NCBI RefSeq assembly: GCF_000151205.2
Contig: NC_016051.1
Span: 310,001-374,000, forward strand
From: Thermococcus sp. AM4
GTDB taxonomy: Archaea; Methanobacteriota_B; Thermococci; Thermococcales; Thermococcaceae
DNA: 64,000 nt
Direction: 5' to 3'
This document shows, piece after piece, positions 1 through 64,000 of this stretch (position 1 is its first letter; each line of letters starts with the position of its first letter). The notes under the pieces are model-generated. The model searched no databases. It had not been told where the DNA came from and was given only the letters and a program-made list of their open reading frames with translations. The position numbers and the translations under genes are program-made.

Positions 1-298
1 CCGTCATGTGGGGCCAGACCGCGTAGTTCTGAAAAACCATCCCTATGTTTCGCTTTTCAGGTGGCACAAAGACCCCCTTGGCCGGTGAGGACACGAGTTT
101 GTCCCCTATGTAGATCTCCCCGTCTGTGGGCTCCTCCAGGCCGGCTATCATCCTGAGCGTCGTGGTTTTTCCGCAGCCGCTCGGCCCGAGGAGCGTCATG
201 AATTCCCCATCCTTAATATCGAGGTTTATCCCCTTAACGGCGGTAACCTCTCCGAACTTTTTAACCAGATTAACAAGCCGTATTCCCGCCAATTTCAC
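1..298 (-). CDS. ABC transporter ATP-binding protein, N-terminal part (Fe(III)/thiamine-type importer), cut by window edge
   Basis: Only the first ~99 residues are in the window. The N-terminus has the usual ABC layout: Walker [10 protein letters not shown] near residue 38, then a Q-loop [11 protein letters not shown] near the edge. It should power the importer encoded just upstream in the same operon. The start is a GTG at 298 whose last two bases overlap the TGA of the permease (GTGA overlap), so the two are translationally coupled. A paralogous ATPase lies at the other end of the window (62844-63905) and has a nearly identical Q-loop region. The signature motif and Walker B lie outside the window. 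Substrate is inferred from the neighbours. Confidence 0.9.
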
Positions 299-1953
299 AA
301 CCCCCTTGCCCCCATTTTTCCCGTGATCCTGTTAACCGCGAGCTGGACCAGAATGACGACCACCGCGACAACGGCTGAGAGGGCGTATGCCGCGGTGTAC
401 TGGCCCTCCTCCATGAGGTTGTAGGTGGCCACGCCTATGGTCGGGTGGTTCGGTGGGTAGATTATGATCGAGACCGTCAGTTCGCTCAGGGTGGGCATGA
501 AGACCAGTATCCAGGCCGCTATGAGGCCGGGCTTGATGAGGGGCAGGACTATGTTCTTCATCGTCGTGAGCCAGTTCGCTCCGCACATCAGCGAGGCTTC
601 CTCGAGGGTTTTGTCTATCTGGAGCAGAGAACCCACCGTTGTCCTGACGCCGTAGGAGAGGTAGCGGATGAAGTAGGCGAAGGGTATGATCCACAGCGTG
701 TTGAAGATGGGCGTCTTAATGAAGGCGAGGATTATGGCCACGCCGACCACGGTTCCGGGAAGGGCGTAGGGAACCGAGGAGAGCCAGTCCATGAAGAGGC
801 GGCCCTTCACGTTGGTTTTCACGATCATGTACGCTAACAGGGCCCCGAAGAGCGTAACTATCGTTGAGGCCGTGAATGCCGAGAAAACGCTGGTTTTCAG
901 CGCCGCGGTTGTGGTTTCATCTTCGAGCAGAACGAACTTGAAGTTGTTGAGGGTGAACGACGAGAGGCTGGTGAGGGGTGAGTATAGGTTCTTGAGGAAC
1001 GCGCTGAAGAACAGCGAGAGCAGGGGAATCACGGAAGTCAGGGCCAGGAACAGGAAAACAAAAAGTGCCACAAGCCCCTTACGCCGGCCGAGAGCTATAA
1101 CCGCTGGACGCACGGTCTTTCCTGTGAGGGTTGTGTACCTCTTCCGCCCGAAGGATCTCTTCTGGATGAGGAGGGCAAACCCGGTTATGATGACGAGTAT
1201 CAGGGAATAAGCTATGGCGCGGTCTATGTCTGGGATCGAGAGCGTGCTGTAAATCCTCGTTGTCAGGACGTAATACCTGGCCCTATCCCCTATGAGTGCA
1301 GGGATGCCGAAGTTCGCACACGTGGCTACGAAAGCCAACAGGGCCCCCGAGGCAATGCTGGGCATGACCAGTGGTATGGTAACGTCCTTCGCGACTTTGA
1401 AGGGGCCCGAACCGCTCATCCTCGCCGCCTCTTCGAGCGATGGATCCATCTGCTCAAGGGCCGCCGCCACCGTGAGGAAAACGTACACGTAGAACTTGAG
1501 CGTCATGACGAGAACGAGGCCGGGGAAGGAGTATATGTTGACCAAGTTACCGCTTCCCCCCAGCCCGTTCCAGATCCGGTTTATGTAGCCCACGTATGGA
1601 GCCGCCAGCTGGATCCAGGCTATGGCGCTGACGTAGGGCGGCAGGATGAAGGGCAGAACCGCGAGGAAGCGAACAACCTTTCTCCCGGGCAGGTTCGTCC
1701 TGACGACCAGGAAGGCCAGCGGGACGCCTATGATGACCGCGAAGAACGTGACTATCACGGCGAGTTTGACGGTGTTGAAGGTGTAGACCCACGTGTTGGG
1801 GTCGGAGGCGATGACTTTGTAGGCGTAGCCGAAGCCCCTCTCGCCGAAGAGGCTCTTGTATATCAGCACCGCGAGGGGATACGCTATCGTGATCAGAAGA
1901 ACCAGGAGGGACAGCAGCCACATGGCCTGGGTGAACGTTATCTTCCTCTCCAT
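295..1953 (-). CDS. ABC transporter permease, fused double-domain type (FbpB/AfuB-like)
   Basis: A 552-residue integral membrane protein made of two binding-protein-dependent permease halves in one chain. Each half carries an EAA-type coupling loop: [19 protein letters not shown] near residue 180 and [19 protein letters not shown] near residue 465. Fused permeases with two such loops are typical of Fe(III) (Fbp/Sfu) and thiamine importers. The start is taken as ATG 1953, seven bases after a GGAGGG Shine-Dalgarno; an upstream in-frame start at 1968 would bury that site. The gene lies between the binding lipoprotein (30 bp away) and the ATPase (GTGA overlap). The ligand cannot be told from sequence; ferric ion or another small oxyanion or cofactor is possible. 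Confidence 0.9.
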
Positions 1954-1983
1954 TTTAGCCCCCTCCAAGAAAGAAAAAGGAGA

Positions 1984-3045
1984 TCAGCCCATGATCTGGG
2001 AGAACTGATTCCTGACGTCCTCAAGCTGGGAGGAGAGCTTTTCCCAGTCTATCTTGATCTGGGGTATGTTCTCTATGCTCGGCGTTCCCTTCGGGGGTGT
2101 CACATCGGTTCTGGCAGGAATTATGCCGTACTGAACCAGCAGTTCCTGAACGTCCTTTGAGAGGAGGAAGTCCACGAAGGCCTTGGCCGCCGCCGGATTT
2201 TTCGTGGTCTTCATTATCGCTATCGGGCTCGGTATCACAACGGTGCCGTCCTCGGGATAGACGTAGTTTATTGGAGCCCCATCCTCCATCGATTGTCTGA
2301 CCATGTAGTCGAGCGTCACGCCGATGGGATCCTGGCCCTCTATTATGGCGTTTTTAACCGCGCCGTTGCTCTTCAGGACGACGATTCCCATCGACCTGGC
2401 CTTCTTGAAGTAGTCCCATCCGTACTTCTGGCTGATGCCGTAGACCCACGCCGTGGCGGCGCCCGAGTACAGCGGGTTCGGAACCGCCACCCAGCCCTCG
2501 GCGTTGTTCCACGGGCTCGGGAGGGAAGACCTGTAGTTGGGGTCGATGAGATCCGTCCACTTCTTGGGCGGGTTCTGTATTATCTTCGTGTTGTACGCTA
2601 TAACCGGGGCTATGAACCTGCCGGCGATCCAGTAGCCATCCGGGTCTTTGGCGAAGTTGGGAACCTTGTCGGCATCTTTGGGCGTGTACTTCATCAGAAC
2701 TCCTTTGTTCTTCAGGTAGATCGTGTTTCCGGGGTCGGCGAGCCACACAACGTCGGCGATGATCTTCCCGGACTCAATCTCTGCGTCCAGCTTGGTCATG
2801 ACCTTTGAGGCCCCGCTCCGGTAGACCTCAACCTTGACGTTCGGGTACTTCTTCTGGAACTCGTCGGCTATCTTGATGGCAATGTCCTTGGGAATGGATG
2901 TGTAGAAGTGGATCGTTCCCCTTATCTGGGTTTCACTTCCGCTCGGCGAGGAAGTCGAGGTGCCGCTGCCCCCGCTTATGCAGCCGCTTCCGGCTAACCC
3001 AAGCGCCAGAACAAAAATTAACAGAGAAACAAATAGCTTTTTCAC
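1984..3045 (-). CDS. ABC transporter substrate-binding lipoprotein (family 1 / Fe(III)-type)
   Basis: A 353-residue exported binding protein. The N-terminus is basic-hydrophobic and ends in a lipobox-like LAGSGC, so the cysteine is probably lipid-anchored, followed by a Ser/Gly/Thr-rich tether of about 25 residues. The body (IHFYTSIPKDIAIKIADEF, later VDFLLSKDVQELLVQYG) matches the FbpA/IdiA-like family 1 fold. The start is GTG 3045: it gives a compact signal peptide (VKKLFVSLLIF) and follows a GGGTGATCC ribosome site. First gene of a three-gene import operon, with a TATA box at 3079-3088. Ferric binding tyrosines were not verified, so iron as ligand is an inference from family and permease type. 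Confidence 0.88.
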   Translation of the reverse strand: MKKLFVSLLIFVLALGLAGSGCISGGSGTSTSSPSGSETQIRGTIHFYTSIPKDIAIKIADEFQKKYPNVKVEVYRSGASKVMTKLDAEIESGKIIADVVWLADPGNTIYLKNKGVLMKYTPKDADKVPNFAKDPDGYWIAGRFIAPVIAYNTKIIQNPPKKWTDLIDPNYRSSLPSPWNNAEGWVAVPNPLYSGAATAWVYGISQKYGWDYFKKARSMGIVVLKSNGAVKNAIIEGQDPIGVTLDYMVRQSMEDGAPINYVYPEDGTVVIPSPIAIMKTTKNPAAAKAFVDFLLSKDVQELLVQYGIIPARTDVTPPKGTPSIENIPQIKIDWEKLSSQLEDVRNQFSQIMG

Positions 3046-3078
3046 TGGGATCACCCAAAACGTATGGAAGTTTTAACA

Positions 3079-3088
3079 ATATAAAAAT
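3079..3088 (-). promoter_or_regulatory. TATA box for the left-end ABC import operon
   Basis: Reading the minus strand, TTTTTATATT lies about 34-43 bases before the GTG start at 3045, which places transcription initiation near 3057 and leaves a short leader carrying the GGTGATCC ribosome site. No other TATA-like stretch is closer. Confidence 0.6.
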
Positions 3089-3240
3089 TTTGGAAACCTT
3101 ACGTTCTGGAGCTAGGGTTTGGGGTCATGGTGTATCCTCTACGAACTCGAGAACTGTCCGATGCCAGTTTCGCGGAGTGTGAGCTTATTCACGAGGCGGA
3201 CTGGTGAGTTAAAGCCTTTTACCTCTTTTATTCTGTTGCT

Positions 3241-4044
3241 TCAGAGGTCAACGCTCCTCGTCATCGCGCCGTCTATGACGACGGTGGAGCCGAGCATGTA
3301 TTCGGCATCATCGCTGAGCAGAAAGGCCACGAGCGAGCCGAGTTCTTCCCACCTCCCGGTTCTGTGGAGGGGTGTCCTGCCGAGCACCTCGCGTTCCCAT
3401 GTCTTCTCGAAGGGCTCTCCCCTCGCCTCGGCAACCGCCCTGAGGTTCTCCCGCGCACCGGGCGTGTCGAAGCTGCCAAGCAGAACGGAGTAGGCCCGAA
3501 TTCCCTTACCCCCGTATGTCCTCGAAACGCTCTTGGCTAACTGAACCAGCCCAGCGCGCGTTACATCGGCGAGGACGAGCGGCGGCATGGGCTCCTTTAT
3601 CGAGACGGAGTTAAGGTAGACGAGAACACCCCTCCGCTTCTTTTCGAGCCATTCCCTGATGAGAAGGGTCGTTAGATAACCAGGAGCCACCGTGTGGAGT
3701 GCCGAAGCCTCAATCCAGTCGAGGTAAGTGGCTTCGTGGAGGAGGCACGGCTCACAGCGGACGTTTCCGGCGTTCCAGACGAGGGCGTCAACCCCACCGA
3801 GGAGCTCCCAGCCTTCTTTCACAATGTTCTCAAGGTCCCCCTGGTCAAAAAGATTGGCCTCAACGGCGTAAATCTCACCGTAGCTCGAGAGCTCGTCGAG
3901 GGCCTTTCTCAGGTTTTCCCGGCTTCTGGAGCTTATAACAACCCTCGCGTTCCTCCTCAAGAGCTCCCGCGCGACGTTGAAGCCTATTCCTCGCGAGGAG
4001 GCCGTTACTATTATGCCCATCCCCTTCAGGTCGACCTCAATCAT
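3241..4044 (-). CDS. SDR-family protein with altered catalytic site
   Basis: A 267-residue short-chain dehydrogenase/reductase fold. The Rossmann glycine motif is TASSRGIGF (residues 14-22), the NAG motif is WNAGN (90-94), and a serine in LNSVS (S146) matches the catalytic serine. The following catalytic pair YxxxK is replaced by A159-D-V-T-R163: the spacing is right (13 residues after S146) but the tyrosine is absent and the lysine is arginine. It may therefore be a non-oxidoreductase SDR or use another residue. It is transcribed divergently from the FAD oxidoreductase at 4211 with about 165 bp between them. Substrate unknown. Confidence 0.8.
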   Translation of the reverse strand: MIEVDLKGMGIIVTASSRGIGFNVARELLRRNARVVISSRSRENLRKALDELSSYGEIYAVEANLFDQGDLENIVKEGWELLGGVDALVWNAGNVRCEPCLLHEATYLDWIEASALHTVAPGYLTTLLIREWLEKKRRGVLVYLNSVSIKEPMPPLVLADVTRAGLVQLAKSVSRTYGGKGIRAYSVLLGSFDTPGARENLRAVAEARGEPFEKTWEREVLGRTPLHRTGRWEELGSLVAFLLSDDAEYMLGSTVVIDGAMTRSVDL

Positions 4045-4096
4045 GGTAGCGCATACGGGGACGGGCTAATAACCTTTGTCCCGATGACGAATTAGG

Positions 4097-4114
4097 TTTC
4101 CCGAATTTGGGAAA
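4097..4114. promoter_or_regulatory. Inverted repeat TTTCCC-N6-GGGAAA between divergent genes
   Basis: A perfect 6-bp inverted repeat with a 6-base centre (GAATTT) sits midway between the SDR start (4044) and the FAD oxidoreductase TATA region (about 4150). It looks like an operator for a dimeric regulator, but no regulator is recognised and chance occurrence cannot be excluded. Confidence 0.3.
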
Positions 4115-4162
4115 TCCCTGTCATTGTGGCAACGTTTTCGGGAAAAGAAACTTAAGGTGCAA

Positions 4163-4179
4163 AACCTTCGGTTTTCAAC
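4163..4179. promoter_or_regulatory. SurR-type extended site upstream of FAD oxidoreductase
   Basis: The plus strand reads AACCTTCGGTTTTCAAC, which is AAC-N5-GTT-N3-AAC; the reverse complement is exactly GTT-N3-AAC-N5-GTT, the extended recognition pattern described for SurR of Pyrococcus furiosus. It lies just after a TATA-like ACTTAAGG (4149-4156) and before the GTG start at 4211, a position expected to block transcription when SurR is bound. A second site of the same form is at 34352-34368. Confidence 0.6.
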
Positions 4180-4210
4180 AGGTTTCTTGAAAAACTTTGG
4201 GGGTGATACG

Positions 4211-5257
4211 GTGAAGTTCTACATCTGCAGGGAGAAGAGCGAGCCGAAGCCCTTCAAAATAGCAATCATCGGAGCCGGCCCGGCTGGGCTGACGGCCGCC
4301 GGCTACCTCGCGTGCAGGGGCTACGAGGTTCACGTCTACGACAAGATGCCAGAGGGCGGTGGAATGGTGGCCTTCGCGATTCCAGAGGCGAGAATACCGA
4401 TAAAAACCGTTAGAGAAGGTGTCAAGGACCTCGAAAAGCTCGGCGTGAACTTCCACTTCAGGACGAAGGTAGTCTATGACTCCCCCCGGGAACTCGGGGA
4501 CGAGTGGGCCGAGCACTTCGTATCGCTCGAGAGACTGCTCGGCGAGTTCGATGCCCTTCTCATAGCCACGGGCGCCTGGCGTCCAAGGAAGCTGAAGGTT
4601 CCGGGCGTTGATTTGCCGGGCGTTTACGATGCGCTTAAGCTACTCCACCACATAAAGATGGCCAGGATAGGCTACTATCCCTGGGACAGCGTTCCCGACT
4701 TGAAGGGCAAGCACGTCGTCATAATTGGAGCGGGCTACACCGCGGTTGACGTTGCCCTCGAATCGAGGCTCCTCGGCGCTGAAAAGGTCACGATGGTCTA
4801 CCGCCGCTCCCTGGAGCAGAGCTACGCAAAGGCCGAAATCAGGAAGCTCATCGAGGAGGGTCTTGAGTTCATTGAGATGGCCTCGCCCGTGAGAATCATC
4901 GGCGAAAATAGGGCGGAAGGGGTCGAGTTCGCGAGGACGAAAATCGTTGAGGGAAGCGTCGTTACAACGGACGAAAGGTTCATCGTTGACGCCGATGTTG
5001 TGGCTTATGCCATCGGCCAGTTGCCAACGAGTCCGATTCGCGAAGTCGTTTGTGCGAACGAGGAAATCCTGAAGGAGGCCGGGATTTTCTTCGCCGGAGA
5101 CGTCGTCGCGCCGAGGAACATCGGAACGGCGATGCGTGAAGGGAGAGCGAGGGCGAAGGAGATAGAGGAGTGGCTCACAAAGAAGGCGCCGAGAAAGGTC
5201 TTCCCCGTCCCCGTTACCGCCAGGCTGATAGGCTCAGTCCTAAGCGGGAAGTGCTGA
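4211..5257 (+). CDS. FAD-dependent pyridine nucleotide oxidoreductase, GltD/glutamate synthase small-subunit-like
   Basis: A 348-residue flavoprotein. IAIIGAGPAGLTAAGYLA near residue 17 is the FAD dinucleotide-binding motif, VVIIGAGYTAVDVALE near residue 170 the NAD(P) motif, and AGDVVAPRNIGTAMREGR near the C-terminus the second FAD-contact motif. It lacks the N-terminal 4Fe-4S domain of full GltD or SudA proteins, being over 100 residues shorter, so it probably pairs with other electron carriers. The start is GTG 4211 after a GGGGGTGAT ribosome site; the ATG at 4124 lies upstream of the expected transcription start. The promoter carries a SurR-like site, which suggests a role in sulfur or redox metabolism. 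Glutamate synthase activity is only one option. Confidence 0.85.
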   Translation: MKFYICREKSEPKPFKIAIIGAGPAGLTAAGYLACRGYEVHVYDKMPEGGGMVAFAIPEARIPIKTVREGVKDLEKLGVNFHFRTKVVYDSPRELGDEWAEHFVSLERLLGEFDALLIATGAWRPRKLKVPGVDLPGVYDALKLLHHIKMARIGYYPWDSVPDLKGKHVVIIGAGYTAVDVALESRLLGAEKVTMVYRRSLEQSYAKAEIRKLIEEGLEFIEMASPVRIIGENRAEGVEFARTKIVEGSVVTTDERFIVDADVVAYAIGQLPTSPIREVVCANEEILKEAGIFFAGDVVAPRNIGTAMREGRARAKEIEEWLTKKAPRKVFPVPVTARLIGSVLSGKC

Positions 5258-5262
5258 CGAAA

Positions 5263-6301
<1,039 letters not shown>

Positions 6302-6465
6302 ACCTCAAACAACTTTGACTCAATGCTCTGCGGAGATATCTGCCCGTTAGGTCCAAGACACGGAGAAAGAAAAAGCCCGCAATTGAAGCTTACATGGGAA
6401 TATTCGGTGAGGCCTCCCCTGGGGAGCTCGATAAATACGCCCTTGAGCTCTGGTTTTTTGGATAG

Positions 6466-6552
6466 TTTGCACTCGCACTGCAAACTCTTTTTAAATTCCT
6501 TTGCAGTAGAAATGCAAAATCTTTATAAACATCTTTGCACTACAACTGCACA
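6466..6552 (+). repeat. Tandem 34-bp operator/promoter repeat ahead of ATPase gene
   Basis: Three palindromes of the form TTTGCA-N7-TGCAAA begin at 6466, 6500 and 6534, exactly 34 bp apart; the third is TTTGCA-N7-TGCACA. The intervening 15 bases are also repeated, CTCTTTTTAAATTCC and ATCTTTATAAACATC, each containing a TATA-like core. So the whole unit of palindrome plus TATA box is duplicated. The final palindrome runs into the ATG at 6552, whose A is its last base. This is best read as an autoregulatory operator array on a leaderless gene. There are no unique spacers, so it is not a CRISPR array. Confidence 0.75.
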
Positions 6553-7709
6553 TGCTTGAGATACAGAACCCGTGGTGGTTTGGCGAATCTGACAGAGACT
6601 GGGAGCTCTTCGAAAAGCTCACCTATAAGGTCAGGCCGAAATGGCTCGACGAACTCTCATTGGAGCCTTTTTCGCTCAACTTCGTCGTCGGACCGAGAAG
6701 GGTCGGGAAAACCATCGGAATAAAGCTTCTCATTAAAGAGCTCCTCAAAAAAGTCAGTACTCCCTATGCCGTCTTTTACTTCAGCTGTGACGTGCTTGAG
6801 GACTACAAAGAGCTTTTGGAGGTTCTAAACGAGTACCTCCAACTGAAGAGACGAAAAAACATTAAAAAAGCTTTCATATTCCTCGATGAGGTTAGCTTAG
6901 TTGAGGACTGGTGGCGTGCCCTGAAGTTCCTCATAGACAGGGGCGAGCTGAGGAACGATGTCGTCACCGTAACGGGCTCGATTTCCCTTGCTCTTGGACG
7001 GCACTTTGAGACGTTTGGGGGCAGGCGGGGGAAGGGAAAGACCGTCGAGGTCATGCCGCTGAGCTTCCGCGATTATTACCAGCTCTTTTACGAGGACTTC
7101 TTTCCGTTGAAGGGGAACGAGGTCTTCGAGAACTACCTTGAAACCGGCGGCTATTTGGCCTATCTAAACGGCACCCTTAAGGTTGAGGAGCTCGTGGGCT
7201 TCCTGAAGGCGGACCTGAAAGCTTTAGAGCGCTCGACCGACCTCGCGAGGGACGTCATGGGCGCTATACTCGATAAAGCGCCATCACCGACTTCCTTCAA
7301 CGCGATAGCGAAGGCCGTCGGGGTTTCGCCCCACACCGCGAGGGATTACGTTGAGCTCTTCGAGGCGCTTCACGTCCTCCTGCAGGTTCTCTACCTCGGA
7401 GGCGATGGGAAGGTCTATCCGCGGAAGGAAAGAAAGCTGATTCTCCGTGACCCGTTAATCGTGAGGGCCATGGAGCTCTGGACGAGGAGAAAGGTTGATA
7501 GGGCCGCTCTCTACGAGTGGCTCGTTCAGGAGCACCTGCACCGGAAGTTCGGGGAGGTTTACTACTACCGGAACTCCTACGAGGTCGATGCAATCGCTGG
7601 AAACCTGAAGGTCGAGGTGAAGTCGGGGGAGAGAAGGGGAAGGTACCCGAAGGACGTTAAAGTCCTGAAGGGCCCGGAGGTTCCGGGATTCCTTTACGAC
7701 CTCACTTAG
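6552..7709 (+). CDS. Archaeal AAA-type ATPase with C-terminal PD-(D/E)XK-like domain (AAA_14/DUF4143 type)
   Basis: A 385-residue protein. Walker A is GPRRVGKTIG (residues ~51-60), Walker B KAFIFLDEVSLVEDW (~110), followed by a TGS sensor (VTVTGSIS). A winged-helix-like stretch (SPTSFNAIAKAVGVSPHTARDYVELFEAL) lies near 240-268. The C-terminus has EVDAIAGNLKVEVKSG, with an acidic residue then E-x-K as in PD-(D/E)XK nuclease folds, to which the DUF4143 region is related. Substrate and role are unknown; members are scattered, lineage-variable genes in archaea. The gene is preceded by a three-fold operator array and is probably leaderless. It converges on, and overlaps by 8 bp, the unknown gene at 7702-8583. 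Confidence 0.8.
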   Translation: MLEIQNPWWFGESDRDWELFEKLTYKVRPKWLDELSLEPFSLNFVVGPRRVGKTIGIKLLIKELLKKVSTPYAVFYFSCDVLEDYKELLEVLNEYLQLKRRKNIKKAFIFLDEVSLVEDWWRALKFLIDRGELRNDVVTVTGSISLALGRHFETFGGRRGKGKTVEVMPLSFRDYYQLFYEDFFPLKGNEVFENYLETGGYLAYLNGTLKVEELVGFLKADLKALERSTDLARDVMGAILDKAPSPTSFNAIAKAVGVSPHTARDYVELFEALHVLLQVLYLGGDGKVYPRKERKLILRDPLIVRAMELWTRRKVDRAALYEWLVQEHLHRKFGEVYYYRNSYEVDAIAGNLKVEVKSGERRGRYPKDVKVLKGPEVPGFLYDLT

Positions 7710-8583
7710 CGAACTCCCTTATCCCCTCCACGTCCCTCCGCTGAACCAGCCTGAGGAGCTTAACCGTGTAGGCTATCTCAAGCGCGTTCTCCTCAGGGTT
7801 TTCGAGGAGTTCGTCAAGTCGATTGAGCAGGTCTCCCTCCGCCCGCTTCATGGCCTCGCCCGAGAACCCCGCGTATTCGAGGGCCTTTGCTATGGTGATG
7901 AGCTCAGTGAAGACTTTCGTTCCCTTCTCCTCCGGAATCCCTGCCTTTCTGAGTTCCTCCTCGACGGCTTTCTTCGTTTCGGGGAAGGTTGGTTTCGCCG
8001 GTTCTTGTGACGGTCTGACTGCCGCAGATGGAATTGCTGCTCGCGTCGCTGTGGTGCTTCTCGGTTTCGCTCCGTACTCTTCCCCGAAAAGTGTGTCCAA
8101 GTACTTGTTAAGTTTTTCCAAGTTTTTATACTCCTCCGTCTCTATCCAGTTCCTTCCTTCGGGTCCCAAGTACTTTACCAGTTCTTCGACCGCTTCCATT
8201 GCAAGAGGGAGATACTTGGTGAGTATGCGGCTCTTCTTTATCCAGATGTTGTGGCTGTCGACGAATCCCGTTACGAACCTTTTTCGGAACTCCGGATCCT
8301 TCAGCTTCTCGTACTTTGGGAGGATGTATCCCTCATAAGGGAGCAAGTTCTTTGGCAGTTCTATTTCACCTGCTATTTCCTTCACGTTTTCCTTGTGGTA
8401 GTATGCGACCTCCTCCTCCGCGAGATTCTTCAACAGGTGTTCCTGCCGCTTCCCGAGCTCCTTCCATCTTCTTATTTTGTTTTCCATTGCCGGCAGGATG
8501 CTCAGCAGCTGGAGGAGGAGCGTCCAGCGCTGGGCGTCCTCCTTCGTGGGGGCGATGTACTTCGCGTGCTCCTCGCTTATCAA
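7702..8583 (-). CDS. Hypothetical helical protein with Ala/Thr/Pro linker
   Basis: A 293-residue protein that I do not recognise. It is mostly alpha-helical by composition (many E, K, L), with an N-terminal part to about residue 175, a low-complexity linker rich in Ala, Thr, Pro and Ser (about 176-205), and a helical C-terminal part. No signal peptide or membrane segment. The only available start is a TTG at 8583 with a GGTGG two or three bases before it, which is poor spacing. Just upstream, the same strand holds further coding-like sequence in other frames (see 8584-8846), so this may be the 3' part of a larger decayed gene. Confidence 0.5.
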   Translation of the reverse strand: MISEEHAKYIAPTKEDAQRWTLLLQLLSILPAMENKIRRWKELGKRQEHLLKNLAEEEVAYYHKENVKEIAGEIELPKNLLPYEGYILPKYEKLKDPEFRKRFVTGFVDSHNIWIKKSRILTKYLPLAMEAVEELVKYLGPEGRNWIETEEYKNLEKLNKYLDTLFGEEYGAKPRSTTATRAAIPSAAVRPSQEPAKPTFPETKKAVEEELRKAGIPEEKGTKVFTELITIAKALEYAGFSGEAMKRAEGDLLNRLDELLENPEENALEIAYTVKLLRLVQRRDVEGIREFAK

Positions 8584-8846
8584 TCCACCGAAGTAGTTAT
8601 GTGTGTGTTATGGCGTTCACCAGTGCATCATGCCTCACGTCGGCACTGGCGTCCTTCGGCCCGGGTACCTCTCCGTAGCGCCTTATGATATGCTTTTTTA
8701 ATGTAGCATTGTGCCTATGTAGTGTGTGTGTTATCGAGGGAGTCCACCACCACGATCTCCCTCGATGTAGGCTTGATTCCCTCGAACTTTTTATGCTTCT
8801 TGCCCGTCCGGGCATAGACGTATCGGACTACCAAGGAAACCACCCC
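8584..8846 (-). pseudogene. Coding-like remnant upstream of the hypothetical gene, broken at CA-repeat tracts
   Basis: On the minus strand, fragments in different frames read like protein: one includes TGKKHKKFEGIKPTSREIVV and ends after an AACACACAC tract; another includes GEVPGPKDASADVRHDALVN and ends ITHT-stop after a second CACACACA tract. In the next frame the reading continues NYFGGLISEEH into the gene at 8583. The tracts lie at about 8601-8611 and 8722-8734 (plus-strand GTGTGTGTTAT at both). I read this as one gene broken by frameshifts at dinucleotide repeats, but cannot prove a common protein. CCAGTGC and GCACTGG also form a short inverted repeat here. Confidence 0.4.
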
Positions 8847-10208
8847 TCAATCTTCGCCCTTGGAAGAGATAAGCCTTTCGAAGTCCTTCAAGTCCCAGAT
8901 CAAAAATCCTTCTTCTCTCAGATCCTCTTTCCCCTCAACGTTCTTCGCCACAAGCCCGTAGCGTTTCTCCCAGTCATCAAGTCCCACCAGCCCAGCCTTC
9001 CGTTCCAAGTCCTTCAAAACGCCCCGCGCTTCCCTCTCGCTCAGGCTCTTCCACTTCACCTCAACAAAGAGCGCTTTCCTCTCGCGTTCGTTCAAAGCAA
9101 CCAAATCAATCTCCTCGCCCTTACGCCACCACCTGCCGATTTTTGTAAAGCGGAACGGCAGCTTTCCAGCTTTATTGAGTTCGACGAGGAAATGCCGAGC
9201 AACTTTCTCAAACACCGGGCCAAGGTAATGGTCGTAGTCTCGCTTGATCTCCTCAACGTCAAAGATGCCCTCCTCGATGGCCGAAAGGTTTGGATAGACG
9301 AAGCGGAACCAGAAGGCGAGGAAGTTGTCGGCCACGTAGTAGCGACCCCTCTTTGAGCTCGGCTTTTCCGTTATCGGGACTTCCCTCACCACCAGCCCAG
9401 TTTCGATGAGGTTTCTCAGGTAGGGCGTTACATCCGAGTGTCTCATGCCGATAAAGTCCCTTATCTCCTTTGGCGTCGTTTTGCCCAAGGCTATTGCCTC
9501 CAGTATGCGCCGGTAGGTTCTCGTCTCCGTAAACTCGTACCTAAGCAGAAAATCAACCTCGTCGCGGAAGAAGCTCACCGGGTTCCTCAGCTCATTATTG
9601 AGCCACTCCCAGAAGGGCAACCTAACCTGCGTTATGTAGAACGGAATTCCATCGGTCATGCCGTAGACTTCTACGAGTTCCTTCCAGTCGGCATCAGGGA
9701 AGAACTCCCTCAGATGGAGAAATTTCAAGGGCTTGAGCTTCATTGAGCCTGTTCTCCTGCCGTAAAGAGGGCTCTTGTAGCTGAGAACTTTCTCCGTCAT
9801 CATGCTCACGGAGGAGCCGAGGAGAATGAGTTTTGTGTTCGAATCTGAAAGTTCCGTGTCAATAGCCCTCTGAAAAACGCTCAAAACGGTGGGGTCTTCC
9901 TTTATGATGTTAGGGAACTCGTCGATGACAATAACCTTTCCCCTGAGGGCGTGGAGAAGGCCCTCCCAGTCTCCCCGGGCGTATCTCACCTCCGGAAAAA
10001 CTCTCTCAGCAGTCCCCCGGAAGTGCCTCAGGTTACCCCCCTCGACGGCGAGGTAGTAAACGTGGGGAACGTCTTTCACGGCTTCGAGGACGAGACGGGT
10101 CTTCCCAACACGCCTTCTCCCATAGATGATGATTAGCTCGAAATTCTCGCTTGAGAGCCGTTCTCTCAGTGCCTTAAGCTCCTCATTTCTATTTACGAAC
10201 TTGGTCAT
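8847..10208 (-). CDS. Archaeal P-loop ATPase with C-terminal PD-(D/E)XK-like domain (PF01637/DUF234 type)
   Basis: A 453-residue protein. Walker A is YGRRRVGKTRLV (~residues 29-40), Walker B KVIVIDEFPNI (~92-102), sensor ILLGSSVSMM. A winged-helix region follows (TTPKEIRDFIGMRHSDVTPYLRNLIETG), and the C-terminus holds GEEIDLVALNERERKALFVEVKW: ExD then E-x-K, the PD-(D/E)XK pattern of the DUF234 region. It is a different subfamily from the ATPase at 6552, though the architecture is parallel. The ATG at 10208 directly abuts a palindromic operator arm, with a TATA box about 35 bases upstream, so the leader is very short and no Shine-Dalgarno is present. Biological role unknown. Confidence 0.8.
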   Translation of the reverse strand: MTKFVNRNEELKALRERLSSENFELIIIYGRRRVGKTRLVLEAVKDVPHVYYLAVEGGNLRHFRGTAERVFPEVRYARGDWEGLLHALRGKVIVIDEFPNIIKEDPTVLSVFQRAIDTELSDSNTKLILLGSSVSMMTEKVLSYKSPLYGRRTGSMKLKPLKFLHLREFFPDADWKELVEVYGMTDGIPFYITQVRLPFWEWLNNELRNPVSFFRDEVDFLLRYEFTETRTYRRILEAIALGKTTPKEIRDFIGMRHSDVTPYLRNLIETGLVVREVPITEKPSSKRGRYYVADNFLAFWFRFVYPNLSAIEEGIFDVEEIKRDYDHYLGPVFEKVARHFLVELNKAGKLPFRFTKIGRWWRKGEEIDLVALNERERKALFVEVKWKSLSEREARGVLKDLERKAGLVGLDDWEKRYGLVAKNVEGKEDLREEGFLIWDLKDFERLISSKGED

Positions 10209-10243
10209 GTGATAATCACCGTTATGATAATGGTGATTATCAC
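10209..10243 (-). promoter_or_regulatory. Operator: paired palindromes between TATA and start of ATPase gene
   Basis: GTGATAATCACC (10209-10220) and GGTGATTATCAC (10232-10243) are perfect inverted copies separated by 11 bases. Each arm is itself nearly palindromic (GTGAT-A/T-ATCAC), and the spacer holds a third partial copy (ATGATAAT). The minus-strand order is TATA-like CTTAAAG (10243-10249), arm, spacer, arm, ATG. Binding here would cover the whole initiation region. The motif differs from the TTTGCA/TGCAAA sites of the other ATPase. Confidence 0.75.
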
Positions 10244-10257
10244 TTTAAGCCTTTCGC

Positions 10258-11532
10258 TTACAGGAGTTCTAAAACCCTCTCCTCCCCTCCCGGTAGCACC
10301 AGCGGCCTCGACAGGTGCTTCCTCGCATCTGGAGGAACCTCGTAAATCTTCCTCTCCAGCTCGCGCGGGACTTCAACCGGAACCAGCTTCTTCGGCATCT
10401 TATAGCCGCAGCGCTTGCACTTCAGGTAGTCGCCCTTGCTCTTCATCGTTCCCCCACAGCGCGGGCACCTCGGCTTTCTGTATTCGATTTTCGGGACGAG
10501 CTTCACCAGATAGAACTTCTCAAGGTTGAGGGTCAAGATTCCCTCGTGCTCCTTAACCCCTCCAGCGGCTATGATTTCATCACCGGGCAGGAGCTTCCGA
10601 ACGTAGTTCCTGAACTTCTTCGTCGGCTCGAAGGCTGCCACCCTGATTTTCCCGGTCTCGTCCTCAAGCTCGAAGAAAACGTGCCTCCCGCGCTCCCAGT
10701 ATGGCCCGGAAACCCTTCCCCTGACAACCGCGCTGTCGTATAGCCTCAGCTCGCCAATTTTTTTGGGAGTCAGATGGTCGTCGGTGTTCTGGTTCGTCTT
10801 GTAGAGCTGGTAGAAAGCTATCGGCTCCCCAAAGCGGACCATCTCAAAGGCCTGGAGAACCTTTCCCCGGTCAATTCCCCTGATTCCGACGAGAACGGGG
10901 TCCTTGCCGTGGGGGGCTATGAGGACGGTTCTCTTGTAATAATCCACGTTATCGTAGGTGAAGGGGTAGCTCCACCTGTCGGCCAAAAACACGCTTTCGG
11001 CGTCGACTTTTCTCGGCTTTCCCCAGTTCTCCGGTTCGCGGTAAGCTAAAAGCTCGTAGGTGAAGGTCTTTAAGGGATAGCCGATTGAAGCTAAAGCTCC
11101 GATTATGCCCCTGCCGAGCTTGAACTTAAAGATTTCAGCTCCTACCTCCCTCGCAACATTCTCAGCTTCCTCGATGGTAACGTGCTCCCTCAAAGCTTTG
11201 AGCGAGAACTCCCTCAGTCTTTCGGGGATTTCGCCCTCGAGAAAGGCGACGCCGGGGTTGGTGTTCTCGTGTGTGAAATCCGCAAGCTGATTAACGTAGA
11301 ACAGCACGAGGTCCTTAATCTCTGGAAGGGCCTCCTCATCGACCTCGAACGTCATCGCAACCGCTCCGTTCCCGCGCGTCTTGTAGGGGATGTTCGGGTT
11401 CAGTCGTATAAGCCTCGGCAGGTCGATGGGCTCAGCTAAGCGCGACAGCTCGCGGTACAGGAGCGCGCCGAGGTAGGTCGTGCACATGCCGTTGGGTGAA
11501 TCAGTGTCATCGATTCCGATGTGGAGGAGCAT
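10258..11532 (-). CDS. tiaS: tRNA(Ile2) 2-agmatinylcytidine synthetase
   Basis: A 424-residue ATP-dependent enzyme that attaches agmatine to cytidine 34 of tRNA-Ile(CAU) so that it reads AUA codons. The N-terminus [19 protein letters not shown] is the diagnostic TiaS motif. A central catalytic region is followed by an OB-fold ([20 protein letters not shown], ~275-295) and a zinc ribbon with two CxxC pairs (CPRCGG ... CKRCGYK, ~355-380). Domain order and length match archaeal TiaS. About 20 bp separate its start from the downstream end of the gene at 11555 on the same strand, so co-transcription is likely. Confidence 0.95.
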
Positions 11533-11554
11533 GGTTGGAGAAAAGAGTTGAGGC

Positions 11555-12070
11555 TTAAAAATTAAACGCCTCCGCGAGGGCTTTCCTGAACTCCTCCCTG
11601 CTCATGCACGGCCCGTTCCTCTTCAGCCTGACCGCGGCGATCTTGTAGTTGCCCTTTCCGACGAACCGGCAGGCCTTCTCGGGCTCATCAACCAGTCTCG
11701 CGACCGCGTAGGTTACCCCGTCGCGCTCGATGTAGTCTATCACCGTGTCCTGGAAGCCGGTGAAGACTACGACGCACTTCCTGCCCGGGTTGAGGGGCTT
11801 TAAGTCCTCGTCGATTGGAGGAAGTCTCTTGACGACGCACTCGCCCGGGAAGTCGTGGGCCTTGAGCCTTCTTATGAGCTCGGGCATCTCACCTGTTTCC
11901 TCGAAGCGTTCGAGCTCTTCCCTTGAAACCTCGACGGGCTTGGTCGAGTAGCAGAGGAACTCCTCGTCGTGGAACATCAGGTAGGTTCCGTCCTTCAGGA
12001 ACATGAAGGCTATCCTCTCCCTCGGAAGGTCGAAGATGTAGCCTGATCTGCTCTTCTTGACCTCGTACAT
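11555..12070 (-). CDS. Conserved hypothetical protein (171 aa)
   Basis: A soluble 171-residue protein that I do not assign to a family. It contains alternating beta-type segments ([56 protein letters not shown]), four cysteines, and no signal peptide or membrane segment. The start at ATG 12070 follows a GGTGG ribosome site; an in-frame GTG at 12079 would overlap that site. It lies immediately upstream of tiaS on the same strand and downstream of moaC. Codon use and GC content match its neighbours, so it looks like a real resident gene. Confidence 0.65.
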
Positions 12071-12117
12071 CCGAACCACCGGCCCAACTGCGCGTGGACA
12101 CTTATAACCCTAACTGG

Positions 12118-12582
12118 TCATTTTTGTTTAATCTTCTCCACGACATGGACGTCATCTATCCTCGTCACCGGGTACTGGCCGTTCTCGTCCTTCTCGACGG
12201 CCTTCACCATGTCCCATATCGTGAGCAGCGCGACTGTTACGCCCGTTAAAGCCTCCATCTCGACGCCGGTCTTGTAATAGGCGCGAACCTCGCAGGTTGC
12301 CTCGATGTAGTCATTACCAAACTCGAAGGTTATGTCAACGCCGGTCAGCGGTATCGGGTGGCAGAGGGGTATCAACTCGGGCGTTTTCTTGACCGCTAAA
12401 ATCCCGGCAATCTGGGCCGTCGCGATGACGTTGCCCTTCTTCGTCTTGCCGGCCTTTATGAGCTCTATCGTTTCCGGTTTGAGCCTTATCCTTCCCTTCG
12501 CGACGGCCTTTCGAAAAACCACGTCCTTGTGGCCGACCTCGACCATCTTGACGCCCCGCTCATCGACGTGGGTCAGCTCCAT
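12118..12582 (-). CDS. moaC: Cyclic pyranopterin monophosphate synthase
   Basis: A 154-residue enzyme of molybdopterin/tungstopterin cofactor synthesis, acting after MoaA on the GTP-derived intermediate. Family motifs are present: [15 protein letters not shown] (about 64-78) and [23 protein letters not shown] (about 97-120) with the conserved Glu-Met-Glu. Thermococcales need it for tungsten-containing ferredoxin oxidoreductases. Start ATG 12582 is preferred because a clean GGTGATC ribosome site precedes it; the longer GTG start at 12615 would be upstream of that site. It is divergent from the esterase, with the two promoters sharing the AT-rich core near 12631-12642. Confidence 0.95.
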
Positions 12583-12632
12583 TCCGATCACCGGGGTGAG
12601 TTCGCTCCGCCCCACTAAAACCTTTGGGTTAA

Positions 12633-12642
12633 CGCTATAAAC
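12633..12642. promoter_or_regulatory. TATA region between moaC and the secreted esterase
   Basis: CGCTATAAAC on the plus strand places initiation for the esterase near 12662, right at its first possible start codons. On the minus strand GTTTATAGCG could serve moaC, giving a leader of about 30 bases with its GGTGATC site. One AT-rich core may serve both directions. Confidence 0.45.
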
Positions 12643-12663
12643 GACTTTGGCGATCTGTTTGAG

Positions 12664-13974
12664 GTGGTGGAGTTGAAGAGCACGAAGGCCCTCACGCTGT
12701 TCATCGCGATCCTTCTCATCGCGTCCCTCGGATGCATAGGTGGCTCAAACGGCGGGGTGTCCTCCACGCAATCTCCATCGACTTCGGCGGGAACTCATTC
12801 AAGCCTCTGGACGAGTACGCGGGCGACCTCAAGCGTTTCAAGCACCTCAAACACCGAAACAACCGCCTGGCACCCGCCCCAGGGGGAAAAGAACGTGACG
12901 GTAACTTTCATCGTTTCCGTGCCCGGCTACACGCCTCAAAACGCCAGCGTTTACATAGCGGGCGACTTCAACGGCTGGAATACGGAGGACGAGCGCTTCA
13001 GGCTGAAGAGACTTCCGGACGGGAGGTGGGCGATAAACCTGACCTTCCCCTACGGGACCGTTATAAGCTTCAAGTTCACGCGGGGCTCGTGGGAGACCGT
13101 GGAGGTCGGGCCAGCCGGTGGAGAAATCCCGGACAGGCACTTCGTCTTCAGGAAGAGCGGGGTGTACGAGCTCAGGGTGTACAACTGGCGCGATCACTTT
13201 GAGAAGGCTACCCATACGATAAGCGGCAACGTGAAGGTATTCAAGATGTTCTCCCCCCAGCTCAACAGAACCGTCCGCGTCTGGGTCTACCTTCCGCCGG
13301 ACTACGGCAAAAACGAGAAGAAGAGGTATCCGGTTCTCTACATGCTCGACGGCCAGAACATCTTCGACAACGCAACGGCCTTCGCAGGCGAATGGGGGGT
13401 TGACGAGACCCTCGAAGAGCTCTACAACAAAACGGGGTTCTCGATAATAGTGGTTGGGATCGACAACGGCGGGGAGAGAAGGATAGACGAGTACGCCCCT
13501 TGGAAAAACGAATGGTACGGGAAGGGCGGCGAGGGAAACGCCACGCTCGAGTTCATAGTGGAGAACCTCAAGCCCTACATAGATGCCCTCTACCGCACGG
13601 AGCGCGGGGAGACGGGGATAATGGGTTCATCCCTCGGTGGACTTCTTGCCCTCTACGCAGGCTTTGCATACCCCGACACCTTCCGGTACGTCGGAGCGAT
13701 GAGCCCCTCGCTCTGGTTCAACCCCGAGATATACGGGTTCATCGAGAACGCCGAGCGGGGCCCGGAGAAGATCTACCTCTACTGGGGAACCAGCGAGGGG
13801 AGCAATCCTCAGAAGATGATGGAGGACGGCCGTAAACTCGTGGAGGTACTGAAGGAAAAGGGATACGTTGAGGGACGGAACCTCAAGGTGGTCGTCGAGG
13901 AAGGTGGCGAGCACAACGAGCGTTACTGGGGCAGACACTTCGCTGAGGCCGTGACCTGGCTCTTCGGCGGATAA
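12664..13974 (+). CDS. Secreted/lipoprotein esterase with N-terminal carbohydrate-binding-type Ig domain
   Basis: Up to 436 residues. A hydrophobic signal ends in a lipobox-like IASLGC, followed by a Ser/Thr-rich linker (about 26-75). Next comes an E-set/CBM48-like domain ([37 protein letters not shown], residues ~78-175). An esterase-D-type alpha/beta-hydrolase follows, with the nucleophile in [14 protein letters not shown] and a C-terminal histidine in [11 protein letters not shown]. This architecture occurs in enterochelin-esterase-like and carbohydrate-ester hydrolases; the substrate is not determined. GTG 12664 is the longest start, but TTG 12673 after GAGGTGG is equally plausible and gives a compact basic signal peptide ([15 protein letters not shown]). 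Confidence 0.85.
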
Positions 13975-14005
13975 ACTTTTTATCCCCTTTCCCGTCCTTT
14001 TAACG

Positions 14006-15733
14006 ATGAAGCTGAAACTCAACCCGGAGGCTAAAGCCGTACTGCGGGCGATAAAGGAGGAGATAAAGAGGAGAACGCTCCTCCCGGAGAGTTCGGCCCT
14101 TCTTGAAAGATTCGAGCCCACCTCCGATCCGGAGGAGATACGGAGGAGGCAGGAGTATTTTCGGGGGATGCTCCCGCTGATCCGCGAGGACATTGGGGAG
14201 CACATAGCGCGCGTAAAGCCGATCCGCTTTAAGAGGGACTACCTCCACGACAGGATTCTGGTGGTTGATGAAAATGAACTCGAGAGAGCGGAAGAGCTCG
14301 GCCTGTGCGGGGTCACCACCGAGCCGGTTGAGCCCGGGGAGTACCCCATCGTCCTCAGCACCGTTGGTTACGGCATCGACGTTGAGTTAAGTCCCGCGCA
14401 GATAGCACCGGAACTCTACGTCCTGCCCCTCTGGGAGAACAGGGAAACCCTGAGGGCTCTATCGAGAATAGGGGAGATCCTGGGGAGAAAAAGCGTTGCA
14501 GGCGAAATCCTGCGCGAGCTCAGGCCTCTCGGAGAGGTGATGGAGAGGAGGAAGGTCCTTGAGGCCCTCGAAGAGATCGTGGCGGAGAAGGAAAGGGAGC
14601 TGAACGAGAAGATCTCCGAGAGGCTGGAGCGCTTCAGTCTGACCCTGACGGGTAAGGAGCTCGTGGCGTTTCTGAGCGAGCTGAGGGCCGGTAATTACGA
14701 GGCAATATTCAGGCACTTCGGGGGGATCGAGGGCGAGATCCTCGACCTCATCAACGAGGCTGAGAGGGAGCTGAGCGAGAGGCTTGGAGTTGCGGTGGAA
14801 CTCTTCTCCCGGGACGAGATGTACCCCGTTCGTGCGGTTCCCGAGCGCGTTGAGGCCCTCTACCGCGAACTCGACGGAGAGCTCAAGGTTGAGCTCTACA
14901 TGAGGGGCAGGGAGATCCTGGAGAGAATAGCCCCTCTCCTTCCCGAGCTCAAGAGGGAACTCGAATCCGTCAGGGAGCTCGACTTTCTGAGGGCCGTCAA
15001 GGATTTCGCGGGGGACTTTTCGTTTCCCGAGCTCTGGAAGGGCGGCATCGCCTTCGTAAACGGGAGGCACCTTTTCATCGAGAACCCTCAGCCCGTCAGC
15101 TACGTTATCGGCGCCAAACCGGCGGACTTCAGCGTTCCCGGTTCAGAGAGGATAGCCGGCGAGAGAATAGTCATCCTCACGGGCGCCAACAGCGGCGGAA
15201 AGACGAGCCTGCTCGAGCTGATAACCCAGATCGAGGTGCTCTTCCACATGGGCTTTCCGGTTCCAGCTGAAAGGGCGTGGCTCGAACCCCTCGACGAGGT
15301 TTTCTTCTTCAGAAGGAAGAGGAGCGCCTATGGGGCCGGAGCCTTCGAGACCGCGCTCAGGTCATTCGTTCGGGCGCTCAGGGGAGGCGGAAAAAAGCTC
15401 ATACTCATCGACGAGTTCGAGGCCATAACAGAGCCGGGCGCGGCTGTTAAGATAATAGGCGAACTCCTGCGGATAGCCCATGAGAGGGGCTTTTACGTGG
15501 TTATAGTGTCCCATCTCGGCGAGGATCTGAAAAAAGAGCTCCCCTTCGCTCGGGTGGACGGAATAGAGGCCAAAGGGCTCGACGAAAGCCTGAACCTGAT
15601 AGTTGACAGGCAGCCGCGCTTCGGGAGGATAGGGAGGAGCACTCCGGAGCTCATAGTGGAAAGGTTAGCCCGGAAGAGAAAGGGGGCCGAGAGGGAGATA
15701 TTCGAGAGGATTCTGCGGGCCTTCAGACCTTGA
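14006..15733 (+). CDS. MutS-related DNA-binding ATPase (archaeal MutS2/MutS5-like)
   Basis: A 575-residue protein with a long helical N-terminal/core region containing heptad-rich stretches (about 180-350) and a C-terminal MutS-type ATPase. Walker A is LTGANSGGKTSLLE (~393-406), Walker B KKLILIDEFEAI (~470), and a conserved histidine-containing switch VVIVSHLGEDL follows. There is no mismatch-recognition domain I, so it is not a classical MutS; a role in recombination or branched-DNA handling is inferred. The ATG at 14006 follows a T-rich promoter at about 13975-13985 with little leader. It overlaps by 11 bp the 3' end of the convergent MATE gene. Confidence 0.85.
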   Translation: MKLKLNPEAKAVLRAIKEEIKRRTLLPESSALLERFEPTSDPEEIRRRQEYFRGMLPLIREDIGEHIARVKPIRFKRDYLHDRILVVDENELERAEELGLCGVTTEPVEPGEYPIVLSTVGYGIDVELSPAQIAPELYVLPLWENRETLRALSRIGEILGRKSVAGEILRELRPLGEVMERRKVLEALEEIVAEKERELNEKISERLERFSLTLTGKELVAFLSELRAGNYEAIFRHFGGIEGEILDLINEAERELSERLGVAVELFSRDEMYPVRAVPERVEALYRELDGELKVELYMRGREILERIAPLLPELKRELESVRELDFLRAVKDFAGDFSFPELWKGGIAFVNGRHLFIENPQPVSYVIGAKPADFSVPGSERIAGERIVILTGANSGGKTSLLELITQIEVLFHMGFPVPAERAWLEPLDEVFFFRRKRSAYGAGAFETALRSFVRALRGGGKKLILIDEFEAITEPGAAVKIIGELLRIAHERGFYVVIVSHLGEDLKKELPFARVDGIEAKGLDESLNLIVDRQPRFGRIGRSTPELIVERLARKRKGAEREIFERILRAFRP

Positions 15734-17117
15734 CGTACTTCCAGCGCCCCCTTCTGAATATCCACCAGTACATCGCGGCGCTCGTGAAGGTTTCGAGGCT
15801 CATAGCTATCCACGCCGCTATGACGCCCAGCCCCTCGAAGGTAAAGCCCGGGAAGGTAAAGCCGAGAACCCTGAAGGCCGGGATCTCGAAGCCGAAGCCG
15901 AGGAGGTAAGCCGGGAGGATCCTGAAGAACAGCTTGCTGACGGCCGTAACGTACATCGGGCTTTTGGTGTCTCCGGCACCCCTCAAAGCCCCGCTGAGAA
16001 CGAAGACCCACCCGAGGGGAATCTCACTTATCCCAACTATTATGAGGTATATGCTCGCCAGCCTCAGAACCTCGCCGTAGTGCGGATCGTTCGGGTTGAG
16101 GAAGGGCATGACGAGGTAGCGCGGGAAGAGTATGAGAACCACCGCCATAACGCTCATGAAGGCCGTTATCATTTTGAGGGCTTCCTTCACAGTTTTTTCA
16201 GCCAAATCTGGCCTTTTTGCGCCGAGACTCTGGCCGACGAGAGCTGAGGAAGCCACGTTGAAGCCGAAAGCCGGCATGTAGGCGATGCTCTCTATCCTCA
16301 GGCCTATCTGGTGGGCGCTGAGGGCTATGCTTCCAAACCTCGTGACTATCGTCATGTACAGGAAGTTGTAGAAGCTGAAGAGACCGCGCTCCACCAGGGC
16401 GGGGATTCCGATCCTCACGATCCTCTCAATAAGGGGTAGGTCAAGCCTCCAGCTGGGCCTCAGGTGGAGCACGAGCCGGCCGGTGAGAAGCAGGTAGAAA
16501 CCGATGAGGAACGATACGGTTATTCCAATTCCTGAGGCCCAGGCTGCACCCACAGGGCCGAGCCTCGGAAAGCCGAGCTTGCCGTAGATCAGCAGGTAGT
16601 CGAGGACCGCGTTTATGACGTTCATCACGATGCCGAGTTTCATCGGGGTTTTTGTGTCCCCCGCTCCCCTGAGGGCGGAGAAGAACGTGAACCCCACGAA
16701 CCTTATGGGGTAGAACAGGAAGAGAACCTTGAGGTAGGAGTAGGCTATGCTGAAGGTTTCCCCCTTTGCGCCCATTATCCTCAGCACGTCATCGCCGAGA
16801 AACCAGCCGAAGAGAAACACGGGGATGCCGAGGAGGAACGCAAGGTAGAGGCTCTGCTCCAGAACGAGCTCGGCCTTTTCAAAGTCCCTCGCGCCCACGA
16901 ACCTTGCGACGAGGGCGAGGGTTCCAACGGAAACAGACATCATTATCGGGAACATGAACCAGCTTATCTGCCCCCCGAGGCCGACCGCACCGACCGCTAT
17001 TGCGCTGACGTGGCCGACCATTAAAGTATCGACTAGGTTGAGCAGGGTCTGGGAGATGTTCCCGAGTATTGCAGGCCACGCCAGGGACCACAGCTTCCTC
17101 CGGAGGTTCTCTTCCAT
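15723..17117 (-). CDS. MATE-family efflux transporter
   Basis: A 464-residue inner membrane protein with about 12 hydrophobic segments. N-terminal hallmarks are LRRKLWSLAWPAILGNISQT and LVDTLMVGHVSAIAVGAVGLG, repeated in the second half (IPALVERGLFSFYNFLYMTI). This is the multidrug and toxin extrusion fold, which uses Na+ or H+ gradients. It is distinct from the tandem MATE pair at 21.8-24.6 kb, sharing only family-level similarity. It overlaps the end of the MutS-like gene by 11 bp in convergent orientation and lies 66 bp downstream of aIF5A on the same strand. The exported compound is unknown. Confidence 0.9.
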   Translation of the reverse strand: MEENLRRKLWSLAWPAILGNISQTLLNLVDTLMVGHVSAIAVGAVGLGGQISWFMFPIMMSVSVGTLALVARFVGARDFEKAELVLEQSLYLAFLLGIPVFLFGWFLGDDVLRIMGAKGETFSIAYSYLKVLFLFYPIRFVGFTFFSALRGAGDTKTPMKLGIVMNVINAVLDYLLIYGKLGFPRLGPVGAAWASGIGITVSFLIGFYLLLTGRLVLHLRPSWRLDLPLIERIVRIGIPALVERGLFSFYNFLYMTIVTRFGSIALSAHQIGLRIESIAYMPAFGFNVASSALVGQSLGAKRPDLAEKTVKEALKMITAFMSVMAVVLILFPRYLVMPFLNPNDPHYGEVLRLASIYLIIVGISEIPLGWVFVLSGALRGAGDTKSPMYVTAVSKLFFRILPAYLLGFGFEIPAFRVLGFTFPGFTFEGLGVIAAWIAMSLETFTSAAMYWWIFRRGRWKYVKV

Positions 17118-17183
17118 GGCGATCTAAACGATAAAAGAAGGGTTGATATTTAAGGCTTTCTGAAGAAGCGAGAAGAGAGGGGC

Positions 17184-17594
17184 TCACTCGCCCCTGACCT
17201 TCTTAATCTGGATCCTGCCGAGGGTCTCCCAGTACTCGACGGTGATTCCTTCCTTGAGCTGGTCCTTGACCTCGTCCTCGACGCCGGTCTCGATCGGGAC
17301 GTCGTAGAGCTCGTAGGTCTCCATGTCCATAATCTGGACCGTGTCCGGGGTTATCGCTATGACCTGGCCGACGCGCTTGTCGATAATCGGAACGTCAACT
17401 TCCGCGCTGGTCGGCTTAACGATGCTCCTGACCTTTCTGTCGAAGATTCCAACGGCCTCAATCCTGGCCTTGGCGGAGCCGTGCTTTCCTGGCGAGGAAA
17501 CGGTTATGTTCACGATCCTGCAGGGCTCGCCGTCGATGATTATGTACCTTCCGGGCTTGAGCTTGCTGACCTGAACCTTGGTCTTGTCTCCCAT
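17184..17594 (-). CDS. eif5A: Translation initiation factor aIF5A (hypusinated)
   Basis: A 136-residue elongation/initiation factor that relieves ribosome stalling once modified. The hypusination loop [10 protein letters not shown] is intact, placing the modified lysine at K37. An SH3-like N-terminal domain is followed by an OB-fold C-terminal domain (about 70-136). The modifying enzyme, deoxyhypusine synthase, is at 5294-6301 in the same window. The ATG follows GGGAGGT about 10 bases upstream. It appears to be its own transcription unit. Confidence 0.97.
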
Positions 17595-17660
17595 CTTCCA
17601 TACCTCCCGTAAGCGTTCTATTCCAACTCGGAAAGGCCATTTAAAAAATTTTTGAAGGGC

Positions 17661-19136
17661 TCAGCGGCCCCTCCTGGAGCCCGCCAGCAGGTAGTTGTTG
17701 AAGAGAACCGGCAGGAAGAGGAGCAGGCCAACCAGTATGCCCAGCTTCACGTAGGAGCTCGGGAAGCTCAGCATCGTTTTCAGGGCCATCAGGCCTATAA
17801 CCACCGAGGCCAGCACTCCAACTCCTATGAGCCTCCTGTCGACGGGGGACACACCGATCAACAGGGGCACGCCTTCGAGGGCTATTATCAGCCCGCCAAC
17901 GCCCAGGAGAGCCCCTAGGAAGAGCACCTTGATCCCGCTCACCATCATCGCGGCGGAGAGAACTAGAATCGCCCCGCTGACGAAGGAGACGCTCGTGTTC
18001 CTCTTCATCTGGAAAGTCTCAGCCGAGATCTGGGCGCCTATCTCGACGAGCACTATGAGCGTTGTGAACCCTGCGAGGAAGAGCGAGCCCATGAGGAGGA
18101 ATATTATCGCCGAGCTTCCGCTTATTCCGCTCTCGCGGATTATGTCGGGGATGAGGTAGAATGTCTCGATTGCCCTTATGGGGTTCTCATCGCTGAAACT
18201 CGCGTACCTCCTCACCTTCTGGAAGTTGCTGAGCGTCTGGTCAATGCCCTTTAAAACCTCCTGGAGCTGGTTGTACTTCTTCATCGCCTCCTCCGCCGTG
18301 AGGTTGGGGTTGGCGAAGACCTTACCGAGTTCCTCGTGGATCTGCTTGTACTTGATCTGGTTGTTTTCGTAACTCTGGTAGGCCGCCCCAATCGCGTAAA
18401 CCGTCGTGAATGCGGCCGCAAAGCTCAGAAGTATCTGGAGGAGCAGAACGACACCGAGGAGTTTCCGGAAGTCCAGCTCAGAGGGGGCAAAGCTTCCGAG
18501 GACGTAGTAAACTCCCGCTCCGAGACCGAGGCTCAGCAGAACGGTTATCAGCATGGTTATCGTGCCCTTGGCCGTGAGGGAGTGGTCGAAGGACAAAACC
18601 GCGTGCCTGTAGGAGTTGAGGTAGTTGAGAGCGGCCTCGCTCTTGACGAAACTGTAAACCTGCTCCCTCATCAGGAAGAGCGAGACAAAGGCGAATATTA
18701 TAAACAGAACAGCGAGGGCCCCGATGAACTCAACGGAGCGGCTCCTCAGTATTATCAGGAACAGCCAGATCAGTGCTATAACCACCAGGAGGATCCCGAT
18801 GAGGGCCGTGGTTCCGAGGTTGAGGAGCTTCAGAAGGGCGAAACCGGAGTAGTAGAGGTTTATTGCACCGAAGAGCATCAGAAACATCAGCAGGACTATC
18901 GTTATCGCCGGGAGCCGCGAGACCTTCACCATGAACTCGTGGATGAGATAGCGCGTCTTCCTCGTTGCCTCAAGCTCGCCGTAGATCAGGATCAACCCAA
19001 CGCCCAGTGCCAGGAGCGACAGAACGAAGCCCTTGAGACCGAAGGCGATGTAGTACTTCGGCATCAGCAGGAAGTTCAGCACCCCCAAAATGTATCCAGT
19101 TATTAAGAGGGCCATCAGGGTTGACATCTTTCTCAT
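17661..19136 (-). CDS. Large polytopic membrane protein, unknown function
   Basis: A 491-residue protein with roughly a dozen hydrophobic segments. They are interrupted in the middle (about 250-335) by a long hydrophilic, coiled-coil-like region (YENNQIKYKQIHEELGKVF, EEAMKKYNQLQEVLKGIDQT) that should lie on one face of the membrane. The first half (LITGYILGVLNFLLMPKYYI) vaguely resembles transporters, but no signature of a known family was found. It is divergent from the phosphoesterase at 19226, with the shared AT-rich promoter around 19175-19190. It is not obviously in an operon with aIF5A, being separated by 66 bp. Function should be left open. Confidence 0.7.
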   Translation of the reverse strand: MRKMSTLMALLITGYILGVLNFLLMPKYYIAFGLKGFVLSLLALGVGLILIYGELEATRKTRYLIHEFMVKVSRLPAITIVLLMFLMLFGAINLYYSGFALLKLLNLGTTALIGILLVVIALIWLFLIILRSRSVEFIGALAVLFIIFAFVSLFLMREQVYSFVKSEAALNYLNSYRHAVLSFDHSLTAKGTITMLITVLLSLGLGAGVYYVLGSFAPSELDFRKLLGVVLLLQILLSFAAAFTTVYAIGAAYQSYENNQIKYKQIHEELGKVFANPNLTAEEAMKKYNQLQEVLKGIDQTLSNFQKVRRYASFSDENPIRAIETFYLIPDIIRESGISGSSAIIFLLMGSLFLAGFTTLIVLVEIGAQISAETFQMKRNTSVSFVSGAILVLSAAMMVSGIKVLFLGALLGVGGLIIALEGVPLLIGVSPVDRRLIGVGVLASVVIGLMALKTMLSFPSSYVKLGILVGLLLFLPVLFNNYLLAGSRRGR

Positions 19137-19180
19137 TTCAATCCCTCCCTTCGAACAGACTGGAATTAAAACGTTCCAAA

Positions 19181-19190
19181 AATATAAAAG
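19181..19190 (+). promoter_or_regulatory. TATA box for metallophosphoesterase
   Basis: AATATAAAAG is a strong archaeal TATA element. It predicts a transcript start near 19210, which rules out the long in-frame starts at 19121 and 19202 and supports ATG 19226. Confidence 0.65.
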
Positions 19191-19225
19191 GGTTGTGGGC
19201 TATGGGGCGAATTCGGGGGATGGGA

Positions 19226-19873
19226 ATGCTCGCGGTGGCCGTAACCGACATACACGGGGATTCAAGGGTCACGAGAGAGCTCGCCCGCAGAATAGAGGCC
19301 ATGGAGAGGAAACCGGACGCGATACTCATAGCCGGGGACGTGACCAACTTCGGCACAGCCGGCATCGCGGAGAAGGTTCTAAAACCCCTGCTCGGGCTGG
19401 GAATAAGGGTAGTGGCCGTTCACGGCAACTGCGACGGCAGGGACGTTCCGGAGTACCTTGAAAGTCTGGGAATAAGTGCGCACGACAGGAGGATCGAGAT
19501 TGAGGGGATCGGGCTGGTCGGGATTGGGGGCTCGAACGTGACGCCATTCCACACGATATGGGAGCTGAGCGAGGAGGAGATCGAGGCGATCCTGCGGAGG
19601 AACTACCGCCCGGGGGACATAATCCTCTCCCACGCTCCGCCCTACGGAACCAAAGTGGACTTGACCCGCTCCGGCCTCCACGTCGGAAGTAAAGCTTTGA
19701 GAAAGTTCATCGAGGAAAACCAGCCCCCCATAGTGATCACAGGCCACATCCACGAGGCGAGGGGGGTTGACAGAATAGGCGGGACCATCGTTGTGAACCC
19801 CGGGCCGCTGTTCAGGGGCTACTATGCGGTCGTAGATCTCGAAAAGCCCAGGGTGAGCCTGCTTAGCCTTTAG
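19226..19873 (+). CDS. Calcineurin-like metallophosphoesterase
   Basis: A 215-residue enzyme of the YfcE/MJ0936-like group. Metal-ligand motifs occur in order: TDIHGD (residues 7-12), AGDVTNFG (~38), HGNCDG (~68-73), ILSHAPPYG (~135) and TGHIHEARG (~175). The expected two-metal site is complete, so it should hydrolyse phosphodiesters or phosphomonoesters; the substrate is unknown. The start at ATG 19226 is chosen from the TATA position and a GGGGGATGG upstream. The following gene starts 45 bp later with its own AT-rich region. Confidence 0.85.
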   Translation: MLAVAVTDIHGDSRVTRELARRIEAMERKPDAILIAGDVTNFGTAGIAEKVLKPLLGLGIRVVAVHGNCDGRDVPEYLESLGISAHDRRIEIEGIGLVGIGGSNVTPFHTIWELSEEEIEAILRRNYRPGDIILSHAPPYGTKVDLTRSGLHVGSKALRKFIEENQPPIVITGHIHEARGVDRIGGTIVVNPGPLFRGYYAVVDLEKPRVSLLSL

Positions 19874-19918
19874 CAATTCTTTTATATCCACTGTGCTAAC
19901 GTTAAGACGGTGATTTTC

Positions 19919-21802
19919 ATGGACGAGTACATCTGGGCCGAGAACCTGAAGGACGAGCGCGTTCTGAAGCTCGTCGAGGAGGAGAATAAACGCTTCAGGG
20001 AGTTCATAGGAGGGCTGAGCGACGAACTCTTCCCCGAGGTCTGGGAGTACTACTCGATTCCAACCCTTGTTTCTGCGAAGCTGACGGAGAAGGGCGTTGT
20101 GGCGATGTACCGCGAGAGGGACCGGCAAATCATCAGGTGGCTCGGCGGAGAGGTGATAGTTGACTCGAAGGAGCTTGAAAAGGAGCTCAACGACGAGGTT
20201 CTCCTTCAGGGCTTCACCGCCGATGAGAAGGGCAAATTTTTGGCCTACAGCTTCTCGATAGGCGGTGCCGACGAGGGGATAACGAGAATAATAGACCTCG
20301 AGACCGGCGAGCTAATCGAGGAGTTCAGGCCGTCGGTGTGGAACGTTACTTTCCTCGATGACGGCTACTACTTCGCCCGCTTCTACAGGCATGGAGAAAC
20401 ACCCGACGGAGTTAAAGCCCCCGCCGTGAGGCTCTTCAGGAAAGACAGGAGCGGAGAAAAACTCGTCTTCGGCGAGGGCCTCGGATCGGGCTACTTCATC
20501 GGACTAAGTAAAAGCACCGACGGAAAGTGGGCGATGATCACGGTAACCTTCGGCTGGAACAGCGCGGAAATCTACGTTGGTCCAATAGACGAGCCCGAGA
20601 AGTGGGAGAAGGTTTACTCGGCGGACGTTCCAGTTGAGCCGGTTGACGTCCGCGACGGCAAACTATACCTCCTAACGAGGGAAGGGAAGGGCTTAGGAAA
20701 GCTCATCGCAGTCGGTGAAAAAGTCGAGGAGGTAATCCCCGAAGGTGAGTTCCCTCTTGAGTGGGCCGTTCTGGTCGGGGATAAAATCCTCGCGGGCAGG
20801 CTCGTGCACGCGAGCCACAGGCTTGAGGTCTACTCGCTCGACGGGGAGAAGCTCGACGGGATAACCTTTGACCTCCCGGGAAGCGTCTACCCGCTCGATA
20901 CCGATGGGAAGAGGGTTTTGCTCCGCTACGAGAGCTTCACGGTTCCATACAGGCTCTACGAGTTCGACGGAGAGCTCAAGCCCGTCGAGGGGCAAGAAAT
21001 CGAGGGGAACTTCAGGGTCGAGGAGGACTTCGCCCTCTCGAAGGACGGGACGAGGATCCACTACTTCCTCGTGAAGGGCGAGAAAGATGAGAAGAAAGCC
21101 TGGGTCTTCGGATACGGAGGCTTCAACATCTCGCTGACGCCGCGCTTTTTCCCGCAGGCGATTCCCTTCATAAAGCGCGGGGGAACCTTCGGAATGGCCA
21201 ACCTGCGCGGTGGAAGCGAGTACGGCGAGGAGTGGCACAGGGCGGGAATGAGGGAGAACAAGCAGAACGTCTTCGACGACTTTATAGCCGTCCTTGAGAA
21301 GCTCAAGCGCGAAGGATACAAGGTTGCCGCTTGGGGCAGGAGCAACGGTGGCCTCTTGGTTTCGGCGACCCTCGTCCAGAGGCCGGACGTCATGGACTCG
21401 GCGCTGATAGGCTACCCCGTTATAGATATGCTCAGGTTTCACAAACTCTACATCGGCAGCGTCTGGATTCCGGAGTACGGCAACCCCGACGACCCGAGGG
21501 ACAGGGAGTTCCTGCTGAAATACTCCCCATACCACAACGTGAAAAAGCAAAAATACCCGCCGACGCTCATCTACACAGGTTTGCACGACGACCGCGTGCA
21601 CCCGGCCCACGCCCTCAAGTTCTTCCTGAAGCTGAAAGAGGTAGGGGCGCCGGTTTACCTCCGCGTCGAGACCAAGAGCGGGCACATGGGGCGCTTCACC
21701 CGAGACGAGGGCGAGAGAGCTTACCGATTTGCTCGCCTTCGTGCTCAGGACCCTTGGTTGAGCTATTCTTCCTCTATTATCCTTTTCATCCAGCTCCCCT
21801 GA
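19919..21802 (+). CDS. Prolyl oligopeptidase-family serine peptidase, C-terminus frameshifted
   Basis: An N-terminal beta-propeller (about 60-370) and a C-terminal alpha/beta-hydrolase cleave short proline-containing peptides. The triad is S475 (WGRSNGG), D557/D558 (HDDRVHP) and H589 (SGHMG), all upstream of the lesion. The final residues, from about 21720, run in a frame that does not look native; one base later the frame reads TDLLAFVLRTLG-stop, ending at 21761, the expected end of a ~613-residue enzyme. Thus a small indel near 21715-21725 has replaced the last helix with 25 unrelated residues read into the decayed MATE gene. Start ATG 19919 follows GGTGATT. Activity may persist since the triad is intact. 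Confidence 0.85.
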   Translation: MDEYIWAENLKDERVLKLVEEENKRFREFIGGLSDELFPEVWEYYSIPTLVSAKLTEKGVVAMYRERDRQIIRWLGGEVIVDSKELEKELNDEVLLQGFTADEKGKFLAYSFSIGGADEGITRIIDLETGELIEEFRPSVWNVTFLDDGYYFARFYRHGETPDGVKAPAVRLFRKDRSGEKLVFGEGLGSGYFIGLSKSTDGKWAMITVTFGWNSAEIYVGPIDEPEKWEKVYSADVPVEPVDVRDGKLYLLTREGKGLGKLIAVGEKVEEVIPEGEFPLEWAVLVGDKILAGRLVHASHRLEVYSLDGEKLDGITFDLPGSVYPLDTDGKRVLLRYESFTVPYRLYEFDGELKPVEGQEIEGNFRVEEDFALSKDGTRIHYFLVKGEKDEKKAWVFGYGGFNISLTPRFFPQAIPFIKRGGTFGMANLRGGSEYGEEWHRAGMRENKQNVFDDFIAVLEKLKREGYKVAAWGRSNGGLLVSATLVQRPDVMDSALIGYPVIDMLRFHKLYIGSVWIPEYGNPDDPRDREFLLKYSPYHNVKKQKYPPTLIYTGLHDDRVHPAHALKFFLKLKEVGAPVYLRVETKSGHMGRFTRDEGERAYRFARLRAQDPWLSYSSSIILFIQLP

Positions 21803-23177
21803 GGACCACAGGAGGGCAACGAGGGCCGCTAAAAGTTGCTCATTCCCATCCCGAAGAACACGCCTTTGCTGCTCATCCGAGAGCTCTGCCAGGGATCCTC
21901 ACGCTGATCTCGTGACGAGTCTGCAAGGAGAGCATACCGCCGGGACGTAGCGAAGCGTAGCTGAGGGGATCTCAACCCAGAGCGAGCATGCTGAGGATCA
22001 TGCTCTCTTGTGTGCCCGCGGAGCTGAAGGTTCTCGTCACGACTACGAAAATTCCGTTGAAGAAGGGAACCGAGATGAGAAAGTACTTGAGCACGTACTC
22101 GCTCTGGGCTATGACCGCGGGATCGTTCAGGAACACCTTGAAGACGGGCACCCGAAAGATCCCGATTATGAGAATAGCTGAAGAGGCTATGAGGAAGTTG
22201 ACCACCATAGTCCTCTCCGCGATCCTCTTGGCCCTTTCGTAGTTCTCGGCACCGACGTTCTGGGCTATCATCGTTCCCATGGCCATGCTTATCCCGCGGG
22301 AGATGCTGGTTATGAAGTTGACGAGGCGGGTGGTTATGGTGTAAGCAGCGTAGACGACGTCGCCGTAACCGTAGATTATCCTTGTTAGAACGACGAAACC
22401 GAAGTTGTTGGCGGACTGGCCGACGGCCGAGGGCAGGCCAACCCGGAATATCCTGGAGTAGAACTCGAAATCCGGTTTCAGAGCCTCGCGAGTGAGGTGA
22501 AGGCCGGCTTTCCCGCTGGTAAGCAGCCTTAGGCCTATTAGAGCACCGGTCCCGTTGGACAGAACAGTCGCTATGGCGGCTCCCTCAACTCCCAGACCGA
22601 GGAGGAATATGAAAATGGGGTCCAGGATTATGTTCATGAAAACCGTCAGCATGCTGACCTTGACGGGCGTTTTTGTATCCCCCGCGGCCCTCATGAGCGC
22701 TGAGAAGGCCATGAAGGAGAACGATAAAGGAACCCCTGCAAAGACGACGGTGGCGTAGACCTTTGCGTAGGGGTAAACGTTGGGAGTTACCTTCATGAAG
22801 CGGAGCGCGTAGGGAAGGACTGCGAGGCTTACCATAGCAGTAAGCGTGGAGAAGATCAGCATGAGGGAGTAGAGCGCTCCAGCCGAGCGGTTGGCCTTTT
22901 CGTAGCGTCCGGCCCCTATGTACTGGCCGACCAGGGCAAAGCCTGCCATTGCAAACCCCATGCCGAGGGCCATGAGCGTTCCTATTATCGGCCAGCTCGT
23001 TCCAGGGGCCGCGAGCGCTGCACGTCCTATTTTGCCTAGCCAGAAGGTGTCGGTTATGTTGTAGAGGACCTGCACGAGGTTGCTCACTATGAGAGGATAA
23101 GCTAAGCGGAGAAGCGTTTTCTCTATGGGGCCGTTGAGTATCTCCTCGCGCATTCGCTGAACCTTTCCCCGCTCCAT
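21763..23177 (-). pseudogene. MATE-family transporter, C-terminally decayed copy
   Basis: The open frame covers about 401 residues from ATG 23177 and stops at 21972, where the tandem paralogue continues for another ~50 residues. Beyond the stop the homologous tail survives in pieces: PLSYA, then about 80 bp of unrelated sequence, then GMGMSNF, an in-frame stop, and GSWMKRIIEE ending with TAG at 21763-21765. So the last transmembrane segments are broken by at least one frameshift, an insertion and a stop. The intact part is clearly MATE (YNITDTFWLGKIGRAALAAPG). The remaining open frame could still be made as a truncated protein. Confidence 0.8.
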
Positions 23178-23196
23178 TAGTATCACGGTGAGACCA

Positions 23197-23219
23197 TTGT
23201 CGAAACGTACCTATAAAAA
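23197..23219 (-). promoter_or_regulatory. Promoter of decayed MATE copy with shared 12-bp element
   Basis: Plus-strand TTGTCGAAACGT (23197-23208) is followed by the TATA complement TATAAAAA (23212-23219). On the minus strand this is a TATA box immediately followed by ACGTTTCGACAA. The same arrangement occurs before the intact paralogue at 24633-24656. Confidence 0.55.
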
Positions 23220-23220
23220 C

Positions 23221-24624
23221 TTACTCCTCTATTATCCTCTTCATCCAGCTTCCCCTCAGAAACCAGGCGAGGGCAACAACAGCGCCGAGGACGTTGCTCA
23301 GGCCCATACCGAGCCACAGCCCAGCGGTATCCCTCGTTAAGACGCCGAGACCGTAGCTGAGGGGGAGCCTGAGGGCCCACAGACGGATCAACCCGAGTAT
23401 CATGCTCTTCTTCGTGTGGCCCGAGCTCTGGAAGACGTTGTTGACCGCTGAGAATATTCCGAAGAAGGGGAGCGAGGCGGAGAAGTACTTGACGACCTTC
23501 GCGCTCTCGGCTATTATCGCGGGATCGTTTATGAAGAACCTGAAGATCTGGACGCGGAAAAGGGCGAAGAGGAGCGTTCCAACGCCAAGGATCGTGAAGT
23601 TTATCGCCATCGTCTTCTCCGCTATCTCCTTCGCCCTGTCGTAGAGTTTCGCGCCGACCGTTTGGCCCACCATGGTTCCCATGGCCATGCTTATCCCGTC
23701 GGAAAAGGCGAACATGAAGTTGGTTAGCCTGTTGGTTATGCTGTAGGTTGAAAAAGCAACGTCCTGAAAGTCCTTTATGCCGTGGCTCTGGCCGTAAAGC
23801 CCTCCAATCGTGAAGATTATCCTGGCGAGGATTACAAAACCCAGGGCGGTCGTCGAGGAGCCCACGCTGGAGGGCAGGCCGACGCGGAAGATGCGCTTGT
23901 AAAATTCGGGGTCCGGTTTTAGGTTCTCAAGGGTTAGATGTATACCCACCCTGCCCGTGAAGAGTAGATAGCCGCCGACCAGGGAGCCGAGGCTGTTGGA
24001 GAGCATGGTCGCGACGGCCGCGCCGACGACGCCGAGCCTTGGAAACGGGCCGATGCCAAAGATGAAGAACGGGTCCAGGATCAGGTTCAGGAGAACCGTG
24101 CCGATGTTTATCTTAACCGGTGTCTTAGTGTCGCCTATCGCCCTCAGGAGGAAGTTGAAGGCGAACAGCGTGAAGGCAAAGGGTATGCCGCCAAAGATAA
24201 CGCGCGTGTAGGCGAGTGCGTAGGGATAGATGGTCTCGCTCACGTTCATAAACCTCAGCAGATAAGGCGCCGAAAGGATTCCAAAGACTCCAACTCCCGC
24301 CGCGAATATCAGCATGAGGGAGTAGAGCGCTCCAGCCGAGCGGTTGGCCTTCTCGTAGTTTCCAGCGCCGACATACTGGCTCACGAAGGCGAAGCCAGCC
24401 GTTGCGAACCCCATTCCCATTGCCATGAAGAACCAGACGAGGGGCCAGGCAGTTCCCGGCGCCGCCAACTCCTCCCTGCCGAGCTTTCCGAGCCAGAAGG
24501 TATCTGTGAGGTTGTAGAGGACCTGCACAAGCTGGTTTATGATTAACGGGTATGCTAACAGGATGAGCGTCTTTACAACGGGTCCCTTGAGGATCTGCTC
24601 GCGCATTGCCTCGACTCGCTTCAT
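23221..24624 (-). CDS. MATE-family efflux transporter (intact tandem paralogue)
   Basis: A 467-residue membrane antiporter with 12 predicted hydrophobic segments. The N-terminal AMREQILKGPVVKTLILLAY, YNLTDTFWLGKLGREELAAPG and NRSAGALYSLMLIF are nearly the same as in the copy at 21763-23177, showing a tandem duplication. This copy keeps its full C-terminal bundle (GMGLSNVLGAVVALAWFLRG) and the basic tail WMKRIIEE. The ATG at 24624 has no strong ribosome site and sits about 30 bases after the TATA box, so the leader is short. Probably a Na+-driven drug or metabolite exporter; the substrate is unknown. Confidence 0.92.
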   Translation of the reverse strand: MKRVEAMREQILKGPVVKTLILLAYPLIINQLVQVLYNLTDTFWLGKLGREELAAPGTAWPLVWFFMAMGMGFATAGFAFVSQYVGAGNYEKANRSAGALYSLMLIFAAGVGVFGILSAPYLLRFMNVSETIYPYALAYTRVIFGGIPFAFTLFAFNFLLRAIGDTKTPVKINIGTVLLNLILDPFFIFGIGPFPRLGVVGAAVATMLSNSLGSLVGGYLLFTGRVGIHLTLENLKPDPEFYKRIFRVGLPSSVGSSTTALGFVILARIIFTIGGLYGQSHGIKDFQDVAFSTYSITNRLTNFMFAFSDGISMAMGTMVGQTVGAKLYDRAKEIAEKTMAINFTILGVGTLLFALFRVQIFRFFINDPAIIAESAKVVKYFSASLPFFGIFSAVNNVFQSSGHTKKSMILGLIRLWALRLPLSYGLGVLTRDTAGLWLGMGLSNVLGAVVALAWFLRGSWMKRIIEE

Positions 24625-24632
24625 TGAGATAC

Positions 24633-24656
24633 TTGTCGAAACGTTAGTATAAAAAC
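24633..24656 (-). promoter_or_regulatory. Promoter of intact MATE gene with shared 12-bp element
   Basis: TTGTCGAAACGT (24633-24644) sits three to four bases from the TATA complement GTATAAAAAC, exactly as before the decayed copy. Conservation of the element and its spacing may reflect a common operator or simply the recent duplication. Confidence 0.5.
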
Positions 24657-24680
24657 CTTAGCATGGATAAAGGAGCCACC

Positions 24681-25094
24681 CTATGGAAGAACGCGAACGT
24701 TGAGATTCAAGAAATGCCTGTCAAACGTGTAGATTTCGCCAATGTCAAGTTCAATCATCTTCAGGTATGCGAGGGCATCGTTTATACTCACTCTTTTCTC
24801 AGACGCAACGATGGTTGCCTTAATGTAGTCCTCTGCGGTGGCCGAAAGAACCCGAACGTTTTCGGCCGTTAAGAGTTCTTCAATGAAATCTATCGCCGTG
24901 GAGAGATTCACCTTGGCTTCGATTATGTTGGCGACCTCACTTAGGTGCACAACGGTTGTTGCAACTTCCTCCCCGTTTTCAATCTGTCTCAGGATTTCCA
25001 TTGCCCGCTTCTTCTTTTCAATGACTTCTTCCGGTAGGTTCGGCTTTGGCTTTAGCAGGGCGTACAGGAAGACGTTTGCGTCTATGAACCTCAT
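24681..25094 (-). CDS. PIN-domain ribonuclease toxin (VapC-like)
   Basis: A 137-residue PIN-domain protein. The acidic residues expected at the Mg-dependent RNase site are present: D4 (MRFIDANVFLYA), a glutamate in VVHLSEVANIIEA (~48), D near 97 (SINDALAYL) and D near 118 (IYTFDRHF). It lies nine bases after the small AbrB-like gene, the standard antitoxin-toxin order of type II VapBC modules. The target RNA is unknown. The stop is followed by the promoter region of the MATE gene. Confidence 0.88.
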   Translation of the reverse strand: MRFIDANVFLYALLKPKPNLPEEVIEKKKRAMEILRQIENGEEVATTVVHLSEVANIIEAKVNLSTAIDFIEELLTAENVRVLSATAEDYIKATIVASEKRVSINDALAYLKMIELDIGEIYTFDRHFLNLNVRVLP

Positions 25095-25103
25095 AAGAAC
25101 ACC

Positions 25104-25325
25104 TCAGTAGGGACTTTCAAGCAGTTCTTTTTCGATGTCCTCCCCTTTAACATCTGCATCGATTATGTCAAAGAACCTTGAGAGTCGCGGTCGTTTTCGG
25201 GGGATTATCTCTATCCGGTCGTCGAGCTCTATGAGAATAACTTCGTTCCCCCACCTCTCGCGCCACGACTTTGGTATAACGAGCCTTCCCTGGGAGTCGA
25301 TTTTCTTAACTTCCACAGAGGACAT
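25104..25325 (-). CDS. AbrB/SpoVT-type antitoxin (VapB-like)
   Basis: A 73-residue protein with an N-terminal swapped-hairpin AbrB domain (VKKIDSQGRLVIPKSWRERWG) that would bind DNA, and a C-terminal tail (FFDIIDADVKGEDIEKELLE) suited to wrapping the toxin. It precedes the PIN toxin with nine bases between the frames, so the pair should be co-transcribed and autoregulated. The ATG follows GGTGATAAG. No clear palindromic operator was seen in the ~70 bp upstream. Confidence 0.85.
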   Translation of the reverse strand: MSSVEVKKIDSQGRLVIPKSWRERWGNEVILIELDDRIEIIPRKRPRLSRFFDIIDADVKGEDIEKELLESPY

Positions 25326-25423
25326 CTTATCACCATTTAAGAATAGGAAATGGCATTAAATAAACCTTGTGCCACAAAACCGGGAGTTGCAAGAGAAACT
25401 AAGAGATGAGAAAAGGAAGGAAA

Positions 25424-27796
25424 TCAGAAGTCGAGCTCGTCCTCATCCTCGAAGAGCCTCTTGCGAGCGGCCTCGAGGATGAGCTTCTGCTCCTCCTGGG
25501 CGACGGTCTTCCTGATGAGCTCGACCGCATCCGGGTTGGCGCTGATGCTGTCGATGCCGAGCCTGACGAGGATCTTGGCCATCTTCGGGTCACTGCCGGC
25601 CTGTCCGCAGATGCTGGTCTCGACGCCGTACTTCTTGGCGACCTTGATGACGTGCTTGATGAGCTTGAGCACTGCCGGGTGCTTCTCGTCGTAGAGGTAG
25701 GCAATCCTGTCGTTGTCCCTGTCGATGGCGAGGGTGTACTGGGTGAGGTCGTTGGTACCGAAGCTGACGAAGTCAAGGCCCTCCTTGATGAGGTCCTCGA
25801 TGATGAGCGCGGCCGCTGGAACCTCAACCATGATTCCCCACTCGACGTCCTTGTGCGGCTCAAGGCCAACTGAGCGGGCTATCTCCTTGGCCTTCCTGAT
25901 CTGGTCCGGGTTGGCGACGAGCGGGAGCATGACGCCGATGTTGTCGTAACCTTCTTCGACGACCTTCTTGATGGCCTTGAACTCGGCCTTGAGGAGCTCC
26001 GGCTGATCGAGGCTCCTCCTGATTCCGCGCCAGCCGAGCATCGGGTTCCTCTCGTCCGGCTCGTCCTCTCCACCTGGCATCTCCTTGAACTCGTTGGTCG
26101 GGGCGTCAAGGGTCCTGTACCAGACCGGCCTCGGGTAGAATGCAGCTGCAACGGTCCTGATGCCCTCGGCGAGCTTCTCGACGAGCTCCTCTTCCTTGCC
26201 CTCCTTGATGAACTTGACCGGGTGCTGGCCGATGCTGAGTATCATGTGCTCAGCGCGGAGGAGTCCGACACCGTCGGCTCCGGTGGCGGCGGCTCTCTCG
26301 GCGACCTCGGGCATGGAGACGTTGACCTTGACCTTGGTGGCGGTGACGAGCGGGGCACCGGCAACGACGACCTGTCCGCCCTCGGCCTTCTCCTCCTTCT
26401 TCTCGACGAGGCTCTTGACTATGCCCTTGTAGACGACACCGCGGGTACCGTCAACGGTGACGTAGTCGCCGGTCTTGAGGACCTTAGTGGCGACCTTGGT
26501 ACCGACGACGGCCGGGATACCGAGCTCCCTACTAACGATGGCGGCGTGGCTGGTCCTTCCACCCTCGTCGGTGATGATGGCGCTGGCTCTCTTCATGGCC
26601 GGAACCATGTCCGGGTTGGTCATGGTGGTGACGAGGACGTCTCCTTCCTTGACCTTGTCGATCTCGCTGGCGTCGAAGATGACGACGACCCTACCGGCGC
26701 CGATGCCCGGTGAGGCACCGAGACCCTTGAGAATGACCTCGGCCTCCTCGGTGACCTCCTGAGCCTCTTCGCTCTTCTCCTCCTTGAGCGTTGTTATCGG
26801 CCTGCTCTGGACGATGTAGAGCTTGCCGTCGTCCTTGTCGTAGGCCCACTCGATGTCCTGCGGCCAGCCGTAGTGCTCCTCAATCTTGGCACCGAGCTTG
26901 GCGACCTCGACAATCTGCTCATCGGTGAGAACCTGCTTCTCAACGTATTCCGGACCGAGGTATTCTGCCACCTTGACGTAGACGGTGCCCTTGCCGGTCT
27001 CGGGGTTCCTGACGACCATAACTTCTTTCTTGGCGATGAACTTCTCCTTTATCTTCCAGGTGCCCTTCTCGACGATGTACTCATCGGGGGTGACGCTTCC
27101 GCTGACGACGGCCTCACCGAGGCCCCAGCTGGCGTTGATCATTATCTCGTTCCTGTCGTTGGTGACCGGGTTGGCGGTGAACATGACACCGCTCTTCTCG
27201 CTGTTGACCATCTTCTGGACGACGGCGCTGAGGTAGACCTTGCTGTGGTCGAAGCCCTGCTTGGCCCTGTAGAAGGTAGCCCTCGCGGTCCAGAGTGAAG
27301 CCCAGCACTTCTTGACCTTGTCTATGACGTCATCAACGCCGTAGACGTCGAGGTAGGTCTCCTGCTGGCCGGCGAAGGAAGCCTCCGGAAGGTCCTCGGC
27401 GGTAGCAGAAGAGCGGACGGCGACGTAAACGGCCTCTTTACCAAAGCGCTGGCTGAGCTTCTTGTAGGCGTCTTCAATCTCCTTGGCGATCTCCTCCGGC
27501 ATGGGCATCTGAATGATCTTCTCCCTGATCTTGGCGGTGTTTTCCTGGAGTTGCTTGGAGTCATCAACGTTGGTCTTGCTTATGATGTCCATAATCCACT
27601 CCTGAAGAGTTCTGCCGTCCTCGACCTTGACGTTCTCAACAAAATACTTGTAGGCCTCAGCGGTGACACAGAATCCGGGCGGGACTGGGATTCCCGCGTT
27701 GGTAAGCTCACCGAGGTTGGCTCCCTTGCCCCCGACGAGGGGGACGTCCTTCTTGCTGAGCTCCTCAAACCACTTTATAAACCTGTATTCGCTCAT
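25424..27796 (-). CDS. ppsA: Phosphoenolpyruvate synthase
   Basis: A 790-residue enzyme that interconverts pyruvate + ATP and PEP + AMP + phosphate, a key step in Thermococcales gluconeogenesis and glycolysis. Domain order: N-terminal ATP-grasp (LVGGKGANLGELTNAGIPVP, ~20-40), central phosphohistidine domain (DEGGRTSHAAIVSRELGIP, about 406-424), and C-terminal PEP/pyruvate TIM barrel (LLRAEHM, EVPAAALI, SFGTNDLTQYTLAIDRD, SICGQAGSDP). All core residues are intact and length matches. The ATG follows a GGAGGG site; the minus-strand TATA is near 27844-27853. Codon use is strongly biased, as for a highly expressed gene. Confidence 0.97.
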   Translation of the reverse strand: MSEYRFIKWFEELSKKDVPLVGGKGANLGELTNAGIPVPPGFCVTAEAYKYFVENVKVEDGRTLQEWIMDIISKTNVDDSKQLQENTAKIREKIIQMPMPEEIAKEIEDAYKKLSQRFGKEAVYVAVRSSATAEDLPEASFAGQQETYLDVYGVDDVIDKVKKCWASLWTARATFYRAKQGFDHSKVYLSAVVQKMVNSEKSGVMFTANPVTNDRNEIMINASWGLGEAVVSGSVTPDEYIVEKGTWKIKEKFIAKKEVMVVRNPETGKGTVYVKVAEYLGPEYVEKQVLTDEQIVEVAKLGAKIEEHYGWPQDIEWAYDKDDGKLYIVQSRPITTLKEEKSEEAQEVTEEAEVILKGLGASPGIGAGRVVVIFDASEIDKVKEGDVLVTTMTNPDMVPAMKRASAIITDEGGRTSHAAIVSRELGIPAVVGTKVATKVLKTGDYVTVDGTRGVVYKGIVKSLVEKKEEKAEGGQVVVAGAPLVTATKVKVNVSMPEVAERAAATGADGVGLLRAEHMILSIGQHPVKFIKEGKEEELVEKLAEGIRTVAAAFYPRPVWYRTLDAPTNEFKEMPGGEDEPDERNPMLGWRGIRRSLDQPELLKAEFKAIKKVVEEGYDNIGVMLPLVANPDQIRKAKEIARSVGLEPHKDVEWGIMVEVPAAALIIEDLIKEGLDFVSFGTNDLTQYTLAIDRDNDRIAYLYDEKHPAVLKLIKHVIKVAKKYGVETSICGQAGSDPKMAKILVRLGIDSISANPDAVELIRKTVAQEEQKLILEAARKRLFEDEDELDF

Positions 27797-28175
27797 GGCG
27801 ATTCCCTCCTTTAGGTACTTACCGGAGGTGATATACAGAAACCCTATTTAAAATTAACCCCCAAAAGGGCGAGGGATATCTTTTTAAAGCGATTGAGGAA
27901 CTCATAGGAAAAATCTTAGGTAGATCTAACTACCCATGCCTGCTCTTTTGTATCCACCAGTTCTGCGTCAAATTTTAGGGGATTGATGAATTACTCTTGA
28001 CGCTAATGGATATAGTAGTTCTGCGAGCTGGATCCTGTACAGTTCACGATGGATGTAATAAGTAATTTGGATCAATTGAGAAGTATTTGGAGCGTTGCCG
28101 GGACAACAGGAAAAATTTAATAATCCCCTGTGTGTATACACCATTGCACAATACCGCATGGAGGTGTCCTGAGTT
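27797..28175. other. Intergenic region between ppsA and the S8 protease (379 bp)
   Basis: At the left edge is the ppsA promoter (minus strand ATTTTAAATAG near 27844-27855). At the right edge is the protease promoter: a TATA-like ATTTAATA near 28115-28122, a GTGTATACAC palindrome, and a GGAGGTG ribosome site at 28160-28166. The central ~200 bp (27900-28100) is AT-rich, carries no gene-length open frame, and I see no RNA gene, repeat family or C/D box in it. Confidence 0.6.
28132..28141. promoter_or_regulatory. Perfect 10-bp palindrome in the S8 protease promoter
   Basis: GTGTATACAC lies about 12-25 bases after the TATA-like ATTTAATA and therefore at or just before the expected transcript start, where a bound regulator could block initiation. 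Short palindromes arise by chance, so this is only a candidate. Confidence 0.3.
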
Positions 28176-31100
28176 ATGAACAGAAAGACTCTAAGTGTCT
28201 TGATTGTTTTAATTATGGCCTTGGCCATCGTTCCAGTGACCTCAGCGCCGGTTTCAGCCACATCCGTTGGCACAACTTCACCGCAGGTCTCAAATAGTGG
28301 TCTTCTTCCGGTTGACAAGCAGGTCGAGAAACTTCTGAATGGCAACGAGAAGGAAGTGAGGCTGATCATCGCACCGGCCAGGGACAAGGCTATGGAGGTT
28401 TACAAGGAGATAGCCAAGATCGGTAAGATCGACCCCATAAGCAGGCCGGAGGACAGCTTTATCGTCGCGACCATCCCGAGGGAGAACCTTGTCAAGCTGA
28501 AGTCGATAAACGGCATCGTGGGAATTTGGGAGGACAGAATGGTTAAACTCCCCGAGCCCGTTAAAGAGCCCGATCACCCCGCGGTCATCGGTTCCAACGT
28601 TCCGAAGCCCGACATGTTCTTGAGCATCTACACCACCCAGGCTTACAACACTTGGGTTGACTACGGCGTCTACGGTGACAACGTCACCGTCGCTGTTCTC
28701 GACACCGGCGTTGACGTCGGTCAGCCCTTCCTCCAGAGAACCCTCGACGGAAAGAGGAAGATCATCGACGTCTACGATGCCAGCGACGAGGGATTCGCCA
28801 AGATCTACTACAGCACCAACGCCACCGACAACGGCTACATCGTCGTTAACAAGACCGTCCAGGTTTACTGGGGTGCTTATGCAAGGTACTATGGACACAA
28901 GCCGTATACCAACTATACCATGACCGAGTACTACGTTGGAAACATCAGCGGTGACGAGTACTACATCGGCCTCCTACCCGAGAGGTACTTCGACCTCAAC
29001 AACTTCAACGGAAAGCCCTATGACCCGTACGACCTTCACCTCTTCGGAGACCTCAGCGACGTTTACCCGGTTCTCGTCGTTGAGAAGAACGGAACCTACA
29101 CCGTTTACCTCGACATAGACCTCGACAACAACTTCACAAACGACCAGCCGCTCACGCTCTACGACCAGACCGGGGCCTACATCCAGGTGCCGACGACCAA
29201 GGTTGACATAGCCCTGGCGGAGGTTGAGCCTGAGTACGGATACGTTAGCTTCATGTGGGATGCCCACGGCCACGGAACCCACGTCAGCGGAACGATCGCC
29301 GGTGTCGGCCTGCCAACCGACCCCGTCTTCAACGGAACCTACGGAATGGCCCCCAACGCCCAGCTCATAGAGGTCAAGGTTCTCCCAGGCGAGAAGGGCT
29401 TTGGTAGGCTGAGCTGGATAATCTACGGAATGATCTACGCGGTCCACCACGGTGCCGACGTCATAAGCATGTCCCTCGGATCCTCCCCAGTCTACAACGA
29501 CGGTCTCGAAAGCCCCGAGAACTACTACGTTAACTACCTCACCGACTACTACGGAGTTACCTTTGCAATAGCCGCAGGAAACGACGGTCCAACCACCAAC
29601 ACCGTTGGATCGCCCGGCGACAGCGACCTGGCCATAACCGTTGGAGCCTATCGCTCAAGCCTCAGGTGGAAGATATTCTACGACGTCGATGGTGTTGCCG
29701 ACACCGTTGCCAGCTTCTCCAGCAGGGGACCGAGGATGGACGGTCTGCTCGACCCGGACGTTATCGCGCCGGGTGAGATGATATTCTCGAGCCTCCCGCT
29801 CTGGTACACGGTTCTCTACAACAACCCGTACCGCTACTACGGCATCTGGGATGGAACCTCGATGGCCACACCTCACGTCAGCGGAGCCGTGGCTCTTCTC
29901 ATAAGCTACGCCAAGGAGCACAACCTTACCTACAACCCGATCATGCTCAGGCGCGCCCTTGAACTCAGCGCCAAGCCCGTTGAAGGTGCAACCATGATCG
30001 ACCAGGGCTTTGGACTCATACAGGTTGAAGATGCAATAAAGGTCCTCCAGAACCTCAGCAAGGAGCAGACGATCTACATCTACGGCGGAACCACGTACAC
30101 CGGCTTCAAGGACCTCCTTGGAAAGAAGAAGATCCCGCTCAGCCCCGCTTACGTTCAGTTCAACAGCTACTTCTACAACATGTTCGATCTGCCGTACCTC
30201 TACCGCGGCGTTTACATCAGGAACGAGAGGCCCGAGGGAATACCGCTGTACTTCTACCCGCTTGAATACTCTGAGTGGGGCCTCTGGTACACCGAGACTC
30301 CCAAGATGTACCACATAAGCACCAACGTCGACTGGATCATACCCAACACCAATGAAGTCGTCGCCGGTGGATGGGGCAAGGGCGGTGTTACGATCGGTTC
30401 ATTCAGCATCCAGATAGACTACTCCAAGCTCAAGCCGGGCCACATCTACATCGGCCTCGTTTACATCGACGATCCGAACACCTCTGTCATCGACGGATTC
30501 ATCCCGGTCATCGTTGACATGCCGATGAACCCGAACGGCGAGAGCGAGGCTTCACTCAGCGACACGGCTCTGCCGGGCGTTGCCAAGCACTACTTCTTCC
30601 AGGTGGCGCCGGGAACCAAGGAGCTCCGCGTTACCCTCAAGGTCCCGCTCGACGAGAACGGCACCCCGATGGGCAGGACAACTCTCATGATCGCCAAGCC
30701 CGATGGAGAAGTCGTTGCGGCCTACGTGCCGAAGTACTGGTTCGTCGGTCCAGGTCTCCCCGAGTACACCTGGGTTATCAAGGATCCCGAGCCGGGCAAC
30801 TGGGAGATAACCGCCTACACGAGCACCTTCACCAAGGCCAGAACCGGTTACGACGAGTCCCACTACAAGATCTCGGTCAAGGCGGTCTCGGTTACCCTCA
30901 AGCCTGAGAGAATACAGATAGACACCCAGACCGGCGGAACCCTACACACCTTGGTCACGGTCAAGAACGACAACTACGGAACCTTCATGGCCAAGGTCTA
31001 TGGCCTCGGTATGGGCAGGCTCGATAGGGTCAACGCAATGATCAGGAACGTCAGCCAGGATGAGTTCGATGTAATCGGTGTCATACCCATAACCTCAAGC

Positions 31101-32111
31101 GACTACTACCTCAGAGTCGGTATAACCAATCCAGAGAACTCCAGTGCAGATCTTGATCTGTACGTGTTCTACTTCAAGACTTACGAGAGCCTCCTCAAGT
31201 TCATGAGAGGAACTGGCCAGCCAGATGAGACATACACCGACCAGATCGGGCCGACCTCGTACGAGGAGTTCGAGAAGTTCATGCCAGAGCCGGGCTACTA
31301 CCTCATCGCGGTTTACGGCTACGACACAGTTGGCTACAACCCGATACACTACGTCTTCTACTGGCAGATCCTTGGGGACAACGGCGATGTGACCGCAACG
31401 CCCAGCAACATAGTAGTTTCCAACAACCAGGTGACCTCAACTTACCTCAACATCAAGGCTTACGATGCCGGCACCTACCTTGGTGTCGTTGGTGTCAAAG
31501 ACGCATCGAGCGGAGAGCTGCTTGACTATGCCCCGATCATCGTCCAGGTCGGCATGCCGAAGATGGTCATGATGGCCTACGCTGAGAACCCGATAACCAT
31601 CGGACAGCCCACGAAGATCAAGGTGCTCCTCTTCGACGCAACCATGATGATGCCGGTTTACGGCGAGACCAAGGTCATAATCAACGGCCAGACATACTAC
31701 ACCGACAACGGTGTCGTTGAGTTCTACTTCACCCCGAAGAGCCTCAGCGACGTGCTCAGAATAAAGGTCATCAGCCCGAACTACCAGGATATGGAGAAGA
31801 CTTTCACGCTCTCAGATCTTGATCAGGCAGCGGAGTTCAGGTACTACTCGGCCCTTTACTCCAGTGAGGTCTCCCAGTACAACCAGCTCGTTCAGGAAGT
31901 CCAGAAGATACTGCCAGACCCATACAGGACGATAGCTCTCCTGGTCGCGGGCAGGTACCACAACAAGGCAGCCTACTACAAGAGCAAGGCTTATGACGCC
32001 CTTGACAACGACCCGGCAAAGGCAGCGTACCTGATGAAGAAGGCCTACATCATCGAGAAGAGGGCCAACCTGATCCTGAACGTGTTCCTGAACAAGTTTG
32101 GCAGGGCGTGA
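28176..32111 (+). CDS. Secreted pyrolysin-like subtilisin (S8 family), multidomain
   Basis: A 1311-residue exported protease. Signal peptide is about residues 1-28 (NRKTLSVLIVLIMALAIVPV), and a propeptide runs to ~140. The triad is D176 (VAVLDTGVD), H366 (GHGTHVSG) and S562 (GTSMATPHVSG), with the oxyanion asparagine in AAGNDGP. The unusually long D-to-H insertion (~190 residues) and large C-terminal extension of beta-sandwich segments are the pyrolysin/stetterlysin pattern. Many N-x-S/T sites suggest S-layer-type glycosylation. The last ~90 residues are helical (QYNQLVQEVQKIL, AAYLMKKAYIIEKRANLI). A GGAGGTG site 10 bases upstream fixes the ATG. It degrades peptides outside the cell for growth on protein. 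Confidence 0.95.
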   Translation: MNRKTLSVLIVLIMALAIVPVTSAPVSATSVGTTSPQVSNSGLLPVDKQVEKLLNGNEKEVRLIIAPARDKAMEVYKEIAKIGKIDPISRPEDSFIVATIPRENLVKLKSINGIVGIWEDRMVKLPEPVKEPDHPAVIGSNVPKPDMFLSIYTTQAYNTWVDYGVYGDNVTVAVLDTGVDVGQPFLQRTLDGKRKIIDVYDASDEGFAKIYYSTNATDNGYIVVNKTVQVYWGAYARYYGHKPYTNYTMTEYYVGNISGDEYYIGLLPERYFDLNNFNGKPYDPYDLHLFGDLSDVYPVLVVEKNGTYTVYLDIDLDNNFTNDQPLTLYDQTGAYIQVPTTKVDIALAEVEPEYGYVSFMWDAHGHGTHVSGTIAGVGLPTDPVFNGTYGMAPNAQLIEVKVLPGEKGFGRLSWIIYGMIYAVHHGADVISMSLGSSPVYNDGLESPENYYVNYLTDYYGVTFAIAAGNDGPTTNTVGSPGDSDLAITVGAYRSSLRWKIFYDVDGVADTVASFSSRGPRMDGLLDPDVIAPGEMIFSSLPLWYTVLYNNPYRYYGIWDGTSMATPHVSGAVALLISYAKEHNLTYNPIMLRRALELSAKPVEGATMIDQGFGLIQVEDAIKVLQNLSKEQTIYIYGGTTYTGFKDLLGKKKIPLSPAYVQFNSYFYNMFDLPYLYRGVYIRNERPEGIPLYFYPLEYSEWGLWYTETPKMYHISTNVDWIIPNTNEVVAGGWGKGGVTIGSFSIQIDYSKLKPGHIYIGLVYIDDPNTSVIDGFIPVIVDMPMNPNGESEASLSDTALPGVAKHYFFQVAPGTKELRVTLKVPLDENGTPMGRTTLMIAKPDGEVVAAYVPKYWFVGPGLPEYTWVIKDPEPGNWEITAYTSTFTKARTGYDESHYKISVKAVSVTLKPERIQIDTQTGGTLHTLVTVKNDNYGTFMAKVYGLGMGRLDRVNAMIRNVSQDEFDVIGVIPITSSDYYLRVGITNPENSSADLDLYVFYFKTYESLLKFMRGTGQPDETYTDQIGPTSYEEFEKFMPEPGYYLIAVYGYDTVGYNPIHYVFYWQILGDNGDVTATPSNIVVSNNQVTSTYLNIKAYDAGTYLGVVGVKDASSGELLDYAPIIVQVGMPKMVMMAYAENPITIGQPTKIKVLLFDATMMMPVYGETKVIINGQTYYTDNGVVEFYFTPKSLSDVLRIKVISPNYQDMEKTFTLSDLDQAAEFRYYSALYSSEVSQYNQLVQEVQKILPDPYRTIALLVAGRYHNKAAYYKSKAYDALDNDPAKAAYLMKKAYIIEKRANLILNVFLNKFGRA

Positions 32112-32159
32112 CCTTTCCTTCTTTTCCATTTCCTTGAGTTTTGCAGGCTTTATTAAAAG

Positions 32160-32744
32160 TTAAAATGTTATGCGAATTTTATGGGCGACTCCCCTCTTGA
32201 GGAGAACCTCACCAACGCTCTTTGGCAGAACCGCTATATCGCCGGCTTTGATCGGTCCGTACTCCCTCAGCTTCTCATCGACTATTCTCGGCAGATCGAT
32301 GGAAACGAGATAAGCCTCTGAAACCGGGTTTCTCGTCCCAGCCTCGCGGTCCGGCTCAGGCTCCTCCGCGAGCTCTTCCTTTGCCTGTTCGGGGAGTCCT
32401 ACCTGCTGAAGGGGAACTTCACCCCTCTCTATAAACTCCTTTAAAATGAGAAAGATCGCCCTTTCCTCTTCAACGAGGTCGCTTAAAACCCCAGAAAAGG
32501 CCATGTCAACGAGTTTGTGAAGCCTTATCCTCAGGATCTCCCGCATAAGTCCTTCGGCTATCTTGAGCTGTTCCAGGTAGAGCATCTCCTCGACGCTCTC
32601 ACCCCTCTCCCTCGAACTCTCGGCACCGATGCGGAGAACCTTGAGGAGGCTGTCGTAGTCGGAGTAAAAGCTCTCGTCGATCGGAGAAAGTTCCGGGTTT
32701 GAGAGCTCCGCTTCGAGCATCTCCCTGAGCTTAACGATGTCCAT
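32160..32744 (-). CDS. gins51: DNA replication factor GINS, Gins51/Gins15 subunit
   Basis: A 194-residue subunit of the GINS complex that links the MCM helicase and the GAN/RecJ-like nuclease in the archaeal CMG-like assembly. The helical A-domain (LREMLEAELSNPELSPIDESF ... ILRIRLHKLVDMAF) comes first and the small beta B-domain last (AYLVSIDLPRIVDEKLREYGPIKAGD), the A-B order of the Sld5/Psf1 class. It follows pcn by 29 bp in the same operon, a known Thermococcales arrangement. ATG 32744 is preferred over an upstream in-frame codon because the shorter form begins MDIVKLREML and follows GGGTG. Confidence 0.92.
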   Translation of the reverse strand: MDIVKLREMLEAELSNPELSPIDESFYSDYDSLLKVLRIGAESSRERGESVEEMLYLEQLKIAEGLMREILRIRLHKLVDMAFSGVLSDLVEEERAIFLILKEFIERGEVPLQQVGLPEQAKEELAEEPEPDREAGTRNPVSEAYLVSIDLPRIVDEKLREYGPIKAGDIAVLPKSVGEVLLKRGVAHKIRITF

Positions 32745-32773
32745 GGGCAACACCCTAAGAAATAGAAAGGAAA

Positions 32774-33523
32774 TCACTCCTCAACGCGGGGCGCCAGAAG
32801 GAACGTCAGCTTGCCCTCGTCCCTTATGAAGTAGTCCATCTGGAGGGGCATCTCGGTTCCAAACCTCAGAGTGACCTCGTCGGCCTTGCCGATTCCCTTG
32901 ACCATATCGGCTAGGTAGCTTATTCCGTAGGCGCTCCTCGTTTCCTCCTCGACCTCAAGGTCGAGTAAGCCCTCGTCCTCCAGCGTGAGCTTGATCTCGA
33001 CCTCGTTGGTCTCGCCCTCTGCCCTCATCGTGAACTCGTCCTCTTTGGCTATGAACTTGATCGCATCGCTGACGAGGGAGGCGTCCTTGATTGCCTCCTT
33101 CAGAACCTCGCCGAGGAGAACGACCTTCGCGGTGAAGGGGAGCTCCGGAAGTTCGAGCTCAAGCTCCTCAACGTCTATGAGCGGAAGGCGGAACGTTCTC
33201 TTCGCCGTCCCCTCAAAGGTTATCTCGAGGAAGTTCTCGTCGCCCTTCCTGAGTATGAGCGTGTCCTTGCTCTTGCCCCTCTTGAGGATCTTCTTGAAGT
33301 GATCCATGTTGACCCCTATCGTTTCGGGCTCCTCGACCTCGTACTTGGAGAATATGCTCTCCGGGAGGTTGAGGTCTATGAGAACGACCCTGCTCGGGTC
33401 CATGGCGCGCATGCTGACCCCTTCCTCGGTGATCTTAAAGGCGGCCTCGTCAATGAGGTTGCTGGCCGTCGCTATAAGGTCCGCAAACTCCTTCGCTCCG
33501 TCAAAAACGATCTCGAACGGCAT
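32774..33523 (-). CDS. pcn: DNA polymerase sliding clamp (PCNA)
   Basis: A 249-residue clamp, the same length as P. furiosus PCNA. It forms a homotrimeric ring that tethers polymerases B and D, Fen1, ligase and RFC partners. Recognisable regions: N-terminal FEIVFDGAKEFADLIATASN, the interdomain connector FRLPLIDVEELELELPELPF, and the C-terminal partner-binding segment KLTFLLAPRVEE. It lies between a small unknown ORF (2-bp gap) and gins51 in one operon that starts with the transcript-cleavage factor TFS. Confidence 0.98.
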   Translation of the reverse strand: MPFEIVFDGAKEFADLIATASNLIDEAAFKITEEGVSMRAMDPSRVVLIDLNLPESIFSKYEVEEPETIGVNMDHFKKILKRGKSKDTLILRKGDENFLEITFEGTAKRTFRLPLIDVEELELELPELPFTAKVVLLGEVLKEAIKDASLVSDAIKFIAKEDEFTMRAEGETNEVEIKLTLEDEGLLDLEVEEETRSAYGISYLADMVKGIGKADEVTLRFGTEMPLQMDYFIRDEGKLTFLLAPRVEE

Positions 33524-33525
33524 CT

Positions 33526-33693
33526 TTACACCCCCTTATTGAGCACCTCAAGCATGAGCCTAACCCTTTCTTTTCCCCGGAATAGATAAGCTTTTCCATT
33601 GTCCACATCAGGTATCCTGCGGTAGGCCTCCTCCAGCTCTTTGAGGGCCTTCTCAGCGAGCCTCTTCACGACCTCACGCTCAAGCTCGTTCAC
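33526..33693 (-). CDS. Small conserved-context protein between TFS and PCNA (55 aa)
   Basis: A 55-residue, highly charged helical protein (MNELEREVVKRLAEKALKEL) ending in VRLMLEVLNKGV. I do not know its function. The start is a GTG at 33693 sharing bases with the TGA of tfs (GTGA overlap) and preceded by GGAGGTC within the tfs end, which strongly supports translation; a longer in-frame start at 33729 would lie inside tfs without a ribosome site. Its stop is two bases before pcn's start. Tight coupling on both sides suggests a role linked to replication or transcription. Confidence 0.75.
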   Translation of the reverse strand: MNELEREVVKRLAEKALKELEEAYRRIPDVDNGKAYLFRGKERVRLMLEVLNKGV

Positions 33694-34022
33694 TCGTAAG
33701 ACCTCCAGACGTAGCCGCACTTTGTGCACTTGTAGAATATCGTGCTCGGCTCATCGCCGGCCCTCGTCTGGAGCTCCCACCAGTAGGCGGTGTCGTTGCC
33801 GCACTTCGGGCAGGTTACCTTCGTTGTTGGGAGCGTTTTCACGTCCTGCTCTACCACGATGATGCCCTCGTCCGGCCTGTGCTCCACCTTCTGGGTTATG
33901 CGGGTCTTTTCCCTGTCCTTTTCCTCGTCGAAGGGCTCTTCGTAGCCACATGAGCGGCAGACCCACACCTTCCTCTTTCTGTCCGGGAGCATGAGATTAC
34001 CGCACTTGGGACAGAACTTCAT
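33690..34022 (-). CDS. tfs: Transcription factor S (TFIIS/RPC11-like transcript cleavage factor)
   Basis: A 110-residue factor that stimulates RNA polymerase to cleave backtracked transcripts. It has two zinc ribbons: N-terminal CPKCG ... CRSCGYE (residues 4-30) and C-terminal CPKCG ... CTKCGYVW (about 74-105). The acidic hairpin RAGDEPSTIF carries the catalytic Asp-Glu pair, so it should be cleavage-active. Start at ATG 34022 gives the canonical MKFCPKCGN; the longer frame extends over the promoter. First gene of the tfs - small ORF - pcn - gins51 operon. The minus-strand TATA is a T-rich GGTTTTTATTTCC near 34057-34069. Confidence 0.96.
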   Translation of the reverse strand: MKFCPKCGNLMLPDRKRKVWVCRSCGYEEPFDEEKDREKTRITQKVEHRPDEGIIVVEQDVKTLPTTKVTCPKCGNDTAYWWELQTRAGDEPSTIFYKCTKCGYVWRSYE

Positions 34023-34097
34023 CCTCTCACCCCCGCCGGGGGTGGTATATGGGAAGGAAATAAAAACCTTTGCAACGATCGTCTTACGGTGGTGGTT

Positions 34098-34340
34098 ATG
34101 GACGAAGTGGACGTTTTTGAGCTGGCGAGAAGGTACCACCGGGAGCTCAGGATAGAGGAGCCTAGTTTAGCAACCCTCGCGGCCGAGCTCTTTGGCGATC
34201 TGGGCCTGAAGATGAGGGATTTTCTGGAAAAGGAGGGCTACTCCCTCACCGGGGCGAAGTTCATAGACTACGATAAAAGCCTCGTGCTGGGAGTGATGAA
34301 GGGCGACAAAACCTATGAAGTCATACTCAGAAAAACCTGA
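34098..34340 (+). CDS. Conserved hypothetical small protein (80 aa)
   Basis: An 80-residue soluble protein (MDEVDVFELARRYHRELRIE ... KTYEVILRKT) of mixed helix-strand character. I do not recognise the family. The start at ATG 34098 follows GGTGGTT; it is divergent from tfs with 75 bp between start codons. The coding sequence has normal codon use and good third-position GC. It ends 47 bp before the NAD(P)H oxidoreductase start, but that gene has its own TATA box, so it is probably a separate unit. Confidence 0.6.
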   Translation: MDEVDVFELARRYHRELRIEEPSLATLAAELFGDLGLKMRDFLEKEGYSLTGAKFIDYDKSLVLGVMKGDKTYEVILRKT

Positions 34341-34351
34341 GACAGATTTTT

Positions 34352-34368
34352 AACCTAAGGTTTTGAAC
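34352..34368. promoter_or_regulatory. SurR-type extended site in the NAD(P)H oxidoreductase promoter
   Basis: The plus strand reads AACCTAAGGTTTTGAAC, i.e. AAC-N5-GTT-N3-AAC, an exact reverse complement of the GTT-N3-AAC-N5-GTT pattern of the redox-responsive regulator SurR. It overlaps the 3' edge of the TATA-like ATTTTTAAC (34346-34354) and precedes the start by 20 bases. That position fits repression by reduced SurR and release when sulfur oxidises the regulator, as reported for the P. furiosus NSR gene. Confidence 0.7.
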
Positions 34369-34387
34369 CTTTCCTGGTGATCCGAAA

Positions 34388-35713
34388 ATGGGAAAGAGAG
34401 TTGTTATCATCGGCGGCGGAGCCGCTGGAATGAGCACCGCCTCACGCGTCAAGAGGCTAAAGCCGGAGTGGGACGTCAAGGTGTTTGAGGCAACGGAATG
34501 GGTCAGCCACGCGCCCTGCGGAATCCCCTACGTCGTTGAGGGCATCTCGCCGACGGAGAAGCTCATGCACTACCCGCCGGAAGTCTTCATCAAGAAGCGC
34601 GGCATAGACCTTCACCTTAAGGCTGAGGTTATAGAGGTCGGCCAGGGCTACGTCAGGGTCAGGGAAAATGGAGGGGAGCATACCTACGAATGGGATTATC
34701 TCGTCTTCGCCAACGGGGCCTCGCCCAGGGTTCCAGCGGTTGAGGGGGTCAACCTGCCCGGCGTCTTCAAGGCAGACCTCCCGCCCGATGCCGTTGCGAT
34801 AAGGGAATACATGGAGAAGAACCGCGTGGAGGACGTTGTAATCATCGGGGGCGGCTACATAGGCGTTGAAATGGCTGAAGCGTTTGCCGCCCAGGGCAAG
34901 AGGGTTACCCTCATAGAGCGCAACGAGAGGGTCATGGCGAAGGCCTTCGACAAGGAAATCACGGACGTCCTCGAGGAGGAGATGCGGAAGAGGATAAACC
35001 TCAGAACCCAGGAGATAGTCCTCAAGATCGAAGGTAGCGAGAGGGTCGAGAAAGTACTCACAGATGCCGGCGAGTACAAGGCCGATCTCGTAATCCTAGC
35101 CACCGGAATAAAGCCCAACGTCGAGCTGGCGAAGGAGATAGGCGTCAGGATAGGCGAGACCGGAGCGATATGGACGAACGAGAGGATGCAGACGAGCGTT
35201 GAGAACGTCTATGCAGCGGGAGACGTCGCCGAGACGAGGCACATCATAACCGGGAGGCGCGTCTGGATTCCGCTCGCTCCCGCTGGAAACAAGATGGGCT
35301 ACGTTGCCGGGAGCAACATAGCGGGCAGGGAAATCCACTTCCCCGGTGTGCTTGGAACGAGCGTCACCAAGTTCTTCGACGTCGAGATAGGCAAGACCGG
35401 TCTTACGGAGGCCGAGGCGATAAGGGAAGGCTACGACGTCAGGACGGCCTTCATAAAGGCCAGCACGAGGCCCCACTACTATCCGGGGGCGAGGCCGATA
35501 TGGCTGAAGGGCGTTGTGGACAACGAGACCAACAGACTTCTCGGCGTTCAGGCGGTGGGCGCTGAAATCCTCCCGAGGATTGACACGGCGGCGGCGATGC
35601 TGACGGCGGGTTTCACAACCAGGGACGCTTTCTTCACGGATCTTGCCTACGCACCGCCCTTCGCGCCGGTCTGGGACCCGCTCATAGTCCTTGCAAGGGT
35701 CCTCAAGTTCTGA
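34388..35713 (+). CDS. NAD(P)H:CoA-disulfide/sulfur oxidoreductase (NSR/CoADR/NOX family)
   Basis: A 441-residue FAD enzyme of the pyridine nucleotide-disulfide family. The FAD motif is [16 protein letters not shown] (5-20), the single redox cysteine is C44 in SHAPCGIPY, the NAD(P) motif is [17 protein letters not shown] (~156-172), and a C-terminal dimer domain follows ([18 protein letters not shown]). The single cysteine without a CxxC is typical of CoA-disulfide reductase and NADH oxidase, including Thermococcales NSR which reduces elemental sulfur with CoA. The promoter has a full SurR motif, which favours the sulfur-reductase role. GGTGATCC precedes the ATG. Enzymatic preference cannot be proven from sequence. 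Confidence 0.92.
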
Positions 35714-35787
35714 CCCTCTTTTCTTACTCCCCTTTAACACCTGAAAACCTTAAAAGGAGCTTTTCCATTTCAGCCCGGGTGGTGATT

Positions 35788-37239
35788 ATGACCAAGGTGA
35801 AGCGTGAGAAGTGGAGCAACGAGTTCAGCGAGTGGTACAACGAGCTCCTCGAAACGGCTGGAATTATCGACAAGCGCTATCCGGTCAAGGGAATGAACGT
35901 CTGGCTTCCGTACGGGCTGAAAATCATGCGCAACATCGAGGCCTTCATAAGGGCCGAGATGGAGCGAACAGGCCACGAGGAGGTTCTGTTTCCGGCGCTC
36001 ATCCCCGAAACCGAGTTCCAGAAGGAGGCTGAGCACATAAAGGGCTTCGAGGACGAGGTTTACTGGGTAACGCATGCAGGTCTCGACCCCCTCGACGTCA
36101 GGCTCATTCTGAGGCCCACGAGCGAAACTGCCATGTACTCGATGTTCTCCCTCTGGATTCGCTCCCACGCGGATTTGCCCTTCAAGGTCTACCAGATAGT
36201 CAACGTCTACCGCTACGAAACCAAGCACACGAGGCCCCTCATTCGCGTTAGGGAAATCAGCAGGTTCTTCGAGGCCCACACGGCTCATGCCGACTTCGAA
36301 GATGCCGAGAGGCAGATAAAGGAGGACCTCGAGATATTCGACCGCCTCGCGAAGTTCCTCGCTTTACCCTACATAATCTCCAAGAGACCCGATTGGGACA
36401 AGTTCCCCGGCGCCTTTTACTCGCTCGGCGCCGAGATAATGATGCCCGACGGGAGGACGCTCCAGATAGGCACGATGCACAACTACAAGCAGAACTTCGC
36501 CAAAGCCTACAACATCCAGTACGAGACCGAAACTGGAGACCACGAGTATGCCCACCAGACGACCTTTGGAATGAGCGAGCGCCTTTTAGCGGCGGTCATA
36601 GCGGTTCACGGCGACGACAGCGGAATGGTTCTCCCGCCGACGATAGCGCCGATTCAGGTCGTTATCGTGCCCATTCCGAAGAAAGACGCAAACGTTGACG
36701 TCTTCGCCTACGCGAGGGAAATTGCTGAAGAGCTGAGAAAAGCGGGCTTCAGGGTGCATGTGGACGAGCGCGACATAAGGCCCGGAAGGAAGTACTACGA
36801 CTGGGAGCTTAAGGGCGTTCCCCTGAGAATAGAGGTCGGCCCCAGGGATGTGGAGGGAAGGAAAGCCGTCCTCGCGAGGCGCGACACCTTCGAGAAGGTA
36901 ACCGTCGAGCGCGATGCCATCGTCGAGGAAGTGAAGAAGACCCTCGACGCGATTCACGAGAACCTCTACAACCGCGCCAAGGAGTTCCTTGAGAGCCACA
37001 TCAAGCGCGTTGACACGATTGAGGAAGCCAAGGCCGTCTTCGAGGACAGACGTGGCATAGTCGAGATTCCCTGGTGCGGTGACGAGGAGTGCGGGCTTAA
37101 AATGGAGGAGGAGCTCGACGCAAAGATGCTCGGAACGCCCTACCCCGAGGAAAAGGCCAGAGAGGGCATCGAAGGCAAGAAGTGCCCGGTCTGCGGCAGG
37201 GAGGCGAAGTTCATAGCAAGGTTCGCGAGAACCTACTGA
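35788..37239 (+). CDS. proS: Prolyl-tRNA synthetase (archaeal type)
   Basis: A 483-residue class II aminoacyl-tRNA synthetase. Motif 2 lies in [20 protein letters not shown] and motif 3 in [24 protein letters not shown]; the anticodon-binding domain follows ([21 protein letters not shown]). A zinc-binding C-terminal extension with CGDEECG and CPVCG is characteristic of archaeal/eukaryotic-type ProRS, which lacks the bacterial editing insert. ATG 35788 follows GGTGGTGATT; the in-frame GTG at 35779 is part of that site. The next gene starts 26 bp downstream, so both may share a transcript. Confidence 0.97.
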
Positions 37240-37265
37240 TTCTTTTTCCCTTTCGGTGGTTTCCA

Positions 37266-38873
37266 ATGATTCTCGGAGTCCACGACGGCCACGACGCCGG
37301 GGCTGTTCTGATAGACGGCGAGAGGATTTTCGCGGTGAACGAGGAGCGCCTAAACCGGGTCAAGAAGTACAGGGGCTTCCCCGAGCTGAGCATCAAGGCC
37401 GTTCTCGAGATGGCAAACGCCGACCCGGAGGACGTTGAGGTAATAGCCGTCGCCGGGATTTTCAGGAAGCAGAAGCGCCTCGTCGAGCTTGAAAGAAGGT
37501 TGAAGGCCATCTTCGGCCCGGAGTTCAAGAGAAAGGTTCTATTCGTCGAGCACCACTTGGCTCACTCGGCGAGCGCCTACTACACCTCTGGCTGGCGCGA
37601 AGCTTTAGCGGTTAGCATAGACGCGGCCGGAGACGGTTTAAGCTCCTCGATTTACGTGGCGAGGGACGGCGAGATGATTAGGATAGCCCAGAGCACATAC
37701 ATAGACTCCCTCGGCGACTTCTATGCCTCGGTTACGGAGCTTTTGGGCTTCAAGCCGATGCGCCACGAGGGAAAGGTTATGAGCCTTGCCGCCTACGGGC
37801 GGCCGACCTACGATTTGAGCGCGATAATCGAGCTCAACGGACTGACCTTTGAAAACCATCTCAAGGTCATCGGCGTCGAGGCGACCAAAAAGCTGGCCGA
37901 GTTCTTCGGCTATCCCCTCTCAAAGGCGAAGGAGATAGCCAGCCAAATGAAGCGCGGAAAGCTCGACGGCGAGCTCCAGAGGAAGGCCATTGAGATAGCG
38001 GCGAGCGCGCAGAGGCACCTTGAGAAGCTCCTCGAGGAGCTCGGCGTTAAGCTGAGTTCGAAGGGCCTTCCTTTAGCCTACGCCGGCGGTGTTGCCCAGA
38101 ACGTCAAGGCCAACGCGGTTTTGAGAAAAATCTTCGGGGACGATAACCTGTGGGTCTTCCCCGCGATGGACGACGGTGGGCTGGCCTTTGGAGCGGCAAT
38201 CTTCGTCAAGGCTCAGCTCGAGAGGCTCGACGGAAGATGGAAGCCCTTCAAGCTCAAGCACGTCTACCTCGGCCCGTCCTATGAGAGGACTTACGTTGAG
38301 GAGCTCCTGAAAAAGGAGGGGCTCGAGTTTGAGGAAGTCGACGAAAAGTTCGTTGCCGACGTCCTGAGCGAGGGGAAGCTCGTCGGCTTCTTCCAGGGGG
38401 CGATGGAGTTCGGACCGAGGGCCCTTGGCAACCGCTCGATTCTGGCGAATCCTTCCGACGAAAAGGTTAAGGAGAGGCTCAACTTAGCTCTCAAAAGGGA
38501 CATCTTCCAGCCCTTCGCGCCCTCGCTCCTCTGGGAGAAGGCCGAGGAATACCTTGAAGACCTCGAAGGCAGGCCGAACGAGTTCATGACGATGAGCTAC
38601 ACCGCGGGCGAAGAGTTCCAAAAGCTCGCTCCGGCTGTCGTTCACGTGGACGGCACGACGAGGCCTCAAGCTGTGAGGAAGGATGTGAATCCGAGCTACT
38701 ACGAAGTCATTAAGGCCTTCGAGGGGAGAACCGGCATCGGGGCCGTGCTGAACACGAGCTTCAACATGCACGGCGAACCGATAGTCTGCTCGCCAGGGGA
38801 CGCGCTGAGGACGTTCAGGAAGGCCGGACTGGACGTTCTGGTTATAGAGGAGTTTGCCATCGAAGGGCAGTGA
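37266..38873 (+). CDS. Carbamoyltransferase, NodU/TobZ family
   Basis: A 535-residue enzyme with an ASKHA-type N-terminal Kae1-like domain (MILGVHDGHDAGAVLIDGER, VEHHLAHSASAYYTSG, SIDAAGDGLSS) and a C-terminal YrdC-like lobe region (FFQGAMEFGPRALGNRSIL, NTSFNMHGEPIVCSP). Family members use carbamoyl phosphate and ATP to carbamoylate hydroxyl groups of sugars or antibiotics through carbamoyladenylate. The natural acceptor here is unknown; a surface polysaccharide or modified nucleotide is possible. ATG 37266 follows GGTGG; the frame extends upstream into the end of proS but without a start signal there. It lies 26 bp after proS. Confidence 0.9.
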   Translation: MILGVHDGHDAGAVLIDGERIFAVNEERLNRVKKYRGFPELSIKAVLEMANADPEDVEVIAVAGIFRKQKRLVELERRLKAIFGPEFKRKVLFVEHHLAHSASAYYTSGWREALAVSIDAAGDGLSSSIYVARDGEMIRIAQSTYIDSLGDFYASVTELLGFKPMRHEGKVMSLAAYGRPTYDLSAIIELNGLTFENHLKVIGVEATKKLAEFFGYPLSKAKEIASQMKRGKLDGELQRKAIEIAASAQRHLEKLLEELGVKLSSKGLPLAYAGGVAQNVKANAVLRKIFGDDNLWVFPAMDDGGLAFGAAIFVKAQLERLDGRWKPFKLKHVYLGPSYERTYVEELLKKEGLEFEEVDEKFVADVLSEGKLVGFFQGAMEFGPRALGNRSILANPSDEKVKERLNLALKRDIFQPFAPSLLWEKAEEYLEDLEGRPNEFMTMSYTAGEEFQKLAPAVVHVDGTTRPQAVRKDVNPSYYEVIKAFEGRTGIGAVLNTSFNMHGEPIVCSPGDALRTFRKAGLDVLVIEEFAIEGQ

Positions 38874-38960
38874 GGGAGAGCTCTCCGTCCCTATCACTCG
38901 AAATTGACAAATTCAAGTCCAAACGCGATTAGTTAACTTTTTAAACCCGCCCCTTAAGTT

Positions 38961-39025
38961 ATGGACGGAACTCGTGAGGTCCCCCCGAAAAAGGCGGGTT
39001 TCCCGCCCGAGGGGACCGAGGTTCG
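38961..39025 (+). ncRNA. Candidate structured RNA with a kink-turn, upstream of EF-1alpha
   Basis: The sequence can fold as a long hairpin. The basal stem pairs GAACT (38968-38972) with GGTTC (39020-39024). A 3-base bulge CGT and tandem sheared G-A pairs (GA 38976-38977 opposite GA 39018-39019) follow, then a stem GGTCCCC/GGGGACC (38978-38984 with 39011-39017), an internal loop, and a terminal GGCGGG-TTT-CCCGCC hairpin (38993-39007). Stem, 3-nt bulge, GA/GA, stem is the kink-turn rule, a binding site for L7Ae. A TATA-like CTTTTTAAAC at 38937-38946 predicts initiation near 38965. It could be an independent sRNA or part of a longer EF-1alpha leader. No ACA box was found. Confidence 0.5.
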
Positions 39026-39029
39026 AAAG

Positions 39030-39039
39030 ATTTAAAAAG
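39030..39039 (+). promoter_or_regulatory. Proximal TATA box for EF-1alpha
   Basis: ATTTAAAAAG lies 47-56 bases before the ATG at 39086, predicting a start near 39060 and a ~25-base leader with GGAGGTG at 39072-39078. It is downstream of the kink-turn RNA, so a transcript from here would exclude that structure. Confidence 0.65.
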
Positions 39040-39085
39040 CCATCCTAGTCAACGAGACTAGACCAAAATCTGGAGGTGTTTGGAA

Positions 39086-40372
39086 ATGGCTAAGGAGAAG
39101 CCACACGTTAATATAGTCTTTATAGGCCACGTCGACCACGGAAAGAGCACCACCATCGGAAGGCTGCTCTTCGACACCGCCAACATACCGGAGAACATCA
39201 TCAAGAAGTTCGAGGAGATGGGTGAGAAGGGTAAGTCCTTCAAGTTCGCCTGGGTCATGGACAGGCTCAAGGAGGAGCGCGAGAGGGGTATCACCATCGA
39301 CGTCGCCCACACCAAGTTCGAGACCCCGCACAGGTACATCACCATCATCGACGCTCCGGGCCACAGGGACTTCGTTAAGAACATGATTACCGGTGCCAGC
39401 CAGGCCGACGCTGCCGTTCTCATCGTCGCTGCCACCGACGGTGTCATGCCCCAGACCAAGGAGCACGCCTTCCTTGCCAGGACCCTCGGTATCAACCACA
39501 TAATCGTGGCCATCAACAAGATGGACATGGTTAACTACGACCAGAAGGCCTTCGAGAAGGTCAAGGCCCAGGTCGAGAAGCTCCTCAAGATGCTCGGCTA
39601 CAAGGACTTCCCGGTCATCCCGATCAGCGCTTGGGAGGGCGACAACGTCGTCAAGAAGAGCGACAAGATGCCCTGGTACAAGGGTCCGACCCTCATCGAG
39701 GCCCTCGACCAGATACCCGAGCCGCCGAAGCCGACCGACAAGCCGCTCCGCATCCCGATCCAGGACGTCTACTCAATCAAGGGTGTCGGTACCGTTCCGG
39801 TCGGCCGTGTCGAGACCGGTGTCCTCCGCGTTGGAGACGTCGTCATCTTCGAGCCGGCCTCAACGATCTTCCACAAGCCCATCCAGGGTGAGGTCAAGTC
39901 CATCGAGATGCACCACGAGCCGCTCCAGGAAGCCCTTCCGGGTGACAACATCGGATTCAACGTCCGTGGCGTTGGTAAGAACGACATAAAGCGCGGTGAC
40001 GTCGCCGGACACACCACCAACCCGCCGACCGTCGTCAGGCCGAAGGACACCTTCAAGGCCCAGATCATCGTCCTCAACCACCCGACCGCCATTACCGTCG
40101 GCTACACCCCGGTCCTCCACGCCCACACCACCCAGGTCGCCGTCAGGTTCGAGCAGCTCCTCGCCAAGCTCGACCCGAGGACTGGAAACATCGTCGAGGA
40201 GAACCCGCAGTTCATCAAGACCGGTGACTCCGCCATCGTCATCCTCAGGCCGACCAAGGCCATGGTCATCGAGCCGGTCAAGGAGATCCCGCAGATGGGC
40301 CGCTTCGCCATCCGTGACATGGGCCAGACCGTCGCTGCTGGTATGGTTATCTCCATCCAGAAGGCCGAGTGA
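39086..40372 (+). CDS. tuf: Translation elongation factor EF-1alpha
   Basis: A 428-residue GTPase that delivers aminoacyl-tRNA to the ribosome. The G motifs are intact: GHVDHGKST (G1), DAPGHRDF (G3), NKMD (G4) and SAW (G5); two beta-barrel domains follow. Third-position C/G bias is extreme, as expected for a very highly expressed gene. ATG 39086 follows GGAGGTG by eight bases. The downstream gene is S10, then tRNA-Ser, the usual Thermococcales order. Two possible promoters lie upstream with a kink-turn RNA between them. Confidence 0.99.
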
Positions 40373-40419
40373 AGGCCTTCTCTGACTTTTCCTATCCTTA
40401 ACTTTTAGGAGGGACGGAA

Positions 40420-40728
40420 ATGCAGAAGGCAAGGATTAAGCTCGCGAGCACGAACATCAAGGCCCTCAACGAGGTCACAGACCAGATCAAGCAGATCGCC
40501 GAGAGAACCGGCGTCAGGATGAGCGGTCCGATACCGCTCCCGACCAAGAGGATAAGGATAACCACCAGGAAGAGCCCCGACGGAGAGGGCACCGCCACCT
40601 TCGACAGGTTCGAGCTTCGCGTTCACAAGAGGCTCGTCGACATCGAGGCCGACGAGAGGGCCATGCGCCAGATTATGCGCATCCGCGTTCCTGAAGACGT
40701 TACCATCGAGATCGAGCTCATCTCCTGA
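40420..40728 (+). CDS. rps10: 30S ribosomal protein S10
   Basis: A 102-residue small-subunit protein. The sequence [40 protein letters not shown] and [20 protein letters not shown] is typical of archaeal S10/S20e. It starts 47 bp after EF-1alpha with an AGGAGGGACGG ribosome site and should share its transcript. Codon bias is strong. Archaeal S10 lies outside the main ribosomal protein clusters and beside EF-1alpha, as here. Confidence 0.98.
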
Positions 40729-40744
40729 TCCCTCTCATTTATGC

Positions 40745-40831
40745 GCCGGGGTAGCCTAGCCTGGGAAGGCGCGGGCCTGGAGAGTCCGTGGGCGTTAGCC
40801 CGCCAGGGTTCAAATCCCTGCCCCGGCGCCA
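40745..40831 (+). tRNA. tRNA-Ser (anticodon GGA)
   Basis: A full cloverleaf can be drawn. The acceptor stem GCCGGGG (40745-40751) pairs with CCCCGGC (40821-40827), discriminator G, and CCA is encoded at 40829-40831. The D stem is GCC/GGC; the anticodon stem CGGGC/GTCCG carries loop CTGGAGA with anticodon GGA; the variable arm is long (GGGC-GTTA-GCCC), the class II feature of serine tRNAs; the T arm is CAGGG-TTCAAAT-CCCTG. No intron. It lies 16 bp after S10. Confidence 0.96.
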
Positions 40832-41078
40832 AAACCCTTCTTCCTCTGCTTATAGTCTTTGATGCTCCCCTTTTGTGCAGAAATTGTTCATCGTGGGCTT
40901 TCTCTGTCTCTTGAGGGATTTAAGCGGACACTTGTGTCTCCGGAATTATTTCCGTCCTTTACTTTACAAACAGAAAGATTAGGTCGCCCTTTTGAAGAAA
41001 AGTTTATAACCCTTGGGTCCGAGTTACCTATGTACAGCTCCGTACTAATGAACTTGAATGATCATTGAGGTGGTGGGT

Positions 41079-42338
41079 ATGCAGAAAAAACTCGAAAGGA
41101 AGCTCGCGTCCGAGCCCCTCAATTTCGAGTCCTTCTTCTCCGAGAAGGCCCTCGGTATGAAGGCCTCGGAGATTAGGGAGCTCCTCAAGCTCGTCGAGAC
41201 GAGCGATGTTATCAGCTTGGCGGGAGGTTTGCCCGCTCCCGAAACGTTTCCAGTTGAGGTCATCAAGAAGATCGCCCAGGAGGTTCTCACGAAGCACGCC
41301 GACAAGGCCCTGCAGTACGGAACGACAAAGGGCTTCACGCCCCTCCGGCTTGCCCTCGCCAAGTGGATGGAGAGGCGCTACGGCGTTCCGATGAGCAAGG
41401 TCGAGATAATGATGGTCGCAGGCAGTCAGCAGGCCCTCGACCTCATCGGAAGGGTCTTCATAGATCCCGGCGACATCGTGGTTGTTGAGGCGCCGACTTA
41501 TCTCGCGGCGCTCAACGCTTTCAAGTACTACGACCCCGAGTTCGTGAGCATTCCCATGGATCACGACGGAATGAGGATAGACCTACTCGAGGAGAAGCTC
41601 GAGGAGCTGAAGAGGGAAGGCAGGCGCGTTAAGTTCGTCTACACCGTCTCGACTTTCCAGAACCCGATGGGCGTCACCATGAGCCTCGACAGGAGGAAGA
41701 AGCTCATAGAGCTCGCCAAGGAGTACGACTTCCTCATCGTTGAGGACAACCCCTACAGCGAGCTCCGCTACTCGGGTGAGCCCGTTCCGCCGATAAAGCA
41801 CTTCGACGACGAGGGCCGCGTCCTCTACCTCGGAACGTTCTCCAAGATACTCGCCCCAGGCTTCCGTCTCGGCTGGATCTCGGCCCACCCGCACTTCATA
41901 AGGAAGATTGAGATAGCCAAGCAGGCAGTTGACCTCTGCGCCAACACCCTTGCCCAGGTCATAGCCTGGAAGTACGTTGAGGACGGCCACCTCGACGAGC
42001 ACATACCGGAGATAATCGAGTTCTACCGGCCGAGGCGTGATGCAATGCTTGAAGCCCTCGAGGAGTTCATGCCAGAGGGCGTCGAGTGGACAAAGCCGGA
42101 CGGAGGAATGTTCGTTTGGGTCACCCTGCCCGAGGGGATAGACACCAAGCTCATGATGGAGAAGGCCGTCGCTAAGGGCGTCGCCTACGTTCCCGGTGAG
42201 GCCTTCTTCGCCCACCGCGACGTCAAGAACACCCTCAGGCTGAACTTCACCTACGTCCCCGAGGAGACCATACGTGAAGGCGTCAAGAGGCTCGCGGAGA
42301 CGATTGAGGAGGAGCTTAAGAGGCTCAAGAGGGTCTGA
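41079..42338 (+). CDS. PLP-dependent aminotransferase (aromatic/2-aminoadipate type, class I)
   Basis: A 419-residue fold-type I aminotransferase. The N-terminal ISLAGGLPAPETFP, the SQQALDLIGRVF cofactor region, the PLP-contact NPYSELRYSG, and the Schiff-base lysine in LGTFSKILAPGFRLGW are all present. It resembles Thermococcales aromatic aminotransferases and the kynurenine/alpha-aminoadipate group, so transamination of Phe, Tyr or Trp with 2-oxoglutarate is likely; the exact amino acid range is inferred. ATG 41079 follows GAGGTGGTGGGT; the in-frame start at 41058 precedes that site. A TATA box (AGTTTATAAC) lies near 41000-41009. Confidence 0.9.
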   Translation: MQKKLERKLASEPLNFESFFSEKALGMKASEIRELLKLVETSDVISLAGGLPAPETFPVEVIKKIAQEVLTKHADKALQYGTTKGFTPLRLALAKWMERRYGVPMSKVEIMMVAGSQQALDLIGRVFIDPGDIVVVEAPTYLAALNAFKYYDPEFVSIPMDHDGMRIDLLEEKLEELKREGRRVKFVYTVSTFQNPMGVTMSLDRRKKLIELAKEYDFLIVEDNPYSELRYSGEPVPPIKHFDDEGRVLYLGTFSKILAPGFRLGWISAHPHFIRKIEIAKQAVDLCANTLAQVIAWKYVEDGHLDEHIPEIIEFYRPRRDAMLEALEEFMPEGVEWTKPDGGMFVWVTLPEGIDTKLMMEKAVAKGVAYVPGEAFFAHRDVKNTLRLNFTYVPEETIREGVKRLAETIEEELKRLKRV

Positions 42339-42390
42339 GGCAACGTTTTTATAACCCTTTTTCTATTTGGTTATCCTGTGGGGGATGCTT

Positions 42391-43167
42391 ATGAAACCTG
42401 TGATCGTGATAATAGCGGGCAGTTTCAACGATGTTAAATCGAAGTGGATCCTCCACCACTCCCGTGCCATCGACCGCGCCGGTGGAATCCCCGTGATTTA
42501 CACGAGTCCGGGGGATCCAAGGGACGTTGTTGAGATAGCGGACGGAATTCTGCTGACCGAGGGGCCGGACATACATCCATATTTCTACGGTGAGGATCCC
42601 TCCCCAAACATCAAGAACGTCGATTACAGCAGGGACAAGTTTGAGATAGAGCTCTTCCGCAGGGCCCAGAGCATGGACATTCCCGTCCTCGGCGTGGGCA
42701 GGGGAATGCAGATAATGAACATCGCAATGAACGGAACCATGTATCAGGATCTCCAGCGGGAAATTCCCAAGGCGATAAAGCACGACTGGGATCCCCTGAC
42801 CGTCGATCCGGGCCAGAGGCTTCACAGCATAAGGCTGAAAACCTCATCAAAGCTCTACGATATACTCAAGGATAAGCTCGACGTGTCGAGCACCAACGAG
42901 GTGTTCATCCACGTCAACAGCTTCCACCACCAGGGCATAAAGCGGGTGGGAGAAGGCTTCAGGGCCGTCGCTTTTTCAATAGACGGTATTGCCGAGGCTA
43001 TTGAATCTAAAGAAGGTTTCTACATAGGCGTCCAGTGGAACCCCCAGTTCCTCCCGGAGATGATAGCCCTCTACGAGGCCTTCGTCAGGGCCGCAAAGGA
43101 GAGTCAGAGGAGGAGAATAGAGAGGGAGCAGATTGAGGTAGAGGCAGAGGATCAGGGCACTAGGTGA
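42391..43167 (+). CDS. Class I glutamine-amidotransferase-like protein (PuuD fold) lacking the catalytic triad
   Basis: A 258-residue protein of the gamma-glutamyl-GABA hydrolase-like family: ILLTEGPDIHPYFYGEDP and HVNSFHHQGIKRVGEGF are family segments. The nucleophile elbow, usually GICRGMQ, reads GVGRGMQ, so the cysteine is G103. The usual VQWHPE reads VQWNPQ, so the histidine is N217 and the glutamate Q219. All three triad residues are replaced while the rest of the fold is well kept, so it is probably a binding or regulatory pseudoenzyme. ATG 42391 follows GGGGGAT. It converges with and overlaps by 16 bp the radical SAM gene. Confidence 0.8.
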   Translation: MKPVIVIIAGSFNDVKSKWILHHSRAIDRAGGIPVIYTSPGDPRDVVEIADGILLTEGPDIHPYFYGEDPSPNIKNVDYSRDKFEIELFRRAQSMDIPVLGVGRGMQIMNIAMNGTMYQDLQREIPKAIKHDWDPLTVDPGQRLHSIRLKTSSKLYDILKDKLDVSSTNEVFIHVNSFHHQGIKRVGEGFRAVAFSIDGIAEAIESKEGFYIGVQWNPQFLPEMIALYEAFVRAAKESQRRRIEREQIEVEAEDQGTR

Positions 43168-43994
43168 GACCCATCGCAGCTCGGATACGAGCGGTAGCCC
43201 TCCCTGCACGAACCGAAGGTTATCCCCAGTTTTGTTATCTCCCTTTCCGCCTCGCGCAGGATACGGAAGCGTAGCTCCCTCGGCAGGTAGTAGTAGCCGC
43301 CGATTCTTTTTCCCTTCTCGTACAGCGGCCACAGCCTTTTCATTAACTCGGGAAACTTGGCGAACATTCTCGCCTTGGAGTCGGGTCTAAGCTTGAGGGT
43401 TGAAACCGTTATGTGGCTGACAAAGCTCAGGGCCTCAAGGGTCTCTTTGAAGTCCTCCCACGTGTAGAAGGGTATTATCGGATCGATTCTCGCGTAAACC
43501 GGTATTCCCGCCTTTTTGGCCTTTTTTAAAGCCCGTATTCTGGCCCTCGGTGAGGGAGCGTTTGGTTCGAGGAGTTTAGCTTTTCTCTCGTCAACCGTCG
43601 TCACGGTGATTCCGACGGCACAGCGGAGCTCGCTCAGAAGGTCTATATCCCGCTCGAAGACGTCCGATTTGGTGAGGAGCAGACAGCGGACGTCGTAGCG
43701 TTTGAAGAGCTCAAGGACCTTCCGCGTTATCCCGAGCTCGCGCTCGATCGTTGGATATGGGTCTGATGAGTAGGAGAGGGCTATGATGTAGCGCCTGTCG
43801 AACTTTCTGAGTTCCCTCTCCAGCTTTGGTAAGAGGCCCTCCTTCGTCCTCACGCGGAAGGCGTTGGGGATATAGCTCGTTATGTAGCAGTAGACGCAGG
43901 CGTGGTCGCAGCCGGTGTAGACGTTCAGGGTGTACTTGAAGGGGCATGTGCAGAGCTTCGCCTTCCAGGGGTCGAAAGGACGGATGTAGCCCAT
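43152..43994 (-). CDS. Radical SAM protein (spore photoproduct lyase-like/Rv2578c-type)
   Basis: A 280-residue protein with the cluster-binding CX3CX2C motif GCDHACVYCY (about residues 28-37), followed by segments of a partial TIM barrel (IIALSYSSDPYPTIE, LLLTKSDVFERDIDLL, VGITVTTVDE, GIPVYARIDPIIPFYTWEDF). This pattern belongs to a widespread uncharacterised group related to DNA photoproduct lyase. Substrate not known. Its 3' end overlaps that of the amidotransferase-like gene by 16 bp in convergent orientation. A TATA-like stretch lies before its ATG, divergent from the OsmC gene. Confidence 0.85.
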   Translation of the reverse strand: MGYIRPFDPWKAKLCTCPFKYTLNVYTGCDHACVYCYITSYIPNAFRVRTKEGLLPKLERELRKFDRRYIIALSYSSDPYPTIERELGITRKVLELFKRYDVRCLLLTKSDVFERDIDLLSELRCAVGITVTTVDERKAKLLEPNAPSPRARIRALKKAKKAGIPVYARIDPIIPFYTWEDFKETLEALSFVSHITVSTLKLRPDSKARMFAKFPELMKRLWPLYEKGKRIGGYYYLPRELRFRILREAEREITKLGITFGSCREGYRSYPSCDGSHLVP

Positions 43995-44050
43995 GACAGG
44001 AAATACGAAAACACCTTAAAACCCCTATCGATACCCCTACGGTGGTTGAA

Positions 44051-44458
44051 ATGAGCGAACCTGTTAGGGGAAGGGTGGAGTGGTTCAAGGACTACCAGTT
44101 CATCGGCAGGATAGAAGACGACAAGTGTTCCGTGATTCTCGGAGAAGGAGGAATAAGCCCCATGAAGCTCCTTCTCCTGAGCGTTGCCGGCTGCACCGCC
44201 TACGATGTGGTGATGATCCTCAAGAAGATGAGGGAACCGGTTGAGGGGCTTGAGGTTGAGATATCGGGCGAGAGGAGGGAGGAGCACCCGAGGGTTTACA
44301 GAAAGGTTCACCTCCACTACCGCATTTACGGAAACGTGCGGGAGGAGAAGGCAAAGCGCGCGATAGAGCTCAGCCAGGACAAGTACTGCTCGGCCTCGGC
44401 CCACATGAAGCTCAGCGGCACGGAGGTTACCTATTCGCTCGAGATAATCGGGCGGTAG
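44051..44458 (+). CDS. OsmC/Ohr-family redox protein
   Basis: A 135-residue protein of the OsmC fold, which reduces organic hydroperoxides with a cysteine pair. The two cysteines are present in SVAGCTAYDVVMILKKM (about residue 48) and DKYCSASAH (~112), at the usual spacing. ATG 44051 follows GGTGG. The reductant is unknown. It lies divergent from the radical SAM gene and 39 bp before the MarC gene, which has a T-rich promoter of its own. Confidence 0.88.
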   Translation: MSEPVRGRVEWFKDYQFIGRIEDDKCSVILGEGGISPMKLLLLSVAGCTAYDVVMILKKMREPVEGLEVEISGERREEHPRVYRKVHLHYRIYGNVREEKAKRAIELSQDKYCSASAHMKLSGTEVTYSLEIIGR

Positions 44459-44497
44459 CTTTTTAAACCCCCACCTTATCCGGGGCTGGTGAAGCTC

Positions 44498-45139
44498 ATG
44501 ATCGAACTCCTCAAGACATTCATAATCCTCTACGGCGGTCTCTTCGCGATAACCAACCCGGTCGGGGCGGTTCCGGTCTTCCTCAGCGTCACCCACGACC
44601 TCTCGTGGAGGGAGAGGAGAGAGATAGCCACGAAATCGGCCATAACCGTCGTGGTGACCCTCATCGTCTTCGCCCTCATAGGCCAGTGGATATTCCGGTT
44701 CTTCGGATCAACGACCGATGCCTTCGCCATAGCCGGGGGCATACTCCTCTTCAGGATGGCAATGGAGATGCTCTCGGGAAAGCTGTCGTCGGTTAAGATA
44801 AGCAGGGACGATACCGAGGAGCTGGACGATGAAACGGTAACTCTCGAGGAAGTTGCGGTGATCCCGCTCGCCATCCCCCTCATCTCGGGTCCGGGTGCGA
44901 TAACGACGGTGATGCTCTACATGGCGAACACGAATACAATGGCCGAGCGGGCGGTGCTGATCCTCGTTATACTCGCCATCGGACTAACGGTGTGGGTCAC
45001 TCTTTGCTCGGCCAACAGGATAAAGCGCGCTCTCGGCCGGGTGGGGATAAAGGTCATGACGAGGATGATGGGTCTCATATTGACCTCGATGGCGGTTCAG
45101 ATGATAATCAACGGGATAAAGGGGGCCTTCGGGCTGTGA
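44498..45139 (+). CDS. MarC-family integral membrane protein
   Basis: A 213-residue membrane protein with six hydrophobic segments. The N-terminal FAITNPVGAVPVFLSVTHDL and central PLAIPLISGPGAITTVMLYM are hallmarks of the MarC/UPF0056 family, whose transport role is unsettled. A charged loop (SRDDTEELDDETVTLEE) lies between segments three and four. ATG 44498 is chosen because GGTGA precedes it by five bases; GTG 44489 is the alternative and adds three residues. TATA-like CTTTTTAAAC lies about 30 bases upstream. Confidence 0.88.
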   Translation: MIELLKTFIILYGGLFAITNPVGAVPVFLSVTHDLSWRERREIATKSAITVVVTLIVFALIGQWIFRFFGSTTDAFAIAGGILLFRMAMEMLSGKLSSVKISRDDTEELDDETVTLEEVAVIPLAIPLISGPGAITTVMLYMANTNTMAERAVLILVILAIGLTVWVTLCSANRIKRALGRVGIKVMTRMMGLILTSMAVQMIINGIKGAFGL

Positions 45140-45323
45140 ACTTCCTTTACTCTCCAAGCTATTGTTTTAGTTTTAAATAGAAATAGCCTAAAACTTGGTT
45201 GATCATCTAAAGTCTTAGTTGTATGATTCTCCATTAGTTAAGTTATCACTTCGAATGATAAAGAAATCTTTAAATAGGATAAAGTTCAACCCCGTAGTGA
45301 AGTTCCCACAGGAGGTGTGTAAG

Positions 45324-46601
45324 GTGAAGAAAAAATTCTTGGTTGTATTGTTTCTTGGAGTCCTCCTGTTGGGGGGGGTCGTGATCTCGACACCAGTCAA
45401 GGCAGGAGGGAATAACAGGAAGGACATTCTACCGGTTGTCCGGAAACTTGCAATTCGAGAACTCCATAAGTTCCCGGAATTTTCAGGTGCGATTCCTACA
45501 AACCCAGTGCCTCTGTACTTTCCAGATGGTGAACTCGCGGCATACGAGTTCAAGGTTGTTAGGAGAGGGCAAACTATTGGTTACATAATAGTTTCAGCCA
45601 ACAAAAAGCTACCCCCCACAATTCTAGAAGCCGGGATGGGCCCAGAAACCCCAAGTGAGATCATGAAAAAGCTTGCCAAGAAAAAAGGTCTTCACAACTA
45701 TAAGGTTGTTTACTTCGCAGGGCTCGAGTATGGCCTCCTCTCAAAAGACAAGGTCATTGACTCAAGAGGAATGGAACATAGGAAACCCAACTACTACCAG
45801 TTCATCGCTGGTGCCTCTCCAGACAGCATCAACAAGTGGGCCACTATAGAATCTACTTCATACTCATCATCCTACACGTCAACTTCCACTATAACCTCGG
45901 AAAAGATACTTTATGACGTTCCAGCTTGGACCTCAACCGATGAAGGCGGTGCAAGTGAGCCCCTGCCGCCGGGGGCCAATTCAATCAATCCCAATTTGAT
46001 GTCAGTTTACTCGTCAACCTCGAATCCATATGATTACATAGGACCTAACCCTGATCCATGGAAGGAGTATGACGGATGCGCCCCAATAGCGGCATCAATG
46101 GTAGTGGCGTACTATGATACTCAATACAGAAACGACTGGTACAGGGAAGCGATAATAGACATTCTGCACGAGACAATGAAGACTGACTATGAGGGATGGA
46201 CCGATCCAAGTAACATTGGGCCGGGTATTGAGGACTTCTATGATCGTGCAATGTACCTGTACCACGAGGGGGTTATCGGGATTGCGCCCACCTACTCATA
46301 CACAACAAGTACAATTACAGACCCAGACAATTCTCTTATCTTCACTTATGTATGGCTGGAAATCTCAACTGATACCCCATTGTTGCTTACCGCTAGTGCT
46401 GCTAATGGATCCGATTTTAAATGGGCTGGTGTTCTGCATACGGTAACTGTCACAGGATACCGCACTTACAGTGACGGCGAAAAGTACCTTCTAATTCACA
46501 CAACCTATGGTTCTCCGTATCCATTGAAGGCATGGATACTGTTAGACAGCATTGGTGAAGTGAGATCTCTTACACTAATCAACCCGGTTAAAATGGGATA
46601 A
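45324..46601 (+). CDS. Secreted C39-like/papain-type cysteine peptidase
   Basis: A 425-residue exported protein. The signal peptide is KKKFLVVLFLGVLLLGGVV (cleavage probably near A27). A Ser/Thr-rich segment (around residues 175-200) precedes the peptidase-like domain. There, C252 in DGCAPIAASMVVAYYD and H372 in VLHTVTVTGYRTY fit the catalytic pair of C39-like peptidases. GTG 45324 follows AGGAGGTG, which decides the start; the frame stays open 105 bases upstream. GC content is clearly lower than in its neighbours and A/T-ending codons are frequent, which suggests horizontal acquisition. It is followed 19 bp later by a second secreted-protein gene that is frameshifted. Substrate unknown. Confidence 0.75.
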   Translation: MKKKFLVVLFLGVLLLGGVVISTPVKAGGNNRKDILPVVRKLAIRELHKFPEFSGAIPTNPVPLYFPDGELAAYEFKVVRRGQTIGYIIVSANKKLPPTILEAGMGPETPSEIMKKLAKKKGLHNYKVVYFAGLEYGLLSKDKVIDSRGMEHRKPNYYQFIAGASPDSINKWATIESTSYSSSYTSTSTITSEKILYDVPAWTSTDEGGASEPLPPGANSINPNLMSVYSSTSNPYDYIGPNPDPWKEYDGCAPIAASMVVAYYDTQYRNDWYREAIIDILHETMKTDYEGWTDPSNIGPGIEDFYDRAMYLYHEGVIGIAPTYSYTTSTITDPDNSLIFTYVWLEISTDTPLLLTASAANGSDFKWAGVLHTVTVTGYRTYSDGEKYLLIHTTYGSPYPLKAWILLDSIGEVRSLTLINPVKMG

Positions 46602-46620
46602 TATTATGGAGGTGCTGTCC

Positions 46621-47498
46621 ATGAAAAAAGTCCAGATACTTGCCGCCCTCCTGGTTCTTGCCCTCCTCTCGGGAGTGGTAGCCATTCAATTTAAGGGAGG
46701 ATCCGGAAAGAAGGCGACGACAGAGAATATATCCTCCCCAGGAACCAACCCTCAGGACTCAACTCCGATCGAAACTGAAAACCCGAAGTTCCCACCTGCA
46801 CCCTCATCTCAAACACGAGCTTCAAGCCGATAAACGGGGTCGTCGGATGGTGGATAAAAGACATGACCGGGAGGGCAGTCTACGGCAAGGACATTGAGAT
46901 CACTCCAAAGGTGAACCTCAGCGAGATGAAGAGCTACGGTAAGTTGCTGTGGGCTGACTGGCCGGCGGAACTCGGTATAAAGCCGCCCTGCCCTCTGGCG
47001 GGAGATGCCTTCATCTCGGTAAGCGAGGCAGAGGTCAATGCTGATTTCAAGCCTCCCTGCCATTCCCTGAAGAGGTCGGCCAAGTTGCCCCCTGGGAAGG
47101 TCTATCTGGCGAGCTACGTTGTCCCGGTCAGGAACTCAAGCTGGACCGTCTACGAGAACATCCCAATTGGCAACGGAACTGATTTCCTGAAGACGGGCGG
47201 TATACAGGGTGGAAAGGTGACAAATCTCACCGCCGTCTGCTCCTGTGGAAGCGAGGGTCTTATTGAGGCCCTTAAAGCGTCTATACAGGCGGCTGGTTTT
47301 GAAGAGGTTCCCCTATGGAGGACACCGAGGGAAAACGACTGCTTCAAGCCGCTGATGGCTGGACTTTACAGGAAAGGTAGCAGGTACCTCTACGTCGAGG
47401 TGGCCGAGGTAAAGGGCCGCGGTCTGCTCAGGATTTTCATGGCAATGGGAAAGGAGGAAACCCTAAAACCCTACGTTGAGGTTTTCTCGGCAGGGTGA
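46621..47498 (+). pseudogene. Secreted cysteine-containing protein, frameshifted
   Basis: ATG 46621, after TGGAGGTG, opens a signal-peptide-like sequence (KKVQILAALLVLALLSGVV) and a Ser/Thr/Pro linker, stopping at 46833. Translation in another frame reads without stop from about 46779 to 47498: TLISNTSFKPINGVVGWWIK leads into 211 further residues with seven cysteines (PPCPLAGDAF, PPCHSLKRS, VCSCGSEGL). The two parts look like one ~290-residue secreted protein with a single frameshift near 46785-46800. The lesion may be real decay or an assembly error. The protein family is not recognised. It sits in tandem with the papain-like secreted gene. Confidence 0.65.
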
Positions 47499-47542
47499 GC
47501 AACCCTTTTAAGGCCGCTTCCCCACTTTTTTCGGTGTTCAAA

Positions 47543-47821
47543 ATGCGCGGTGATCTGATACGCGTTCTGAGCGATATCGAGGAGAAGGCCAACGAGCTGA
47601 AGCTCGACGGCTACGAGCCAGACGTCGTTCTGGTCGGCCTGGAGGCCTACGACTTCATAAAGGAGCAGGTGAAGGAGGAGTTCGGGGGAGACGAAGAAGT
47701 GCTGGAGCTTTCCGGGGTCAAGATAAGGCTCCTCGAAGAGCTCGGCGGCGATGCGGTGGTTATAGACACGAAGGCACTCGGCTACGCTCCAGCTGCGAAG
47801 AGGCTCAGGATCGTCCAATAA
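47543..47821 (+). CDS. Conserved small archaeal protein (92 aa)
   Basis: A 92-residue soluble protein (MRGDLIRVLSDIEEKANELK ... GYAPAAKRLRIVQ) with an alpha/beta pattern and no known motif. It resembles small Thermococcales-restricted proteins, but I cannot name a function. ATG 47543 follows a weak GGTG, and a TTTTAAGG TATA-like box about 30 bases upstream suggests a short leader. It overlaps the convergent CitG-like gene by 17 bp. Codon use is typical for the genome, in contrast to the lower-GC genes upstream. Confidence 0.6.
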   Translation: MRGDLIRVLSDIEEKANELKLDGYEPDVVLVGLEAYDFIKEQVKEEFGGDEEVLELSGVKIRLLEELGGDAVVIDTKALGYAPAAKRLRIVQ

Positions 47822-48731
47822 CTCCAAAAACTCTTCCGTTTCTCATCTCTATTCTCAGCCCAGAGAGGGCCAGGAGGCTGAGGGAGACGGCCATTACATC
47901 GGCCAGACTGCCGGGGTTCCTCAGATCGCCCTTCTCGGCCATGAATGACTCAAACTCCTCCGGGCTTATCTCCCCCTTCAGGAGTCCCCGTGCCTTTTCC
48001 CGCACCAGCTCTGCTTCCTCTTTTCCGGCCTTCCTCTCGATGAGGGTGTCCCTCCGCTCAGCCAAGAGCTCAACGAAGGCCGTCCTAACGGCATCTTCAA
48101 GCGGCTTCTCTGAGAAAAGCTCCACGAGCCTGTCGGCGGTTGAGTATGTGAGTTTATAGCCGTTGATCCACTCGCAGAAGATCAGCTCCCGTTCGCAGCT
48201 TATCTCGGCCAGTTTCCACAGGTTCACCCTGTCCTCGAAGAGCTCCCGGAACGAGTCGTCGCTGTACACGTCGTACTTCTCGGCCTTCCCTATTCCCTTT
48301 GGGTTTATTGTCCTGATCGCCCGGTAGAGCTCCATCGTGTCCCTAACCGTGGATTCACGGAGGAGAAGTAGGGCTTTTTCCCTGCCCTCAAGAACGTTCC
48401 TTCCCATTGCGAGGCCAGCCATTAGGGGAATTGAGAGAGCTATGACGCCGAAGTTCGGGTTTGCGTCCTGAACCCGTTTAACCGCCTCGGTTGCCCTCCT
48501 TATGAGATCCCCCAGTCCCGCCTCAGAGGGAGAGAGGATTCCCTTACGCACCAGCTCGCCAACCTTAACCGCCTCGTGATAAACTGGAACGACGGCGGTG
48601 TTCCCGAAGAGGAAATGGTATATGCTCAGGTCCTCAAAGTCCCTATGCCTGCTCACGTTTCCGGGTTTTGGAACGGTGGCCTCGATAAGCGGTCCCAGCA
48701 GAAAGGCCTTCACGATGCTCCATCTCTCCAT
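47805..48731 (-). CDS. Triphosphoribosyl-dephospho-CoA synthase family protein (CitG/MdcB-like)
   Basis: A 308-residue protein. The family motif ATVPKPGNVSRHRDFEDLS is at the N-terminus (about 18-36), VQDANPNFGVIALSIPLM (~91-108) and the C-terminal GDLRNPGSLADVMAV match CitG/MdcB. Bacterial members make the prosthetic group of citrate lyase or malonate decarboxylase; in archaea without those enzymes the true product is uncertain. ATG 48731 follows GGTGATCCC. It starts 6 bp after the stop of the PspC gene, so the two form an operon. Confidence 0.82.
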   Translation of the reverse strand: MERWSIVKAFLLGPLIEATVPKPGNVSRHRDFEDLSIYHFLFGNTAVVPVYHEAVKVGELVRKGILSPSEAGLGDLIRRATEAVKRVQDANPNFGVIALSIPLMAGLAMGRNVLEGREKALLLLRESTVRDTMELYRAIRTINPKGIGKAEKYDVYSDDSFRELFEDRVNLWKLAEISCERELIFCEWINGYKLTYSTADRLVELFSEKPLEDAVRTAFVELLAERRDTLIERKAGKEEAELVREKARGLLKGEISPEEFESFMAEKGDLRNPGSLADVMAVSLSLLALSGLRIEMRNGRVFGVIGRS

Positions 48732-48736
48732 CGGGA

Positions 48737-49177
48737 TCACCGCTTGATGAGCAATACCAGGACTAGCGCGGCCAGGAGAAGGCCGAGGGGGATCGAGATC
48801 ATCACGACCGTCCTGGAGGGAAGGACGAGCATGAGGGGCAGGAAGAACGTGATGAGGTACAGGGCGGCGATCACAACGACGACAGCTATGACGGCCTTTA
48901 TCAGGCTGTCGTCACTCGACACAACGCGGTTTACCTCCTCTCCGATGTCCTTGATGCCCTCGCTCAGGGGTTTCTCTTCCTCACCTTCCTCGGGTATCAC
49001 GAGGGCCGCAAGGAGGTACAGGAGCGTCATCGTCACCGGATTGAACACGAGCAGAACCACGAAGATTACCCTGAGGATCGTTGGATCGACGTTCAGGTAC
49101 TCCGCCAGTCCCCCCAAAACACCGAGGAACATCCTGTTCGTTTTTGACCTCTTCAACTTTTTGCCGCCCTCTGTCAT
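48737..49177 (-). CDS. PspC-domain membrane protein
   Basis: A 146-residue protein. The N-terminal PspC domain (RMFLGVLGGLAEYLNVDPTILRVIF) holds one or two membrane segments, a charged linker follows (EEGEEEKPLSEGIKDIGEE), and two more hydrophobic segments end the protein (AVIAVVVVIAALYLITFF, MISIPLGLLLAALVLVLLI). PspC proteins act in envelope stress sensing in bacteria; the archaeal role is unknown. ATG 49177 follows GGTGGTTAC. It is translationally close (5 bp) to the CitG-like gene. Confidence 0.85.
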   Translation of the reverse strand: MTEGGKKLKRSKTNRMFLGVLGGLAEYLNVDPTILRVIFVVLLVFNPVTMTLLYLLAALVIPEEGEEEKPLSEGIKDIGEEVNRVVSSDDSLIKAVIAVVVVIAALYLITFFLPLMLVLPSRTVVMISIPLGLLLAALVLVLLIKR

Positions 49178-49276
49178 CGTAACCACCATCCTTCCATCGT
49201 TACCACAGGGAGTATTTAAAAATTTCGAGGCATTAATGACTTCACACGGTTGCGGAGAAGAGCTTATTCAAGCCCC

Positions 49277-49717
49277 TTATTCGAGCGAACGCACCAGAAG
49301 GTCTGATTTGAGGGAGGTGGGGGAGGACTGCCAGAGTTTCGGTGAGAACAGCTCGAAGAGGAGAACGTGTGGAGTTTCCTCGTACAGTTCAAGGTTGGAG
49401 AGCACGGTTCTCTTGACTTCCTCGTCTCCCAGGGAGTACACGTCGGCGATCACGGGAAAGCTCAGGACGTCAAGGAGGTACCTGATCGCGGATTCTCCCC
49501 TGAGCCTGCCCCCTGTTCGTATGAAAACGACCTCCGCAAGGAGGAGCTTCTCCTCGTCGAAGAGCAGGTGGACGTAGGCGCTTCTCTCATCCTTTGAAAA
49601 AATTCTAACCAGGACTCCCCTTCCGAGCCTCAGGGCCTCCTGAATGAGCAGGAACAGATCCTCAGGGGATTTGCAAACTATGTTCTCGAACAGCCTTATG
49701 CCTTCCCATACCCTCAT
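49277..49717 (-). CDS. Hypothetical protein, possibly DUF2226-like
   Basis: A 146-residue soluble protein. The pattern SPEDLFLLIQEALRLGRGVL, YVHLLFDEEKLLLAEVVF, RGESAIRYLLDVLSF resembles the N-terminal module of archaeal DUF2226-type proteins, but the match is by eye and weak. No cysteines beyond one near the N-terminus, no signal peptide. ATG 49717 follows GGTGATGA; an ATG six bases upstream overlaps that site. It is a single gene separated by about 100 bp from the PspC operon and 196 bp from the YiiX-like gene. Function unknown. Confidence 0.55.
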   Translation of the reverse strand: MRVWEGIRLFENIVCKSPEDLFLLIQEALRLGRGVLVRIFSKDERSAYVHLLFDEEKLLLAEVVFIRTGGRLRGESAIRYLLDVLSFPVIADVYSLGDEEVKRTVLSNLELYEETPHVLLFELFSPKLWQSSPTSLKSDLLVRSLE

Positions 49718-49913
49718 CTTCATCACCGATACCCATTGCTCCCTCATCCTATTTAAAGATTTTCCAAAATTTTTGGTAAAATCTTGGATTTATTCCATCG
49801 ATCAATAATAGAAATTGCAAAAAATCCAAATATTGTTAGAGAAAATCCAAAAACTTGAAAGTGCTTTGGAATTGTGAGAATTTATGAAAACGCCAAAAAA
49901 GTTTGGAAAGCCA

Positions 49914-50498
49914 TCAGGCGGAGTCGTAGTATATGACGTAGGTGTCGCCGTCGTCGTAGACTTCCTGCGGGGCGACGCCGTAAAGGTACTTCCAGCTGAA
50001 GCCGGGGTTGGCGTCTATGTCAGGCCCTCCGACGGCCATGTATGAGGCCCAGACCAGCTCGGAGCAGTAGTACTTGTCCCCGTATACGTGCTTGGTGTAC
50101 CAAGCCCAGTCGTAGGGCTTTCCAAGCTGCTGGAGGGCAAAGTTAACGGCCGCCTGCCTGACCGCATCTGTCGTGGCGACGCGGAGAACCGCAACGGCAT
50201 CGTACCTCTGGAGGAAGTCCGAGAGGTAAACCAGCCTGACCTCGCTGGGGTTGTCCCAGGCCTCGATGACTATGTACTCTCCAACTGAGGCATCGTAACC
50301 GACGATCATCCCGGTGTGGGTCCAGTAGCCGGGAATGAAGAGATCGCTTATCGGGTTGTGGCCGATAACGATGTCACCCGGTTTGAGGCCCGTTGGATAC
50401 GGGTGGTAGTAGCCACCGCTGCTCCCAATGGCTCCGGCCGGCTGGAGGCCAATCGAGAACACAACAAACATGGCCAGTATTGCCATCAACCTCTTCAT
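49914..50498 (-). CDS. Secreted YiiX/NlpC-P60-like permuted papain-fold hydrolase
   Basis: A 194-residue exported protein. The signal peptide KRLMAILAMFVVFSIGL ends near a GAIGSS site. The permuted papain fold puts the histidine first (PGYWTHTGMIVGYD, ~62) and the cysteine later (DKYYCSELVWASYMAVGG, ~142), as in YiiX/YaeF and LRAT-like amidases. PGDIVIGHNP near residue 40 is also typical. It probably cleaves amide or ester bonds of surface or lipid-linked molecules; the substrate is unknown. ATG 50498 follows GAGGTG; the TATA box CATTTATAAG lies about 50 bases upstream. Confidence 0.82.
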   Translation of the reverse strand: MKRLMAILAMFVVFSIGLQPAGAIGSSGGYYHPYPTGLKPGDIVIGHNPISDLFIPGYWTHTGMIVGYDASVGEYIVIEAWDNPSEVRLVYLSDFLQRYDAVAVLRVATTDAVRQAAVNFALQQLGKPYDWAWYTKHVYGDKYYCSELVWASYMAVGGPDIDANPGFSWKYLYGVAPQEVYDDGDTYVIYYDSA

Positions 50499-50664
50499 TT
50501 TAGGCACCTCATGGAGTTGTTCGTACACAATAGGCGTTTGATACTTATAAATGTTTCTTTCTGTACATTAATGAACGTTGAGAGACACCACAGAAGGGTA
50601 CACCATTGGAATGTATTCAAAAATTCACAGAACAGTTATCAGATTGAATAAAATGAAAAACACT

Positions 50665-51165
50665 TCAGCGAAGAAGTCTCACGAACTCCCTCATCCAGGC
50701 GTAGAGATCACCGGGGTGCCTTGAGCTGACCCAGTTTCCATCGACAACGACCGGTTCATCGATCCACCTGACGCCGGCGTTTATCATGTCGTCCTTTATC
50801 CCGGCGTAGCTTGTTCCCGTTCTGCCTCTGAGAACTCCCGCCGAGATGAGTATCTGCGGCCCGTGGCAGATTGTGGCCACTGGCTTTCCGTCCTCGAACA
50901 TCTTCTTTGCTATGGCAACTGCCTTCTCATTGAGCCTGACCCTCTCAGGCGCCCGACCACCGGGGAGAACGAGGGCGTCGAACTCGTCGGGATCCACCTC
51001 CTCGAACCCCAGGTGAACCTCTACGGAATAGCCGTGCTTGCCCGTTATGGTCCCCCTCTCGAAGCTCGCTATGTAGACCTCGTGTCCATCCTCCCTTATC
51101 CTGTGGAGGGGGTATATCAGCTCAACGTCCTCGAAGTCGTTGGCACTCAAGAACAGCACCTTCAT
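50665..51165 (-). CDS. pfpI: DJ-1/PfpI-family protease/deglycase
   Basis: A 166-residue protein, the exact length of P. furiosus PfpI and P. horikoshii PH1704. The catalytic C100-H101 lies in VATICHGPQ, the conserved glutamate is in DVELIYPL near the N-terminus, and LVLPGGRAPERVR is the family loop. It assembles into hexamers; peptidase and deglycase activities have been reported for the family. ATG 51165 follows GGTGATGGG. It is divergent from tyrS, with both promoters in the ~90 bp between. Confidence 0.95.
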   Translation of the reverse strand: MKVLFLSANDFEDVELIYPLHRIREDGHEVYIASFERGTITGKHGYSVEVHLGFEEVDPDEFDALVLPGGRAPERVRLNEKAVAIAKKMFEDGKPVATICHGPQILISAGVLRGRTGTSYAGIKDDMINAGVRWIDEPVVVDGNWVSSRHPGDLYAWMREFVRLLR

Positions 51166-51258
51166 TCCCATCACCGGACTCAATTTCGCGGGCATGTATT
51201 TAAAATTTCGGCCGCAAAGCCCTTAAACCGATCCTCGTTTTTACAGTAGGTGGAGCGA

Positions 51259-52386
51259 ATGGACGTGGAAAGGAAGATAGAACTGATAAAAAGGAAACCA
51301 ACTGAGGAGCTTTTGACGGAAGAGAACCTCAGGCACCTCTTCGAGGTTGGAATTCCGATGCAGCACTACATCGGATTTGAAATCAGCGGTTACATTCACC
51401 TCGGAACCGGACTCATGGCTGGGGCGAAGATAGCCGACCTCCAGAAGGCCGGGATAAAGACGAGGATTTTCTTAGCCGACTGGCACAGCTGGATAAACGA
51501 CAAGCTCGGTGGCGATTTAGAGACCATACAGAAGGTCGCCCTCGGCTACTTCAAGGAGGGCATGAAGCAGAGCATCAAGGTCATGGGGGGAGACCCCGAC
51601 AAGGTCGAGTTCGTCCTCGCGAGTGAGATACTGGAGAAAGGTGATTACTGGCAGACGGTGATAGACATCTCCAAGAACGTAACCTTAGCGAGAATGATGC
51701 GCTCGATAACGATAATGGGACGCCAGATGGGTGAGGCCATAGACTTCGCCAAGCTCATCTACCCAGCGATGCAGGTTGCCGACATCTTCTACCAGGGCGT
51801 TACCATAGCCCACGCCGGAATGGATCAGAGGAAGGCCCACGTCATAGCCATCGAAGTGGCCCAGAAGCTGAAGTACCACCCGCTCGAGTGGAAGGGCGAG
51901 AAGCTCAAGCCGGTCGCTCTGCACCACCACCTCCTCCTCGGCCTGCAGGAGCCGCCGATCTGGCCGATAGAGAGCGAGGAGCAGTTCAAAGAGCTTAAGA
52001 CCCAGATGAAGATGAGTAAGAGCAAGCCCTACTCGGCAGTTTTCATTCACGACACGCCGGAGGAGATTAAGCAAAAGCTCAGGAAGGCATTCTGCCCGGC
52101 GAGGGAAGTTAGGTACAACCCCGTCCTCGACTGGGCCGAGTACATAATCTTCCGCGAGGAGCCGACCGAGTTCACCATACACCGCCCGGCCAAGTTCGGC
52201 GGCGACGTCACCTACACCACCTTCGAGGAGCTTAAGAGGGACTTCGCGGAAGGAAAGCTCCACCCGCTCGACCTCAAGAACGCCGTCGCCGAGTACCTCA
52301 TCGAGCTCCTCAAGCCGGTTCGCGAGTACTTCGAGAGGAATCCGGAGCCGCTTGAGCTCATGAGGCAGGTAAAGATCACCCGCTAA
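51259..52386 (+). CDS. tyrS: Tyrosyl-tRNA synthetase (archaeal type)
   Basis: A 375-residue class I synthetase. The HIGH-like region is GYIHLGTGL (about 45), the tyrosine-binding GMDQRKAHVIAIE helix is at ~194, and KMSKS is KMSKSKP (~254). The short C-terminal anticodon domain is archaeal-type. ATG 51259 follows AGGTGG; the in-frame GTG at 51250 is within that site. The Lrp-like gene starts 15 bp downstream, so tyrS may lead an operon of Lrp regulator, HAD-GT2 fusion and DUF2304 protein. Confidence 0.96.
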   Translation: MDVERKIELIKRKPTEELLTEENLRHLFEVGIPMQHYIGFEISGYIHLGTGLMAGAKIADLQKAGIKTRIFLADWHSWINDKLGGDLETIQKVALGYFKEGMKQSIKVMGGDPDKVEFVLASEILEKGDYWQTVIDISKNVTLARMMRSITIMGRQMGEAIDFAKLIYPAMQVADIFYQGVTIAHAGMDQRKAHVIAIEVAQKLKYHPLEWKGEKLKPVALHHHLLLGLQEPPIWPIESEEQFKELKTQMKMSKSKPYSAVFIHDTPEEIKQKLRKAFCPAREVRYNPVLDWAEYIIFREEPTEFTIHRPAKFGGDVTYTTFEELKRDFAEGKLHPLDLKNAVAEYLIELLKPVREYFERNPEPLELMRQVKITR

Positions 52387-52401
52387 CGACCGGTGGAAGG
52401 A

Positions 52402-52902
52402 ATGGTCCGCTTCGACGAGAAGGACAGGGAGATCCTCGAAACTCTCAGGAAGGAAGGCAGGATAACGCTCACGGAGCTGGGGAGAAGGCTAGGCCTCTCC
52501 CCAGCCAGCGTCAAGAACCGCATTGATAAGCTGAAGAAACTCGGGGCAATCAGGGGATTTTCGGCCGTTATCGATCCCTCTTTTCTTGAGAGGTACGTGA
52601 AGGTGTTTATGCTCCTCAAGCTCAAGGCTGAGGATCCTGAGGTCGACAGGATACTCTCCAAGTTCGCGGCTCTGGACAACGTTCAGGCCGTTTACAGGAC
52701 CACCGGGAGAACGCAGGCACTCATCATAGCGGAGTTCGAGGACATGGACGAGATGAAGAGGTTCGCCGGAAGGCTGAAGGGTTCCCTCGGTTCGCTCCTC
52801 GAGTACATAGAGTGGGGCACGATCTACGATTCGCTCAAGGACTGCTGGGTGAGCACGGGCAAGAGGGGAAGTTCCAATGGACGTAAGGGCGGTTATATTT
52901 GA
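52402..52902 (+). CDS. Lrp/AsnC-family transcriptional regulator
   Basis: A 166-residue regulator. The N-terminal winged helix-turn-helix (FDEKDREILETLRKEGRI, LTELGRRLGLSPASVKNRID) precedes a RAM-type ligand-binding domain (AVYRTTGRTQALIIAEFED). Ligand and regulon are unknown. ATG 52402 follows GGTGGAAGG. Its end overlaps the next gene by 26 bp, so the HAD-GT2 gene is translated from within it. The C-terminus (RGSSNGRKGGY) is unusual and basic because of that overlap. Confidence 0.9.
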   Translation: MVRFDEKDREILETLRKEGRITLTELGRRLGLSPASVKNRIDKLKKLGAIRGFSAVIDPSFLERYVKVFMLLKLKAEDPEVDRILSKFAALDNVQAVYRTTGRTQALIIAEFEDMDEMKRFAGRLKGSLGSLLEYIEWGTIYDSLKDCWVSTGKRGSSNGRKGGYI

Positions 52903-54199
52903 CCTCGACGGCACACTCGTGGGGGCACCGACGCCGTTTTCGGAGATAAAGGAGCGCCTGAGAGAGCGCCTGCTTGAGATGGGCGTAGAGGAGAACCTCT
53001 TAGGTGAGCTCACACCCATGTACGAGACCCTGCTGAAGGTCTCGGAGAAAACGGGAATCGACTTTGAGAGGCTTCACTCGGTTCAGGTGGAGCTCGAAAC
53101 GGAACGCATGTGGGAGAGCTTTCTCTTCAAAGGCGCTCTTGAAGTTCTGGAGTACCTCAGGGGAAAGGGAGTTAAGCTGGCCCTCGTGACGAGGAGCTCC
53201 AGAAAGGCGGCCGAGCTGGCCCTGGAGAAGAACGGCATAGTCGATTACTTCGATTCCATCGTTGCGAGGGAGGACGTTAAACCGGAGGAGCTGAAACCAA
53301 ACCCGGGGCAGATTCTTAAAGCTCTCTCCGAGCTTGGCGTTCCGCCTGAAAAAGCCATAGCCGTCGGCGATCACGGCTACGACGTTTTAGCCGCAAGGAA
53401 GGCGGGAGTGCTGAGTATCTTGGTGACCGGCCACGACTCCGGGAGGATGAGCTTCTCCGTGGATGCGGAGGCGGATTTCGAGGTCTCCAACCTGAACGAG
53501 CTGAGAAACCTGTTTGAGAGGCTGTTCTCGACTTACGTAGTCGTTCCGGCCTACAACGAGGAAAAGACCCTTCCGGCTGTTCTCAACGATCTGCTCAGGT
53601 ACTTCAGAAGGGATGAGATAGTAGTCGTGAACGACGGATCGCGGGACAGGACTAGAGAAATTGCCGAGTCGTACGGGGTCCACGTCCTGAACCATCTCGT
53701 CAACAGGGGCCTCGGGGGAGCGCTCGGTACGGGGATAGCGTTCGCGGTCAGGAAGAATGCCGAGCTGATTTTGACCTTCGATGCGGACGGCCAGCACCTG
53801 CTGAGCGATGCCCTCAGGGTCATGAAGCCGGTCGCCGAGGGGAAGGCTGACTTCGCAGTCGGCTCAAGGCTGAAGGGTGACACGAGCGAGATGCCCTTCG
53901 TCAAGAAGTTTGGGAACTTCGTCCTCGACGCAATAACGGCCCTCTTCGCCAGGAAGTACGTGAGCGACAGTCAGAGCGGGCTGAGATGCTTCAACAGGGG
54001 CTGTGCATCGAAGATCCGCATAACGTGCGATCGCTACGCCGTGTCGAGCGAGATAATAATAGAGGCCGCGAAGCACGGCTGCAGGATCGTTGAGGTTCCG
54101 ATTAAGGCAGTCTACACCGAGTACTCCATGAGGAAGGGAACCAACGTGCTTGAGGGTGTAAAGATCGCGCTGAACCTGCTGTTTGACAAGCTGAGGTGA
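52877..54199 (+). CDS. HAD-family phosphatase fused to a DPM1-like glycosyltransferase 2
   Basis: A 440-residue two-domain protein. Residues 1-215 are a HAD phosphatase of the phosphoglycolate-phosphatase type: motif I DLDGTLV, motif II RSSRKA region, motif III with K (LKPNPGQILKAL), motif IV GDHGYDVLAARKAG. Residues 219-440 are a GT-A glycosyltransferase 2: VVVPAYNEEKTLPAV, VVNDGSRDRTREIA, DADGQHL, SDSQSGLRCF. The second half resembles dolichol-phosphate mannose/glucose synthases without a membrane anchor. The next gene, a DUF2304 membrane protein, probably provides the anchor. The fusion has no internal stop or frameshift and the junction is short, so it looks genuine. The sugar and lipid are unknown. 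Confidence 0.85.
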   Translation: MDVRAVIFDLDGTLVGAPTPFSEIKERLRERLLEMGVEENLLGELTPMYETLLKVSEKTGIDFERLHSVQVELETERMWESFLFKGALEVLEYLRGKGVKLALVTRSSRKAAELALEKNGIVDYFDSIVAREDVKPEELKPNPGQILKALSELGVPPEKAIAVGDHGYDVLAARKAGVLSILVTGHDSGRMSFSVDAEADFEVSNLNELRNLFERLFSTYVVVPAYNEEKTLPAVLNDLLRYFRRDEIVVVNDGSRDRTREIAESYGVHVLNHLVNRGLGGALGTGIAFAVRKNAELILTFDADGQHLLSDALRVMKPVAEGKADFAVGSRLKGDTSEMPFVKKFGNFVLDAITALFARKYVSDSQSGLRCFNRGCASKIRITCDRYAVSSEIIIEAAKHGCRIVEVPIKAVYTEYSMRKGTNVLEGVKIALNLLFDKLR

Positions 54200-54204
54200 T
54201 GGGT

Positions 54205-54567
54205 ATGTACGTGGCTCAGATAATAGCCCTCGCGGCGATAGCTTACCTCCTCGTGAGGATGGTCAACGACTACAGGCGGGGAAGAATAGACTGGTACGGC
54301 TTCGTTTCGTGGCTCGTGATATTCGGCATCTTTGCCGTTATAGCGGTCTTCCCGGTCAGACTGTCCCAGGAGATCAAGGACGTTCTGGGCTTGAAGAGGG
54401 GCCTGGATGCGCTCTTCGTGGTCTCGATAGGCCTGATATTCCTGCTCATGTTCCAGCTCTACGTCGAAATAGACCGGACCAAGCGCGAGATAACGGAGCT
54501 CACGAGAAAGGTTGCCATAGAACTTGAGGAGATAAACGAGCGCCTCAAAAGGCTTGAAGAGCGCTAA
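54205..54567 (+). CDS. DUF2304 membrane protein
   Basis: A 120-residue protein with three hydrophobic segments (QIIALAAIAYLLVRMV, VSWLVIFGIFAVIAVF, ALFVVSIGLIFLLMFQLYVE) and a C-terminal charged coiled coil (TKREITELTRKVAIELEEIN). This is the DUF2304 family, which is commonly encoded next to GT2 polyprenyl-phosphate glycosyltransferases and thought to assist or anchor them. ATG 54205 follows GAGGTGAT that spans the stop of the HAD-GT2 gene, so translation is coupled. Its last 4 bp overlap the convergent deaminase gene. Confidence 0.85.
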   Translation: MYVAQIIALAAIAYLLVRMVNDYRRGRIDWYGFVSWLVIFGIFAVIAVFPVRLSQEIKDVLGLKRGLDALFVVSIGLIFLLMFQLYVEIDRTKREITELTRKVAIELEEINERLKRLEER

Positions 54568-55097
54568 AAGTCGTCCCCGAACAGCTCCTCGAGGAAAAGC
54601 CTCACCCTGTCCTTGGGCAGTTTGAACTGCTTTATCTTCACTATTCCCTTTTCCTGCGCCTCCTTCAGCAGTATCTCGGTGGCCTCATTGGGGTACATCT
54701 CCTCGTAGACTATCTCCTTGATTCCAGCGTTGATGACGAGCTTGAAGCAGGTGTCGCAGGGGAAGTGCGTGACGTAAAGCGTGGCCCCTTCGAGGCTTAT
54801 TCCCTTCCTTGCTGCCATCGCTATGACGTTCTGCTCGGCATGGACAGCCCTGTGGCAGTGACCGTCAACGATTAGGCAGCCAACGTCAATGCAGTGGTCC
54901 ATTCCCCTCGGCGCGCCGTTGTAGCCGGTGGCGAGGATGTAGCCGTCCTTCACGGCCACCGCGCCAACTCTAAGCCTCGGGCAGGTTGCCCTGAGCGAGA
55001 CGAGCTTCGCTATGAGCATGAAGTACTCGTCCTTCGTTGGTCTGATCTTTTTTATCCTCTCGGCTTTCTCCCTGTCAAGAAAGATCTCGACTCCCAA
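54564..55097 (-). CDS. Deoxycytidylate (dCMP) deaminase
   Basis: A 177-residue zinc enzyme converting dCMP to dUMP for thymidylate synthesis. The zinc site is complete: HAE in RAVHAEQNVIAMAA (about 84) and PCDTC in VTHFPCDTCFKLVINAG (~112); the N-terminal RATCPRLRVGAVAVKDG and TGYNGAPRGMDHC match ComEB-type enzymes. The start is a TTG at 55097 with GGGGTGTC about five bases upstream. It is followed divergently or separately by the M48 peptidase gene on the same strand, 12 bp upstream. Confidence 0.93.
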   Translation of the reverse strand: MGVEIFLDREKAERIKKIRPTKDEYFMLIAKLVSLRATCPRLRVGAVAVKDGYILATGYNGAPRGMDHCIDVGCLIVDGHCHRAVHAEQNVIAMAARKGISLEGATLYVTHFPCDTCFKLVINAGIKEIVYEEMYPNEATEILLKEAQEKGIVKIKQFKLPKDRVRLFLEELFGDDF

Positions 55098-55109
55098 AGC
55101 GACACCCCC

Positions 55110-55895
55110 TCAGGAGGAGATGCTGGAGTAGGCCACTATCCTGAATATTCTTTCCTCGTAGGTCGGGTGGGTTGGGAATATCAGGAAGCTCGGCCTCCAG
55201 TAGTTGCGCTTCTCTTGGGAGGGCCTGTCTATGGTGGGCTCTATCCCAGGAAGGGTGTGGCTCTTAACCCTCGCCCTGAGGTCCTCGTAGTACTTCAGCT
55301 CCTCCAGGGCGGCTTTCAGTGAGAGGGGCTTCTCAAGAAGCCTGAGGGCGACGTCGTCGGCCTTGAACTCCCTGCTCCTCAGGAACTTCGATCTCTCCAG
55401 CTCGAACCACAGGTACAGGGCAAAGCCGCCTATCGTTATCCAGAAGCTCTGGGTCAGGGCGAGCAGGAGGAACGGCATCAGGAACGCGAATATCCTCACG
55501 TAGGCGACGAGCGGGAAGAGGAAGGTGTCCCTGTTTTTGATGTGGCCGAGCTCGTGGGCGACGACGGCAGCTATCTCCTCGTCGTCCAGTATCTCAAAGA
55601 GACCGAGCGAGAGGACTACTCTCCTGCCGTAGGAATAGGCGTTGGGGATGTATTCCTCGAGGGCGTATATCTCGACGTCCCGGAGGTTCGCCCGTTCGAG
55701 GATGGAGTGGAGCCTCTCTATGAGCTCCTCCGAGGCGGCGTGGATTATGGGGTGGCAGTTCTGGCACTTCCCCCTGAGGGAGAGCCTGCCGAGAACCACG
55801 AGGCCGGTGAAGAGGAGACCCGCTAGGGCCAGGCCGATGTAGCCCGATACGGCGTAGGTTAGGAGGAGCATCACCGCGAGGGGAACGAGCATCAT
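55110..55895 (-). CDS. M48-family membrane zinc metallopeptidase
   Basis: A 261-residue membrane protease. HEXXH is AVVAHELGHIKNRDT (about 113-127), and a downstream glutamate in REFKADDVALRLLE supplies the third zinc ligand. Hydrophobic segments at the N-terminus (AVMLLLTYAVSGYIGLALAG) and the middle (FAFLMPFLLLALTQSFW) make it similar to HtpX. It lies 10 bp after a BlaI-like repressor gene, an arrangement that recalls BlaI-BlaR1/MecI-MecR1 modules where the partner is an M56 membrane protease. Substrates unknown. Confidence 0.88.
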   Translation of the reverse strand: MMLVPLAVMLLLTYAVSGYIGLALAGLLFTGLVVLGRLSLRGKCQNCHPIIHAASEELIERLHSILERANLRDVEIYALEEYIPNAYSYGRRVVLSLGLFEILDDEEIAAVVAHELGHIKNRDTFLFPLVAYVRIFAFLMPFLLLALTQSFWITIGGFALYLWFELERSKFLRSREFKADDVALRLLEKPLSLKAALEELKYYEDLRARVKSHTLPGIEPTIDRPSQEKRNYWRPSFLIFPTHPTYEERIFRIVAYSSISS

Positions 55896-55905
55896 TTCCT
55901 ACCCC

Positions 55906-56274
55906 TCACTCCTTCCTGATCCTGGAGAGGTAGGCGTAGGTGGCTTCTCTGAAGTTGCTCATGAGCGCGTCGAGGATGCGCTGGACGACTTTCTCCTCGA
56001 ATTCCTCCCTGGTCGTCGTTATTGAGTAGACGTACCTCATGCCTCCCCGTCCGTAGTCCACGCTCCTCGAGAGGAGGCCCTTCTCGCAGAGGCGGTTCAT
56101 CAGTATGCTCACGGTGGAGCGCCTCATCTCTGGATGGCTCTTTTTCATGTGCTCGTAGACCTCACCCGCGGTTGCCACCTTAACCTTCCACATGTACTCC
56201 ATTATCTCGGCCTCGAGGGGGGGAAGAACGGCCTTTATGCCCTCCTCGGTGAGCTTGAACTCGTGGGGTTCCAT
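55906..56274 (-). CDS. BlaI/MecI-type transcriptional repressor
   Basis: A 122-residue winged-helix protein: FKLTEEGIKAVLPPLEAEIM, YMWKVKVATAGEVYEHMKKS, RRSTVSILMNRLCEKGLLSR and GRGGMRYVYSITTTREEFEE are in the order of the penicillinase-repressor family. ATG 56274 follows GGAGGG; the long upstream frame covers the promoter. It precedes the M48 peptidase by 10 bp. In bacteria such repressors are cleaved by a membrane protease; whether the M48 partner does so here is a guess. Confidence 0.85.
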   Translation of the reverse strand: MEPHEFKLTEEGIKAVLPPLEAEIMEYMWKVKVATAGEVYEHMKKSHPEMRRSTVSILMNRLCEKGLLSRSVDYGRGGMRYVYSITTTREEFEEKVVQRILDALMSNFREATYAYLSRIRKE

Positions 56275-56335
56275 TCCCAACCCTCCGGAACAATATCGAC
56301 CGGCAACAATAAAAGCTTTTCTGGGATCATAAAAA

Positions 56336-56398
56336 CGGCCGATGATGAGCGGTTGGCCCGGCACCGAGCTGTGCGGAGGGCCACCACTCCTGAGGCCA
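56336..56398 (+). ncRNA. C/D box sRNA candidate (2'-O-methylation guide)
   Basis: The C box ATGATGA (56342-56348) and D box CTGA (56390-56393) are perfect, closed by a terminal stem GGCC (56337-56340)/GGCC (56394-56397). Inside are a degenerate D' (CCGA) and C' (GTGCGGA) three bases apart, and the C'-to-D spacing is 12 nt, standard for archaeal C/D guides (guide GGGCCACCACTC). A TATA-like CAATAAAAG near 56307-56315 predicts initiation at about 56335. It lies on the plus strand between two minus-strand genes. The D' guide is slightly long. rRNA or tRNA targets were not identified. Confidence 0.65.
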
Positions 56399-56415
56399 TG
56401 TAGAAAGAAAAGGGC

Positions 56416-57609
56416 TCAGCCCAGCCTCTTCCTCATGAACTCCTCAAAGCTGTCCATGGCCTCCTCGAGTATCTCAACCGGCGGAAGGAAGACGATCCTG
56501 AAGTGCCAGTCGCCGGCCTTTCCGAAGCCCGAGCCGTGGACGAAGAGGACGTGTGCCTCGTGGAGGACATCGAGCACGAACTCCTTGTCGTTCTTCCACT
56601 TCCTCTCCTCAATCCGCGGGAAGATGTAAAAAGCCCCCTGCGGTTTGACCGTGCTGACGCCCGGAATCTCGGTCAGGCGCTTGTAGATGTAGTCCCTCCT
56701 CTCGCGGAGCTTTTTCATGTACTCCTCAAGGTAGTCCATCGGACCGGTTAAACCCGCTATCGCCGCGAACTGGGCCGGAGTGCTGGGGCATATCCTTATA
56801 CGCATGAGCTTGTCTATCGCTTCCCTCACCTCTTCGAGCTTGCCCTCCGGATCAACGTAGTAGAAGTAGCCCAGACGCCAGCCTGTGGCGAAGTAGACCT
56901 TGGAGAGGCCGTTCATCACTATAACCGGGACGTCCTTCGTGAGCGAGCCGGGGGAGACGTGCCTGCCCTCGTAGGTCATCAAGTCGTAAATCTCGTCGCT
57001 TATAACCGGCAGGTCGTACTCTCCAGCTAAATCGAGTATCGCCTTGACGGTCTTCTTCTCGTAGAGCGCCCCTGTCGGGTTGTTGGGGTTGATGACCGCT
57101 ATGGCCTTCGTCCTCTCGTCTATCAGCTTTCTGATGTCGTCGATGTCCGGCTGCCAGCCGTTCTCTTCAACCGTCAGATATTCGCGCGGCTCTGCCCCAT
57201 AGAACTTGACGAGGCCCACGTAGGGAGGATAGCTCGGGCTTGGAACGAGTATGTTGTCGCCGGGGTTGAGGAGCGAGCCGAATATGAGCTGGAGTGCCTC
57301 GGTTACAGCGGTGGTGACGCGAACATCCTCGGACGTTATGTCTACCCCGTTCTTCCACTTCTCCCTCTTGACAACGGCTTCCCTCATCTCCGGCAAACCT
57401 TCACTCGGTCCGTAGTAGTTGTGACCTTCCTTTATGGCGCGACAGTAAGCTTCCTGCATGTGAACGGGCGGCTGAAAATCGTACTTTCCGGGGTCGCCGA
57501 TGTTGAGCCTGATGACCTTTATACCCTTCTTCTCAAGCTCCCTCGCGGGAAGGACAACGTCTCTAATCGCGTACTCAACACCCATTGCCCTCTCGGACGG
57601 ACGAATCAT
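56416..57609 (-). CDS. aat: Alanine aminotransferase
   Basis: A 397-residue PLP enzyme transferring the amino group between alanine/pyruvate and glutamate/2-oxoglutarate; it lets Thermococcales excrete alanine as an electron sink. It aligns by eye with the P. furiosus enzyme over its whole length: GVEYAIRDVVLPARELEKKG, NYYGPSEGLPEMREAVV, NPNNPTGALY, and the Schiff-base lysine in VMNGLSKVYFATGWRLGY. ATG 57609 follows GGTGATCGT; the in-frame start 9 bases upstream is within the ribosome site. It is a monocistronic unit by spacing. Confidence 0.96.
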   Translation of the reverse strand: MIRPSERAMGVEYAIRDVVLPARELEKKGIKVIRLNIGDPGKYDFQPPVHMQEAYCRAIKEGHNYYGPSEGLPEMREAVVKREKWKNGVDITSEDVRVTTAVTEALQLIFGSLLNPGDNILVPSPSYPPYVGLVKFYGAEPREYLTVEENGWQPDIDDIRKLIDERTKAIAVINPNNPTGALYEKKTVKAILDLAGEYDLPVISDEIYDLMTYEGRHVSPGSLTKDVPVIVMNGLSKVYFATGWRLGYFYYVDPEGKLEEVREAIDKLMRIRICPSTPAQFAAIAGLTGPMDYLEEYMKKLRERRDYIYKRLTEIPGVSTVKPQGAFYIFPRIEERKWKNDKEFVLDVLHEAHVLFVHGSGFGKAGDWHFRIVFLPPVEILEEAMDSFEEFMRKRLG

Positions 57610-57671
57610 TACGATCACCGTTCAAATGTTGAGAGGCAGTTCATAAAAACCTTTTCATAAGAAAAGAAAGG

Positions 57672-58241
57672 TCAAACCTTCCAGCGCGGGTTATCGACGA
57701 GCTTTACCTCTCCCCCCTCGTCGATCACTATCTTTGAGAAGCCCTTCTCCTTTATGCTCCCGTAGTCGTGGCCCGCATCCGCTGGATAGATTGCGAGGAA
57801 TATGAAGGGCTCGTCGCCCGTGTTCACGGTTCTGTGGGCCCAGTAGGGGGGAACGTAGACGACCGTTCCCGGCTCCATCGGTATCCACTCTGCCTCACCC
57901 TCGGGCGTCTGGAGGAGCATTCCTCCCCTGCCTTTGAGGGCGTAGTATATCTCAGCCCTGTCTGCTTTGGCGTGGTAGTGGCCCTTGGTGAAGAAGAACT
58001 CCTTTCCGACCTTGCCGGGATATAGGACGGTGGTCGCGAAGTTGAGGTCCCCCTCGCGCTCCTCCTGCTCAACCGCGTAGACCTCGTAGACAACTGGATC
58101 CTCCCTGAGGAGCTCCTCGTAAGCTTTCTCGTCCACGAAGTAGCCCTTCATGTCGCTCAGCTTTCTCACGAGCTTCTTGGCACCGGGGATGACGCCCGTT
58201 TCAAGATCGATCTTAACGCCAAACGGCCTCTTGTACTCCAC
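57672..58241 (-). CDS. pgi: Glucose-6-phosphate isomerase, cupin type
   Basis: A 189-residue cupin enzyme of the modified Embden-Meyerhof pathway, unrelated in fold to bacterial PGI. The metal-binding cupin motifs are TKGHYHAKADRAEIYYALKG (about 86-105) and PPYWAHRTVNTGDEP (~131-145), and the length equals that of the P. furiosus enzyme. GTG 58241 is the start: GGTGATC precedes it by two to three bases and the resulting N-terminus (VEYKRPFGVKIDLETG) matches. A TATA-like GTTAAATATT lies about 35 bases upstream. Fe2+ or Ni2+ is the expected metal. Confidence 0.96.
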   Translation of the reverse strand: MEYKRPFGVKIDLETGVIPGAKKLVRKLSDMKGYFVDEKAYEELLREDPVVYEVYAVEQEEREGDLNFATTVLYPGKVGKEFFFTKGHYHAKADRAEIYYALKGRGGMLLQTPEGEAEWIPMEPGTVVYVPPYWAHRTVNTGDEPFIFLAIYPADAGHDYGSIKEKGFSKIVIDEGGEVKLVDNPRWKV

Positions 58242-58305
58242 CGCGATCACCGGTGAGAGTAGGAGAACCAATATTTAACTTTTCCCTTCTGTATCACCCT
58301 GAGTG

Positions 58306-58869
58306 TTACACGAGCATGTTGAGGGAGTAGGCGATGCCTATGCTTATGGCCCAGTAGCCGGCGCTCCAGCGGAGAACCTTGTATCCGTCCAACGGGGGGA
58401 TGGGCCAGAGGTTGAAGAACGCCAGCCAGAGGTTTATGCTGGCCGTTAGCGTGAGAACCTGCCCGACCGTCCCGGAAACGAGCTGTGAGCCGATGAGCGC
58501 GATAACGCCAACCGCTATGTTGGTGAGCGGGCCGGCGAGGGCTATCTTCCCAAAGGCTTCCCTGTCGGCGAGCATGTATGGGGCGTATATCTGCACCGCG
58601 CCGAGGGCCGCGAAGATCCACGCGTTTCCCGTGAGGGCTCTGGTCAGAAGGCCGAGAAGGAGCGCTATCACTATGCCGGTGTCCCACCTCTTGTAGAACG
58701 CCCTGTAACCGTACCTCTCGGCAGCCCAGCGATGGGCCAGCTCGTGAAACACGAAGGCCGTTAGAATGGCGGGAGCTACAAAGGGCATGAGCTTTATCTC
58801 GAAGTTCGAAAAGAGTAGCAAGAGGATCAGAAAAGACAGGAGGAGATCCTCCAGCTCGTGGGGATTCAT
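58306..58869 (-). CDS. M50-family intramembrane (site-2 type) metalloprotease
   Basis: A 187-residue membrane protein with about five hydrophobic segments. The HEXXH is AFVFHELAHRWAAERYG (about 40-56), and the distal aspartate motif is LWPIPPLDGYKVL (~153-165): both zinc-site motifs of site-2 proteases. GPLTNIAVG in between is also typical. The ATG overlaps the TGA of the small KH protein gene (ATGA), so the two are coupled. It is the last gene of the RNase Z - TraB - KH - M50 operon. Substrates unknown. Confidence 0.9.
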   Translation of the reverse strand: MNPHELEDLLLSFLILLLLFSNFEIKLMPFVAPAILTAFVFHELAHRWAAERYGYRAFYKRWDTGIVIALLLGLLTRALTGNAWIFAALGAVQIYAPYMLADREAFGKIALAGPLTNIAVGVIALIGSQLVSGTVGQVLTLTASINLWLAFFNLWPIPPLDGYKVLRWSAGYWAISIGIAYSLNMLV

Positions 58870-59054
58870 CTAGCTCTCACCTCTATCTTGCGCCCGAGCA
58901 CCAGCTCCGCCGCCTTGACCGCCGCCCCTCCTGTGCCGACTGCTATTCTGACCTGATCCTCCGGAACGTAGACCACTATCGTGTCCCCGTCGTACTCGAC
59001 CTCCAGTATCTCGACGTTGAGCATCTTCCTAAGTCTTTCGAGGGTGTCTGTCAT
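58866..59054 (-). CDS. Small KH-domain protein (NusA-like, 62 aa)
   Basis: A 62-residue protein that is a single KH-type module. NVEILEVEYDGDTIVVYVPE forms strands and RIAVGTGGAAVKAAELVLG holds the GxxG loop (GTGG) that contacts single-stranded nucleic acid. ATG 59054 follows GGGAGAGG. It lies 32 bp after traB and overlaps the M50 gene by 4 bp. The coupling to a membrane protease is unexplained. Function: probably RNA binding, target unknown. Confidence 0.75.
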   Translation of the reverse strand: MTDTLERLRKMLNVEILEVEYDGDTIVVYVPEDQVRIAVGTGGAAVKAAELVLGRKIEVRAR

Positions 59055-59086
59055 GGCCTCTCCCTCAGATTCTACCCGTTTCCCGG

Positions 59087-59800
59087 TTATAAAGGTTGCC
59101 CAGTTCCGGGTGGATAAATAAGCCCTCTTTTCGGTTTCCACGAGTTGAGAATTCTCTCGATGCCCTTCTTGTGGCCCATACCCACTACCGCAACGATCTT
59201 GGGCTTCTTAACGCCCCGCAGGAGCATGTCATCAACGGCCCTTCTGAGGTTCATCGCCATTATCTCGTTCCTCTCCTCAACCAGAACGCGGTAGAGGTAC
59301 GGATACCTGAGCCGGAACTCCCTCATCATGTCCTCATAAGAGGCCATCACGTCCGAGTCCGCTATGGCCTCCTCCCCGAGCCCAGGGATGAAGAAGAGCG
59401 ACCCCTCAAGGGCCAAGAGAAGCTTCTCCCTGAAGGGAGCCTGGAGGATCTTGCCCATTATCACCCTGATGTCCTCGTCTATGAGGACTATGGGAACCCC
59501 CAAAAGCCTCGCGCTCTCTATGGCAGCTAGCATCTCCCCTCCCGGAGCCATTCCGAACTCCTCGCCGAGCCGTTCCTCGAACTTCGTCAGCAGGTAACTA
59601 ACGATCCCCGCCCTTCCCAGGGTCAGGCTCTCCTTGAAATCCGCCTTCTTACCGCTTAAAAGGCCCTGGAACCTGAGAGGATCGAGCTCAACCGCTATGG
59701 CGTTCGGCCTGATTTTTTCTATCTCCCTCCAGACCTCCTCCCTGCTCCTCGGCGAGACGTGCATCGTGCCTATTAGCTTGACGTAGCGGAGGTAGCTCAT
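59087..59800 (-). CDS. TraB-domain protein (TIKI/GumN-like)
   Basis: A 237-residue protein of the TraB/PrgY family. The N-terminal KLIGTMHVSPRSREEV and C-terminal VAVVGMGHKKGIERIL hold the paired GTxH and GxGH motifs proposed to bind metal, and AIAVELDPLRFQGLL the conserved glutamate. The family includes metalloprotease-like and pheromone-shutdown proteins; the archaeal role is unknown. The ATG overlaps the TGA of RNase Z (ATGA). No signal peptide; one or two hydrophobic segments near FFIPGLG are possible. Confidence 0.88.
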   Translation of the reverse strand: MSYLRYVKLIGTMHVSPRSREEVWREIEKIRPNAIAVELDPLRFQGLLSGKKADFKESLTLGRAGIVSYLLTKFEERLGEEFGMAPGGEMLAAIESARLLGVPIVLIDEDIRVIMGKILQAPFREKLLLALEGSLFFIPGLGEEAIADSDVMASYEDMMREFRLRYPYLYRVLVEERNEIMAMNLRRAVDDMLLRGVKKPKIVAVVGMGHKKGIERILNSWKPKRGLIYPPGTGQPL

Positions 59801-60741
59801 CTTCCTGCCCCCAGAAGGTTTTCGAGCTTCCATTCGCCGGATTTGTATGTTAAAACGTCGAAGTCCCTCGGAACGACGAAGTTCACGCCAGATTCCCGGC
59901 ATATCCGCGATGCCTCGCTCAGATATTCGTCGTAGGTGTAGCGGAAGGCCCTGTGGAAGAGGGCTAAGAGCTTTACCTTTGCCTTCTTCGCGGTCTCGCA
60001 GGCCTCCTCAACTGTGGAGTGGTAGCTCTCTCCCCGGTCCTCATCGGTAAGGTAAGTGGCGTCGTGAATCAGCAGATCGGCCCTCTCGGAGAAGAGTTTA
60101 ACTCTCTCTACCGGCTCGGTGTCGCCGGTGTAGACTATCTTAACTCCCCGCCTTCTCGGTCCGGTAACGTCTTCAAGGCGGATTATCTGACCATTCCACT
60201 CGATTTGGCCTTCCCTCTCAAGCTTTCCGAGCATCGGCCCGGGCTCGAGGCCGTACTGCTTAAGCTTCTCGGGCAGGAACTTTCCCCTCTTATCTTTCTC
60301 CCTGAAGACATACCCTAAAGCCGGAATCCCGTGCTCGACCTTGAAGCTCCAGATTTCATAACCTTTGAACTTAAGCCTCGTTTCGCCGAGCTCGTGGACG
60401 TGTATATCGAAGACCGGCCTGAAGAAACCGCTGTTAATGAAGTTCTGCACGAACTCGAAGGTGTACTTTGGCCCGTAGATGTGGAGGGGCTTTTCCCGGT
60501 TCCAGAGGTTCATCGTCTGAATCAACCCGCCGAGCCCGAGGTAGTGGTCGCCATGGAAGTGGGTGATAAAAATCTTCTCGACCTTCATCGGGCTGAGCTT
60601 TGCGGTGTTCATCTGCCTTATCGTGCCCTCGCCGACGTCGAAGAGTATAACCTCTCCATTATAGCGGAGCGCTATAGCTGGAACGTTCCTCTCGCGCGTC
60701 GGCATTATCCCGCCCGTGCCGAGAAAAATCACCTGGAGCAT
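59797..60741 (-). CDS. rnz: Ribonuclease Z (tRNase Z)
   Basis: A 314-residue metallo-beta-lactamase-fold endonuclease that removes the 3' trailer of tRNA precursors. The zinc motif is FITHFHGDHYLGLGGLI (about 63-79), upstream VIFLGTGGIMPT is the family start, VYTGDTEPVERVKLF and the C-terminal LLALFHRAFRYTYDE provide further metal ligands. ATG 60741 gives the canonical N-terminus; the open frame upstream overlaps the ferredoxin-like gene and is not coding. The stop overlaps the TraB start by ATGA. Confidence 0.95.
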   Translation of the reverse strand: MLQVIFLGTGGIMPTRERNVPAIALRYNGEVILFDVGEGTIRQMNTAKLSPMKVEKIFITHFHGDHYLGLGGLIQTMNLWNREKPLHIYGPKYTFEFVQNFINSGFFRPVFDIHVHELGETRLKFKGYEIWSFKVEHGIPALGYVFREKDKRGKFLPEKLKQYGLEPGPMLGKLEREGQIEWNGQIIRLEDVTGPRRRGVKIVYTGDTEPVERVKLFSERADLLIHDATYLTDEDRGESYHSTVEEACETAKKAKVKLLALFHRAFRYTYDEYLSEASRICRESGVNFVVPRDFDVLTYKSGEWKLENLLGAGR

Positions 60742-60763
60742 GTTCAGCCTTAGGGTGGGGGGT

Positions 60764-61180
60764 TTAAAAAGAGTGCCTCTCCGGCCAGTTGTTGCGCTTG
60801 AACCTCTCAACGTGCTCCCTCCGGAACACGAACCTAAGCCCGTACCTCTTCTTGAAGGGGAGTTTGAGGGCGTTGTACAGGAAAACGAGCACGGGATGCC
60901 TGACGGGTCTCTCCACCGGCCTGAGTGCCCCTGTGGGGCAGGCCTCAACGCAGATGTAGCATCTCCTGCAGTTCTCCGGATGGGTCATGAAGGGCCTCAG
61001 CCTGACCCTGTACCCAACCCCGAAGAGACCGACCTTCATGGGCACGACCTCCCATATTTTCTCGCCGAAGGGGCAGACCGATATGCATTCATCTCCTCCA
61101 CCGCACAGGGGGTAGTGTATCACCAGCGGGGCCTTTTCCTTCATTCTTTCGTGGTAAACCCTCCAGTCCTCGGCTTCCAT
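60764..61180 (-). CDS. Dicluster 4Fe-4S ferredoxin-like protein
   Basis: A 138-residue iron-sulfur protein. Cysteine motifs are CGGGDECISVCP (about 26-37) and CRRCYICVEACP (~72-83); the first lacks the canonical even CxxCxxC spacing. The region between (IWEVVPMKVGLFGVGYRVRL) and the basic C-terminal third (LKLPFKKRYGLRFVFRREH) are unusual and might bind a partner or nucleic acid. It leads the RNase Z operon by 22 bp. Upstream are repeated GACATAT half-sites between the TATA box and start. Redox partner unknown. Confidence 0.8.
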   Translation of the reverse strand: MEAEDWRVYHERMKEKAPLVIHYPLCGGGDECISVCPFGEKIWEVVPMKVGLFGVGYRVRLRPFMTHPENCRRCYICVEACPTGALRPVERPVRHPVLVFLYNALKLPFKKRYGLRFVFRREHVERFKRNNWPERHSF

Positions 61181-61192
61181 ATGATCACCCGT

Positions 61193-61225
61193 ATATGTCT
61201 GTGTTCGACATATCGTTGGACATAT
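61193..61225 (-). promoter_or_regulatory. Repeated ATATGTC/GACATAT half-sites in ferredoxin operon promoter
   Basis: ATATGTC (61193-61199) is inverted relative to GACATAT (61207-61213) with a 7-base centre, and a direct copy GACATATCGTT follows 12 bp on (61219). On the minus strand a TATA box (GCTTATAAACG, about 61226-61236) comes first, then these sites, then the ATG at 61180. The arrangement suits a repressor that blocks initiation. Confidence 0.5.
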
Positions 61226-61291
61226 CGTTTATAAGCCTTTGCATAAGGAAAGGATTAAAACCCCCGCGACGTAGTTAAGGCGGTGAAGCGA

Positions 61292-62257
61292 ATGGAAGAA
61301 CTTCTGAAGGCTTTGGAAGAAAAGGACACGAAAAAAGTTGCAAGCCTGCTCTACTACAAGATCGACGAGCTGAGCGATGAACAGCTTGAGGAGATCCTGG
61401 AAAAGGCCGAAAAGCTCGCCCTTGAGAAGAAGGACTACGAGCTCTACAAGCTGGTCGTCTACTACTACCACGAGTTCCTGGATGTGGACAAGATAAGCGA
61501 GTTCGAGGAGCTGGCCGAGAAGGAGGGAAGCTTCGAGGCAAAGTTCCACTTGGCTGATCTCTACTTCCTGATCGGCGAGCTTGAAAAGAGCCTCGCGATG
61601 TACCAGGCCCTCATCGAGGAAGAGATCACCAAGGGCAACCTCGAGCACGTGGCAGAGATCTACCACAACATGGCCCTCATCGAGGAGGAGCTCCAGGACT
61701 ACGAAAAGGCCTACGAGCTGCTTGAAAAGGCTGAAAAGCACTACCGTGAGCTTGGGGACGAGGAAAAACTCCTCCATGTCCTGATCTACAAGGCCTACGT
61801 GAAGTTCGAGATGGGGGAAACCTATGAGGCAAAGGCCATGCTCGCGGAACTGCTCCCGCGCATCATGGAGCTCGGGGACAGAAGGCTGCTCACCGAGGTT
61901 CACCTGAGCTTTGAGGAGATGTTCGAGGAAGAGGACAACTACGACGCCGCCCTGCAGGAGTGCCTGTATTCGATGCTCTGGGCGCGCGGAACCGAGTACT
62001 ACGACGTTGCATTCGATGCCCTCGTGGACGTCCTCTGGCAGCTCTTCCTCGAGGACGACTTCGAGAGGATATACAACAACGCGGACATGTTCATCAGAGC
62101 CTTTCCAGATTTGGCAACGTTCTTTGAGGGCGTTAAGTACCTGGCCCTCTTCAAGGACGGCAAGGTTGAGGAGGAAGAGCTCAAGAAGGTCCTCGAAAAG
62201 GTCGAGGACAGGAGACTACTTGATCTCCTTGAGTTCCTCGGAGAGGCCGAGCTCTGA
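61292..62257 (+). CDS. Tetratricopeptide-repeat protein
   Basis: A 321-residue, wholly helical, acidic protein made of TPR-like repeats. Clear units include SFEAKFHLADLYFLIGELEKS (~75-95), HVAEIYHNMALIEEELQDYE (~118-138) and LLHVLIYKAYVKFEMGETYE (~160-180). It probably acts as a protein-interaction scaffold; partners are unknown. ATG 61292 follows GGCGGTGAAG; the in-frame GTG at 61283 is part of that site. TATA-like GGATTAAAAC is near 61251-61260. Its last 42 bp overlap the convergent DUF447 gene, and both reading frames stay intact. Confidence 0.85.
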   Translation: MEELLKALEEKDTKKVASLLYYKIDELSDEQLEEILEKAEKLALEKKDYELYKLVVYYYHEFLDVDKISEFEELAEKEGSFEAKFHLADLYFLIGELEKSLAMYQALIEEEITKGNLEHVAEIYHNMALIEEELQDYEKAYELLEKAEKHYRELGDEEKLLHVLIYKAYVKFEMGETYEAKAMLAELLPRIMELGDRRLLTEVHLSFEEMFEEEDNYDAALQECLYSMLWARGTEYYDVAFDALVDVLWQLFLEDDFERIYNNADMFIRAFPDLATFFEGVKYLALFKDGKVEEEELKKVLEKVEDRRLLDLLEFLGEAEL

Positions 62258-62833
62258 GGCCCACTCCACCATCTTTTTTGCGATCCAGTCCCTTCCGCCA
62301 AGGCGGCGGTAGAGGCGGTAGCTGGCGAGCATCCTTGTGTGGAGTTCCCGGGCCTTTTTTCCCTTCGCAGCCCTGAGCCTTGTGAAATCCACCGCCATCT
62401 CGATCAGCGCGCAGTCAGCCCGGCTCATCGGCCTGGGCGGGAGGGAACCTTCTATCTCCCCTAGGGGAGTGATAACGCCTTCGAGAACCATCGCGGTTCC
62501 GATTTCATCGGAGTGCTCCCTCATCTCCCACTCAACGTCCCCATAGAGGCCAGGAAGACCCTTTATCCAGCGGTATTTGCCCGATTCAACGAACTCAAGT
62601 TTCTCCGCCGGCGGAACGTTGAGCGCCAGCCGAACGATCAAACCGGCGTCGTTGGTGAACTGAATTGAAACGTGGGGGTGCTCCCTTATCTCCTCGGCGC
62701 TCCTTCCCCCAAAAAGTCGGAAGTGAAGCCCTGGACCCTTCCTGACGATGCCAATGGGTGCAACGTTGCCCCTCGTCACAAGGAGAACCTCGTAGACCTG
62801 CCCCTCAATGAGAAAATTTAGAAGGGAGGGCAT
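62216..62833 (-). CDS. DUF447 family protein (flavin-reductase-like barrel)
   Basis: A 205-residue protein of the archaeal DUF447 family, whose structures show a split-barrel FMN-binding-type fold. GQVYEVLLVTRGNVAPIGIV, REHPHVSIQFTND and the helical C-terminus (SRADCALIEMAVDFTRLRAA) fit. Biochemical role unknown. ATG 62833 follows GGTGTTTC. It is 10 bp downstream of the ABC ATPase on the same strand, so it may be co-transcribed with that importer. The 3' end overlaps the TPR gene by 42 bp. Confidence 0.82.
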   Translation of the reverse strand: MPSLLNFLIEGQVYEVLLVTRGNVAPIGIVRKGPGLHFRLFGGRSAEEIREHPHVSIQFTNDAGLIVRLALNVPPAEKLEFVESGKYRWIKGLPGLYGDVEWEMREHSDEIGTAMVLEGVITPLGEIEGSLPPRPMSRADCALIEMAVDFTRLRAAKGKKARELHTRMLASYRLYRRLGGRDWIAKKMVEWASELGLSEELKEIK

Positions 62834-62843
62834 TGAAACACCG

Positions 62844-63905
62844 TCAGAGCTGTTTTGGAAGAACGAGGATGTCCTCCCTCTTTATGTAGAACTTCACGGG
62901 CATCGTCGGCCTGAGGTTCTCGACGTCTCTGGTGCTTATGGTCCTCGCTATCAGCCTCGTATCGTCGAAGATCCCCACGACCTCGACGAAGAAGCCGTAG
63001 TACTCAACGAGATCGACCTTGCCCTCCATCTCGACGGCGTCCTCAACTGGCTTGAGGTGTATCCTCTCCGGCCTTATGACGAGCGCGACCTCGTCCTTCT
63101 CCCCGGTGTAGTGGAGCCCCTCGAAGCGGAAGCTGCCGAATTCAACGGTAACGCGGTCGCCGTTTCTCTCGACGACTTTGGCAGGGATGACGTTGGTCTT
63201 ACCCATGAAGCTCGCAACGAACTCCGTCCTCGGCTTCTCGTAGATCTCCCTCGGCGTTCCAACCTGCTCGACGGTTCCGACGTTCATCACCGCTATCCTG
63301 TCGCTTATCGCCATCGCCTCCTCCTGGTCGTGGGTAACGTAGATGACGGTAATCCCGAGCTCGCGCTGGATTCTCCTGATTTCCGAACGCATCTCAAGGC
63401 GGAGCTTTGCATCGAGGTTGCTCAGCGGTTCGTCGAGGAGGAGCAGCTTGGGCTCAACCACGAGGGCCCTCGCTATGGCAACGCGCTGCTGCTGGCCGCC
63501 GGACAGCTGGGTTGGGTAGCGGTCCTCGAAGCCCTGGAGCTTCACAAGCTCAAGGGCCCACTTGACCCTCCTGTCTATCTCCTCCTTGGGGAGCTTCTTC
63601 AGCCTGAGGCCGTAGGCGACGTTGTCGTAGACCTTCATGTGGGGCCACAGGGCGTAGTTCTGGAAGACGAGGACGGCTCCCCTTTCACTTGAGCTGAGGT
63701 TCGTCACGTCCTGATCGTCGAACCACACCTTACCCGACGTCGGGTAGTCCAGGCCGGCTATGATCCTCAGCGTCGTTGATTTACCGCAGCCGCTCGGTCC
63801 GAGGAGCGTGAAGAGCTCCCCGTGCTTTATGTGAAGGTTTATGCCCTTGAGGGCGACGGTATCACCAAACTCCTTAACGACGTTCTCAAGTCTGACCTCA
63901 ACCAT
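62844..63905 (-). CDS. ABC transporter ATP-binding protein (Fe(III)/sugar/polyamine CUT1-like)
   Basis: A 353-residue ATPase. Walker A GPSGCGKSTTLR (35-46), Q-loop VFQNYALWPHM (~80), signature LSGGQQQRVAIARAL (~133-147), Walker B LLLLDEPLSNLDAKLR (~154), H-loop VIYVTHDQEEAM (~188), and a C-terminal TOBE-type regulatory domain (RPERIHLKPVED, ~280-292). This combination serves iron, maltose/trehalose or polyamine importers. The permease ends 9 bp upstream, and GAGGTGATAAT is its ribosome site. It resembles the partial ATPase at 1-298, so the window is bracketed by two related importers. Ligand unknown. Confidence 0.93.
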   Translation of the reverse strand: MVEVRLENVVKEFGDTVALKGINLHIKHGELFTLLGPSGCGKSTTLRIIAGLDYPTSGKVWFDDQDVTNLSSSERGAVLVFQNYALWPHMKVYDNVAYGLRLKKLPKEEIDRRVKWALELVKLQGFEDRYPTQLSGGQQQRVAIARALVVEPKLLLLDEPLSNLDAKLRLEMRSEIRRIQRELGITVIYVTHDQEEAMAISDRIAVMNVGTVEQVGTPREIYEKPRTEFVASFMGKTNVIPAKVVERNGDRVTVEFGSFRFEGLHYTGEKDEVALVIRPERIHLKPVEDAVEMEGKVDLVEYYGFFVEVVGIFDDTRLIARTISTRDVENLRPTMPVKFYIKREDILVLPKQL

Positions 63906-63914
63906 ATTATCACC

Positions 63915-64000
63915 TCACGAGAGGCCTATGAAGGAGTACTTCTGCTTGGTTATTATGTTCACGAGCACTATGGAGATTATCTGCACCGTGATGAGGAGCA
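63915..64000 (-). CDS. ABC transporter permease, C-terminal end only
   Basis: Only the last 28 residues are present (LLITVQIISIVLVNIITKQK then YSFIGLS and TGA). A hydrophobic segment followed by a short basic tail is typical of the C-terminus of a binding-protein-dependent permease. It lies directly upstream of, and in operon with, the ATPase at 62844-63905. Which permease class it belongs to cannot be told from this fragment. Confidence 0.7.
   Translation of the reverse strand, partial: LLITVQIISIVLVNIITKQKYSFIGLS

Follow-up and report, generated by a model that had tools for sequence, protein, structure and literature searches.

Palindromic operators at two archaeal ATPase–nuclease genes differ in step with the encoded winged helices and suggest self-repression

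We analyzed a 64,000-nt window of the Thermococcus sp. AM4 genome in which two genes for putative antiviral proteins, A and B, together with a third open reading frame, ORF C, lie between the genes for deoxyhypusine synthase and tiaS. In other species these genes are missing from the site, in agreement with a first-pass annotation that had placed A and B in one accessory island. The features of the locus, in window coordinates, are:

6466..6484, + strand: operator A palindrome P1 (TTTGCACTCGCACTGCAAA), 86 nt before the ATG
6500..6518, + strand: operator A palindrome P2 (TTTGCAGTAGAAATGCAAA), immediately preceding the TATA box, in the BRE region
6522..6529, + strand: TATA box TTTATAAA of gene A, flanked by P2 and P3, from sequence and conserved in orthologues
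6534..6552, + strand: operator A palindrome P3 (TTTGCACTACAACTGCACA), between TATA box and ATG
6552..7709, + strand: gene A, P-loop ATPase (AAA_14), winged helix and DUF4143/PD-(D/E)XK-type tail; PADLOC PDC-S01
7329..7367, + strand: predicted recognition helix of the A winged helix, residues 260-272 (AlphaFold2 model and alignment)
7581..7622, + strand: PD-(D/E)XK-type motif of A (E344, D346 ... E355, V356, K357)
7702..8583, − strand: ORF C, 293 aa, oriented towards A within the accessory island
8847..10208, − strand: gene B, P-loop ATPase (ATPase_2), winged helix and DUF234/PD-(D/E)XK-type tail; PADLOC PDC-S27
9054..9113, − strand: PD-(D/E)XK-type motif of B (E366, I367, D368 ... E383, K385)
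9399..9440, − strand: predicted recognition helix of the B winged helix, residues 257-270 (AlphaFold2 model and alignment)
10209..10243, − strand: operator B, 35-bp palindrome GTGATAATCACC...GGTGATTATCAC, abutting the start codon of B
10244..10249, − strand: TATA-like element of gene B, CTTAAA, just outside the palindrome, with the same layout in orthologues

The common three-part plan first suggested for the two proteins is borne out by AlphaFold models (pLDDT 91.5 for A and 92.3 for B), each with a P-loop ATPase, a winged helix and a tail, and by alignments of 26 homologues in which the PD-(D/E)XK-type residues are invariant or nearly so in A (E344, D346, E355, V356 and K357) and invariant in B (E366-I367-D368, E383 and K385). 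Pfam assigns AAA_14 and DUF4143 to A and ATPase_2 and DUF234 to B, with a MarR_2 match to the winged helix of the latter. A matched the PADLOC PDC-S01 profile at 6e-31 over residues 40-350, and B the PDC-S27 profile at 2.4e-40; both are unvalidated candidate systems, and A and B are putative antiviral proteins. A Foldseek search with the B model returned 2qen and 2fna as the nearest structures, followed by Orc1/Cdc6 and NLR-type ATPases, and the A model resembles DNA-bound Orc1/Cdc6. The two proteins had been described as unrelated. Profile-profile comparison aligned them across the ATPase, the winged helix and the nuclease motif with a probability of 98.3%, and they are therefore distant homologues instead. 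ORF C matched no Pfam or NCBIfam family.

As first described, three TTTGCA-N7-TGCAAA palindromes precede gene A. Those at 6466-6484 and 6500-6518 are exact, while the third, at 6534-6552, carries one mismatch (TGCACA) and ends on the A of the ATG. They are set around the TATA box with an exact 34-bp period (start-to-start spacings of 34 and 34), and a second, weaker TATA-like stretch lies between P1 and P2. Allowing up to two mismatches, the motif matched five times in the window, compared to 1.07 matches expected, and no shuffle reached five; a whole-genome pattern search (2.09 Mb) found the exact motif at the gene A promoter only. P3 is expected to lie over the transcription start and, because of the TATA spacing, the mRNA of gene A is probably leaderless.

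Operator B is placed between CTTAAA and the ATG at 10208. Its arms (10209-10225 and 10227-10243) are 17 nt each with 1 nt between them and are 94% complementary overall; the outer 12-mers (GTGATAATCACC/GGTGATTATCAC) match perfectly. At both genes the last palindrome touches the ATG, and no Shine-Dalgarno sequence is visible before either.

We examined the conservation of both promoters in 94 Thermococcaceae genomes, where A has about 20-21 close orthologues (73-94% identical to the window copy) and B about 25-28 (about 70-88%). The A palindromes are kept in practically all orthologues whose promoter can be read, and the B palindrome in nearly all orthologues. P2 lies at -52 in 17/17 A orthologues measured and P3 at -18 in 16 of the 17, while P1 shifts by 1-2 nt (-85 to -87) and is lost in some. 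The half-sites of both operators keep a fixed distance to the ATG, whereas the A N7 spacers and other flanks diverge, which is the pattern expected of protein binding sites. Over the 94 genomes, exact A sites cluster at A promoters, compared to 7 sites for a reversed control pattern. The palindromes at A and B are real, non-chance features conserved by selection, and no member of either orthologue set with a readable promoter combined a conserved winged helix with a lack of palindromes. In some B orthologues (L043, L044, L045, L046 and L058), a second, degenerate operator copy is found about 50-85 nt before the ATG.

A family search identified about 36 such ATPases in the organism's own genome. 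By eye, most of them have their own palindrome between TATA box and start, with differing sequences. A blind palindrome score of at least 10 was reached by 13 of 37 ATPase promoters and by a single promoter among 450 controls (Mann-Whitney P = 7e-13); in a wider frame, the counts were 16/36 and 5/449 (P = 3e-16). Compared to shuffled sequence, 20 of the 37 fell at P ≤ 0.05, as did 7 of 150 controls, and about half of the members are therefore individually non-significant. Members 868812, 1277849, 1870300 and 403577 are among those with no clear palindrome, their start codons being uncertain, and the replication factor C large subunit, caught by the same search, has none. The few high-scoring control promoters include that of a TrmB-like regulator gene; such regulators are a class with known self-regulation.

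Paralogue subfamilies share one promoter layout and differ in their palindromes. Among about 160 homologues of the two families, the A family contains at least six further operator classes, and the B family at least six or seven, placed right after the TATA box; in both families each class is conserved within its subfamily across genera. A-family half-sites (TTTGCA, TTGTAAAGT, CTTGCCGAAC, TGAGAACT, TTGAAAGT and TTGGTAAT) are set around CTTTATAAA. In two B subfamilies (L206-L217; L236, L239, L263 and L265), one palindrome arm lies inside codons 2-5, so that operator and coding sequence are constrained together.

Each operator had been proposed to be private to its gene. We searched for A across the whole genome, and for the others in 0.86 Mb (about 40% of the genome) plus the ATPase loci, and within this scope most operators tested match their own gene only. 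The claim holds to that extent, but the privacy is that of a subfamily, since B shares its operator with B' (643308), a truncated copy of B. The B' gene (G000:C1:642367-643308; L068, L317) is 86% identical to B over residues 1-314 and has lost the nuclease tail while keeping the operator.

If the encoded protein reads the operator, the two should vary together, and the first-pass annotation had proposed looking for covariation of palindromes and winged helix across homologues. We found it in the roughly 160 homologues: operator classes are constant within paralogue subfamilies and different between them, and the recognition helix differs in step. Operator similarity correlated best with winged-helix identity, both in the B family (r = 0.77, partial 0.36) and in the A family (r = 0.73, partial 0.28), although part of this correlation is descent because promoters are inherited with their genes, and the permutation P-values remove common descent only partly. 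With the other segments controlled, the nuclease domain gave partial correlations of 0.05 for B and -0.27 for A; the identity of the ATPase segment also correlates with the operator (partial 0.25 for A). When pairs above 65% identity were removed, the winged helix was the only segment with appreciable positive weight (0.29 vs 0.05 and 0.08 for B; 0.25 vs 0.04 and -0.26 for A).

Individual comparisons agree with these weights. Pairs with similar nucleases (0.67) and different winged helices (0.39) have an operator similarity of 0.48, compared to a baseline of 0.46, while pairs alike in the winged helix and less so in the nuclease keep similar operators. In the neighbouring paralogues 1290343 and 1288951, identity is 76% for the nuclease segment and 38% for the winged helix, and their operators are unrelated; conversely, the recognition helices of the A3 and A4 subfamilies are 82% identical and their half-sites nearly the same. 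Operator class thus goes with the winged helix, not with the nuclease.

We tested the breadth of the design beyond the Thermococcaceae on plasmid records. A B homologue (61% identical) encoded on a Methanocaldococcus jannaschii plasmid shares its operator with B, and six haloarchaeal plasmid homologues carry AAGTCATTATCGNAGTAATCATTA or a close variant before the ATG. Homologues from Rhodothermus, Mesorhizobium and Cetobacterium have strong individual palindromes, which abut the ATG in Rhodothermus and Mesorhizobium. In this small sample, 16 of the 27 plasmid cases are non-significant. The AAA_14 homologues on bacterial plasmids have weak palindromes (1/7 at P ≤ 0.05), and generality in bacteria is therefore claimed for some DUF234 homologues only; the bacterial plasmid genes thus show the one-gene-one-operator design in part. 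In a phylum-wide DUF234 search, none of the ten genomes of the class outside the Thermococcaceae had a homologue, and phage records yielded no relative of A and only weak relatives of B.

Taken with the promoter layouts, these results make it probable that each protein represses itself through its own operator. A and B belong to a large superfamily that joins ATPase, winged helix and nuclease in the product of a single gene. The same polypeptide would read, as a dimer and via its winged helix, the palindromes that bracket or cover the TATA box and the expected start of its promoter. The bound protein would block TBP/TFB or RNA polymerase and so keep a potentially harmful nuclease at a low level, until ATP or a ligand controls its release from the operator. 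As recognition helix and palindrome change together, the roughly three dozen paralogues per genome could be repressed independently. The survival of solo operators in genomes that lack the matching protein counts against self-repression.

Alternatively, the palindromes could be operators of separate, trans-acting winged-helix regulators of the TrmB/Tgr type, and the ATPases would not bind them. Thermococcales Tgr/TrmBL1 palindromes do occur at the same place (TATCAC-N5-GTGATA; PMC4158304), and the B motif is superficially similar. The spacing, however, misfits this glycolytic motif: operator B reads TGATAAT-N4-ATTATCA...TGATTATCA, with a TATCA-to-TGAT spacing of 6 and not 7. Such a mechanism would also need as many regulators as there are operators, and each would have to accompany one ATPase subfamily from genus to genus and onto a Methanocaldococcus plasmid, whereas operator class follows the ATPase's own winged helix. 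Because no second site was found for most of the tested operators within the searched sequence, there would be no regulon for such regulators to control. We consider this mechanism unlikely.

The protein might instead activate its own promoter. Activation is conceivable because P1 and P2 of A precede both the expected start and the TATA box, which in Thermococcales is an activator's position (PMC4158304). P3 and all of operator B, however, lie downstream of TATA and over the expected start, where a repressor would sit, and the layout across the B family is almost exclusively downstream of TATA. Positive autoregulation is accordingly quite unlikely.

A further mechanism would treat the palindromes as working targets, either replication-initiator iterons or the cleavage or insertion sites of a selfish element, with their overlap with the promoter secondary. 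The Orc1/Cdc6-like fold, known bound to origin DNA, the regular, iteron-like spacing of the A sites and the deletion endpoints located at operators in other species all fit such a role. It is nevertheless highly improbable: the copies number about 36 per genome and are dispersed over the chromosome, no neighbouring origin or element ends were seen, and the sites are locked to TATA box and ATG. Moreover, the empty sites hold remnants of A or C, which fits loss and does not fit insertion.

That the palindromes act as RNA hairpins limiting translation is barely credible, even though the B palindrome and P3 of A touch the start codon and some B subfamilies have one arm in codons 2-5, because two of the three A sites precede the TATA box and are therefore untranscribed, half-site letters are conserved with no compensated drift, and leaders are very short or absent.

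Self-repression by a winged-helix protein has precedents. AbiEi of the AbiE defence locus represses its own promoter via inverted repeats (PMC3985639), a mechanistic parallel to what we propose. AbiEi, however, is a separate antitoxin that has neither ATPase nor nuclease, while here a single polypeptide serves as both reader and presumed effector, and the operator differs from paralogue to paralogue. Tgr binds palindromes over BRE/TATA or the start site through a winged helix, and its autoregulation has been proposed (PMC4158304); it is a regulon-wide sugar regulator with no nuclease, whereas the operators described here are at single genes. The archaeal STAND ATPases SSO1545 (2fna) and PABY2304 (2qen) are the closest solved folds to B, and the mycobacterial regulator IniR, whose ATPase domain has been likened to SSO1545, binds a promoter (PMC5760070). 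IniR differs in its DNA-binding domain and acts on iniBAC (PMC5760070). We found no report of a self-operator for SSO1545, PABY2304 or IniR.

The available portion of the account of PDC-S01 describes an ATPase fused to a PD-(D/E)XK domain that is abundant in archaea and ranks fourth in frequency among the candidate defence systems of prokaryotes (PMC12988326). It covers the distribution and phylogeny of PDC-S01 and PDC-S27, which match A and B, with validation pending, and that portion mentions neither palindromes nor self-regulation. No report of these operators was found in the open-access literature on DUF234, DUF4143, PDC-S27 and palindromes. A built-in operator would be the first testable handle on PDC-S01: it marks the promoter, predicts self-repression and the pairing of proteins with their DNA sites, and gives a direct way to assay the release signal. 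The winged-helix/operator pairs would form a large natural set for studying how DNA specificity evolves, and could serve as orthogonal gene switches for thermophiles. Tentatively, a rule may extend to the whole superfamily of putative defence nucleases, whereby sensor ATPase, operator reader and nuclease are combined in one chain and each paralogue has an orthogonal operator. Dozens of self-repressing modules, insulated from one another, would in that case coexist in one archaeal genome.

Traces of gene loss at the island site take several forms. In G062 (L300:569-632), P1 and P2 of A are fused via 8 bp to operator B, and A, C and B are gone. The same 8-bp junction is present in G036 (L303:1090-1159) and G014 (L304:1044-1113), and the endpoints of the scar, at window positions 6518 and 10210, are identical in these three species; the common scar has outlived speciation. 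G044 (L301) has lost A and B and kept the operators and the 3' part of ORF C, while an internal deletion in G049 (L302) has left a C-terminal remnant of A. Both, together with G079 (L306), carry A operators with no intact A beside the deoxyhypusine synthase gene. Retention of operators is over-represented among these cases because the matches came from a motif search. Operators that remain after gene loss may act like immunity sites that silence a re-entering copy.
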